In this document: one piece after another, positions 1 to 40,037 of the stretch | How the letters are laid out: each line of letters starts with the position of its first letter | Numbering within the stretch: position 1 is the first letter of the stretch | DNA from: Ferrovibrio sp. | GTDB lineage: Bacteria; Pseudomonadota; Alphaproteobacteria; Ferrovibrionales; Ferrovibrionaceae | NCBI RefSeq assembly: GCF_002796975.1 | Contig: NZ_PEKV01000011.1 | Location: 62,338 to 102,374, forward strand | Reading direction: 5' to 3' | Length of the DNA stretch: 40,037 nucleotides | Made by a program: the position numbers and the translations under genes | The notes under the pieces: model-generated | Database searches by the model: none | Seen by the model: only the letters and a program-made list of their open reading frames with translations | Told to the model about the DNA's origin: nothing

Positions 1-495
1 CGCACCAACGTCAACGGCGTACAGCGCGTGCTGCAGAACCTGCTGAGCGAGCGCATCTCGATCCGCGATCTCTCCACCATCCTGGAAGCGATCGCCGAGG
101 CCGCCGGCTATACCCAGAGCATCACCCAGATCACCGAGCATGTGCGCTCGCGCCTGGCGCGCCAGATTTCCAACGCCAATGTCAGCCCGGACGGCTTCAT
201 CCCGCTGGTGACGCTGTCGCCGCAATGGGAGCAGAATTTCGCCGAGGCACTGGTCGGCCAGGGCGAAGACCGCCAGCTCAGCATGCAGCCGTCGCGGCTG
301 CAGGAATTCATCACCCAGGTGCGCCAGACCTTCGAGCGTCTGGCCTCCGAGGGTCATATGCCGGTGTTGCTGACCAGCCCGACCGCGCGGCCTTATGTGC
401 GGTCGATCATCGAACGCTTCCGTCCGGCAACCGTTGTAATGTCGCAGCAGGAAATTCATCCGAAGGCCAAGCTTCGGACGATTGCGCAGATCTGA
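1..495 (+). CDS. flhA: Flagellar export gate protein FlhA, C-terminal part (5' end outside window)
   Basis: Only the last 164 codons are present; the frame is open from base 1 and ends at TGA 493-495. The protein matches the end of the FlhA cytoplasmic domain: a run of helices (RISIRDLSTILEAIAEAA), then a C-terminal stretch with LLTSPTARPYVRSIIER and VVMSQQEIHP, both typical of FlhA. FlhA is the large inner-membrane subunit of the flagellar type III export gate, and this C domain docks export chaperones and substrates. The membrane half lies upstream of the window. flhF starts 14 bp downstream on the same strand, so flhA-flhF-flhG is probably one operon, a common order in polar flagellates. 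Confidence 0.95.
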   Translation, partial: RTNVNGVQRVLQNLLSERISIRDLSTILEAIAEAAGYTQSITQITEHVRSRLARQISNANVSPDGFIPLVTLSPQWEQNFAEALVGQGEDRQLSMQPSRLQEFITQVRQTFERLASEGHMPVLLTSPTARPYVRSIIERFRPATVVMSQQEIHPKAKLRTIAQI

Positions 496-509
496 GGATG
501 GGCTGACAG

Positions 510-1589
510 ATGCGGCTCAAAACCTTCCAGGCTGAAACGATGACCGAGGCGATGGACCTCGTCCGTCAGGCTTTGGGCGACGAGGCGATCATCGTCTCCA
601 CCTACACGCACCGCAACGGCGGCGGCGTCGAGATCACGGCTGCCATCGAACAGGCGAGCGAGGACGATTTCGTCACGCCGGAAGCGCAGGCGCTTCGCTA
701 CGGCCAGGGCAACGGCCGGCTGTTCGTGCCAGGCGAAGACTTCGCCAGTCCGGACGACCTGCAGCAGACCGGCGAACTCATCCTCGGTGCGCTCAGCTGG
801 CACGGCGTACCCGGGCGCGTCGCCGAACGGCTGACCCAGGCGGCACTGCGGGTCGGCCTCGACGATGCCGTCGGCGCGCTGGCCGAGGCACTGGACGAGA
901 CCTATCGCTTCCCCGGTCTGAGCACCGATAACCGACCGCTGATCCTGATCGGCCCGCCGGGCAGCGGCAAGTCGGTTGTGGCCGCCAAGCTCGCTGCGCG
1001 TTGCGTGATGGAACGCCGCCCGGTGCAGATGATTTCCACCGATGTCAGCCGCGCGGCGGCCGGCGAACAATTGGCGGCGCTGTGCCGCGTGATGAGCGCA
1101 CCCTTCCTCGAAGCCGCCGATGCCCGCGAGCTGCAGTATGCCGTGGGGCAGACCCCCGATGCCGCCAAGCTGATCATCGACACCGCTGGCGTGAATCTGC
1201 ACGACGCCGCGGAGCGCAAGGCGCTCAGGGCGCTGATCCAGGCCAGCGGCGCCGAACCGGTCGCCGTGCTGGCAGCCGGCACCGACGCTCTCGAATGCGG
1301 CGAGCTTGCCGCCCAGGCTGTCGCACTCGGTGCGCGCCGCTATGTCGGCACGCGACTGGATGCGGCGCGGCGCCTCGGTGCGCTGGTCGCCGCCGCCGAT
1401 CTCGGCGGACTTGCCTTCGCCGATGTCAGCGCCAGTTCCTTTATCGGCAAGGGCTTCGAACGCTGCGACTCACTCAGTCTCGCGCATCGTCTGCTGGCCG
1501 ATCCCGATGCTCGCAGCCCCGCTGTCGATCCTGCCGAAGACATGCAATACTTTTCCCCGAAACCCGCTGCCATGAAGGCCGCCGAATGA
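510..1589 (+). CDS. flhF: Flagellar biosynthesis SRP-like GTPase FlhF
   Basis: The protein has 359 residues. It opens with MRLKTFQAETMTEAMDLVRQ, the usual FlhF start, followed by a B domain and then an SRP-type NG GTPase domain. The P-loop GPPGSGKS is at residues 148-155 and the G3-like DTAG at about 224-227. FlhF is a membrane-associated GTPase that marks the pole for flagellum assembly. It lies between flhA and flhG, and its stop overlaps the flhG start in ATGA at 1586-1589, which suggests translational coupling. The start at 510 gives the expected N-terminus. The P-loop is intact, so the enzyme is probably active. Confidence 0.95.
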   Translation: MRLKTFQAETMTEAMDLVRQALGDEAIIVSTYTHRNGGGVEITAAIEQASEDDFVTPEAQALRYGQGNGRLFVPGEDFASPDDLQQTGELILGALSWHGVPGRVAERLTQAALRVGLDDAVGALAEALDETYRFPGLSTDNRPLILIGPPGSGKSVVAAKLAARCVMERRPVQMISTDVSRAAAGEQLAALCRVMSAPFLEAADARELQYAVGQTPDAAKLIIDTAGVNLHDAAERKALRALIQASGAEPVAVLAAGTDALECGELAAQAVALGARRYVGTRLDAARRLGALVAAADLGGLAFADVSASSFIGKGFERCDSLSLAHRLLADPDARSPAVDPAEDMQYFSPKPAAMKAAE

Positions 1590-2419
1590 CCGTGATGACC
1601 ATGACGCCGACTCCGCCGTCCTCTCCTGCTCGCCCGGTCCGCCATCCTGCTGCGGCGGTGCGACAGCATAACGTGATCGCCGTTGCCTCGGGCAAGGGCG
1701 GCGTGGGCAAGACCTGGCTCTCGGTCACGCTGGCGCATACCTTTGCGCGGCAGGGCCAGCGCGTGCTGCTGTTCGACGGCGACATCGGCCTCGCCAATGT
1801 TGACATCCAGCTCGGCCTGATGCCCGACCGCGATCTCGGCAGTGTGATTGCCGGCCGTTTCAGCCTGGCCGATGCGATCATGCCTTCCGAGGCAGGATTC
1901 GACATTATTGCAGGTAAATCGGGCTCGGCGTCGCTCGCCACGCTGGACCAGCCGGCTATGAGCCATGTGCGCGACGAACTGATGCAGCTGGCGAAAAGCT
2001 ACGACCGTGTCATCATCGATCTCGGCGCCGGCGTCGACTCGGTCGTGCGCACCTTCTCGGCGGTGGCCGGCGTGACGCTCGTGGTGACCAATGACGAGCC
2101 GACTGCGCTGACCGATGCCTATGCCTATATCAAGCTGACCCGCATGGCCGACCGCAACGCCGATGTGCGTGTGGTGATCAACATCGCGCCGACCACGCGC
2201 GAAGGCGAGCGGACTTACGCCAAGCTGAACAAGGCGGCGGAGAATTTCCTGAAATACTCGCCGCCGCTGGCCGGTGTGATCCGCCGCGACGACAAGGTGC
2301 GCGACGCCATCCGCAATCAGGTGCCGCTGCTGACCCGCCATCCGATGTGCGAAGCCGCCGAGGATGTCGAAGGCCTGATGAACGGTCTGCTGCGCGCGCC
2401 CGTCGCGATGCAGCCCTGA
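1586..2419 (+). CDS. flhG: MinD/ParA-like ATPase FlhG (FleN), flagellar number regulator
   Basis: The protein has 277 residues when started at the ATG that overlaps the flhF stop. The deviant Walker A SGKGGVGKT lies at about 35-43, followed by LLFDGDIGLANVDIQLGL, the MinD/FlhG signature. FlhG is the ATPase partner of FlhF and limits flagellar number. The roughly 28 residues before the P-loop are Pro/Thr/Arg-rich and show no DQAxxLR motif, which in many FlhG proteins activates the FlhF GTPase. The reading frame stays open well upstream inside flhF, but the coupled ATG is the natural start. Confidence 0.93.
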   Translation: MTVMTMTPTPPSSPARPVRHPAAAVRQHNVIAVASGKGGVGKTWLSVTLAHTFARQGQRVLLFDGDIGLANVDIQLGLMPDRDLGSVIAGRFSLADAIMPSEAGFDIIAGKSGSASLATLDQPAMSHVRDELMQLAKSYDRVIIDLGAGVDSVVRTFSAVAGVTLVVTNDEPTALTDAYAYIKLTRMADRNADVRVVINIAPTTREGERTYAKLNKAAENFLKYSPPLAGVIRRDDKVRDAIRNQVPLLTRHPMCEAAEDVEGLMNGLLRAPVAMQP

Positions 2420-2446
2420 TCATGCGTTAAGCGGGCGGAGAGGCGC

Positions 2447-4279
2447 GTGAGCGATCTCGGCCCGCTTGTGCCCAAGCCGGCGGTGACAAGCACCGGCGGC
2501 AGCACGCCCGTCACCTCCACGCCTGCACCGACCGCACCTGCACCGGCGCCGGGCGGCAATGCGCCTGCACCGGCGCAACAGGCACCATCCTCTCCCACAG
2601 TCGTCCTGCAGGACGATGCGGCCGATATCGCGGCCAGCGCGCGCGAACTGGCCAGGGGCGGCCAGATCTCGGCGCAGGTGGTGGCGCGCGACAACGCGGC
2701 CCTGCTGGTGCGTACCGCAGCCGGTAATACGCTGGCGCTGACCAGTCTGGCGCAGGCCTTCGAGCAGGCCAATCTCGCCACGCTGAATGCAGCGATCCGG
2801 CTGCAGCTCAATCCCGCCAATCCGCAGCAGGCGACCTCTCTCAGCGTGATCGTGCTCAGCGTCAACGGCACGACTCTGGCCCTGCCGATGCCGGCACAGG
2901 CGCAGCCGCCGACGGCTGCTCAACTGGCGCTCGCCGCCTCGCCGCCGCAGCCTGCTGCTTCCACGGCTGCGCCGACACTGCCGCAGGCGGGACAGACCTT
3001 GCGGGCCGTGCTGGTGACGCCATCGCCGAACAGCGCAGCCATCGCGCTGCCGGCCGGCAGCCAGGTGCAGGTGACGGTGCAGGCCGTGACTTTGCCCAAT
3101 GCGGCCCCTGCCGCAGCCGCGCTTCCGGGGCAGCCCGCTGTATCGACCGGATTGCCGAGCGCCGCCGGCGCGCCGCCGCAGATGCCAGCCGCTGCCACAC
3201 CGCAAGTGACAACGCCGTCTGCGCCGGTTCCTGCACTGCCGGGTCAGTCCGCTGCGCCGGCCATGATGCAGCCGGCTGTTCCGCAGCCCGCCGCGTCACC
3301 GACGATTCAGGCGCCGGCAACGCCGCCTGCGCCGACCCCAGCGCAACCCGCCGGCCTGCCGCAGGCCGCTGCTGCATCGCCGGTGCCAACTCTTGCCGCG
3401 CCGGCTGCTGCCGTCATCAGCGTGCCGATCACCGGTATCGTCACGGGTCAGAGCCAGACCGGCCAGGTATTGGTCTCCACACCGCAGGGCGTGCTGGCGC
3501 TGAACCTGCCGCAGCCGCTGCCGCCCGGCACGCAGCTGGCGCTGGAACTCGGCGCCATCACGCGGCCGCCGGCCACGGCACCAACGCAGCTGACGCCCGC
3601 GCCGCTGGCCGGCGTGCTGACCCGCCTGCATGACGGCTGGCCCAGCCTGCAACTCACACTGGATGCGATCCGTGCCGCCGATCCCGCACTGGCCCAGCGG
3701 CTGCAGACCGAATTGCTGCCGCAGCCGAATGCGCGGCTGGCTTCCACCGCCCTGCAGTTCATTGCCGCCGCCGCTGTCGGCAATGCGCAGGCCTGGCTCG
3801 GCTCCGAGGCCGTGCGCAAGCTGGAGCAGAGCGGCAGGGGCGACCTGCTGAAAAAGTTGGATGACGATTTCCGCGAACTCGGCCGGCTCAACCAGCGTCA
3901 GGGCGACAACGACTGGCAGGCGCTGGTGATGCCGATGATGATCGGCGGCAAGGTCGAGCCGATCCAGATTTTCATGCGCCGGCGCAAGGATCCGAAGAAG
4001 CAGCAGAAGCAGACCCGTTTCATCATCGACTTCAATCTGGAAAGCACCGGTCCGATCCAGTTCGACGGTTTCGTCGGCACCAAGCAGCTCGACCTGATCC
4101 TGCGCAGCGAAACCGAATTCGGCCCGGCCTTCCGCCTCGATGTCACCGGAATCTTCGAACAGGCGCTGGCAATCACCGGCATGGTCGGCTCGCTGCGTTT
4201 CCACGACCGGGAAAAGCCGCTGCCCTGGCCGAGCCCGGAACTCGACAGCCGCGGGCCAAGCACGGAAGTGAAGGCATAG
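2447..4279 (+). CDS. FliK-like flagellar hook-length control protein
   Basis: The protein has 610 residues and starts at GTG 2447, preceded by a GGAGAGG ribosome site. Residues of about 10-330 are low-complexity and rich in Ala, Pro, Gln and Thr. The final 200 or so residues are globular; there TRFIIDFNLESTGPIQFDG followed by an LRSETEF...GMVGSLRF segment resembles the FliK C-terminal (Flg_hook) fold. FliK is a secreted molecular ruler that sets hook length and switches export specificity. Its place straight after flhG, 27 bp away, supports a flagellar job. Identity with FliK is by fold-like pattern and context, not by a strong motif; the safest name is FliK-domain protein. Confidence 0.7.
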   Translation: MSDLGPLVPKPAVTSTGGSTPVTSTPAPTAPAPAPGGNAPAPAQQAPSSPTVVLQDDAADIAASARELARGGQISAQVVARDNAALLVRTAAGNTLALTSLAQAFEQANLATLNAAIRLQLNPANPQQATSLSVIVLSVNGTTLALPMPAQAQPPTAAQLALAASPPQPAASTAAPTLPQAGQTLRAVLVTPSPNSAAIALPAGSQVQVTVQAVTLPNAAPAAAALPGQPAVSTGLPSAAGAPPQMPAAATPQVTTPSAPVPALPGQSAAPAMMQPAVPQPAASPTIQAPATPPAPTPAQPAGLPQAAAASPVPTLAAPAAAVISVPITGIVTGQSQTGQVLVSTPQGVLALNLPQPLPPGTQLALELGAITRPPATAPTQLTPAPLAGVLTRLHDGWPSLQLTLDAIRAADPALAQRLQTELLPQPNARLASTALQFIAAAAVGNAQAWLGSEAVRKLEQSGRGDLLKKLDDDFRELGRLNQRQGDNDWQALVMPMMIGGKVEPIQIFMRRRKDPKKQQKQTRFIIDFNLESTGPIQFDGFVGTKQLDLILRSETEFGPAFRLDVTGIFEQALAITGMVGSLRFHDREKPLPWPSPELDSRGPSTEVKA

Positions 4280-4295
4280 AACAATCTCACTGCCC

Positions 4296-4309
4296 GCGAA
4301 TGTGTTCGC
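4296..4309 (+). terminator. Weak hairpin after the flagellar operon
   Basis: GCGAA-TGTG-TTCGC forms a short stem, nested in a looser CCCGC...GCGGG pairing. It lies 16 bp after the FliK-like stop and before the next gene. There is no T tract, so intrinsic termination is doubtful. Confidence 0.3.
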
Positions 4310-4354
4310 AGGAAGCGGGATGCATTTGCGTTCCGCTGCGCCTATAAGCGATGG

Positions 4355-5269
4355 ATGACTCCGCAGATGGATAAACGTGCATGGATGGGGCTTCTGATCC
4401 TGTCTGTGCTCTGGGGCGGCTCGTTCTTTTTCGTCGGCGTCGCCGTCAGGGAAGTGCCGCCGCTGACCGTCGCTGCCATCCGCGTCTTCGTCGCCGCGAT
4501 TGTCCTGCTCGCAGTGCTGAAACTGACCGGACTGGCCCTGCCGCGTCGACGCGAGGTCTGGCTGGCCTTTCTGATTATGGGGCTGCTCAACAACGCCATC
4601 CCGTTCAGCCTCACTTTCTGGGGACAGACGCATATCCCGAGCGGCCTGGCCTCGATCCTCAATGCCACCACGCCAATCTCGACCGTGCTGGTGGCGCATG
4701 CCTTCAGCGACGACGAAAAGCTGACGCCGGGCCGGCTGCTGGGCGTGCTAACTGGCTTCGCCGGCGTGGCGATGATGATCGGTCCCGATCTGTTGTCTGG
4801 CCTGGGGCGCAACGTGCTGGCGCAGGGTGCCTGCCTGCTTGCGACGCTCTCGTATGCTTTCGGCGCCGTATACAGTCGTCGTTTCCGCCGGCTCGGCGTG
4901 GTGCCGATGCAAGTCGCCGGCGGCCAGTTCATCGGCTCGTCACTGATCCTGGTGCCGCTGGCGCTGCTGGTCGAGCAGAGCTGGCAGATACCATTGCCGT
5001 CGTGGCAGGCCATGGCCGCCATCCTGGCGCTCGCCATCGTCTCTACGGCTCTGGGCTTCGTGATCTATTTCCGGGTCATGGCGGTGGCCGGCAGTAACGT
5101 GAATCTTGTCACGCTGCTGGTGCCGGTCAGCGCCATCCTGCTGGGTGTACTGGTGCTGCGCGAAAGCCTGCTGCCGCGGCATTTCGCCGGCATGGCGGTG
5201 ATTGCGCTCGGCCTTGGCGCCATCGACGGACGGGTCTTTACGCTGCTGCGTAAGCCCGGAGCCGACTAA
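4355..5269 (+). CDS. DMT-superfamily permease with two EamA domains
   Basis: The protein has 304 residues with about ten hydrophobic segments arranged as two EamA repeats. The first begins at MGLLILSVLWGGSFFFVGVA and the second at about residue 155. It is an inner-membrane drug/metabolite transporter of the RhaT/YdcZ type; the substrate cannot be told from sequence. Alternative starts are ATG 4351 (different frame) and ATG 4367 (same frame, MDKRAWMG). It is read away from the flagellar genes and stops 3 bp before the convergent fliJ stop. It probably has no flagellar role. Confidence 0.88.
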   Translation: MTPQMDKRAWMGLLILSVLWGGSFFFVGVAVREVPPLTVAAIRVFVAAIVLLAVLKLTGLALPRRREVWLAFLIMGLLNNAIPFSLTFWGQTHIPSGLASILNATTPISTVLVAHAFSDDEKLTPGRLLGVLTGFAGVAMMIGPDLLSGLGRNVLAQGACLLATLSYAFGAVYSRRFRRLGVVPMQVAGGQFIGSSLILVPLALLVEQSWQIPLPSWQAMAAILALAIVSTALGFVIYFRVMAVAGSNVNLVTLLVPVSAILLGVLVLRESLLPRHFAGMAVIALGLGAIDGRVFTLLRKPGAD

Positions 5270-5272
5270 GGC

Positions 5273-5710
5273 TCATTCCGAGGCCTTGCTGTCCCGTTCC
5301 TGGCGGCGGCGGAAGCTCTGCAGGCCGGCTTCGTCGAGTTCGTCCTGCTCACGCTTTTCCTGCTTGGCCTTTTCGCGCTTTTCCCAGTTCTCGAGCACCA
5401 GTTCGTATTTCTTCTGCTCACGGAAGGCGGCATTCACCTCTTCCTGCGCGGCGGCGATGCGGTCGATGGTCTGGTTGCGCGCCACTTCGGCATTGGCATG
5501 GCGTTCGCGGTTCATGCGGCGATAGGCGGTGAAGCCGAAACCGGCGGTGTAATTCTGCGTTGCCACCTTGCGTTCGTGTTCCAGTTCGGCATCCAGCGCC
5601 GTCATCTGGCGTTCGATGCTGGCGCGCAGGATTTCCAGATCGACGACGATGCGGCGCCGCTCGTCGAGCCGCCACTTCCATAGCCGGATCAGTCCGCCGA
5701 CACCCTTCAT
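5273..5710 (-). CDS. fliJ: Flagellar export chaperone FliJ
   Basis: The 145-residue protein is highly charged and predicted to be a continuous coiled coil. It starts MKGVGGLIRLWKWRLDERRR and is rich in Glu, Arg, Gln and Lys throughout. Length and composition fit FliJ (usually about 145-150 residues), the stalk-like coiled coil that links the FliI ATPase ring to FlhA. It lies 20 bp after fliI on the same strand, the standard fliI-fliJ order. FliJ sequences diverge strongly, so the call rests mainly on the coiled coil plus position. Confidence 0.85.
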   Translation of the reverse strand: MKGVGGLIRLWKWRLDERRRIVVDLEILRASIERQMTALDAELEHERKVATQNYTAGFGFTAYRRMNRERHANAEVARNQTIDRIAAAQEEVNAAFREQKKYELVLENWEKREKAKQEKREQDELDEAGLQSFRRRQERDSKASE

Positions 5711-5730
5711 GACTTATGCTACCGCCTGCC

Positions 5731-7047
5731 TTACGCGCCCTGCAGGAAGATTTCCGCCAGCCGCTCATAGCCCGAGCCGAGATCGGCGCGCTCGGATTTC
5801 TGCTGCTTGAGGAAGGTTTCCAGCATCGGCTGATAGCGGATCGCCTCATCCACCTTGGGATCGGAACCGTTGCGATAGGCGCCGAGCCGGATCAGCTCGG
5901 CCATGTCGTCATAGGTGGCCATCAGCTGGCGCGCGCGTGTCACCAGCAGGTTTTCATCCTCGGTGTTGCAGCCCGGCATGGTGCGCGAGATCGAGCGCAG
6001 GATGTTGATGGCCGGATAGCGACCGCGTTCGGCGATGCCGCGTTCCATCACGATATGGCCATCAAGAATACCGCGCGTCGCATCGGCGATCGGTTCGTTA
6101 TGATCGTCGCCGTCCACGAGAACAGTAAAGAGCCCGGTGATGCTGCCGTCCTCGGTGCCGGGGCCGGCACGCTCCAGCAGGCGCGGCAGTTCGGCGAATG
6201 TCGTCGGCGGATAGCCCTTGGTGGTCGGCGGTTCGCCGCCCGACAGGCCGATCTCGCGCTGCGCCATGGCAAAGCGCGTGACAGAGTCCATCAGGCAGAG
6301 CACCTGCGCACCCTGGTCGCGGAAATACTCCGCCACCGCCAGCGTCATATACGCGGCCTGGCGGCGCACCAGCGCCGGCTCGTCCGAGGTCGCCACCACG
6401 ATCACGGTACGCGCAAGGCCGGCCTTGCCCAGGTCGTCCTCGATGAATTCCTGCACCTCGCGACCGCGTTCGCCGATCAGGCCGACCACGTTGACATCGG
6501 CTTCGGTGTAGCGCGCCATCATCGACAGCAGCACGGATTTGCCGACGCCCGAGCCGGCGAAGATGCCCATACGCTGGCCGCGGCAGCAGGAGATGAAGGT
6601 GTTGATCGAACGCACGCCGAGATCGATCTTGGCGCCGACGCGTTTGCGCGAATTGGCCGGCGGCGGATTGGCGCGCAAAGGATAGGGTCGGGTGCCGTTG
6701 GTCAGCGGCGGGCCGCCATCCAGCGGACGGCCCAGACCATCGATCACGCGACCGCGCCAGCTGGCATCGGGATAGATCACTGGCTGGTCCTCGCCGACCA
6801 CGGCGCGGCTGCCCAGGCCGATGCCTTCCAGCGAGCCATAGGGCATCAGCAGGGCGCGGTTCTGGCGGAAGCCGACCACTTCGCATTCCACCTGGCGGTG
6901 ATCGCGGGTCTGCAGATGCACGCGCGAGCCGATGGACAGATGGCGCTCCACGCCGGCCACTTCGACCAGCAGGCCCTGGATCGAGGTCACCCGGCCGGTG
7001 AAGGCGACGTCCTTGATCCGGTCCAGATCCATCAGCAGGCTGTGCAT
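5731..7047 (-). CDS. fliI: Flagellum-specific ATP synthase FliI
   Basis: The protein has 438 residues and is homologous to F1 beta. Walker A is AGSGVGKS at 164-171, followed by [10 protein letters not shown] at about 192-201, a Walker B region [11 protein letters not shown], and the FliI/YscN signature [18 protein letters not shown]. It is the hexameric export ATPase at the base of the flagellar type III apparatus and works with FliJ, the next gene. ATG 7047 is used here; MDLDRI at 7032 is a possible alternative. Upstream is a TTAA-N7-TAAA site that could put the operon under CtrA control. Confidence 0.96.
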
Positions 7048-7094
7048 GGCGCCTCAACAGGGTTAACGGAGAAAATACCCTACAGGTCAAAGCC

Positions 7095-7109
7095 TTAACT
7101 GGCGGTAAA
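7095..7109 (-). promoter_or_regulatory. Candidate CtrA site upstream of fliI
   Basis: On the minus strand this reads TTTA-N7-TTAA; the CtrA consensus is TTAA-N7-TTAAC. It sits about 50-60 bp upstream of the fliI start, where CtrA activates flagellar operons in Caulobacter. One half-site has a mismatch. Confidence 0.45.
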
Positions 7110-7195
7110 GCCCCGGGACACTCGCCTGCGGCCGGGCTGCGCTGGCTTGCATTTTAGCATGGAACCGGACGCAGTGCCCGGGTGTAAAGGATGCG

Positions 7196-7234
7196 TTAAG
7201 AAATGCGTTAACTTCATTTATTAACAATGGTAAA
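7196..7234 (+). promoter_or_regulatory. TTAA-rich cluster upstream of ctrA, candidate CtrA autoregulatory sites
   Basis: TTAA occurs at 7196, 7208 and 7221, the last two followed by C. ATGGTAAA at 7227-7234 reads TTTACCAT on the other strand, one base from the TTAACCAT CtrA half-site. Spacings between TTAA units are 8 and 9 bp, not the ideal 7. The cluster lies 90-130 bp before the ctrA start. Autoregulation is established for CtrA in Caulobacter and is inferred here. Confidence 0.45.
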
Positions 7235-7241
7235 CTGCGGC

Positions 7242-7246
7242 GAATC
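7242..7246. promoter_or_regulatory. GANTC (CcrM-type) methylation site in the ctrA promoter region
   Basis: The pentamer GAATC lies 79 bp before the ctrA ATG. In Caulobacter a GANTC in the ctrA P1 promoter couples expression to replication through CcrM. A single pentamer can occur by chance. Confidence 0.3.
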
Positions 7247-7324
7247 GGGCGGAAAAACGCCAACTCCGAAGCTGCCGGCCGTTTGCGGCGCATCGGATAC
7301 CGACCTTCAAGCGTGGGGTGCACC

Positions 7325-8044
7325 ATGCGCGTGCTGCTGATCGAAGACGACGCTTCCATGGCCAAGAGCATCGAAATGATGCTCAGCGCCGAAGGATTCA
7401 ACGTCTATCGTACCGAATACGGCGAAGAGGGCTTGGACCTCGGCAAGCTGTATGATTACGACATCATCGTGCTCGACCTGAACCTGCCCGACATGCACGG
7501 CTACGATGTGCTGAAGAAGTTGCGCGCGGCCAAGGTGAATACGCCGATTCTGATTCTCTCGGGCATGGGTGAACCGGACAAGAAGGTGAAGGGTCTCGGC
7601 TTCGGCGCCGACGACTACATCACCAAGCCGTTCAACAAGGACGAGCTGGTGGCCCGTATCAACGCCATCGTCCGCCGCGCCAAGGGCCATTCGCAGTCGG
7701 TGATCCAGACCGGCAAGCTGACGGTCAACCTGGATGCCAAGTCGGTCGAGGTGGAAGGCGGTCGCCTGCACCTGACCGGCAAGGAATATGCGATGCTGGA
7801 ACTGCTCTCGCTCCGCAAGGGCACAACCCTGACCAAGGAGATGTTCCTCAATCATCTATACGGCGGCATGGACGAGCCGGAACTGAAGATCATCGACGTC
7901 TTCATCTGCAAGCTGCGCAAGAAGATCGCCTCAGCCACCGAGGGCGACAACTACATCGAGACGGTCTGGGGTCGCGGCTATGTGTTGCGCGACCAGGTCG
8001 AACCTGTGGCCGCCGGCGCGAAACGCGCGGCTGGCGGACACTGA
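7325..8044 (+). CDS. ctrA: Cell-cycle response regulator CtrA
   Basis: The protein has 239 residues: an OmpR-type receiver domain (1-120) and a winged-helix DNA-binding domain (about 125-230). The acidic pocket is E7-D8-D9, the phospho-acceptor is D51 ([11 protein letters not shown]), and the conserved lysine is K101 in [29 protein letters not shown] is the CtrA N-terminus. The start is ATG 7325; in-frame codons further upstream give no family sequence. CtrA is the master regulator of cell cycle, motility and division in alphaproteobacteria. It lies between flagellar genes and chpT. The C-terminus ends AAGGH and not in the AA degron known from Caulobacter. Confidence 0.97.
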
Positions 8045-8063
8045 ACGCCACGACATCGAAATG

Positions 8064-8093
8064 AAAAAGCCGGCCCATGTGGCCGGCTTTTTT
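8064..8093 (+). terminator. Rho-independent terminator of ctrA
   Basis: The stem is AAAAAGCCGGCC (8064-8075) paired with GGCCGGCTTTTTT (8081-8093) around a CATGT loop. It ends in a T6 tract 20-50 bp after the ctrA stop. The A tract makes it potentially bidirectional. Confidence 0.9.
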
Positions 8094-8116
8094 GCGACTG
8101 GCGAGTGGAGGATTGC

Positions 8117-8548
8117 ATGAAAGCGCTGCTGGCATCCTGGCAGGTCTGGGCCCTCGCCGCGGCGGGCTTTGCGGCGCTGACCGCGATCTTCGCCAAGATC
8201 GGCGTCGCCGGCATCAATGCAGATTTCGCCACCTTTATCCGTACGCTGGTGGTTGTCGCACTGGCCGGTGGCATTGTGGCATTCGGCGGCCAGTGGCAGC
8301 CGCTGGAGACCGTGCCCTCGCGCACATGGCTGTTCCTGCTGCTGTCCGGCCTCGCCACGGGCGCGTCCTGGCTGTGCTATTTCCGCGCGCTTAAAACAGG
8401 CGATGCCGCGCGCGTCGCACCGATCGACAAGCTCAGCGTGGTCTTCGTTGCCGTGCTGGGCGTGCTGCTGCTGGGCGAGAAACTGTCGCTGGCCAACTGG
8501 CTCGGCGTCGCGCTGATGGCCGGCGGTGCGCTGCTCGTTGCGCTATAG
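8117..8548 (+). CDS. Single-domain EamA membrane protein (half-size DMT transporter)
   Basis: The protein has 143 residues with about five hydrophobic helices and one EamA domain ending in LGEKLSLANWLGVALMAGGALL, typical of the repeat's last two helices. Full DMT permeases carry two such domains, so this one may work as a dimer. ATG 8117 is preceded by GGAGG at 8106-8110; a GTG at 8105 is less likely. It separates ctrA from chpT. There is no sign that it belongs to the phosphorelay, and its substrate is unknown. Confidence 0.85.
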   Translation: MKALLASWQVWALAAAGFAALTAIFAKIGVAGINADFATFIRTLVVVALAGGIVAFGGQWQPLETVPSRTWLFLLLSGLATGASWLCYFRALKTGDAARVAPIDKLSVVFVAVLGVLLLGEKLSLANWLGVALMAGGALLVAL

Positions 8549-8562
8549 GCGTGCGCTGTGAT

Positions 8563-9174
8563 TTACGCGGCGAAGCGCAGGATGAGCGAGGTCTCGCCCG
8601 GCTCGGCCTGCAGGTTGCAGCCTGCCATCGCGGCAAGCTGCTGCGCATAGCGCGCGATCGCCGCCGCCGGTTCGGCCGGCAGGGCGCCGTCGCCAAGTCC
8701 CTGCGCAACATGATCCTGCCAGCGCAGGGTGGTGCCCTCGGCGCGGATCAGCCAGGCCGCGCCGTCTTTCACAAGACCGAGGCTGCCGCCGCGCGGCAGC
8801 GCCTGCGCCGCCAGCGACAGGCCGAGCAGCAAAGCCTTGCCAAGCGGCTTGGGCAATGTGTCTGCCGTGGCGGGCAGCAGCAGGCTCAGCTTGCCGCCAT
8901 CGAAATAGGCCTTGGCTACGCGCGAGAATTCCGCATAGGCCATCGGCTCGTTCATGCTGCCCGAGGCACCGAGCGCGAGCCGGAAAAAGCTCAGGCGTTT
9001 TGCCGCATCGCTGGCCGATTGTGCGATCAGGCCGATGGCTTCCTCGCGCATCGCGGCATCGGTCTCCTCGACCAGCAGTTCCACGCCGTTGTTCACCGCG
9101 CCGATGCTGCCGGCCAGGTCATGGCACAGCCGCGAACAGATCAGGGCGACAAGGTCGGGATTTTCGCTGGCCAT
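8563..9174 (-). CDS. chpT: Histidine phosphotransferase ChpT
   Basis: The protein has 203 residues. The N-terminal helix carries SRLCHDLAGSIGAVNNGVEL, with the phosphorylatable histidine at H18, the ChpT/HisKA-like dimerisation signature. The rest is a degenerate ATPase-like fold with no clear ATP-binding boxes. ChpT passes phosphate from the hybrid kinase CckA to CtrA and CpdR. Its place next to ctrA, on the opposite strand beyond a small permease gene, fits this role. CckA is not in the window. Confidence 0.93.
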   Translation of the reverse strand: MASENPDLVALICSRLCHDLAGSIGAVNNGVELLVEETDAAMREEAIGLIAQSASDAAKRLSFFRLALGASGSMNEPMAYAEFSRVAKAYFDGGKLSLLLPATADTLPKPLGKALLLGLSLAAQALPRGGSLGLVKDGAAWLIRAEGTTLRWQDHVAQGLGDGALPAEPAAAIARYAQQLAAMAGCNLQAEPGETSLILRFAA

Positions 9175-9287
9175 CGGCGGCGCTCCGGTGTTTCGGCCTG
9201 TCTGCGGGTGGCAGTCAGGCGATGCCCTGTCTAGAATGTCTGCGGCGGGCAGGCAACCGCAAGCTGGGGCAGATCAGGCACGTGAAT

Positions 9288-9467
9288 ATGCTGGCACCGT
9301 TCGTTCCGGGCGACTGGGTGGAAAACACGCTGCGGCCCGACTGGGGACCGGGGCAGGTGCAGTCGTCGATCGGCGCGCGCGTCACCGTCAATTTTCTCCA
9401 TGCCGGCAAACAGCTGATCAATACCGACCAGGTCGTGCTGCGCCCGGTCAAACCACCTGAAGACTGA
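9288..9467 (+). CDS. Small DUF3553 protein
   Basis: The 59-residue protein MLAPFVPGDWVENTLR..., with DWGPGQVQS and VTVNFLHAGKQLI, matches the DUF3553 pattern, a short beta-rich fold. Its function is unknown; related SH3-like folds occur at the ends of UvrD-type helicases. ATG 9288 is chosen because the family begins about here, with GTG 9282 as an alternative. cysQ follows after 7 bp, so the two may share a transcript. Confidence 0.75.
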   Translation: MLAPFVPGDWVENTLRPDWGPGQVQSSIGARVTVNFLHAGKQLINTDQVVLRPVKPPED

Positions 9468-9474
9468 CCCTTTA

Positions 9475-10266
9475 ATGACGCTGAATCATCAAACTCTCGC
9501 CGAGGCTTTGCTGCCGCTTGCCCATGAGGCCGGCGCCGCCATCATGGCAGTCTATGCCACGCCCTTCACGACGCGGTCGAAAGACGACCGCAGCCCGGTG
9601 ACCGATGCCGATGATGCGGCGGAAGCCATCATTCTCGCCGGCCTGCACAAGCTGACGCCCGGGATTCCGGTGGTGGCCGAAGAACTGGCGGCACGCGGCG
9701 AAGCGCCCAAGGTCGGCGACGGACCCTTCTGGCTGGTCGACCCGCTGGACGGCACACGCGAATTCATCGAACGTAACGGTGAGTTCACCGTCAACATTGC
9801 ACTGATCGAAAATACCCGTCCGGTGCTGGGCATCGTGCTGGCGCCGGCGCTGGAGGTTGCCTGGCTTGGTGGGCCGCAGGGCGCGCAGCGCTTCGACAAG
9901 CTGCACCCCGAGGGCAGGGTGATCCAGGCGCGTCCGGTGCCGAAAGTGGCGCCGCTGGTGCTGGTCAGCCGCAATCACCGCGAGGCGTCGGTGGATACCT
10001 GGCTGAAGCAGCAGATGGCGCCGGAGACGAAAACCGTCGGCTCGTCGCTGAAATTCTGCCAGATCGCCGAAGGGTCTGCCGATTTCTATCCGCGTTTTGC
10101 GGCAATCTCGGAATGGGATACTGCGGCGGGACAGGCGGTGCTGGAAGCGGCCGGCGGCAAGGTACTCGTCTGGGACGGTCCGGCCGACAAGCCGAATATC
10201 GGCGCGGCGCTGCATTACGGCAAGCCGGACTTCCGCAACCTGCCGTTCCTCGCGCGCGGCGCCTGA
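9475..10266 (+). CDS. cysQ: 3'(2'),5'-bisphosphate nucleotidase CysQ
   Basis: The protein has 263 residues of the inositol-monophosphatase superfamily. Metal-binding motifs are VVAEEL, DPLDGTREF and WDTAAGQAVLEAAGG. CysQ hydrolyses 3'-phosphoadenosine 5'-phosphate (PAP), left after PAPS use, to AMP and phosphate. The cys cluster at 25030-32419 has an APS kinase domain, so PAP recycling makes sense, although the two loci are 15 kb apart. The gene is tail-to-tail with the TrhA-like gene, stops 1 bp apart. IMPase paralogues share these motifs, but REFI after DGT favours CysQ. Confidence 0.92.
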   Translation: MTLNHQTLAEALLPLAHEAGAAIMAVYATPFTTRSKDDRSPVTDADDAAEAIILAGLHKLTPGIPVVAEELAARGEAPKVGDGPFWLVDPLDGTREFIERNGEFTVNIALIENTRPVLGIVLAPALEVAWLGGPQGAQRFDKLHPEGRVIQARPVPKVAPLVLVSRNHREASVDTWLKQQMAPETKTVGSSLKFCQIAEGSADFYPRFAAISEWDTAAGQAVLEAAGGKVLVWDGPADKPNIGAALHYGKPDFRNLPFLARGA

Positions 10267-10267
10267 A

Positions 10268-10918
10268 CTAGGCGATCGCCACATCCACCAGGATGGCGGC
10301 GTAATGACAGGCCGCGGCGGCCAGCACGAAGACATGCCAGATCGCATTCTGGTAGGGCAGCCTTTCCCACAGATGGAACACCACGCCGAGCGAATACAGC
10401 CCGCCGCCGGTGACCAGCAGGTTCAGTGCTGCCAGTGACATGCTGCTGAGCAGGGGTTCGAGCGCGGCGAGGATCACCCAGCCGAGCAACAGATAGGCGG
10501 CGACCGACAGTTTCTCGAAGCGCAGCGGATAGCGTAATTTCAGGAACACCCCGACCAGCGCCACGCTCCAGACGAAGCCGAGCAGCGCAGCGCCCCAGGC
10601 ACCGCCGATCACGATCAGCGAAAACGGCGTATAGGTGCCGGCGATCATCACGAAAATGGCGGCATGATCGAAGCGGCGGAACACCGCTTTCAGCTTCGCC
10701 TGCCTGGTCAGATTGTAGAGCGCCGAACAGGCCAGCATGGCGAGCAGGCCGAAGCCGTAGATGCCGAGGCTCAGGCCGCGCGGCAGATCCGGGTGGAGGG
10801 CGACGAAGACAATCAACGTGATGCAGGCCGCGAGACCGAAGCCCAGACCGAGCAGATGCACCACGGCATCGGCCAGCAGTTCGGCGCGGGTACATTCACG
10901 TCGGGTATAGGTCGTCAT
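10268..10918 (-). CDS. Haemolysin-III/TrhA family membrane protein
   Basis: The protein has 216 residues with seven predicted transmembrane helices. Family motifs are CSALYNLTR, the FDHAAIFVMIAGTYTP block with its conserved Asp-His, and the C-terminal HVFVLAAAACHY. These His/Asp residues form the metal site of the PAQR/HlyIII fold. Bacterial members such as YqfA/TrhA affect membrane properties; their haemolytic activity is historical and unproven for most. The N-terminus has the usual ELLADAVVHLLGLG entry helix. Confidence 0.9.
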   Translation of the reverse strand: MTTYTRRECTRAELLADAVVHLLGLGFGLAACITLIVFVALHPDLPRGLSLGIYGFGLLAMLACSALYNLTRQAKLKAVFRRFDHAAIFVMIAGTYTPFSLIVIGGAWGAALLGFVWSVALVGVFLKLRYPLRFEKLSVAAYLLLGWVILAALEPLLSSMSLAALNLLVTGGGLYSLGVVFHLWERLPYQNAIWHVFVLAAAACHYAAILVDVAIA

Positions 10919-10996
10919 GCCGGTCCCTCAGGTCTCGGCACGATCCTAGCGCAGGGATTGCGGCGGAATGAAGACGAGCTGCGTGACTACCTTGCG

Positions 10997-11554
10997 TCAG
11001 CGCAGCGGATCGTCGTCGCGCTCGTTGTGCGGCGCGGGTTCGTAGCCGCGCAGATCGGCGAAGCGCAGCAGCTGGTTCGGCGTCAGTGCATCGCGCGCTG
11101 CCAGATGGCTGCGCAGGCGCAGCGCGCGGATGCGGCCATCCAGCGCGGAAATCCGTGCCGTCAGCGCATCGACCTTGGTGGCTTCGATATTGTTCTCGGC
11201 AAAGGCGCGGGTCAGCCGGCGTTCCTCGGTGGCCAGCCGGCGGCCCAGGACTGCGATCTCGACATCGGTATCATGCTGCATCTGGCGAAGCTGGGCGCGC
11301 TGCGCGTCGCTGAGGTCGAGCGACTCCGCGATCTGCAACGCGGTCTGGGGCGCCGGATAGAGGTGGCGTTCAGCCTCGGCGGTATCCTGCGCATTCACGG
11401 CGACGAAAATCGCGGCGGTCGGCGGGAGGGTCGGAATATCGGTATCGGTGGCCTGCGCCTGGCTTTCGGCCGGAGACCGGCCAATGGATCCCAAAGCGAA
11501 ACCAGCGGCCAGTGTCAGGCCGAACGCCAGCGTGGCGAGCAGACGTCGCGTCAC
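10997..11554 (-). CDS. Spy/CpxP-like periplasmic protein (LTXXQ type)
   Basis: The protein has 185 residues. An N-terminal hydrophobic segment (LLATLAFGLTLAAGFALG) suggests a signal peptide or anchor. The rest is helical and charged, with LDLSDAQRAQLRQMQHD and a late ALTPNQLLRF, matching the paired LT(x)2Q motifs of Spy/CpxP and the heavy-metal-resistance (CnrR/ZraP) group. Such proteins are periplasmic chaperones or metal-stress sensors. No metal-binding cluster is evident. It is monocistronic, and no two-component genes lie nearby. Confidence 0.68.
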   Translation of the reverse strand: MTRRLLATLAFGLTLAAGFALGSIGRSPAESQAQATDTDIPTLPPTAAIFVAVNAQDTAEAERHLYPAPQTALQIAESLDLSDAQRAQLRQMQHDTDVEIAVLGRRLATEERRLTRAFAENNIEATKVDALTARISALDGRIRALRLRSHLAARDALTPNQLLRFADLRGYEPAPHNERDDDPLR

Positions 11555-11634
11555 GGCGTATCTCCTAAGACTTGAGCAAAGAACCGAGCGGAATATGGCT
11601 CGGTAGCGCGCGCAATCTAGGGTGAGGCGTTGTG

Positions 11635-13422
11635 TCAGTCGGTGATGGCGATCACGTCGGACGCAGGCGGATCGGCATAGATGCGCATCACATCGGCGTG
11701 ACGGCGCTCCAGCGTCGCGCGCTGGTTGATATAGCCCTTGTCGGTAATCTCGTTGGCGTCGATCGACGGCGGCTCGCTCAGGAGAATCACGCGCTGCACC
11801 TTCAGCGAAGAGGCGCCGCCCTGTGCCTTGTTATGCAGGGCCAGCTTTTCGGCGATCTGCCGGCGCAGCTCTTCCGGCGCGATGTCTTTCGCCGCAGCGG
11901 AAGCCCAGGCCAGCAGCCCGATGAAGCTGCGGTCCTGCCCGGTCACCACAGCATCCTGCAGCAGTGGCGAGCAGGCGGCCAGAGCTGCAACGCGGACTCC
12001 CCCGACGTGAACCCATGTGCCGGTGGTCAGCTTGAAGTCTTCCGCCGTGCGACCGTCGAAGACCACGCCCTTGGCCGGATCACTCTCATCCGCCAGCCTG
12101 GCGGCATCGCCGATGCAGTAGAAGCCGTCCTCGTCGAAGGCCTTCCTGGTCTGCTCTTCGCTGCCGAGATACCCCGGCGTCACGTTGGGGCCTTTGACGC
12201 GGATTTCCAGCTTGCTGCCCGAGGGCACGAATTTCAGCTGCACGCCCGGCACCGGCACGCCGATTACGCCGGCGCGCTCGATCGGGTAATGCGCGGCTGT
12301 GGCCAGCGGCGAGGTCTCGGTCGAACCCCAGCTCGACGTCATGATCACGCGCTTGCCAAGAGTCCTGATCGACAGCGCCTCCAGCCGGGCCCAGAGATCG
12401 GGTGGCAGAGCAGCGCCGGCATAGAAGATCATCTGCAGCCGGCGGAAGAAGCGCTCGCAGAGCGCGGCGTCCTTTTCCAGATGCGGGATCAGCATGGCGT
12501 AGCCGGCCGGCACGTTGAAATAGATCGTTGGCGACACGTCGCTCAGGTTCGCCACCGTCCTGTCGACCAGGCCGGGCGCCGGCTTGCCGTCGTCGATATA
12601 CAGCGTGCCGCCCTGGCGCAACACCATGTTGAAATTGTGGTTGCCGCCAAACGTATGATTCCACGGCAGCCAGTCGAGCAGTACCGGCGGCGTCTTCTGC
12701 AGGAAGGGCCAGATCTGCGCAATCGCCTGCTGGTTGGAACACAGCATGCGATGCGTGTTGATCACGCCCTTGGGCAGGCCGGTGGAACCGGAGGTGAAGA
12801 GGTATTTGGCGACCCAGTCGGGGCGGATCGCGTTGAAGCGCGCATCGGCGGCGGGAGTCGGCTCGGTGGTGCGCAGGGCGGAAATGTCGGTGATCGTTTC
12901 GATATCTTTGGGCAGCGTGGCCAGCACCTTCTCGAACGGTCCGCCACCTTGCGCGAAAATCAGACGCGGTTTTACCAGGCCGACGATGTGATGCACCTTG
13001 GCGAAATCGCCGCTCATCAGCGAATAGGCGACCGAGACCGGCGTGACCGGCACGCCGGCGACGAAACCGCCCAGCATCAGCAGCGCATGATCGATGCTGT
13101 TGCCCGAGAGAATCGCGATGGGTGTCGACTGGTCGAGGCCGCGATCGAGCAAACCTTGCGCGATGCTGCGTGCGGCATCCCAGGCATCGCCATAGCTGAC
13201 CTTGCGCCAGCCGCCGGTCGGGACTTTTTCGGCCAGGAAGACGGTCTGCGGCTGACGTTCGGCCTGGCGCTGCAGCAACTGACCCAGATGATCGGCATGG
13301 GCGCCGAGCGGCTCTTCGGATTCGAGGATGAAGCCGCCGCCAGCGAGGGCGCGTTGACGGATGCGTGGCGTCGCCAGCTCAAGCGGCATGAAGGACGGCT
13401 TGGTCTCGCCCGACTGGATCAT
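11635..13422 (-). CDS. Feruloyl-CoA synthase family acyl-CoA ligase
   Basis: The protein has 595 residues of the ANL superfamily. The AMP-binding P-loop is YLFTSGSTGLPKGV, followed by SSWGSTETSP and the FYCIGDAA adenylate motif. DGRTAEDFKLTTGTWVHVG and the tail EITDKGYINQRATLERR are specific to the feruloyl-CoA synthase branch. It activates ferulate or a related aromatic acid with ATP and CoA. The start is ATG 13422, directly after GGAGGAA. It is last in a minus-strand cassette after a thiolase and an AcuI-type reductase. The exact substrate is inferred from the family. Confidence 0.88.
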   Translation of the reverse strand: MIQSGETKPSFMPLELATPRIRQRALAGGGFILESEEPLGAHADHLGQLLQRQAERQPQTVFLAEKVPTGGWRKVSYGDAWDAARSIAQGLLDRGLDQSTPIAILSGNSIDHALLMLGGFVAGVPVTPVSVAYSLMSGDFAKVHHIVGLVKPRLIFAQGGGPFEKVLATLPKDIETITDISALRTTEPTPAADARFNAIRPDWVAKYLFTSGSTGLPKGVINTHRMLCSNQQAIAQIWPFLQKTPPVLLDWLPWNHTFGGNHNFNMVLRQGGTLYIDDGKPAPGLVDRTVANLSDVSPTIYFNVPAGYAMLIPHLEKDAALCERFFRRLQMIFYAGAALPPDLWARLEALSIRTLGKRVIMTSSWGSTETSPLATAAHYPIERAGVIGVPVPGVQLKFVPSGSKLEIRVKGPNVTPGYLGSEEQTRKAFDEDGFYCIGDAARLADESDPAKGVVFDGRTAEDFKLTTGTWVHVGGVRVAALAACSPLLQDAVVTGQDRSFIGLLAWASAAAKDIAPEELRRQIAEKLALHNKAQGGASSLKVQRVILLSEPPSIDANEITDKGYINQRATLERRHADVMRIYADPPASDVIAITD

Positions 13423-13464
13423 GTTTCCTCCCACGGAAACCGGTTTTTTATCATGCCACCGATT

Positions 13465-13483
13465 TTGTAAGGCAGCATTACAA
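13465..13483. promoter_or_regulatory. Candidate operator upstream of the feruloyl-CoA synthase gene
   Basis: TTGTAA-GGCAGCA-TTACAA is an exact 6-bp inverted repeat with a 7-bp spacer, 43 bp upstream of the ATG. It looks like a dimeric MarR/TetR-type site. The regulator is unknown, and none is encoded next to it. Confidence 0.5.
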
Positions 13484-13584
13484 TGTCATGCAGACTACAG
13501 CCGGGTTGGGCGGCGGGCAAGGGGGAAGCTCAGGACTTCGCCTTCGCCTTTTTCGCCTTCAGCCGTGGCGGCGGCGCGATGTGC

Positions 13585-13667
13585 CATGGCCGGGCTTGTC
13601 CCGGCCATCCACGACTTTGCTATCGGTGCGGTAGGCGTGGATGCCCGGCACAAGGCCGGGCATGACA
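13585..13667. repeat. Paired REP-like palindromes, pair A (3' of acuI)
   Basis: Two palindromic units lie in inverted orientation. Unit 1 has stem TGGCCGGG (13587-13594) with CCCGGCCA (13600-13607). Unit 2 has stem ATGCCCGGC (13641-13649) with GCCGGGCAT (13655-13663). The units are about 29 bp and separated by 22 bp, and each carries the flank CCACG or CGTGG. The pair begins 6 bp after the acuI stop. This is a dispersed alphaproteobacterial repeat type; read as protein it gives the common false peptide MAGLVPAIH. Confidence 0.88.
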
Positions 13668-13672
13668 GTTTA

Positions 13673-14662
13673 CTACTTCGCGATATCGATCACCACGCGG
13701 CCGCGAATCTGGCCGGCGATGATCTTCGGCGCGAGGCTGAGCACGTCCGACAGCGGATGCACTTCGGTGATCTTGGCGAGTGCATCTTTCGGCAGGTCCT
13801 GTGCCAGTTGCCACCAGGCGCGTTTGCGCCTGTGCATCGGCGCCATCACGGAATCGACGCCGAGCAGGCTGACATTGCGCAGGATGAAGGGAAACACGCT
13901 GGCCGGCAGGTCGTTGCCGCCCGCCAGACCGCAGGCGGCGACATAACCGCCGTATTTGATCTGGCCGAGCACAGTCGCGAGCGTCTGGCCGCCGACGGAA
14001 TCGACCGCCCCCGCCCAGCGTTCCTTCGCCATCGGCGCGCCTTTCTGCGAGAGCTCTTTGCGCGTGACAAAACTGCTGGCGCCCAGCGAGGACAGATAGT
14101 CATGCGTCTCCGGCCGGCCGGTGGCGGCCGCCACCTTGTAGCCCTTGCGCGCCAGGATCGCGATGGCGACCGAGCCGACGCCGCCGGCAGCGCCGGTCAC
14201 CAGCACTTCGCCGTCATCCTTGGTGAGGCCGGCATCTTCCAGCGCCATCACGCAGAGCATCGCGGTATAGCCGGCCGTGCCGATCGCCATCGCCTCCTGC
14301 ATCGAAAACGCATCGGGCAGGCGCACCAGCCAGTCGCTTTTCACGCTGGCGAAGCGGCTGTACGCGCCCCATTGTGTTTCGGACAGGCCGTAGCCGTTGA
14401 CGATCACCTTGTCGCCCGGCTTGAAATCCGGATTGCCCGACATCACCACGCTGCCGGCGAGATCGATGCCGGCCACCATCGGCAGCTTGCGGGCGATCCG
14501 CCCGCCGGTCAGCGCCAGGCCGTCCTTGTAGTTCAGCGTCGAATAGGCAACCTCGACCAGCACGTCATTCTGCGGCAGGTCCTTCTTGCTCAGCTCCTTG
14601 AAGCCGGCTTTCGGCTTGCCGTCGATCTCTTCGATCACCACGGCGCGGAAGGTATCGGACAT
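13673..14662 (-). CDS. acuI: AcuI-type acrylyl-CoA reductase / YhdH-YhfP family oxidoreductase
   Basis: The protein has 329 residues of the zinc-free medium-chain reductase family. N-terminal STLNYKDGLALTG and GIDLAGSV, then the Rossmann motif TGAAGGVGSVAIAIL, and C-terminal DSVMAPMHRRKRAWWQLA, are the YhdH/AcuI signature. It reduces short 2-enoyl-CoA esters such as acryloyl-CoA with NADPH. MSDTFRAVV at 14662 is the real start; the 17 codons upstream lie inside a repeat and encode the spurious MAGLVPAIH peptide. It stands between thiolase and feruloyl-CoA synthase genes and is bracketed by repeat pairs. Confidence 0.88.
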   Translation of the reverse strand: MSDTFRAVVIEEIDGKPKAGFKELSKKDLPQNDVLVEVAYSTLNYKDGLALTGGRIARKLPMVAGIDLAGSVVMSGNPDFKPGDKVIVNGYGLSETQWGAYSRFASVKSDWLVRLPDAFSMQEAMAIGTAGYTAMLCVMALEDAGLTKDDGEVLVTGAAGGVGSVAIAILARKGYKVAAATGRPETHDYLSSLGASSFVTRKELSQKGAPMAKERWAGAVDSVGGQTLATVLGQIKYGGYVAACGLAGGNDLPASVFPFILRNVSLLGVDSVMAPMHRRKRAWWQLAQDLPKDALAKITEVHPLSDVLSLAPKIIAGQIRGRVVIDIAK

Positions 14663-14685
14663 GGGTATTTCCCTAACAAGGAAGG

Positions 14686-14770
14686 CGTGGATGGCCGGGA
14701 CAAGCCCGGCCATGACAAAGGATGATTACAAATTTCAGTGTCATGCCCGGACTTGTTTCGGGCATCCACG
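14686..14770. repeat. Paired REP-like palindromes, pair B (between thiolase and acuI genes)
   Basis: Unit 3 (14686-14717) and unit 4 (14739-14770) are inverted copies of the same element as pair A, separated by 21 bp, but arranged the opposite way round (CCACG flanks outward). It starts 23 bp upstream of the acuI ATG and ends 9 bp from the thiolase stop. The strong hairpins probably separate the two cistrons in the mRNA. Confidence 0.88.
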
Positions 14771-14779
14771 TCTTAACTT

Positions 14780-15946
14780 TCAACGCAGCGGTTCGAGGAT
14801 CGAGACGTAGTTGGCCACCGCGACACCGCCCATGTTGAAGACACCGCCGAGCCTGGCATTCTTCACCTGGATGTCGCCGGCAGAGCCGTTCAGCTGCATC
14901 GCTGCCATCACATGCATCGAGACGCCGGTGGCGCCAATCGGATGGCCCTTCGACTTCAGGCCGCCCGACGGATTGACCGGCAGCTTGCCGTCGGCCTGGG
15001 TCCAGCCTTCCTTGATGGCTTTGGCGCCTTCGCCCAGCGCGGTCAGCCCCATGGCTTCGTATTCGATCAGTTCGGCAATGGTGAAACAGTCGTGGCTCTC
15101 GGCAAAGGAAAGATCCCACACGGAGAGGCCGGCTTCAGCCAGCGCGTCGGCCCAGGCCTTGGCCGGGCCCTCGAAGGCGATCACGTCGCGTTTGGCCATC
15201 GGCAGGAAATCCTGCACGTGTTTCGAAGCGCGGAAGGCAATTGCCTTCTTCATGCGCAGCGCCGTCTGCACGTCGGTCATCACCAGGGCTGCGGCGCCGT
15301 CCGACACCATCGAGCAGTCGGTGCGGCGCATGCCGCCGGTCACAATGGGGTTCTTGTCCGACACGGTCTTGCAGAAGTCGTAGCCGAAATCCTTCTGCAT
15401 ATGCGCCAGCGGATTCTTGGCGCCGTTCTTGTGGTTCTTGGCGGCGATCATCGCGGTGGCGTCCGACTGGTCGCCATAGCGCTGGAAATACTGCTTCTGG
15501 ATCGAATCGAACACGCCGGCGAAGCCACCTTCGTTGAAGACCTCGGTCTTCTTGTAGCTCGCCTTGACCAGGATATTGCCGACCATCTCGGTCGAGGCGG
15601 AGGTCATCTTCTCGACACCGATGCAGAGCACGAAACGCGCCTTGCGCGCGGCAATCGCGTTCAGACCCTGATAGATCGCCGCCGTACCGGTCGAGCAGGC
15701 ATTCTCCACCCGCGTTGCCGGCTTGAAGCGCAGCGCCGGATCGGCCTGCAGCACCAGCGAAGCAGTGAAATCCTGGTCGATCAGCCCGCCGTTGAAATGA
15801 CCCAGATAGATCGCATCGACATCCTTCGGCTCGATGCCGGCATCGCGGATCGCCCCGACCGCCACTTCGACGACGAGGTCTTCGGCGTCGCGCCCATCCA
15901 GTTTGCCGAATTTGCTGTGGTGCCAGCCGACGATGCAGGCAGTCAT
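14780..15946 (-). CDS. SCP-x type thiolase (acetyl-CoA acetyltransferase family)
   Basis: The protein has 388 residues. The nucleophilic cysteine is C84 in ENACSTGTAAIYQG; HDCFT (285-289) and GHPIGATG (334-341) complete the active site. HDCF, not the classical CxG ending, marks the SCP-x/non-decarboxylating branch of thiolases. It likely cleaves a 3-oxoacyl-CoA to acetyl-CoA and a shortened acyl-CoA. It is upstream of acuI and the feruloyl-CoA synthase gene on the same strand, suggesting side-chain degradation of an aromatic or acyl substrate. No enoyl-CoA hydratase or hydroxyacyl dehydrogenase is seen beside it. Confidence 0.9.
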   Translation of the reverse strand: MTACIVGWHHSKFGKLDGRDAEDLVVEVAVGAIRDAGIEPKDVDAIYLGHFNGGLIDQDFTASLVLQADPALRFKPATRVENACSTGTAAIYQGLNAIAARKARFVLCIGVEKMTSASTEMVGNILVKASYKKTEVFNEGGFAGVFDSIQKQYFQRYGDQSDATAMIAAKNHKNGAKNPLAHMQKDFGYDFCKTVSDKNPIVTGGMRRTDCSMVSDGAAALVMTDVQTALRMKKAIAFRASKHVQDFLPMAKRDVIAFEGPAKAWADALAEAGLSVWDLSFAESHDCFTIAELIEYEAMGLTALGEGAKAIKEGWTQADGKLPVNPSGGLKSKGHPIGATGVSMHVMAAMQLNGSAGDIQVKNARLGGVFNMGGVAVANYVSILEPLR

Positions 15947-16045
15947 GCGGTCTCTCCCGAAAAGCTTTGTTGTCTGGTGCGGTTAAGAGAAGAGGGGCGG
16001 TGGATGAAGTCAAGGCATGCCCCGGACTGGCAGCGACCGCGTCGG

Positions 16046-16145
16046 GATTCGTTTTGCTCCTTTTTGCTCGCAGGTGTTCGTTTTGCTTCGTTTGCGTTCG
16101 TTGGTGCTCGTTCCGGTTCGTTTGGCTTCGTTTGTGTTCGTGGCC
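16046..16145. repeat. Ten tandem degenerate 10-bp units (GTTCGTTTGN)
   Basis: Cut every 10 bp, this stretch gives units such as GTTCGTTTTG, CTTCGTTTGC, GTTCGTTGGT, GTTCGTTTGG, CTTCGTTTGT. The seven units from 16076 are the best conserved. The period equals about one DNA turn and is not a multiple of three, so this is not coding. It fills the space between two divergent genes. Confidence 0.85.
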
Positions 16146-16174
16146 TGGCTAAGTCCTTGATTTGCCGTGAATGA

Positions 16175-16189
16175 GAACATAAGGCGAAA
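16175..16189. promoter_or_regulatory. LexA-like box 1
   Basis: GAAC-ATAAGGC-GAAA matches the alphaproteobacterial SOS box GAAC-N7-GAAC in 7 of 8 positions. It lies just upstream of the predicted -35 of the next gene. Confidence 0.4.
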
Positions 16190-16194
16190 ATTCC

Positions 16195-16223
16195 TTGCTT
16201 CAAGAGATGGCGACCTGTATATT
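16195..16223 (+). promoter_or_regulatory. Sigma-70 type promoter for the peptidoglycan-binding gene
   Basis: The -35 is TTGCTT (16195-16200), then a 17-bp spacer, then -10 TATATT (16218-16223). Transcription would start about 16230, giving a short leader with a GGGAG ribosome site before ATG 16254. Confidence 0.6.
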
Positions 16224-16235
16224 CACTATCTGTTC
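16221..16235. promoter_or_regulatory. LexA-like box 2 overlapping the -10/start region
   Basis: ATTC-ACTATCT-GTTC matches GTTC-N7-GTTC in 7 of 8 positions and overlaps the -10 and likely transcription start, a normal place for a repressor. TGAGAACA (16172-16179) and TGTTCTCA (16231-16238) also form an exact 8-bp inverted repeat. Confidence 0.45.
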
Positions 16236-16253
16236 TCAATCAGGGAGTCGCCC

Positions 16254-16616
16254 ATGTCCGCCCGAGCCTTTCTCCAGATTCCCAGCCGCGATGACCTCGA
16301 CTGCCTGCCCGATCCGGCCGAGGCCTTCCTGACCAGCGCGCTGGACGGGGCCTTGCGGGGCAATGGCCTGTTCAACCTGCGCGCCGGCGTGGGCAGCGGG
16401 CAGGTCAACGGACATGCCGATGTCTGCAAGCTGCAGGAGCTGCTGCATCTGGAAGGCTATCTCGACATTGCCGCCACCAACGGGCCGACTGGCATCTGGG
16501 GCGCGCGCGAAGATTATGCCCTGCGCAAATTCCAGCGCGACAACGGCCTGGCCATCGATGGCGTCGTGTGGCCCCGCGGCGAGACCATTGAGGCAATCCG
16601 CGGCTTTTCGCAATGA
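16254..16616 (+). CDS. Small peptidoglycan-binding domain protein without signal peptide
   Basis: The protein has 120 residues. Residues of about 56-115 form a PG_binding_1 type domain: DVCKLQELLHLEGYL, then IWGAREDYALRKFQRDNGL, IDGVVWPRGETIEAI. No signal peptide, transmembrane segment or catalytic domain is seen, so export is unexplained. ATG 16254 follows GGGAG. Its stop overlaps the next start in ATGA (16613-16616), so it is coupled to a small membrane protein. The domain is common in phage endolysins and cell-wall enzymes. The promoter bears LexA-like boxes. The role is unknown. Confidence 0.78.
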   Translation: MSARAFLQIPSRDDLDCLPDPAEAFLTSALDGALRGNGLFNLRAGVGSGQVNGHADVCKLQELLHLEGYLDIAATNGPTGIWGAREDYALRKFQRDNGLAIDGVVWPRGETIEAIRGFSQ

Positions 16617-16810
16617 ACCGGCTGTTGATCAGTGCCGTGCTGGGCGCGCTGCTGCCGCTGGCATTCATCGGCGGCATCGCGATGCAGAACGAGAGTCATG
16701 TACTGCACGCAGATCGTGCGGCGTTTCAGATTCTGCTGCCGATGCTGCTGTTCGGCATGATGGCCTTTGCGGTCTGGACGCTGATGCGCCAGCGCCCATC
16801 AGCAGCATGA
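16613..16810 (+). CDS. Small two-helix membrane protein, holin-sized
   Basis: The protein has 65 residues. Helix 1 spans about 4-24 (LLISAVLGALLPLAFIGGIA) and helix 2 about 39-58 (FQILLPMLLFGMMAFAVWTL), joined by a polar loop, with a short basic C-tail RQRPSAA. It is translationally coupled to the peptidoglycan-binding gene. Size and topology resemble class II holins, but no family could be recognised, and many small membrane proteins look the same. It could equally be an anchor for its partner. Confidence 0.65.
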   Translation: MNRLLISAVLGALLPLAFIGGIAMQNESHVLHADRAAFQILLPMLLFGMMAFAVWTLMRQRPSAA

Positions 16811-16852
16811 CACCGCGAGTGCCAATCGGCATCGCGTTTACACAATCTTGTT

Positions 16853-16862
16853 GAATCGAATC
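16853..16862. promoter_or_regulatory. Two adjoining GANTC sites upstream of usg
   Basis: GAATCGAATC contains two abutting CcrM-type GANTC sites about 95 bp before the usg start. They are possibly methylation-dependent, with no direct evidence. Confidence 0.3.
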
Positions 16863-16956
16863 CGACACTGCTGACAGGCTTTGACTGTTGGTGCCGGCTT
16901 CCGCGTCGGTGTTCACCGGTATCGGATGCCGGCTCCCGTCCCTGACTGGAGGCGCG

Positions 16957-17256
16957 ATGTCGGATCATTCTCCGGACGACAAGACATTCAATCATGCCGC
17001 ATGGCTGCAGAAGCTGCTGACGCATCGTCTGACCACGGCGGAAATCCTCTACCACATGCCTGATCATCCCAGCCTGCTGCAGAGCTATGTCTGGCAGGAT
17101 TACGATCTGGCGCCGAAATTTCCGGTGCTGCAGACGTTTCTCGATTTCTGGGAAGACAGGCTGGACGGCAGGCTGCACAGCGTGCGCGTGGTTTCAGCCC
17201 GGCTGGTGAGTCCGGTGGAAATCCGCGCGGCGGCGGAGAGCTACAGCCTGCATTGA
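16957..17256 (+). CDS. usg: Usg family protein
   Basis: The protein has 99 residues. LTTAEILYHMPDHPSLLQSY, VWQDYDLAPKFPVLQ and FLDFWEDRLDGRLHSVRV form the full Usg signature. The family is almost confined to alphaproteobacteria and is named for an ORF upstream of trp genes in Caulobacter; its biochemical role is not known. ATG 16957 follows GGAGGCGCG; a start 23 codons upstream is possible but outside the family's usual length. It converges on the glycosyltransferase gene 10 bp away. Confidence 0.9.
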   Translation: MSDHSPDDKTFNHAAWLQKLLTHRLTTAEILYHMPDHPSLLQSYVWQDYDLAPKFPVLQTFLDFWEDRLDGRLHSVRVVSARLVSPVEIRAAAESYSLH

Positions 17257-17266
17257 GGGAAACTGC

Positions 17267-18037
17267 CTACTCGCCGCGTTCGAGATCGGCCTTGAGATAA
17301 CTCAGGATCGGATAGAGCCCGGCCATCAGCGCGATCAGGAAACCGTAGCGGCCTTCGCGATAGCCCTTGCGGCCGATATAGCATTTGTAGAAGCGGCTGA
17401 AGATGCGGCGGATATTATGGCCGTAAGAGCCGATATCCTTGCCCTCGGCCCGCAACGCCCGCAGGTCGGCAGCATTTGAGGTCGTGTAGCGATCCAGCCG
17501 GTGGATCATGTCGGAGATATTCCTGTCGACATAATGGATCATGCGGCTCTTGAGGAAACGCTGCTCGCCCTTCAGCTCCAGGGCGGGATGCACGCGCTGG
17601 TCGCCCCAGCGTTTGGCGCCTTTGGCGGTCAGCCGCGGCGCCATCATCACGCCGAAATATCCACCCCAGCCATAGCGCACCAGACGGCTGCCGACATAGT
17701 TGTCGAAAGGTATCAAGATATGGCCGAATTTTGCCGTCGCGATCACATCACGGATTTCGCGCGCCATCTCGCCCGGCACGCGTTCGTCGGCATCCACTTC
17801 CAGGATCCAGTCGCCGCTGCAGGCATCAAGTCCGGTATTGCGGCGCTCGCCTTCCAGCGGCCAGGCGCCCTCGATCAGTCTGGTCGTGAATCCGGCTGCG
17901 ATCTCGCGCGTGGTGTCGGTGCAGCGGTCGAGCACCACCACGATCTCGTCGGCAAAGCGTAAACGCTCCAGGCAGTCGGCGATCTGCGCGGCTTCGTTAT
18001 GCGCGACGACGAGGGCGGAGAGTTTCGGCGCGGTCAT
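17267..18037 (-). CDS. Family 2 glycosyltransferase, WaaE/KdtX-like
   Basis: The protein has 256 residues of the GT-A fold. LSALVVAHNEAAQIADCLE is the N-terminal nucleotide-sugar site, WILEVDADERVP holds the DxD metal motif, and GERRNTGLD is shared with LPS core glucosyltransferases of the WaaE type. A hydrophobic C-terminal segment (FLIALMAGLYPILSYL) may sit on the membrane. It starts 3 bp after the upstream GT9 stop, so the two form an operon, probably for LPS or another surface glycan. Donor and acceptor are unknown. Confidence 0.88.
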   Translation of the reverse strand: MTAPKLSALVVAHNEAAQIADCLERLRFADEIVVVLDRCTDTTREIAAGFTTRLIEGAWPLEGERRNTGLDACSGDWILEVDADERVPGEMAREIRDVIATAKFGHILIPFDNYVGSRLVRYGWGGYFGVMMAPRLTAKGAKRWGDQRVHPALELKGEQRFLKSRMIHYVDRNISDMIHRLDRYTTSNAADLRALRAEGKDIGSYGHNIRRIFSRFYKCYIGRKGYREGRYGFLIALMAGLYPILSYLKADLERGE

Positions 18038-18040
18038 GCC

Positions 18041-19000
18041 TCAGTCCTCTTGCGCGTGTTTCCACACGCTTTCCGCGGCGCGCTGCGCCTTGTCCACGCT
18101 CAGGTCCAGCATGCGGCTGTCGTGGCTGCGGTGATCATAGCCCTTTTCGCCGACGATCTCCTCGAAGCTGCGGTCGGTGCGCACCGCGCCGTTCTTCTCG
18201 CCCCAGGGACCGTAAATTTCCTCGCGGCTCGGGCCGAACAGGCCAAGCGTCAGCGTGCCGGCGGCGGCGGCCAGATGCATCAGCCCGCTGTCGTTGCCGA
18301 TATAGAAGTCGCAGCGTTTCAGTGCCGCACCGATGGTCTGCAGGTCCAGCTTGCCGACGAAATCCAGCGTATGCTCGGCCGGCAGGTTGCCGAGCGCCGG
18401 CGCAGCCAGGGCTTCCTCGCCCGGTCCGCCGAACACCACGATACGCGCATTCGGCAGGATGCCATTCTCGCCCGTCAGGCGCTGCGCCAGTTCGGCGAAA
18501 CGTGCGCCGGGCCAGATCTTGCCGCCCCAGTTGGCGGTCGGGCCGAGCGCCAGCACCGGACGGCCATCATCTGGCCACAGCTTTTTCGCCGCCTTGGTTG
18601 CCTCGTCCTTCAGCCAGAGCCGCGGCGAGACGACATCCTTCAGCTTGAGGAAATTCGACAGCACGATCACCTTGTGCAGGCGCGAACCCGAGCCGCTGAA
18701 ACTGCGGCGGCGGCGCGACAGCAGGAACTGGCCGATGCCGGAGCCGCGCAGGTCGACGATCAGCCAGAAGCGGGTCAGCGCCAGCTTCTTCCACAATTCC
18801 CACCAATGCCCGGCCCAGGGCTTCTTTTCCATCACGATCAGGCGGTCGAGATTGGGCACGGCCTCGAACACGCCGACGGCCGCGGGTCCGCAGGCCACGG
18901 TGAAGCGGGCCTTGGGAAACTGGGCATGCAGGGCGTTGAGCAGGCCGGTCGACAGGATTGCGTCGCCGACCCGGTTGGCGGAAATGAACAGGATGCGCAT
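18041..19000 (-). CDS. Family 9 glycosyltransferase (LPS heptosyltransferase-like)
   Basis: The protein has 319 residues. N-terminal ANRVGDAILSTGLLNALHAQFP and C-terminal IGNDSGLMHLAAAAGTLTLGLFGPS are hallmarks of the WaaC/WaaF ADP-heptose transferase family (GT-B fold). MRILFISANR at 19000 is the natural start; the frame runs further upstream without family sequence. It heads a two-gene operon with the GT2 gene. It probably adds a sugar to the LPS core on the inner membrane's cytoplasmic face; heptose as donor is only a family-based guess. Confidence 0.87.
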   Translation of the reverse strand: MRILFISANRVGDAILSTGLLNALHAQFPKARFTVACGPAAVGVFEAVPNLDRLIVMEKKPWAGHWWELWKKLALTRFWLIVDLRGSGIGQFLLSRRRRSFSGSGSRLHKVIVLSNFLKLKDVVSPRLWLKDEATKAAKKLWPDDGRPVLALGPTANWGGKIWPGARFAELAQRLTGENGILPNARIVVFGGPGEEALAAPALGNLPAEHTLDFVGKLDLQTIGAALKRCDFYIGNDSGLMHLAAAAGTLTLGLFGPSREEIYGPWGEKNGAVRTDRSFEEIVGEKGYDHRSHDSRMLDLSVDKAQRAAESVWKHAQED

Positions 19001-19082
19001 GGTGCCAATCTTAAAGGTTTGGCCGGTTATAGGGGTGTGCTTTCGCCTTGCCAAGGTCGGATGGCTCCCATAGGTGAAGGGG

Positions 19083-19946
19083 ATGTCCGATCTAACCTGC
19101 TCCCCCCCGATCTGCGCCGCCCTGCCCGGCCGCACCCTGCTGCGGATTTCCGGGCCGGATGCCGCAGGTTTCCTCAATCCGCTGATTTCCAGCGACGTGG
19201 CGAGCGAGGCGGGCCGGGCGGTCTATGCCGCGCTGCTGACGCCGCAGGGCAAGTTCCTGCATGATTTTCTGGTCTATACGCAAAGCGCCGACACCCTGCT
19301 GGTCGATGTGGCGGCCGAACGTCGCGCCGACCTGAAGCGCCGGCTGACACTCTATCGCCTGCGCGCCAGGGTCGAACTGGCAGAGATCGAGGACTGGCAG
19401 GGCTATGCGCTGTTCGGCAGCGGACGGATGCCGGAGATGCCGGAAGGGTCTGTCCTGTTCACCGATCCGCGCCTGCCGGCTTTGGGCTGGCGGCTGTGGC
19501 TGCCTGCCAATATCGCGCCGCCGCTCACCATCACCAGCCTGGCGGCCTACGAAGCGCATCGCATCGCGCTCGGCGTGCCCGAGGGCGTACGCGACATCGA
19601 AGTGGATAAAGGCCTGCTGCTGGAAAACCATTTCGAGGCGCTCAACGGCGTCGATTTCAGGAAGGGCTGCTATATCGGCCAGGAGCTGACGGCCCGCACC
19701 AAATATCGTGGCCTGCTGAAGAAGCAGCTCTATCGCGTGGAAGGCAAGGCGGCCCTGCCGGCCATGGGCACGCCGATCACTGCCGGCGGCCAGGAGGTTG
19801 GGCAGCTGCGGTCAGTTTCCGGCAGCAGTGGGCTGGCGCTGCTGCGACTGGATGCAGTGTCTTCGCAAGAACTGGATGCCGCGGGCGTTGCGCTGACCGC
19901 AATCCGCCCCGACTATGCAGGACCGATTCCAGAGGCAAAGACCTAA
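19083..19946 (+). CDS. ygfZ: Folate-dependent Fe-S/tRNA-modification protein YgfZ
   Basis: The protein has 287 residues and resembles GcvT. The diagnostic motif KGCYIGQELTAR lies in the middle to C-terminal half and includes the conserved cysteine. YgfZ (IBA57 in eukaryotes) uses tetrahydrofolate to help build or repair [4Fe-4S] enzymes such as MiaB. ATG 19083 is preferred over GTG 19074, which has no advantage. tag follows after 4 bp, a frequent pairing in alphaproteobacteria. Confidence 0.92.
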   Translation: MSDLTCSPPICAALPGRTLLRISGPDAAGFLNPLISSDVASEAGRAVYAALLTPQGKFLHDFLVYTQSADTLLVDVAAERRADLKRRLTLYRLRARVELAEIEDWQGYALFGSGRMPEMPEGSVLFTDPRLPALGWRLWLPANIAPPLTITSLAAYEAHRIALGVPEGVRDIEVDKGLLLENHFEALNGVDFRKGCYIGQELTARTKYRGLLKKQLYRVEGKAALPAMGTPITAGGQEVGQLRSVSGSSGLALLRLDAVSSQELDAAGVALTAIRPDYAGPIPEAKT

Positions 19947-19950
19947 TCAA

Positions 19951-20577
19951 ATGGCCAAGAAACTCATCGCCGCTGTCGCCGTGGACGACGGCCGCTGCCG
20001 CTGCACCTGGTGCGGTGTCGATCCGCTCTATGTGAACTATCACGACACCGAATGGGGCGTACCCGAATGGGACAGCCGCGCCCTGTTCGAGAAGCTGATC
20101 CTCGATGGCTTCCAGGCGGGATTGAGCTGGATCACCATCCTGCGCAAGCGCGACAATTTCCGCAAAGCCTTCGACGGTTTCGTGCCCGAGAAGATCGTGC
20201 GCTATACGCCGAAGAAGCTGGATGCGCTGATGCTGGACGAAGGCATCATCCGCAATAAGGCCAAGATCCACGGCACGGTGGCCAATGCGCGCGGCTGGCT
20301 CGAAATCATGGAAACGGAGAAGGGCGGTTTCTCCGGCTATCTGTGGAAGTATCTCGACGGCAAGCCGCTGCAGAACAGCTGGGCGCAGAAAAAGCATGTG
20401 CCGGCGGAAACGCCGCTGAGCCAGACGATCTCGAAGGATCTGCGCAAGCGCGGCTTCACTTTCGTCGGCCCCACCATCGTCTATGCCTTCATGCAGGCGG
20501 TCGGCATGATCAACGATCACACCACCGATTGCTTCCGCCATCGCGAAGTGCAGAAACTGAAAAAGCCGCGCGGCTGA
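19951..20577 (+). CDS. tag: DNA-3-methyladenine glycosylase I
   Basis: The protein has 208 residues. Aligning by eye with E. coli Tag, the zinc ligands are kept: C18 (in RCTWCGVDPLY), H31 (YHDTEWGVP), and the C-terminal NDHTTDC pair. LDGFQAGLSWITILRKR and KRGFTFVGPTIVYAFMQAVG are family blocks. It excises 3-methyladenine from alkylated DNA. ATG 19951 is chosen; an in-frame start 12 codons upstream lies inside ygfZ. No SOS or Ada-like site was seen before the gene, which reads from the ygfZ transcript. Confidence 0.95.
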   Translation: MAKKLIAAVAVDDGRCRCTWCGVDPLYVNYHDTEWGVPEWDSRALFEKLILDGFQAGLSWITILRKRDNFRKAFDGFVPEKIVRYTPKKLDALMLDEGIIRNKAKIHGTVANARGWLEIMETEKGGFSGYLWKYLDGKPLQNSWAQKKHVPAETPLSQTISKDLRKRGFTFVGPTIVYAFMQAVGMINDHTTDCFRHREVQKLKKPRG

Positions 20578-20589
20578 TTTGAAGTAAGA

Positions 20590-20700
20590 CCCTCACCCTC
20601 CCGCCGCTTCGCGTCGGGTCCCTCCCTCTCCCACAAGTGGGAGGGGGCAGATGCGCCTCTTGCTCCCTCTCCCGCTTGCGGGAGAGGGTTGGGGTGAGGG
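20590..20700. repeat. CCCTCACCC/GGGTGAGGG repeat element with inner hairpins
   Basis: Outer arms CCCTCACCC (20590-20598) and GGGTGAGGG (20692-20700) enclose two hairpins: CTCCCAC-AA-GTGGGAG (20628-20643) and CCCTCTCCCGC-TT-GCGGGAGAGGG. This widespread proteobacterial intergenic repeat lies between two convergent genes and may end transcription from both sides. Confidence 0.85.
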
Positions 20701-20719
20701 TGTTTCGTTCGGGCGATGC

Positions 20720-21856
20720 TTACGCCGCCTTGCCGTCGGCGTTCAGGCCCATGGCGATGCGGCCGGCCAGCTTCTGCTGCGGCAGCATGGTGAAGGGGTG
20801 ATAGCGCGCTGCCTGCAGGTCGCGGTACAGCCGCTCGATGCCGTTGTCGCGATAGAAGGCACTGCCGCCGGCGGCATCCAGCGCCAGCGCACCGACCTGC
20901 AGCAGGCTTTCGGTCATCGCACGCTTCAGCGTCATCATCGTTGCCGTGGTCTGTTCGCCCGGCGCGCCGGCATCGCCGAACTGCAGCATGCGCTCATGCG
21001 TGGCGGTGGCGGTGGCCAGCGCGGTGTCCATCGCACCGATCAGGATCTGTGCCTCGGTATCTTCACGCCGCTTCGATGCCAGACGCACGGTTTCGTCGCG
21101 CAGCTTTTCGGCCACGCCGCGATACACGCTGTAGATCAGCGGGAAGGCGACCAGGGTGACCAGATGGAAGAACGGATGCCACACGCCGGCAGGACGCCGC
21201 GCGCTGATCGCGGCATCGGCCACGAACACATCCTTCAGCACCACGTCATGCGAACCGCTGGCGCGCATGCCCAGCGTGCGCCAGGTCTGCTCGATGCTGA
21301 CGCCCTCGGCCTTCATCGGCACGGCGGCATGCAGCACTTCGCCATCACACACGGCCATGGTCATCAGCAGGTTGCCGGCTTCGCAGCCGCTGACGAAACG
21401 CTTGCGGCCCGAGAAGCGGTAGCCGCCCTCGACCTTCACGGCGCTGCCCGAACCGGCGAGCCAGTCGTTGCCGCCGGTCGACAGCAGCATCAGATTTTCG
21501 GTGGCAATGCGTTTCAGCACGGCTTCGACGGCGGCAGGATCGCCGCGCCAGCGCCGCACCAGCAGGGCGACCGGATGCATGTGCATGGAGAGGGCCAGCG
21601 CCGTGCCGCTGCAGCCACCAGCGAAGCTGCGCAGCATGTCGGCCACGTCGCGATAGCCGGCGCCCAGGCCGCCCAGTTCGGCGGGGATCAGCGCGGGCAG
21701 GATGCCAGCCTGCTTGATCAGGGCGAAATTGTCGGCGGCAAAGCGGTCGGACGCGTCGTTCAATACGGCACTGGCGGCGAAGGCTTCGCCCAAGGGTGCT
21801 ATGCGCGCGGCGAGGTTTTCGGTGGCGGGTTTCTTGATCTGCGACTGAACGGTCAT
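20720..21856 (-). CDS. Acyl-CoA dehydrogenase family flavoprotein
   Basis: The protein has 378 residues with the acyl-CoA dehydrogenase layout: helical N domain (LIKQAGILPALIPAELGGLG), middle beta domain (GGYRFSGRKRFVSGCEAG, GMRASGSHDVVLKDVFV), and C-terminal helices ending in ARYHPFTMLPQQKLAGRIAMG. It could oxidise an acyl-CoA or be a related flavin monooxygenase (DszC/SfnB branch); the catalytic Glu was not located by eye. It is divergent from the HxlR-SCP2 regulator gene, which probably controls it through the palindromes between them. Confidence 0.85.
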   Translation of the reverse strand: MTVQSQIKKPATENLAARIAPLGEAFAASAVLNDASDRFAADNFALIKQAGILPALIPAELGGLGAGYRDVADMLRSFAGGCSGTALALSMHMHPVALLVRRWRGDPAAVEAVLKRIATENLMLLSTGGNDWLAGSGSAVKVEGGYRFSGRKRFVSGCEAGNLLMTMAVCDGEVLHAAVPMKAEGVSIEQTWRTLGMRASGSHDVVLKDVFVADAAISARRPAGVWHPFFHLVTLVAFPLIYSVYRGVAEKLRDETVRLASKRREDTEAQILIGAMDTALATATATHERMLQFGDAGAPGEQTTATMMTLKRAMTESLLQVGALALDAAGGSAFYRDNGIERLYRDLQAARYHPFTMLPQQKLAGRIAMGLNADGKAA

Positions 21857-21924
21857 GACGGTCTCCGGGCCAGTTGGGGGTAACTAAAGGCGGCGGATAC
21901 TGGTCGGGAGGCCATTCACAGGAT

Positions 21925-21941
21925 AGTGCAAAATTTGCACT
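21925..21941. promoter_or_regulatory. Perfect 17-bp palindrome, candidate HxlR operator
   Basis: AGTGCAAA-A-TTTGCACT is an exact inverted repeat with 8-bp arms. It lies between divergent genes, 69 bp from the dehydrogenase start and 36 bp before the ATG 21977 of the HxlR gene. Confidence 0.6.
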
Positions 21942-21959
21942 TGGCACTTCAGGGCTTCT

Positions 21960-21987
21960 CGCATATCCATGCCGGCATGGATATGCG
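21960..21987. promoter_or_regulatory. Perfect 28-bp palindrome spanning the HxlR start codon
   Basis: The 14-bp arms (left CGCATATCCATGCC) are exact inverted copies with no spacer, centred between 21973 and 21974. The palindrome contains ATG 21977 and ATG 21983. It may be a second operator or an RNA hairpin that hides the start. Confidence 0.65.
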
Positions 21988-22756
21988 CTATGGCATTTTC
22001 TGCCCGGTCGCAAAGGCCGCCGAGGTTGTGGCGAGCCGTTGGACCCCGCTGATTCTGAGCGAATTGATGAAGGGCCGCGAGCGCTTCGTCGACATCCAGC
22101 AGGGCGTGCCGCTGATGTCGCGCAGCCTGCTGTCGCGCCGTCTCAAGGAAATGGAAATCAGCAACCTGATCGCGCGCGTGCCGCAGGGTCGCGGCCATGT
22201 CTACCGGCTGACCGAAGCGGGCAATGCGCTCCGCCCGCTGATCAACCAGCTGGCAGCCTGGGGCAGCACATATCGTCTGCCCTATCTCGATGAGCAGGAT
22301 CGCAACGTCAGCTACCTGATGTATTCGATGCGCGATTTCCTGCTGCATGGCCGGCTGGGTGAACTGCCCGCCAAATGCGTCGTGCATTTCGAATTCACCA
22401 ATGTGCCGCGCCGCGACCACAAGCTGCGCAACTGGTGGCTCATCAAGCGCGATGGCGACATTGATCTCTGCTACACCGATATGGGCTTCCAGGTCGATCT
22501 GCAGATCACCGCCGATCTCGACGTGCTGACGCGGATCATCGTCGGCACCGCCAGCCTGCAGAAGGCGCGCATCGCCGGCGATGTGGCCTTCTCGGAGAAT
22601 CCGCGTCTGGTCAACAGGCTGATCAATGCGCTCGAACTGGTCGAGCCGCCGCGGATGCGCCTGCTGCGTGTGCCGGAAGAGCCGCCGCCGCCCAGCATGC
22701 TGCCGATGCCGCTGAACCTGCGGAAGTCGCTTAAAACGACGAGCCGGGCTGCTTAA
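21977..22756 (+). CDS. HxlR-family regulator with C-terminal SCP2-like domain
   Basis: The protein has 259 residues from ATG 21977. Residues of about 5-100 form the HxlR winged helix: FCPVAKAAEVVASRWTPLIL, SRSLLSRRLKEME, GRGHVYRLTEAG. Residues of about 125-235 (HFEFTNVPRRDHKLRNWWL, VDLQITADLDVLTRIIVG) look like a sterol-carrier (SCP2) fold, a possible lipid or acyl-CoA sensor. An in-frame GTG at 21926 (AGGA 3 bp upstream) would add 17 residues. It is divergent from the acyl-CoA dehydrogenase gene. The end overlaps the convergent DUF924 gene by 26 bp. Confidence 0.85.
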   Translation: MDMRYGIFCPVAKAAEVVASRWTPLILSELMKGRERFVDIQQGVPLMSRSLLSRRLKEMEISNLIARVPQGRGHVYRLTEAGNALRPLINQLAAWGSTYRLPYLDEQDRNVSYLMYSMRDFLLHGRLGELPAKCVVHFEFTNVPRRDHKLRNWWLIKRDGDIDLCYTDMGFQVDLQITADLDVLTRIIVGTASLQKARIAGDVAFSENPRLVNRLINALELVEPPRMRLLRVPEEPPPPSMLPMPLNLRKSLKTTSRAA

Positions 22757-23303
22757 GGAATTCCACTTCTTCCAGTGAGCTGTCGCGGCCGAGTGCGGCA
22801 TTGCGGTGCGGGAAGCGGCCGAAGCGCGCGATGATCACGCGATGCTTGTCGGCCCACCCTGCCAGATCGAAACCGGGCAGATCCTTGTCCAGCGCCGAGA
22901 ACAGCAGATGCGCCAGATCCTGGTCGGGCAGATGCTCGCTGTGTTCAAAGGGCAGGTAGAAGAACAGCCGCATCACCGGCGGCACGGCGATGTCGAAGCC
23001 GCGGTCCACCGCCTGGCGGGCAATGATGCGGGCGCGTGTATCGCCGGCAAAAGCCTTGGCCTGGCCGCGGAACAGGTTACGCGGAAACTGGTCGAGCAGG
23101 ATCAGCAGCGCCAGCGCACCTTCGGCCGTCTGCGTCCAGTCGGCATAGCCTTCGGCCAGTGCGGTTTCGACGGCAGCAGAAAAGCGACCGCGGATTGCCT
23201 CATCGAAAGCGTCGTTCTTTTCAAACCATGCCTTGCGATGTGTCAGCTCGGCGCCAGGCTGGCGGTCGAACCAGAAATCGAGAATGTCGTCAGGCGTCGT
23301 CAT
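22731..23303 (-). CDS. DUF924 family protein
   Basis: The protein has 190 residues. It begins DDILDFWFDRQPG, with LLILLDQFPRNLFRG, MRLFFYLPFEHSE and RFGRFPHRNAALGR, the standard DUF924 blocks. The fold is all-helical and TPR-like; function is unknown. Its ATG overlaps the stop of the PAS gene (TCAT at 23302-23305 on the plus strand), showing coupled translation. Confidence 0.9.
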   Translation of the reverse strand: MTTPDDILDFWFDRQPGAELTHRKAWFEKNDAFDEAIRGRFSAAVETALAEGYADWTQTAEGALALLILLDQFPRNLFRGQAKAFAGDTRARIIARQAVDRGFDIAVPPVMRLFFYLPFEHSEHLPDQDLAHLLFSALDKDLPGFDLAGWADKHRVIIARFGRFPHRNAALGRDSSLEEVEFLKQPGSSF

Positions 23304-23812
23304 CAGTCGGCGATCTCCCAGTACCAGTAACCGATCAGATGGTGCGCGGTTCCTCGATCATCAAGCAGCGGCGCAAGAATACGCTGGAACATGATGAACT
23401 CGCGGCCATGCTTCAGCGAGCCGCGCCGGGCATAATGCGGCTGGCCGCTGCGCAGGATGCCGAGGTATTCGGCATTCAGCCGGGCGACCTGCTCGGGCGT
23501 ATAGAGTTCGTCGAAATAGCGGCCGGTATAGTCATGCGCGGTGGCATGGCGATGCGCGGTGCCCAGCAGACGGTAATACAGCCGGCCGTCGTCGGGTCCG
23601 GCCGGATCGCCGCTACGCGGCACCCAGTCGATCAGGCCGATGCCGGGCAGCAGATGGGGCGGAATCTGCAGCGCGTCGATGGCGCGTTTCGGCGGTACGC
23701 CGCCGGCCGCGGCGCGCAGTGCCTGCCAGTGACGCAGAAATTCCGCCAGCGGCGGTGGCAGGGCCACCGGCCAGTCTGACTCGGCAATGATCGGATCGCC
23801 GCTGCGGTCCAT
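23303..23812 (-). CDS. PAS_5 domain protein
   Basis: The protein has 169 residues from MDRSGDPI at 23812, placed after GGAGA. A single PAS-like domain covers most of it: IPPHLLPGIGLIDWV, LYYRLLGTAHRHA, DYTGRYFDELY, FIMFQRILAPLLDD. These are features of the PAS_5 family, abundant in Rhodospirillales. It has no kinase, cyclase or DNA-binding domain. The ligand and partner are unknown. It is translationally coupled to the DUF924 gene. Confidence 0.85.
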   Translation of the reverse strand: MDRSGDPIIAESDWPVALPPPLAEFLRHWQALRAAAGGVPPKRAIDALQIPPHLLPGIGLIDWVPRSGDPAGPDDGRLYYRLLGTAHRHATAHDYTGRYFDELYTPEQVARLNAEYLGILRSGQPHYARRGSLKHGREFIMFQRILAPLLDDRGTAHHLIGYWYWEIAD

Positions 23813-23916
23813 GACGTTGTCTCCTGCTGCCAGAATAGGCACGACGCCCGAGTCCTGTCCCTGTTAAAACACCTGCCGCTTCTGCTAGCCTGCCAGAAAA
23901 CAGGAGCGGGAACGTC

Positions 23917-24669
23917 ATGAACCAGATTGATCTCAAGGGCCGGAATGCAGTGGTCACCGGCGGTGCGCAGGGCATCGGCCGCGCTGTCACCGAACGCTTC
24001 CTGCGCTCCGGCGCAGCCGTGGCGATCTGGGATCGCGATACCGCGCTGGCCGGCAAGGTGGCGGGCGAGCTGTCCGCACTCGGCAAGGCGATCGCCGTCA
24101 ATGCAGATGTTACCTCCTGGACCAGCATCGAGGCTGCGGCCAAGGAAACCGCCACAAAACTCGGCGGCATCGACCTCCTGGTCAACAATGCCGGCATTGC
24201 CGGCCCGAATGCGCCGGTCGATGCCTATCCGCTTGCGGACTGGCAGCAGGTGATCGATATCGACCTGACCGGCGTATTCCACTGCTGCCGCGCCGTGGTG
24301 CCGCTGATGAAGGCGAAGGGTTTCGGCCGCATCGTCAATGTGGCCTCGATTGCCGGCAAGGAAGGCAATCCGAATGCCAGCGCCTACAGTGCTGCCAAGG
24401 CCGGCGTGATCGCGCTGACCAAGTCGCTGGGCAAGGAACTGGCCGGCATGGACATCGCGGTCAATTGCATCACCCCCGCGGCGGCGAAAACCGCCATCTT
24501 CGACCAGATGACGCAGACCCATATCGACTATATGCTGTCGAAGATTCCCCGCACGCGCTTTGTGGCGGTGGACGAGATCGCGGCGATGGTGGCCTGGCTG
24601 GTCAGCCCGGAGAATTCCTTCACCACCGGCGCGGTATTCGATCTGAGCGGCGGTCGCGCCACGTATTGA
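23917..24669 (+). CDS. Short-chain dehydrogenase/reductase (FabG-like)
   Basis: The protein has 250 residues of the classical SDR fold. Cofactor motif TGGAQGIGRA, NNAG, catalytic Ser in VASIAGKEGN and YSAAK are all present. The C-terminus VFDLSGGRATY is typical of sugar or 3-hydroxyacyl dehydrogenases in this family. D39 after AVAIWD suggests a preference for NAD(H). The substrate cannot be assigned. GGAGCGGGAA precedes the ATG. hspQ follows after 6 bp. Confidence 0.9.
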   Translation: MNQIDLKGRNAVVTGGAQGIGRAVTERFLRSGAAVAIWDRDTALAGKVAGELSALGKAIAVNADVTSWTSIEAAAKETATKLGGIDLLVNNAGIAGPNAPVDAYPLADWQQVIDIDLTGVFHCCRAVVPLMKAKGFGRIVNVASIAGKEGNPNASAYSAAKAGVIALTKSLGKELAGMDIAVNCITPAAAKTAIFDQMTQTHIDYMLSKIPRTRFVAVDEIAAMVAWLVSPENSFTTGAVFDLSGGRATY

Positions 24670-24675
24670 GGCAGG

Positions 24676-25023
24676 ATGGCAAAGAGTAAGAAAGCTGAGA
24701 GCCGGGACGCAAAATTCGGGATCGGCGATGTGGTGCGGCATCGCCTGTTCCCGTTCCGCGGCGTGATCTTCGACGTCGATCCGGTCTTCAACAATACCGA
24801 GGAGTGGTGGGAGTCGATCCCGGCCGACCTGCGTCCGCGCAAGGACCAGCCCTTCTATCACCTGCTGGCGGAGAATGCGCAGAGTTCCTACGTGGCCTAT
24901 GTCTCGGAGCAGAATCTGCTGCCCGATGCCGAAGCCGGCCCGGTGAATCATCCCGACATCAAGAAATATTTCGGCGGCTTCCGCAGCGGCCGCTACGAGT
25001 GGCGTGCCACGGTCAGGATGTAA
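24676..25023 (+). CDS. hspQ: Heat-shock protein HspQ (YccV/hemimethylated-DNA-binding fold)
   Basis: The protein has 115 residues. FGIGDVVRHRLFPFRGVIFDVDP, then QPFYHLLAEN, YVAYVSEQNL and HPDIKKYFGGF, match HspQ. In E. coli it promotes degradation of mutant DnaA and modulates Lon. It is carried on the same transcript as the SDR gene and converges on cysNC, 6 bp away. No heat-shock promoter was seen. Confidence 0.9.
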   Translation: MAKSKKAESRDAKFGIGDVVRHRLFPFRGVIFDVDPVFNNTEEWWESIPADLRPRKDQPFYHLLAENAQSSYVAYVSEQNLLPDAEAGPVNHPDIKKYFGGFRSGRYEWRATVRM

Positions 25024-25029
25024 TCCCGG

Positions 25030-26955
25030 TCAGATATCCGGGTGCCAGGGCAGTTCGCCGAAGATGCCCTCGACATATTCGGTCAGCGCGGTGACGGCCA
25101 GCGCCAGCGGCTTTGCGGTATCCAGCACCAGGTCGGCATTCTGCGGCGCTTCATAGGGCGCCGAGATACCGGTGAAATTCCTGATCTCGCCCGAGCGCGC
25201 CTTGCGGTACAGGCCCTTCGGATCGCGTGACTCGCACAGTTCAATATCGGCCTTCACATAGATTTCGCGGAAATCCTCGCCGACGATCTCGCGCGCCATG
25301 TCACGGAACCGCTGCAACGGCGAAATCGCTGAAACCAGCACCAGCGAGCCATTCGCGGCCATCAGCTTTGCCACCTCGGCGAGTCGGCGGAGATTCTCCA
25401 GCCGGTCGGCATCGGTGAAGCCGAGATCGCGGTTCAGGCCATGACGCAGGTTGTCGCCGTCCAGCACGGCGACATGACGGCCGCGCGAAAACAGCAGGCG
25501 CTGCGTCGCCATCGCAATCGTCGACTTGCCGGCGCCGGACAGGCCGGTCATCCAGATCACGCCACCGCGATGGCCGTTCATGTCGATGCGTTCCTGCACC
25601 GTCACGGAAGAATCCACGGCCGTGATGTCGGTACTGACGCGGGTGGCCGCCGTCTCGATCACCAGGCCGGCAACAATCTGCGGCCCGCGGATCAGCACGC
25701 CGCGACCGGTGCGTGGCAAAGTCTCGTAGAGATCAATCGCCATCGGCGGCCGCACGCGCAACACCACGCGGGCGACGCCGTTGCGTTCGATCTGCTGTGC
25801 CGTATCGGCATCGAGCGTCTCGACATCGAGTGATTCGACAATCGATTCCACCTGCGCCTCGCGTTCGGCGGTCCCCACCTTCATAGTCAGGCGATCACCT
25901 TTACGAAGCGGCTGCTTGTCGAGCCAGAACAGCCGCACGGTGAAGCGGTTGGCATCGATAGGCCGATGCTCGGGCGAGGAGCCGAGCGCGCCGCGTTCGA
26001 CGAAGACGTCTTCGTCCAAGGTGAAGGCCACGCTCTCGCCGGCTTTCGCCTCGGTCGGCGCCGGCATCTGCCGGCCCGGACCAGTCCAGTGTTCCAGCGT
26101 CGCCACCGTGGCCTCGCGGCCCAGTGGTGCGAAGCGGATGCGGTCGCCGGCTTTCAGCCGGCCGCTTTCAATGCGGCCGACGACAATGCGCCTGTCGCCA
26201 TATCGGTAGAGATCCTGCACCGGCAGGCGCAGCGGCTGCTCGACCGGCAGGGCGCGCGGGCTGAAGGCATCCAGCGCGCCGATCAGCGTCGGGCCCTGAT
26301 ACCAGGCCGTATTCAGGCTGCGGCTGGCGATATTGCCGCCCTCGCGGGCCGACAGCGGCACGATGGCCTGCGGTTCGATGCCGATGCCGACCAGGTAATT
26401 GCGCACGCTATCGGCGACAACCTTGAACTTGGCGGCATCATTTCCGATCAGGTCGATCTTGTTGACGGCCACCGCGACCTGGCGGATGCCGAGCAGATGC
26501 AGCAGATAGGCATGGCGGCGGGTCTGCTCGGCCAGGCCCTGCGCCGCATCCACCACCAGGATCGCGGCATCGGCCTGCGCCGCACCGGTCACCATGTTTT
26601 TCAGAAATTCCTTATGCCCCGGCGCGTCGATGATCACATAGCGGCGTTGCTGCGTGGTGAACCAGATCTGCGTGGTATCGACCGTGATGCCCTGGTCGCG
26701 TTCGACCTGCAGCGCGTCGAGCAGGAAGGACCATTCAAATTGCAGGCCGCGCTTTTCGGAGACGGCCTTCAGCTGCTCCAGCTTGCCGGTCGGCAGTGAA
26801 TCCGTGTCATGCAGCAGGCGGCCGACCAGAGTAGACTTGCCGTGATCGACATGGCCGACGATGACGATGGGAAAGGCGCGCCCCTGCTGCAGGCTGGCGC
26901 GCTGCTGATCAAGGGTCTCGATGCTGAGCGGAACGGCGGACATCGGCAGGCTCAC
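25030..26955 (-). CDS. cysNC: Bifunctional sulfate adenylyltransferase large subunit / APS kinase CysNC
   Basis: The protein has 641 residues. The CysN GTPase part (1 to about 440) has GHVDHGKST at 34-42, DAPGHKEF and NKIDLIG, then EF-Tu-like beta domains. The CysC kinase part (about 455-641) has GLSGAGKST at 471-479 and [15 protein letters not shown]. It couples GTP hydrolysis to APS synthesis with CysD and then makes PAPS. GTG 26955 overlaps the cysD stop in GTGA; ATG 26943 is an alternative. It is the last gene of the cys cluster. Confidence 0.95.
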
Positions 26956-27752
26956 ATATAGCCGGCGACGCGCAGGCGCTCAAAGGCGTCTTCGCTGTCA
27001 TGATCCATGGCGCGGCCGGCGCGTTCAGGTTCGCGCGTCACCGCCAGTTCGGCGATGATCTCGTCGATGGTGCGCGCCGGGCTGCTGATCGGAAAGGTGA
27101 TGCCGATCTCACCCAGCGAACGGAAGCGCTTGTTTTCGGCATTGGCGAAATACAGCGGCACCACCGGAATGCCCTCGCGTTTGATGTAGCGCCAGATATC
27201 CAGCTCGGTCCAGTGCAGCAGCGGATGCACGCGCATATGCACGCCATCGGGCAGGTCGGCGGCGAAATGGTCCCAGAGTTCGGGCGGCTGGTCGCGGAAA
27301 TCCCAGGCCCCGGCGTCGTCGCGCGGGCTGAACACGCGTTCCTTGGCCCGCGTCGCCTGCTCGTCGCGGCGGATGCCGGCGATCACGCCTTTCCAGCCGT
27401 AGCGGGCAATGGCTTCCTTCAGGCCGAGCGTCTTGCGCGCCGCGATGCGGGAATTGTGCGGCAGGGTCGGATCGGTCGCCTCCAGCGGCGGGCAGGCATC
27501 CTTGATCAGATCGATGCCCCATTCCGCCGCATAGCGCTCGCGGAAGGCATAGGTCTCGGGGAATTCCAGACCGGTATCCAGATGGGCCAGCGGGAAGGGC
27601 ACCTTGCCGAGAAAGGCCTTCCGGGCCAGCCAGATCATGACATTGGAATCCTTGCCGAGCGACCACAGCATCGCCATCGGCTTGATGCGGCTGTAGGCCT
27701 CGCGAAGGATGTAAATGCTCTGGGCTTCCAGGGAATCGAGATCGTCATGCAT
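26952..27752 (-). CDS. cysD: Sulfate adenylyltransferase small subunit CysD
   Basis: The protein has 266 residues of the PP-loop family: [17 protein letters not shown] is the pyrophosphate loop, followed by [16 protein letters not shown] and [14 protein letters not shown]. With CysN it adenylates sulfate to APS. The start is ATG 27752. It lies 51 bp after cysH, and that gap contains an interrupted inverted repeat, so a separate promoter or processing site for cysD-cysNC is possible. The stop overlaps the cysNC start. Confidence 0.95.
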
Positions 27753-27755
27753 GGC

Positions 27756-27797
27756 TTAATACACTCTAGCCCGGTACTTTTAGCGGGAAAGTATTAA
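27756..27797. promoter_or_regulatory. Interrupted inverted repeat at the cysH-cysD junction
   Basis: TTAATAC (27756-27762) pairs with GTATTAA (27791-27797), and inside them CCCG (27770-27773) with CGGG (27784-27787). It covers most of the 51-bp gap and ends 4 bp from the cysD ATG. It may be an operator or mRNA hairpin. Confidence 0.4.
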
Positions 27798-27803
27798 TAA
27801 AAC

Positions 27804-28532
27804 TCAGAGATTCCCCACCGGAATCGGCAAATGGATGCCGCATTCGGTCTTTTCGCTGCCCTGCCAGCGGCCCGAGCGGGCATCCTGCCCGGCCGCCACC
27901 GGCCGGGTGCAGGTGTCGCAGCCGATCGAGAGATAGCCTTCCGCCACCAGCGGATGGCGCGGCAGGTCGTGGCGGGCGAAATAGGCCTCGATCTCGGCTG
28001 CATTCCAGCCGGCCAGCGGATTGAATTTCAGCCGCGCGCCCTCGGCCTCGACCAGCGCAATCTCGCGCCGCGTATTGGCCTGGTAACGCTTGCGACCGTT
28101 GATCCAGGCGGCGAAGGGTTTCAGCGCGCGCTGCAGCGGCTGCACCTTGCGGATGTTACAGCAGGCCTCTGTATCCTTGAACCACAGCGTGCCGCTCTCG
28201 TCCTGCGCCGCCAGCTGCTTCGCATCCGGCTTCAGTACGCGCACGTCGCTCAGGCCGAGGCGGTCGACCAGCGCATCGCGGTATTGCAGCGTCTGCTCGA
28301 ACAGTTTTCCGGTATCGAGGAACAGGATCGGCGTCGCCTTGTCGGTCTGCGCCGCCAGATGCAGCAGCACGGCGGATTCGGCGCCGAAGGACGAGACCAG
28401 CGCGATCTGGCCGGGAAACAGGTCGCGGATCGCGATGCCCAGCACATCTTCGGCTGAGCGGCCCTGCATCTGCGCATTCAGCGAGGCGGCATAATCGTCG
28501 AGGTCGAGGCCGGCAAAGGCGAGCGCGCTCAT
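27804..28532 (-). CDS. cysH: Adenylyl-sulfate (APS) reductase CysH
   Basis: The protein has 242 residues. PP-loop-like SSFGAESAVLLHL is followed by FLDTGKLFEQT. Cysteine pairs C124-C125 (EACCNIRK) and C205/C208 (GCDTC) ligate the [4Fe-4S] cluster, and C231 in ECGIH is the catalytic cysteine. The cluster pairs indicate APS reductase, not the cluster-free PAPS type. It reduces APS to sulfite with thioredoxin or glutathione. The ATG overlaps the stop of the DUF934 gene. Confidence 0.95.
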   Translation of the reverse strand: MSALAFAGLDLDDYAASLNAQMQGRSAEDVLGIAIRDLFPGQIALVSSFGAESAVLLHLAAQTDKATPILFLDTGKLFEQTLQYRDALVDRLGLSDVRVLKPDAKQLAAQDESGTLWFKDTEACCNIRKVQPLQRALKPFAAWINGRKRYQANTRREIALVEAEGARLKFNPLAGWNAAEIEAYFARHDLPRHPLVAEGYLSIGCDTCTRPVAAGQDARSGRWQGSEKTECGIHLPIPVGNL

Positions 28533-29062
28533 TCTGCTGCCTCCTGGCTGCGCCCATTCTTATTATTATGGGCCGCCAGGCGCTGTTTCAGCACGCTGAC
28601 GCGGCCGTCGCCGGTTGGCTGGTAGACATGGCTGAAGGTGCGGCTGGCTTTCGCAAAGGCCTCGACCGCATCGGCACGCGGAATCTCGAAGGCGTCGAAG
28701 CCGCTGCGCTGCATATGCCAGAGCTGGTCCTGCAGCACATGGCCGGTGGCGCGCAGCTCGCCGCGATAGCCGAAACGTTCGCGCAGCAGCCGGGCCTGGC
28801 TGTAGGCGCGGCCATCGCTGAATTTCGGAAACTGCAGCACGATCAGGTCGAAGCGCTCGGCTTCAGCACCGAAATCCAGCACATCGAGATTATTCGGCAG
28901 CAGGATGCCGAGCGGCGCATTACGGCCGGTCAGCTGCTCCCTCTCGACCTGCCAGCGCGCATAGGTCACCAGTACCGCACCGCTGGCGGGCAGGGCGGCA
29001 TCATCCGCGACCGGCTGGAAGGCATCTTCGCCGACAAGGCGACCGTGCTTAAGCAGAGACAT
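28529..29062 (-). CDS. DUF934 family protein of the sulfite-reductase operon
   Basis: The protein has 177 residues. LGILLPNNLDVLDFG, LIVLQFPKFSDGRAYSQARL and RERFGYRGELRATGHVLQDQ form the family core. DUF934 genes are regularly placed between cysI and cysH in proteobacteria, hence an inferred role in sulfite reduction or electron supply, but no activity is proven. Its start overlaps the cysI end by 14 bp and its stop the cysH start by 4 bp. Confidence 0.9.
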   Translation of the reverse strand: MSLLKHGRLVGEDAFQPVADDAALPASGAVLVTYARWQVEREQLTGRNAPLGILLPNNLDVLDFGAEAERFDLIVLQFPKFSDGRAYSQARLLRERFGYRGELRATGHVLQDQLWHMQRSGFDAFEIPRADAVEAFAKASRTFSHVYQPTGDGRVSVLKQRLAAHNNKNGRSQEAAE

Positions 29063-30713
29063 AGACGGCCTCCTTGAACGGCGCGATGCCGATGCGGCGA
29101 TAGGTGTCGAGGAAACGCTCGTCGCTGCTTTTACGCAGGCGCAGGTAGGTCTCGACCAGCGTGTCGATGGCGTCCACGGCGTCGTGCGTGTTCAGCGATG
29201 GGCCGATCAGGTCGCCGAGCGCGGCCTGGTCGTCGGCCGAGCCGCCCAGCGTGATCTGGTAGAATTCCTCGCCCGCCTTGTCGACGCCGAGGATGCCGAT
29301 ATGGCCGACGTGATGATGACCACAGGCGTTGATGCAGCCGGAAATCTTGATCTTCAGTTCACCGATATCATGTGCGCGTTCCCAGTTCTTGAAACGCAGC
29401 GCGATCTGCTGCGCGATCGGGATCGAGCGGGCATTGGCCAGCGCGCAGTAGTCTAGGCCCGGGCAGGCGATGATGTCAGAGGCCAGGCCGACATTCGGCG
29501 TGGCGAGATCCCAGGCCTTCAATGCCTTGAACACGGCCGGCAGGTCGGAATGCTTCACATGCGGCAGCACCAGATTCTGCTCATGCGTCACCCGGATTTC
29601 TCCAAACGAATAGCGGTCGGCGATATCGGCCACGGCATTCATCTGTTCGGCCGAGGCATCGCCCGGCGGTGCGCCTTCCTTCTTCAGCGAGATGGTGACG
29701 ATGCTGTAGCCCGGCTGCTTGTGCTTGAAGGTATTGCGCCGCGCCCACAGGCCGAACTCGAAGTCGGTGCGGAAGGCATTGGCATACTCGGCCGAAATGC
29801 CCGACAGCGTCTCGAAGGCCGGCGGGGCGAACTGCACGGCGATCTGGTCGATCGCCTCCTGCGGCAGTTTCAGCGCGCCATGCTTCGAGGCGGCGAATTC
29901 GGCTTCCACCTTCTCGCGCATGGTCTCTATGCCGATCTCATGCACCAGGATCTTGATACGTGCCTTGAACAGGTTGTCGCGCCGGCCGAACTGGTTGTAG
30001 ACGCGCAGGATGGCTTCCAGATAGCTGAGCAGATCCTGCTTGGGCAGGAAGTCGCGGATCGTCTTGCCGATGAAGGGCGTGCGGCCGAGACCGCCGCCCA
30101 CGATCACCTCGAAGCCAATCTCGCCGGCATCGTTTTTGTGCATGCGCAGGCCGATGTCATGCACGCGCACGGCAGCGCGGTCGTTCGGCGAACCGGTGAC
30201 GGCGATCTTGAACTTGCGCGGCAGGAAGCTGAATTCCGGATGGAAGGTCGACCATTGGCGGATGATCTCGCACCAGACGCGCGGATCCTCGATCTCGTCA
30301 TGGGCGGCGCCGGCGAACTGGTCTGTGGTGGTGTTGCGGATGCAGTTGCCGCTGGTCTGGATGGCATGCATCTGCACCTTCGCCAGATCGGCCAGCGCGG
30401 CCGGCGCATCCTCCAGCTTGATCCAGTTGTACTGCAGGTTCTGTCGGGTGGTGAAATGGCCCCAGCCGCGATCGTAGGTGCAGCCGATCTGCGCCAGGCC
30501 CCGCAACTGGCGCGACGACAGCGTGCCGTAGGGAATGGCGATGCGCAGCATGTAGGCATGCAACTGCAGATACAGGCCGTTCTGCAGGCGCAGCGGCTTG
30601 AATTCGTCTTCGCTGATCTCGCCGGTCAGGCGGCGGGCGACCTGGTCGCGGAACTGGGCGACCCGCTCCTCCACCATGGTCTGATCGATTTCGTCATACT
30701 GATACATGGGCAT
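29049..30713 (-). CDS. cysI: Sulfite reductase hemoprotein CysI (nitrite/sulfite reductase family)
   Basis: The protein has 554 residues with two ferredoxin-like/siroheme half-domains. The coupled siroheme-[4Fe-4S] ligands are C417 and C423 (ACPGLDYC) and C460 and C464 (GCINACGHHHVGHIG). It reduces sulfite to sulfide with six electrons. No cysJ flavoprotein is present here, so electrons probably come from ferredoxin or an unlinked reductase. ATG 30713 is used; ATG 30707, preceded by AGGA at a good distance, may be the true start. It lies within cysG-DUF2849-cysI-DUF934. Confidence 0.93.
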   Translation of the reverse strand: MPMYQYDEIDQTMVEERVAQFRDQVARRLTGEISEDEFKPLRLQNGLYLQLHAYMLRIAIPYGTLSSRQLRGLAQIGCTYDRGWGHFTTRQNLQYNWIKLEDAPAALADLAKVQMHAIQTSGNCIRNTTTDQFAGAAHDEIEDPRVWCEIIRQWSTFHPEFSFLPRKFKIAVTGSPNDRAAVRVHDIGLRMHKNDAGEIGFEVIVGGGLGRTPFIGKTIRDFLPKQDLLSYLEAILRVYNQFGRRDNLFKARIKILVHEIGIETMREKVEAEFAASKHGALKLPQEAIDQIAVQFAPPAFETLSGISAEYANAFRTDFEFGLWARRNTFKHKQPGYSIVTISLKKEGAPPGDASAEQMNAVADIADRYSFGEIRVTHEQNLVLPHVKHSDLPAVFKALKAWDLATPNVGLASDIIACPGLDYCALANARSIPIAQQIALRFKNWERAHDIGELKIKISGCINACGHHHVGHIGILGVDKAGEEFYQITLGGSADDQAALGDLIGPSLNTHDAVDAIDTLVETYLRLRKSSDERFLDTYRRIGIAPFKEAVYVSA

Positions 30714-30719
30714 TCCTGC

Positions 30720-31028
30720 TCAGGCTGCTGGCCTGGTTTCGGTGCTCGGTCCCTCTGCACGAAGGACTTCGCGATACTGGATGGGTTTCGGCGGCGTCAC
30801 GCTGGCATCCACCGGAATCAGATACGGCGCGACGACAATATTCTGCTTCGCCTGCGCTTCGGCTTCCGCCAGCAAAGCAGCGCCGGCCTCGACATTGGCG
30901 ACCACGGCAGCCTCGGCAATGCGCCGTGTCCAGCCGCCGGTGACGGTCAGGTAGACCGTATCGCCGCTCCTGAGGTCGTTGGCGGTGACGATCTGCGGCT
31001 GGCTGTTGAGTTTGGGGGCTTTGGCCAT
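30720..31028 (-). CDS. DUF2849 family protein
   Basis: The protein has 102 residues. It begins MAKAPKLNSQPQIVTANDLR, with LRSGDTVYLTVTGGWT and AEAEAQAKQNIVVAPYLI. DUF2849 is a small alphaproteobacterial family found next to cysG and cysI. Its role is unknown; the position implies sulfite/siroheme metabolism. Its stop is 6 bp from the cysI start, and it starts 11 bp after the cysG stop. Confidence 0.88.
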   Translation of the reverse strand: MAKAPKLNSQPQIVTANDLRSGDTVYLTVTGGWTRRIAEAAVVANVEAGAALLAEAEAQAKQNIVVAPYLIPVDASVTPPKPIQYREVLRAEGPSTETRPAA

Positions 31029-31039
31029 CGTGAAAATCC

Positions 31040-32419
31040 TCAGGCGGTGCGTCGCTGCCGGGCGACGGTCGATCTGGCATAGGCGGCGACCTTGCCGATG
31101 ATCAGAAGCACTGGTCCGCTGCCATGCTGTGTGGCGAGCGCAGGGAGTGCGCGGAGCGTGCCGGCGCTGACCAGCTGATCGGGTCGTGTGCCGTTTTCGA
31201 TCAGCGCGACCGGCAGCGCCGGCGATGCACCGGTGGCGATCAGGCGGTCGCGGATATTGGTGGCTTGGTTCAGGCCCATATAGACGACGACGGTTTCGCC
31301 CGCCGCGGCACGATCTGCCCAGGCGAAATTGTCCTCGCCGTCCTTCAACTGGCCGCTCACCAGGCTGATGCCGTGGCTCAGCTCGCGATGGGTCAGCGGA
31401 ATGCCGGCAGCGGCTGCGCAGCCCAACGCCGCCGTGATGCCGGGGATGACGGAGACTGTGATGCCGCGGTCTGTCAGGTAATCCATCTCCTCGCCACCGC
31501 GACCGAAGATGAAAGGATCGCCGGCCTTGAGCCGCACGACCTTCTTGCCAAGTGCGGCATGGGCCGCGAGCTGCGCATTGATCTCGTCCTGGCCGGTGCT
31601 GTGGCGGCCTTTGCGCTTGCCGACTGACACCCGCTCGGCATCGCGGCGCAAGCGGTCGAGAATCTCGGGCGACACCAGCGCGTCGTAGAACACGATATCG
31701 GCATCCATCAGGGCGCGCTGGGCAGCAATCGTCAGCAGGTCGGGATCGCCGGGGCCGGCGCCGACCAGCAGCACCTGGCCCTGCAGGTCATCCTGCTGGC
31801 TGTTGAGTTCGCTCATCAACGCGGCGCGGGCGCCAGCGCGATCGCCGGCCAATGCTTTCGCGGCCACCGGGCCGTCGAAGACGCGCTGCCAGAAGCGTTT
31901 GCGCTTGGCGGCACCGCCGATCACACGCGAAACCGTGCTGCGGAATTCGCCAGCCAGCGCCGCGACGTCGCCCAGACGTGCCGGCAGCAGCGCTTCGATC
32001 TGCGCGCGAATGCGGCCAAGCAGCAGCGGCGCCGTGCCGTTGGACGAAATCCCGATGGTGATGTCGCCGCGCTCCACGATGGCCGGCACGGTGAAGTCGG
32101 ACAGATCGGCGCGATCTACCACATTCACCAGCAGGCCGCGCTGCTGCGCAGCCTGGGCCACAGCTTCGTCGCGCGTATCGCCGAAGGCTGAGATCACCAG
32201 ACGCACGCCCTCCAGCGCATCGGGCGCGAACTCGACGCGATGTTCGGCAGTGCCTGCAGCGACAAGTGAAAAGATTTCAGGGTTCAGATCGGGGGCCACC
32301 ACGCGGATGTGGGCGCCGGCCTTCAGCAACAGGCGGATCTTGCGGGCGGCATGCTCGTCGCCGCCGGCGACGAGGACCAGCCGGTCCTGCAGGTTCAAAA
32401 ATCCCGGAAAGCTATGCAT
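31040..32419 (-). CDS. cysG: Siroheme synthase CysG (trifunctional)
   Basis: The protein has 459 residues. The N-terminal part (about 1-205) is the NAD-dependent precorrin-2 dehydrogenase/ferrochelatase, with VLVAGGDEHAARKIRLLLKAGA. The C-terminal part (about 215-455) is the SAM-dependent uroporphyrinogen-III methyltransferase, with VGAGPGDPDLLTIAA, RLKAGDPFIFGRGGEE and VIPGITAALG. It makes the siroheme used by CysI. It is first gene of the cys operon, read from an AT-rich promoter region. Confidence 0.95.
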   Translation of the reverse strand: MHSFPGFLNLQDRLVLVAGGDEHAARKIRLLLKAGAHIRVVAPDLNPEIFSLVAAGTAEHRVEFAPDALEGVRLVISAFGDTRDEAVAQAAQQRGLLVNVVDRADLSDFTVPAIVERGDITIGISSNGTAPLLLGRIRAQIEALLPARLGDVAALAGEFRSTVSRVIGGAAKRKRFWQRVFDGPVAAKALAGDRAGARAALMSELNSQQDDLQGQVLLVGAGPGDPDLLTIAAQRALMDADIVFYDALVSPEILDRLRRDAERVSVGKRKGRHSTGQDEINAQLAAHAALGKKVVRLKAGDPFIFGRGGEEMDYLTDRGITVSVIPGITAALGCAAAAGIPLTHRELSHGISLVSGQLKDGEDNFAWADRAAAGETVVVYMGLNQATNIRDRLIATGASPALPVALIENGTRPDQLVSAGTLRALPALATQHGSGPVLLIIGKVAAYARSTVARQRRTA

Positions 32420-32462
32420 GGCAGGCCCGCCTCTCTGATCGCCAGCAGCTTGTGTGGAAAGA

Positions 32463-32491
32463 TTTATTTAACGCCATGAAATGAGAGTCAA
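32463..32491 (-). promoter_or_regulatory. Possible promoter of the cysG operon
   Basis: On the minus strand, TTGACT (revcomp of 32486-32491) stands 15-17 bp before an AAATAA/TAAATA element at about 32463-32470, 45-70 bp from the cysG ATG. Spacing and -10 are imperfect. Confidence 0.35.
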
Positions 32492-32556
32492 TCAATTAAC
32501 ACTAAAATATATGATAGAATAAAATTAACAGCATATGTAAAATGTAAAATAAAATT
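32490..32556. other. AT-rich island between cysG and the next gene
   Basis: This stretch is almost only A and T in a GC-rich genome. AATAAAATT is repeated at 32518-32526 and 32548-32556, 30 bp apart, and TAAAATG/TAAAATA gives a short 7-bp period. It is probably a promoter or protein-binding region; no coding signal. Confidence 0.55.
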
Positions 32557-32583
32557 GTCGCTTGCCGCTTCCGGGGCAGCTTT

Positions 32584-32600
32584 ATTACCTCCTTGGTAAT
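32584..32600. promoter_or_regulatory. Inverted repeat ATTACC-N5-GGTAAT
   Basis: An exact 6-bp inverted repeat with a 5-bp spacer lies in the cysG/membrane-protein intergenic region. The shape is like sites for Rrf2-type sulfur regulators such as CymR, but this is only a resemblance. Confidence 0.4.
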
Positions 32601-32661
32601 TGTTAACCCACTGATCTGGCTCAAATATCCCTCCAGTTCCACCCTGAACAGGAGCCTGACC

Positions 32662-33087
32662 ATGATCTCCACCGCCCGTTCCGCCACCATCCTGCGTATC
32701 GACGCCGCGCTCTGCGCAGCCTGCGGCCTGCCCGGCCTGATCGCGCCAACCTGGCTGGCCGGCTTCCTGCTGCCCGGTCAGGAGACCGTGCTCGGCCTGG
32801 CCACGGCCACGCTGCTCTGGGAGCTGGGCATCCTGCTGGTCGCCTATGCCGGTCTGCTGCTGCTGGCTGCGACCAAGCCGCGTCTCGACCGTCCGGTGCT
32901 GGCGCTCACGGCGATGGCCGATGCCGGCTGGGTGATTGGCACTTTCGCACTCGTCGCGGCTTTCCGGTCCAGCTTCAGCATCTGGGGCATGGTCGCGCTT
33001 GCCGTCATCGCGCTCGACACCGCGCTGATCGGCCTGTGGAAGCTGCGGCTGCTGCGCGGGCATCCCGGCGCTGCGCTGGCTGCGTAA
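32662..33087 (+). CDS. Four-helix hypothetical membrane protein
   Basis: The protein has 141 residues with four hydrophobic helices (about 14-33, 43-68, 78-100, 105-128), a basic N-terminus and RLLRG near the C-terminus. ATG 32662 follows CAGGAG. I recognise no firm family; it resembles small integral proteins annotated as DUF or SPW-like. It is immediately upstream of an XRE regulator gene on the same strand and divergent from the cys operon. Function unknown. Confidence 0.7.
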   Translation: MISTARSATILRIDAALCAACGLPGLIAPTWLAGFLLPGQETVLGLATATLLWELGILLVAYAGLLLLAATKPRLDRPVLALTAMADAGWVIGTFALVAAFRSSFSIWGMVALAVIALDTALIGLWKLRLLRGHPGAALAA

Positions 33088-33149
33088 GTACCGGGGCGGC
33101 TGGACAGGCCGCCCCACTTCTTTCCACACTGCGCGCAGGGGAAACGGAG

Positions 33150-33986
33150 ATGCAGATGAGCGACGCGATCAGCTCTCAAGCCGTATCGGCCGCCGGCTTC
33201 GGCACGCTGATGCGGCAATGGCGCCGCCGCCGCGGTTTGAGCCAGCTCGATCTGGCCGAAAACGGCGGCGTCTCGCAACGCCACGTCAGTTTCCTCGAAT
33301 CCGGCCGCGCGCGACCGAGCCGCCAGATGGTGCTGCATCTCGCCGAACTGCTGGACATGCCGCTGCGCGAGCGCAACCGCCTGCTGCATGCCGCAGGCTT
33401 CGCCGCGGCCTATCGCGAAAGCAAGCTGGATGCGCCGCAACTGGCCGAGGCGCGCCATGCGCTCGATCTGCTGCTCAAGCAGCATGAACCGTTTCCGGCC
33501 GTGGTGGTGGATGCCGCCTGGACCGTGCAACTCGCCAATCAGGCGGCGCAGCGCATGATCGGCTTCCTGCTCGGCCCCCTGAACGAGTCTGGCCACGATC
33601 CGGCCAAACCGGTCAATTTCATGAAGCTGCCGCTGCATCCGCAGGGCGCGCGACCATTTATCAAAAACTGGCGCGATGTCGCCGGCAACCTGCTGCACCG
33701 GCTACAGCGCGAGGCGATGGACAGTCCGGCGGCTGCCGCCGTGCTGAGTGAGGTGCGCGGCTATCCCGATGTCGATGCGCTGTGGCGCAGCGTCGACTGG
33801 GAGGCCGAACCCAGGCCGCTGCTGTCCTTCTCGGTGGAGAAGGATGGCCTGGCGCTCGATCTCGTCACCATGATCGCCACTTTCGGCACGCCGCAGGATG
33901 TCACCCTGCAGGATCTGCGGATCGAAAGCTTTTTGCCGGCGAACGCGGCCAGCGAGGCGCTTCTGCGGGGCCTGGCGACGCATTAA
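33150..33986 (+). CDS. XRE-family regulator with MmyB-like ligand-binding domain
   Basis: The protein has 278 residues. Residues of about 18-75 are a lambda-repressor-like helix-turn-helix (GFGTLMRQWRRRRGLSQLDL, VSQRHVSFLESGRARPSRQM). The rest (EPFPAVVVDAAWTVQLANQA onward, ending TLQDLRIESFLPA) is the MmyB-like PAS-type C domain, thought to bind a small ligand or fatty acid. ATG 33150 is used, with ATG 33156 close by. Targets are unknown; the neighbouring membrane protein is a candidate. Confidence 0.88.
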   Translation: MQMSDAISSQAVSAAGFGTLMRQWRRRRGLSQLDLAENGGVSQRHVSFLESGRARPSRQMVLHLAELLDMPLRERNRLLHAAGFAAAYRESKLDAPQLAEARHALDLLLKQHEPFPAVVVDAAWTVQLANQAAQRMIGFLLGPLNESGHDPAKPVNFMKLPLHPQGARPFIKNWRDVAGNLLHRLQREAMDSPAAAAVLSEVRGYPDVDALWRSVDWEAEPRPLLSFSVEKDGLALDLVTMIATFGTPQDVTLQDLRIESFLPANAASEALLRGLATH

Positions 33987-34058
33987 TAGGCCCGCCGACT
34001 CTCGTCAAATCCGCCCGTTTGCGACACAATCGCGGGAGACGGATTTGATGAGGCATCG

Positions 34059-34913
34059 ATGGCTGCGCTGACCCTGCAAAACTGGAATCTGACGATTGGC
34101 GACGGCAAGGCGCTGTTCTGCATCCTCGGCCTGAACGTGATCGAGGATCTCGATCTCGCAATGCAGACCGCCAGCGAACTGAAGCAGATCGCCGCCGACC
34201 TGAAACTGCCCTTCGTGTTCAAGGCCAGCTTCGATAAGGCGAACCGGTCTTCGATCAACAGCTTCCGTGGCCCCGGCATGGCAGAGGGGCTGAAAATCCT
34301 CGCCACTGTGAAAGACAGGCTCAAGGTGCCGGTCGCCACCGACCTGCATGAGCCTTTCCAGGCCGAAGCCGTCGCCGAGGTTGCCGACCTGGTGCAGATC
34401 CCCGCCTTCCTGGTGCGGCAGACCGACCTGATCGTCGCCACGGCGCGCGCCACGCAGAAGAAACAGGGCCTGCTGCATGTGAAGAAGGCGCAGTTCCTCG
34501 CGCCGAACGACTGCAAAAGCATCCTGCACAAGATCGAGCAGGCGGCGGCGCCCAACATGACCATCCTGTGCGAGCGCGGGTCGGCCTTCGGTTACAACAA
34601 CCTGATCGTCGACATGCTGGCGATCCAGGAGATGCAGAAATTCAATGTGCCGGTCACCATCGATGCCACCCATGCCGTGCAGCTGCCCGGCGCCAAGGCG
34701 GTCGAGGGCGGTGGCGTGGCGGCCGGCGGCCGGCGCGAAGGCGTGTCGGTGATCGCGGCAGCTGCCGTGGCCTCGGGTGCCGACGGCGTCTTCCTGGAAT
34801 TCCACCCTGAGCCGGATAAGGCGAAATGCGACGGGCCGAGTTGCCTGCCGCTATCAGGTGCGCGTGCGCTGCTGACACGGCTGAAAGCCATCCACGCCGC
34901 TGCTCGTGCATAA
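34059..34913 (+). CDS. kdsA: Kdo-8-phosphate synthase KdsA
   Basis: The protein has 284 residues. FKASFDKANRSSINSFRGPG, TDLHEP, ERGSAFGYNNLIVDML, ATHAVQLPG and KCDGPSCLPL are the KdsA blocks. It condenses arabinose-5-phosphate with PEP to make Kdo-8-phosphate for LPS. Residue N26 in LGLNVIED aligns with the Asn of metal-independent enzymes; metal-dependent ones carry Cys there. The usual neighbours pyrG or eno are absent. Confidence 0.95.
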   Translation: MAALTLQNWNLTIGDGKALFCILGLNVIEDLDLAMQTASELKQIAADLKLPFVFKASFDKANRSSINSFRGPGMAEGLKILATVKDRLKVPVATDLHEPFQAEAVAEVADLVQIPAFLVRQTDLIVATARATQKKQGLLHVKKAQFLAPNDCKSILHKIEQAAAPNMTILCERGSAFGYNNLIVDMLAIQEMQKFNVPVTIDATHAVQLPGAKAVEGGGVAAGGRREGVSVIAAAAVASGADGVFLEFHPEPDKAKCDGPSCLPLSGARALLTRLKAIHAAARA

Positions 34914-34927
34914 GATCGGGCGCGCGT

Positions 34928-34960
34928 AAAAAAAAGCCGCCTGCACGAAGGCAGGCGGCT
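34928..34960 (-). terminator. Rho-independent terminator of the DUF4142 gene
   Basis: Stem AGCCGCCTGC (34935-34944) pairs with GCAGGCGGCT (34951-34960); on the minus strand it is followed by a T7-8 tract. It lies 20 bp after the DUF4142 stop and also 15 bp after kdsA, which it may serve in part. Confidence 0.88.
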
Positions 34961-34979
34961 GATACCCGAACTCCGACTG

Positions 34980-35564
34980 TTACGAACCGGCGGGTCGATC
35001 GGCAATAATCGAGCCGGAAATGCGCTGTGCCTCGGCCAGATGCTGCGCCACCACCTTGGCGGTGTCGCTGGACGCTGCGCGTAGTGTCGCATTGTCGCCG
35101 CTACGGGCATAGGCATTATGCAGGCGCAACTCGCGCTCCTGCGCGTCCTTCAACAGCGTGACGTAACGCTCATCGAAAGCGGTGGTCGATGTGTTGCGCA
35201 ACTCGGTCAACTTCTGCTGCATATGCGGAGTCAGCATCGGCGTTGCCGGTGTAATACCGGCCTGACGCGCCGCAGAGGTCAGCCGGGTCGTCGCACTGGC
35301 ATGCTGGCTCGCCATCTCTTTGGCATAGACTTTCACTTCGCTGCTCTGGGCGCGCTCGGCCGCAATCTTGCTGGCTTCTGTCTGGAAGAGATCGGCGTTG
35401 CCGGCGTACATGACGAAATTCTGCGCCGTCAGCGCCTGCTGCTGTACGGCTGCATGCTGCTGCCTGTCGGCTTTCATGCCGCCGGCCAAGGCGGGCGGCA
35501 CGGCCAGGCTTGCGCCGATCAGGGCGGTCGCGCCCAGCAGGGCAAATGAATGAATGCGTGTCAT
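34980..35564 (-). CDS. Secreted DUF4142 protein
   Basis: The protein has 194 residues. MTRIHSFALLGATALIGASL...ALAGG is a clear signal peptide, cut at about residue 28. The mature part is helical with FVMYAGNADLFQTEASKIAA, VKVYAKEMASQHASATTRL and FDERYVTLLKDAQERELRL, the DUF4142 (ferritin-like, YhbO/DUF305-related) pattern. It probably lies in the periplasm; function is unknown, often stress-linked. ATG 35564 follows GGAGGAAAACG. It is monocistronic, with its own terminator. Confidence 0.9.
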   Translation of the reverse strand: MTRIHSFALLGATALIGASLAVPPALAGGMKADRQQHAAVQQQALTAQNFVMYAGNADLFQTEASKIAAERAQSSEVKVYAKEMASQHASATTRLTSAARQAGITPATPMLTPHMQQKLTELRNTSTTAFDERYVTLLKDAQERELRLHNAYARSGDNATLRAASSDTAKVVAQHLAEAQRISGSIIADRPAGS

Positions 35565-35650
35565 CGTTTTCCTCCAGGTCTGCTGCGGGAGACGAGAAAA
35601 ACCCCTGAGCGGAGAGGATGTTCCGCTCAAAGACGATGCTGCGGCAAAGC

Positions 35651-36166
35651 TTACTGGCGCGGCTCGTCCGGTCCGATACGCCAGCGCGGCCGTGCGATCA
35701 TCACCAGCTCGCCGGCGGCATCGTGCAGTTCCACGCGGCAATCCAGAGTCTGCGCCGTCGACCAGTCGAGGACCGGCAGGCTGCAGTCGGCGGTGATGGT
35801 GCCGCGCGCCTTCCTGATGAATTCGCTGTCGAAGCCAGTGACGATCCAGCGCGCACCTTTCGGTGGCTGGCGGCTCATCAGCGCAAGGTTGCCGGTCAGT
35901 TCGGCGAGATTGGTCAGCGCCACGGCATGCAGCGAGCGCAGATGGTTGCGCAGGCGGCGGCGGTCAGCCATGCGCGCGCGGGCCTGGCCGGGCGACAGTT
36001 CCACCACTTCGGGCGCGATGCTGCCGGCATAGGGCACAGTGACGCCGATCAGGAAGCTGAACAGCCGGCGGCCGAGCGGCAGGCGGCTGAAACTGCCCCA
36101 CTGTTTCAGCACCGTGGCCTCGGCGGTGGCAGCGGTGACGGGCACGGCGAAAGCGGCGATGGTCAT
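35651..36166 (-). CDS. DUF4442 hotdog-fold protein
   Basis: The protein has 171 residues. NHLRSLHAVALTNLAELTGNLAL and the flanking blocks match the DUF4442 family of hotdog-fold, thioesterase-like proteins. It may act on an acyl-CoA, but no substrate is known. The ATG overlaps the TetR-gene stop by 4 bp, so it is the second gene of a regulator-enzyme operon. Confidence 0.87.
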   Translation of the reverse strand: MTIAAFAVPVTAATAEATVLKQWGSFSRLPLGRRLFSFLIGVTVPYAGSIAPEVVELSPGQARARMADRRRLRNHLRSLHAVALTNLAELTGNLALMSRQPPKGARWIVTGFDSEFIRKARGTITADCSLPVLDWSTAQTLDCRVELHDAAGELVMIARPRWRIGPDEPRQ

Positions 36167-36831
36167 TTCAGTTTCCTCTTCACGGGCGGGACGGCGACGG
36201 CGTCCCAGGTCAGGTCCGACAGTTTGCGGGCAGCAACATCGGCGGCGAGTTTGCTGCGGCCGGAGCGATGCATGCGCAACCAGGTCTGCACCGGGCCGAG
36301 CACCAGGCTGAGCAGCAATTCGGGTGGCAGCGGCTTCAGCACGCCGGCATCGATGGCGGGCTTGATCCGCCGCAGCAGCGGGCGGATGAAATCGGCAGTG
36401 TCGTCCTGCAACTGGTCTTCGACATCGATCAGGCTGCGATGGTGGCGATGTTCGGACAGAAAGCGTTCCGCCGTCGGATTCTGCATCGCCCAGTCGATAT
36501 GCGTCTTCACGAAGGCATCCAGCAGGGCGCGGATGCCACTGTGGCGGACCAGTTCGGCGGTCATCGCCGTGCGGTACTGTTCCAGCAGGTCTTCATACAG
36601 CGCGATCACCAGACCCTCGCGGCTGCGGAAATGGTGATACAGGCTGCCGATCGAGATGCCGGCAGTATCGCGCACCTGGTCGATGGTGGTGGCTTCCACG
36701 CCCTGCAGATCGAACAGCGCCAGTGCCGCGGTCAGGGCGCGCTGTCGCGTGCTGTGCGCCGCGGCATGTGCAGCGATACGGTCGGCGATGGCGGCCGAAG
36801 ACGCGGCGATCCTGCGGGCGGGCTTGCTCAT
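36163..36831 (-). CDS. TetR-family transcriptional regulator
   Basis: The protein has 222 residues. The helix-turn-helix covers about 28-75: RQRALTAALALFDLQGVEAT, TIDQVRDTAGISIGSLYHHF. The C-terminal helical domain would bind a ligand, perhaps a fatty acyl compound, given the coupled DUF4442 gene. A perfect 7-bp inverted repeat sits 21-37 bp upstream of its start, which points to autoregulation. Confidence 0.92.
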   Translation of the reverse strand: MSKPARRIAASSAAIADRIAAHAAAHSTRQRALTAALALFDLQGVEATTIDQVRDTAGISIGSLYHHFRSREGLVIALYEDLLEQYRTAMTAELVRHSGIRALLDAFVKTHIDWAMQNPTAERFLSEHRHHRSLIDVEDQLQDDTADFIRPLLRRIKPAIDAGVLKPLPPELLLSLVLGPVQTWLRMHRSGRSKLAADVAARKLSDLTWDAVAVPPVKRKLK

Positions 36832-36851
36832 GGTTCGGGTTATACCGGGCT

Positions 36852-36868
36852 CTAGAATAAAATTCTAG
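36852..36868. promoter_or_regulatory. TetR-type operator
   Basis: CTAGAAT-AAA-ATTCTAG: exact 7-bp arms and a 3-bp spacer, upstream of the TetR gene. It is the likely binding site for that regulator. Confidence 0.7.
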
Positions 36869-36873
36869 TCGGC

Positions 36874-37089
36874 ATGAAAAGGCCTAATCGCCCGCGTCGC
36901 CGCGCGGGAAATCGCCGTCCCCTGCGGGCTGCTGGGAAGACGGGCGCAGCGCCGGCCGGCGCTGCGAAGCGCACACTCATGGATCACGCAGCAGTTCAGG
37001 CTGGGATCGATCGCTTCGGCATCGGCGATATCGGACTGGTACAACAGGATGGCGCAGCGCCCCGCGATGCAGGCATGAAGCGCGCATAA
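36874..37089 (+). CDS. Doubtful small ORF, 71 codons
   Basis: This frame encodes an Arg- and Ala-rich peptide with no recognisable domain. It starts only 5 bp after the TetR operator and contains a perfect 22-bp GC palindrome. No good ribosome site is seen. It may be noise in a 363-bp intergenic region (36832-37194) otherwise holding only the operator, the palindrome and the mmsA leader. Confidence 0.2.
   Translation: MKRPNRPRRRAGNRRPLRAAGKTGAAPAGAAKRTLMDHAAVQAGIDRFGIGDIGLVQQDGAAPRDAGMKRA
36945..36966. repeat. Perfect 22-bp GC palindrome
   Basis: The 11-bp arms (left CGCAGCGCCGG) are exact inverted copies with no spacer, in the TetR-mmsA intergenic region. It could form a cruciform or a hairpin in RNA; purpose unknown. 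Confidence 0.6.
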
Positions 37090-37194
37090 AAAAGCCGGAC
37101 GAGAAAGCCTGCCTTTGCGCGCTGCTGGCTCTTGCCAGACGCCGTCGGGGCTTTAGAGTCGCCGGGCTGCGGTATCCGCTCCAGGGAGTTCAAG

Positions 37195-38694
37195 ATGGCG
37201 AAAGAGTTGTATCATTTCATCGGCGGCAAGAAGGTCGCCGGCAAGTCGGGTCGTTTCCTCGACGTCTACAATCCGAGCACCGGCGAAGTCGCTTCCAAGG
37301 CGCCGCTGGCCACCAGGGCTGAAGTCGAGGCCGCCATCGCCGACAGCCAGAAAGCCTTCCTGGCATGGAGTGCTACCTCGCCGCTGGTGCGCGCCCGCGT
37401 GATGTTCAAGTTCAAGGAACTGTGCGAGAAGCATGCCGATGAGATCGCCCTGCTAATCTCGAACGAACATGGTAAAGTGCTTTCGGATGCCAAGGGTTCG
37501 CTGCAGCGCGGCCTGGAAGTGGTAGAATTCGCCTGCGGCATTCCGCATCTGCTGAAGGGCGAATATTCTGACAGCGTGTCGCGCGGCATCGACGTCTATT
37601 CGATGCGCCAGCCGCTCGGTGTCGTCGCCGGCATCACCCCGTTCAATTTCCCGGCCATGGTGCCGATGTGGATGTTCGCCGTCGCGATCGCGGCAGGCAA
37701 TACCTTCATCCTCAAGCCGAGCGAAAAGGATCCGTCCTGCCCGCTGCGCCTGGCCGAACTGATGCTGGAAGCGGGCGCACCTCCGGGCGTGCTGAACTGC
37801 GTGATCGGCGACAAGGAATCGGTCGACACGCTGCTGACCGACCCGCGCATCCAGGCCGTCAGCTTCGTCGGTTCAACACCGATCGCCCAGTATGTCTACG
37901 CCACTGCCGCTGCGCATGGTAAGCGCGTGCAGGCCATGGGCGGCGCCAAGAACCACATGATCGTCATGCCCGATGCCGATATGGACCAGACCGTGGACGC
38001 GCTGATCGGCGCCGGCTACGGCTCGGCTGGCGAACGCTGCATGGCGGTTTCGGTTGCCGTGCCGGTGGGCAAGGGTACGGCCGACCGCCTGATCGAGGCG
38101 CTGACGCCGCGCGTCCGCGCGCTCAAGGTCGGCCCCAGCACCGACAAGGATTCCGAGATGGGTCCGCTGGTGACCAAGGAGCATCTTGCCAAGGTGAAGG
38201 GCTATGTCGATACCGGCGTGGGCGAAGGCGCCAAGCTGGTGGTCGATGGTCGCGACCTGAAGCTGCAGGGCTATGAAGGCGGTTACTTCATGGGCGGCTG
38301 CCTGTTCGACAACGTGACGCCGGACATGAAGATCTACAAGGAAGAGATCTTCGGCCCGGTGCTCAGCGTGGTGCGCGCCGAGACTTTCGAGGAAGCTGCA
38401 AAGCTGCCGACCGAGCATGAATTCGGCAACGGCGTGGCGATCTTCACCCGCGACGGCGATGCCGCCCGCGACTTCGCCGCCAGGGTGCAGGTCGGCATGG
38501 TCGGCATCAACGTGCCGATCCCGGTGCCGCTCGCCTTCCACACTTTCGGCGGCTGGAAGAAGTCGGCCTTCGGCGACACCAACCAGCATGGTCCGGAAGG
38601 CGTGAAGTTCTACACCAAGATCAAGACGGTGACCGCGCGCTGGCCGACCGGCATCCGTTCGGGCGCCGAGTTCAACATCCCGACCCTGAAGTAA
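37195..38694 (+). CDS. mmsA: Methylmalonate-semialdehyde dehydrogenase (CoA-acylating) MmsA
   Basis: The protein has 499 residues of the ALDH superfamily. Catalytic C282 lies in SAGERCMAVS; N253 in GGAKNH replaces the general-base Glu, as in CoA-acylating members. NFPAMVPMWMFAVAIAAGN and FILKPSEKDPSCPLRLAELM complete the family pattern. It converts methylmalonate semialdehyde to propionyl-CoA (and malonate semialdehyde to acetyl-CoA) in valine and inositol catabolism. ATG 37195 follows CAGGGAG. It is monocistronic, with a terminator. Confidence 0.95.
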   Translation: MAKELYHFIGGKKVAGKSGRFLDVYNPSTGEVASKAPLATRAEVEAAIADSQKAFLAWSATSPLVRARVMFKFKELCEKHADEIALLISNEHGKVLSDAKGSLQRGLEVVEFACGIPHLLKGEYSDSVSRGIDVYSMRQPLGVVAGITPFNFPAMVPMWMFAVAIAAGNTFILKPSEKDPSCPLRLAELMLEAGAPPGVLNCVIGDKESVDTLLTDPRIQAVSFVGSTPIAQYVYATAAAHGKRVQAMGGAKNHMIVMPDADMDQTVDALIGAGYGSAGERCMAVSVAVPVGKGTADRLIEALTPRVRALKVGPSTDKDSEMGPLVTKEHLAKVKGYVDTGVGEGAKLVVDGRDLKLQGYEGGYFMGGCLFDNVTPDMKIYKEEIFGPVLSVVRAETFEEAAKLPTEHEFGNGVAIFTRDGDAARDFAARVQVGMVGINVPIPVPLAFHTFGGWKKSAFGDTNQHGPEGVKFYTKIKTVTARWPTGIRSGAEFNIPTLK

Positions 38695-38715
38695 GCCGGG
38701 ATTTTCCAGATCGCT

Positions 38716-38751
38716 ACGGGCGGCAGATGACTCTGCCGCCCGTTCTGTTTT
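38716..38751 (+). terminator. Rho-independent terminator of mmsA
   Basis: ACGGGCGGCAG (38716-38726), loop ATGACT, CTGCCGCCCGT (38733-38743), then TCTGTTTT. The 11-bp stem lies 20 bp after the mmsA stop. Confidence 0.9.
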
Positions 38752-38762
38752 AAACAGACGTC

Positions 38763-39893
38763 ATGTCCATCCTCGAAACCTATCGCGCCAGACTGGCAGC
38801 CGGAGAGCTGGCGGAAGATCCCGCCCAGGCGCTGGCGGCCGAGAAGCTGGAGCTGCTGAGCCGGCGGCTGCAGCATTATCAGCCCGGCAAGGAGGATGGC
38901 TGGCTGCAAAAGCTGTCGTTCGGCCGCAAGCGCGAGCCGGCGCCGCAGGGCCTGTATATCTACGGCGATGTCGGGCGCGGCAAGTCGATGTTGATGGACT
39001 TGTTTTTCGCCGGTGCGCCGGTGGAGAAGAAGCGCCGCGTGCATTTCCACGCCTTCATGCAGGAGGTGCATGCCGAGATTTTCAGGTATCGGCAGTTATC
39101 CGAGGATGACCCCGAGAAGAAAGCCGGCGGCGACGATCCGATCAAACCGGCCGCGAAGAAGATCGCCAAATCGGCCTGGCTGCTCTGTTTCGACGAGATG
39201 CAGGTCAGCGACGTGGCCGATGCGATGATCCTCGGCCGCCTGTTCGAAAAGCTGTTCCAGCGCGGCGTGGTGATTGTCGCCACCTCGAACCGCCATCCCG
39301 ACGATCTCTACAAGGGCGGCCTGAATCGCCAGCTGTTCCTGCCCTTCATCGAATTGTTCAAGGAGAAGCTGGATGTGCTGCATCTGGCCGCCAGTCGCGA
39401 CTATCGCCTGCAGCGCATCGCCAAGTCGCCGGTCTGGTTCAGCCCGATGAGCGCGAAATCGACGCTGGCGCTGGATCATGTCTGGAACCTGCTCACGGAT
39501 GACGCCGAGGGCGATCCGGCCGAGATCGAACTGCTCGGCCGCAAGCTGATGGTGCCGTTGCAGGCGCGTGGCGTGGCGCGGTTCCGGTTTGATGAATTGT
39601 GCGAGCAGCCGCTCGGGCCGGCCGACTTCCTGGCCATCGCGAAAAACTTCCACACCGTGATGATCGACAACATCCCGACGCTCAGCCCGGCCAAGCGCAA
39701 CGAGGCCAAGCGGTTCGTCACCCTGGTCGATGCGCTGTATGAGGCGAAGGCGAAGCTGCTGGCAACGGCCGATGCGCCGCCGGAAACGCTCTATCCGGAA
39801 GGCGAGGGCGCGTTCGAATTCCAGCGCTGCGTGTCGCGGCTGAACGAGATGCAGAGCGAGGACTATCGCGCCCTGCCGCATATTACCGGCTGA
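38763..39893 (+). CDS. zapE: Cell-division ATPase ZapE (AFG1 family)
   Basis: The protein has 376 residues of the AAA+ AFG1/ZapE family. Walker A GDVGRGKSMLMD, then RVHFHAFMQEVHAE, Walker B LLCFDEMQVSDVADAMIL, and ATSNRHPDDLYKGGLNR. It associates with the Z-ring and matters under heat or low oxygen in E. coli; the yeast relative handles mitochondrial proteins. In many alphaproteobacteria it adjoins TCA-cycle genes such as mdh; here it follows mmsA. The start is ATG 38763. Confidence 0.94.
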   Translation: MSILETYRARLAAGELAEDPAQALAAEKLELLSRRLQHYQPGKEDGWLQKLSFGRKREPAPQGLYIYGDVGRGKSMLMDLFFAGAPVEKKRRVHFHAFMQEVHAEIFRYRQLSEDDPEKKAGGDDPIKPAAKKIAKSAWLLCFDEMQVSDVADAMILGRLFEKLFQRGVVIVATSNRHPDDLYKGGLNRQLFLPFIELFKEKLDVLHLAASRDYRLQRIAKSPVWFSPMSAKSTLALDHVWNLLTDDAEGDPAEIELLGRKLMVPLQARGVARFRFDELCEQPLGPADFLAIAKNFHTVMIDNIPTLSPAKRNEAKRFVTLVDALYEAKAKLLATADAPPETLYPEGEGAFEFQRCVSRLNEMQSEDYRALPHITG

Positions 39894-39907
39894 GGACCAA
39901 CCGGAAA

Positions 39908-39925
39908 CCAATTAACGTTAATTGG
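39908..39925. repeat. Perfect 18-bp palindrome between convergent genes
   Basis: CCAATTAAC-GTTAATTGG is exact and covers the stop codon of the pentapeptide-repeat gene. It has no T tract, so it is not a classical terminator. Confidence 0.6.
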
Positions 39926-40037
39926 GCAGCAGCAGGTCGCGGGCGCGATCGAGCCGGGCGTTGGTGAAACTCGCGCCGGTCAGCACCGCATTGGCGAAGC
40001 GGCCATCGGTCAGGTCGGCGCCGGTCAGGTCGGCGCC
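39918..40037 (-). CDS. Pentapeptide-repeat protein, C-terminal part (5' end outside window)
   Basis: Only 39 codons plus the stop are present. The peptide GADLTGADLTDGRFANAVLT continues in the A(D/N)LxX rhythm and ends DLLLPN. Such right-handed quadrilateral helices occur in DNA mimics of gyrase and in many unknown proteins. The gene runs toward the window and converges on zapE. Confidence 0.8.
   Translation of the reverse strand, partial: GADLTGADLTDGRFANAVLTGASFTNARLDRARDLLLPN

Follow-up and report, generated by a model that had tools for sequence, protein, structure and literature searches.

A LexA-boxed gene pair in an alphaproteobacterial genome as a probable cargo-less member of a modular toxin-immunity family

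The sequence analyzed was a 40,037-nucleotide stretch (the window, G000:C8:62338-102374) of a 4.23-Mb alphaproteobacterial genome (G000). Within this window, two short genes were found between a thiolase-like gene (14780..15946, minus strand, Thiolase_C_1) and a usg-like gene (16957..17256, plus strand, PF06233, E 8.5e-37), which serve as the left and right synteny anchors, respectively. The first of the two, ORF1 (16254..16616, plus strand), encodes a 120-aa protein with a peptidoglycan (PG)-binding head of the PG_binding_1 type (PF01471, E 4e-8). No lytic domain was detected in ORF1 by Pfam search, in agreement with the initial annotation, and no signal peptide was apparent by eye. The protein stops after the PG_binding domain, such that a C-terminal warhead is absent; single-sequence structure prediction of ORF1 yielded a pLDDT of 40 and was unusable. 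The second gene, ORF2 (16613..16810, plus strand), encodes a 65-aa predicted membrane protein with two hydrophobic stretches, which was assigned to no family by Pfam search and bore no likeness to any holin family; its start overlaps the ORF1 stop codon in an ATGA, indicative of translational coupling. The region 5′ of ORF1 was found to include: (i) an array of TTCG repeated at 10-bp steps and located 5′ of the promoter (16067..16140, plus strand; delimited as 16074-16141 by TRF); (ii) LexA-like box 1 (16175..16189, minus strand), which reads TTTCGCCTTATGTTC on the minus and GAACATAAGGCGAAA on the plus strand; (iii) a promoter, TTGCTT-N17-TATATT (16195..16223, plus strand), with its −35 element TTGCTT at 16195-16200 and its −10 element TATATT at 16218-16223; and (iv) LexA-like box 2, ATTCACTATCTGTTC (16221..16235, plus strand), which overlaps the −10 element and the probable transcription start. 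The boxes, the promoter with its 17-bp spacing, the PG-binding protein, and the ATGA-coupled two-helix protein were all located where the initial annotation had placed them. In a consensus promoter scan, TTGCTT-N17-TATATT fell below the threshold of the tool and was not reported. When four promoters were aligned, the −10 hexamer was invariant (4/4) and the −35 TTGCTT was present in three (3/4); this predicted promoter is backed by conservation rather than by score.

For alphaproteobacterial LexA, the motif described in the literature is GTTC-N7-GTTC (PMC3323433). When the window was scanned with a loose version of this motif (one mismatch), no enrichment was observed, with 18 sites found vs 21.7 expected from shuffled sequence. 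As this is at chance level, little weight can be put on the boxes alone, and a trained matrix was used in place of the loose pattern. Perfect GTTC-N7-GTTC sites were in excess genome-wide, at 71 vs 36 for the reversed pattern. The genome's own lexA promoter contains GTTCTAATGAAGTTC, one-mismatch boxes (e.g., ATTCCCGAGATGTTC and GTTCTCATATCGTTG) are present at the recA promoter in five genomes of the genus, and boxes such as GTACGCTATATGTTC and GTTGGCAATATGTTC are found at imuA promoters. In the window boxes, including box 2 of the one-mismatch class, the single departure from the motif is of the type seen at recA and imuA. The weight matrix was built from 16 lexA, recA, and imuA sites of the genus, with no member of the gene family described below among them, and ranked box 1 (score 16.3) and box 2 (15.4) first and second of ~80,000 window positions, the next score being 13.4. 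The resemblance of the boxes to those of recA, lexA, and imuA, a comparison that had been proposed with the initial annotation, was therefore borne out. Boxes were likewise found upstream of the orthologues in genomes G009 and G013, as well as in G011, with box 1 retained in the first two and more weakly in G011, and with the box 2 orthologues scoring 17-19 by the matrix. Overall, the prediction that the window pair is under SOS (LexA) control is well supported. The genome was also found to have three imuA-like genes (L104, L111, and L113) with LexA-like boxes that differ, and the recA promoters of G005, G006, and G008 are without one-mismatch boxes.

Both boxes and the promoter were conserved in three related loci, and in the sister species G009 and G013 the gene pair was retained together with its ATGA overlap, both boxes, and the −10/−35 elements, as the orthologue comparison suggested at the outset had required. 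The ORF1 orthologues of these two species are 74-75% identical to the window copy. Convincing matches to ORF2 were restricted to three genomes, in which the gene is always directly 3′ of ORF1 with the ATGA overlap (3/3), and the protein ranges from 65 to 81 aa across the three species. A search of genome contigs recovered one close relative only, which was the G009 locus. The dN/dS ratios were 0.26-0.38 for ORF1 and 0.27-0.54 for ORF2 (0.26-0.54 for the pair), compared with 0.04-0.15 for the neighboring usg and thiolase genes; by these estimates, the window pair is under purifying selection, yet fast-evolving. The thiolase anchor is 93-94% identical and adjacent in G009, G013, and G011, while the usg anchor occupies the same position in G009, G013, G011, and G012. 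Between the two anchors, the short pair is present in G000, G009, and G013, while the slot in G011 holds a short head gene, then a head-Tae2 protein, and then a signal-peptide gene; in G012, a Tae2-like member is next to usg on a short contig that does not extend to the thiolase side. Thus, one slot alternates between a full toxin locus and a cargo-less pair. The N-terminal regions of ORF1 and of the Tae2-type head can be aligned. It is likely that the warhead was lost in the window lineage; however, this loss is not proven because (i) no remnants of a Tae2 tail or of its neighbor gene were found downstream of ORF1, and (ii) the head phylogeny had too few columns and was poorly resolved, with firm grouping only for the three short orthologues.

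These observations bear on one explanation of the pair, in which the warhead of an ancestral Tae2-type locus disappeared and ORF1 represents the head that stayed behind; ORF2 would then be either a gene acquired by chance or an antidote, now orphaned, against a toxin that acts on membranes. The full toxin in the same slot of G011 and G012, the alignment of the heads, the faster evolution of both ORFs relative to their neighbors, and the small membrane-protein genes that adjoin other family members are consistent with such a remnant. Retention of the frames, the ATGA overlap, and the promoter in three species at dN/dS values below 1 argues against it, as do the absence of Tae2 traces downstream and the poor resolution of the head tree, and we regard this explanation as somewhat unlikely.

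Searching the genus and family with ORF1 revealed ~30 related ORFs, most of 300-500 aa, which have a common N-terminal head and C-terminal tails that are unlike one another and vary in predicted warhead. The tail of the G011 member in the anchored slot (L126) is a BPSL0067/Tae2-like amidase, matching the BPSL0067 family of NCBIfam (E 2e-21) and the Tae2 structure PDB 6win (E 1.9e-10). The L131 tail is a GH108 muramidase (E 3e-20) with PG_binding_3, L132 and L137 have muramidase-like tails, the tail of L080 is lysozyme-like by eye only and has no database support, and several further tail groups were without assignment. The long members usually adjoin a gene whose product has a predicted location that suits the tail, as judged by hydrophobicity and by eye rather than by a signal-peptide program. 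By this measure, wall-enzyme tails are followed by signal-peptide proteins, the L134/L135/L138/L140/L141/L142/L124/L126(+) group is followed by related, co-directional cytosolic proteins of ~240 aa, and L128/L129/L127 are next to convergent genes for small membrane proteins. None of the 10 immunity-like neighbors tested gave a significant Pfam match; since most of these genes are without a family, the term immunity rests on position and on location predicted by eye. Such a combination of head, tail, and neighbor is what toxin and immunity genes typically show, as far as can be read from the predicted proteins. The candidate immunity gene 3′ of the window ORF1 would be ORF2, which has no family and no warhead to neutralize. 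The lysis or envelope module proposed in the initial annotation was upheld with respect to the SOS-type boxes. In place of a phage or gene-transfer-agent origin, the relatives indicate a family of modular toxin and immunity genes; a lysis role for the membrane protein is conceivable. In a class-wide sample, matches at E < 1e-12 were detected in 20 of 385 genomes. Family members were undetected in G005-G008 of the genus, three of these four assemblies being incomplete. In a further member from the window's own genome (L081:4443-5297), the reading frame terminates prematurely and toxin-like sequence extends into another ORF downstream, which suggests either a disrupted gene or an error in the assembly.

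The promoters of the family were next compared by use of the matrix. At a score of ≥14, hits were detected in 20 of the 30 family promoters, with 0.23 expected, and 25 of the 32 hits in 615,234 positions were inside family promoters, which comprise 3% of the positions. By comparison, the means were 0.96 for randomly placed regions (maximum 6) and 0.48 for column-shuffled matrices (maximum 3). The 10 family ORFs (of 30) without a promoter hit at 14 were mostly from other genera, interrupted, or at contig edges; L130, which was left out of the count, has a hit just 5′ of its interrupted frame. In the distant genus represented by G391, two members have a perfect GTTC-N7-GTTC at the promoter, while most others are without one.

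The route by which such toxins might leave the cell was considered in light of the secretion systems encoded in the genus. The T6SS component VipA/TssB was absent in 10 genomes of the genus; the T6SS machinery associated with a Tae2-type effector locus was thus not found, and T6SS delivery was rejected. VirB4-type T4SS delivery was rejected as VirB4 is absent in G000, G010, and the complete genome of G013, which has five family members; VirB4 homologues are present in G009, G011, and G012, and a T4SS route is thus possible in these three. With heads that are signal-less, and with neither VipA nor VirB4 in G013, lysis of damaged cells would be the simplest release route. Of the features expected of a colicin-type bacteriocin, the box was found for most of the long members, and the heads are signal-less; no T6SS was found.

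Within such a scheme, the window pair may be a release module, with ORF2 acting as a holin-like or colicin-lysis-like protein and ORF1 as its wall-binding partner, such that SOS-induced permeabilization would free the co-induced toxins. This reading is possible, if tentative. It is consistent with the two-helix protein of 65-81 aa that is ATGA-coupled in three species, with regulation that matches that of the signal-less toxins, and with the lack of a T6SS in the genus and of VirB4 in G000 and G013. However, ORF2 is unlike any holin family, no lytic domain is encoded, and ORF2 is missing from the toxin-bearing G011 and G012; thus, it would not be a universal release factor. The initial annotation had further raised a phage or gene-transfer-agent origin, in which the pair would be a domesticated lysis cassette. 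The combination of a PG_binding domain with a small membrane protein does recall the endolysin-holin order, and the best PHROG matches are endolysins, but these matches span only the generic PG_binding domain. Neither a lytic domain nor phage neighbors were found, nothing similar was detected in phage or plasmid collections, the chromosomal neighborhood is conserved, and the relatives are toxin-like; this origin is thus very improbable. PADLOC gave no match, and an anti-phage defense function was rejected.

Taken together, the locus is likely to belong, without cargo of its own, to a modular toxin-immunity family that is probably antibacterial, and to be controlled by LexA as part of the SOS response. 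The same box precedes most of its relatives, which suggest that these bacteria, devoid of a T6SS, possess a colicin-like weapon system. DNA damage would trigger LexA cleavage and open the promoter, as expected from boxes common to lexA, recA, and imuA; lysis of a few damaged cells could then release the toxins in colicin fashion, and the PG-binding head may dock them on the wall of competitors. In the window copy, ORF1 retains the head and promoter and is without a warhead, and hence would not itself be a toxin, which is why we describe it as cargo-less. For ORF2, a small two-helix membrane protein, a role as a release or envelope helper is preferred over orphan immunity or a remnant, with the latter two as close rivals.

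Colicin- and pyocin-type SOS bacteriocins have a LexA-type box, no signal peptide, and an adjacent immunity gene, together with receptor-binding and translocation domains. The family described here is similar in its LexA-type box, signal-less toxin, adjacent immunity-like gene, and, beside some members, a convergent gene for a small membrane protein, but differs in its PG-binding head, its alphaproteobacterial form of the LexA box, and in that no known lysis gene was identified. The Tae2 type VI amidase effector is matched by the C-terminal domain of the G011 member, which adjoins a signal-peptide gene; unlike Tae2, this domain is joined to a PG-binding head, and the genus has no VipA. The window copy does not have this domain. 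Polymorphic toxin-immunity systems (PMC3482391) likewise have a constant N-terminus, a variable C-terminal tail, an adjacent immunity-like gene, and several loci per genome, and PGB1 domains are reported in some toxin polypeptides (PMC3482391). By contrast, the head in the present family is a cytosolic PG_binding_1 domain without a secretion signal, and an SOS-type promoter is held in common; the term LexA does not appear in the accessible portion of PMC3482391. No SOS-controlled family of PG-binding-headed toxins was found by literature search, which, with its partial coverage, is weak evidence. What was retrieved for Alphaproteobacteria was mainly one tailocin and gene transfer agents, and SOS-induced protein bacteriocins known from this class appear to be few. 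The present family would be a coherent one, in which members share a promoter box, bear warheads of several types, and are paired with immunity-like genes. It provides unnamed candidate immunity proteins, several unassigned toxin tails, and a possible toxin release route in T6SS-less bacteria.

The TTCG array was also examined for its relationship to the LexA-like boxes. A pattern search independent of the boxes identified 17 arrays genome-wide in which TTCG recurs every 10 bp (L176-L190, L079, and the window). With the arrays in one orientation, a matrix hit of at least 13 was located within 200 bp on the 3′ side of 13 of the 17 arrays and on the 5′ side of none (0/17), where ~0.004 hits would be expected per 200 bp; a looser cut-off extended this to 16/17. 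In the promoters of L123, L124, L126, and L127, the position of the array 5′ of the short PG-binding gene is conserved and the unit sequence changes, with TTCG-type units in G013 and G011 and other 10/11-bp units in G009 and G012. No arrays were found at lexA or recA in the stretches inspected. These findings point to a putative polar array-box-gene element, which could be a new way of building LexA-controlled promoters. A wider proposal would combine this element, at some promoters, with SOS-induced modular bacteriocins in Alphaproteobacteria that have a PG-binding head, interchangeable warheads, matched immunity, and release by lysis, and with the window pair as the release module; as a whole, this proposal is doubtful. 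The genes that follow the arrays are mixed (MarR, ArsR, GFA, TumE, Gp49/HigB-like, flagellin, desaturase, and rpsD). As rpsD, flagellin, desaturase, and MarR are atypical SOS genes, a regulator other than LexA might read boxes of the GTTC-N7-GTTC type. Such a regulator is improbable, given that lexA, recA, and imuA were the source of the matrix sites and have boxes that share the form and the kind of single mismatch, and that toxins of the toxin-antitoxin type (Gp49/HigB-like and TumE) also lie behind such boxes. These last two genes (L188:1352-1693 and L180:1628-1909, respectively) are preceded by LexA-like boxes with arrays, and an array together with a perfect GTTC-N7-GTTC box precedes rpsD (L187:943-1554), which encodes ribosomal protein S4, an arrangement unexpected for an SOS gene.
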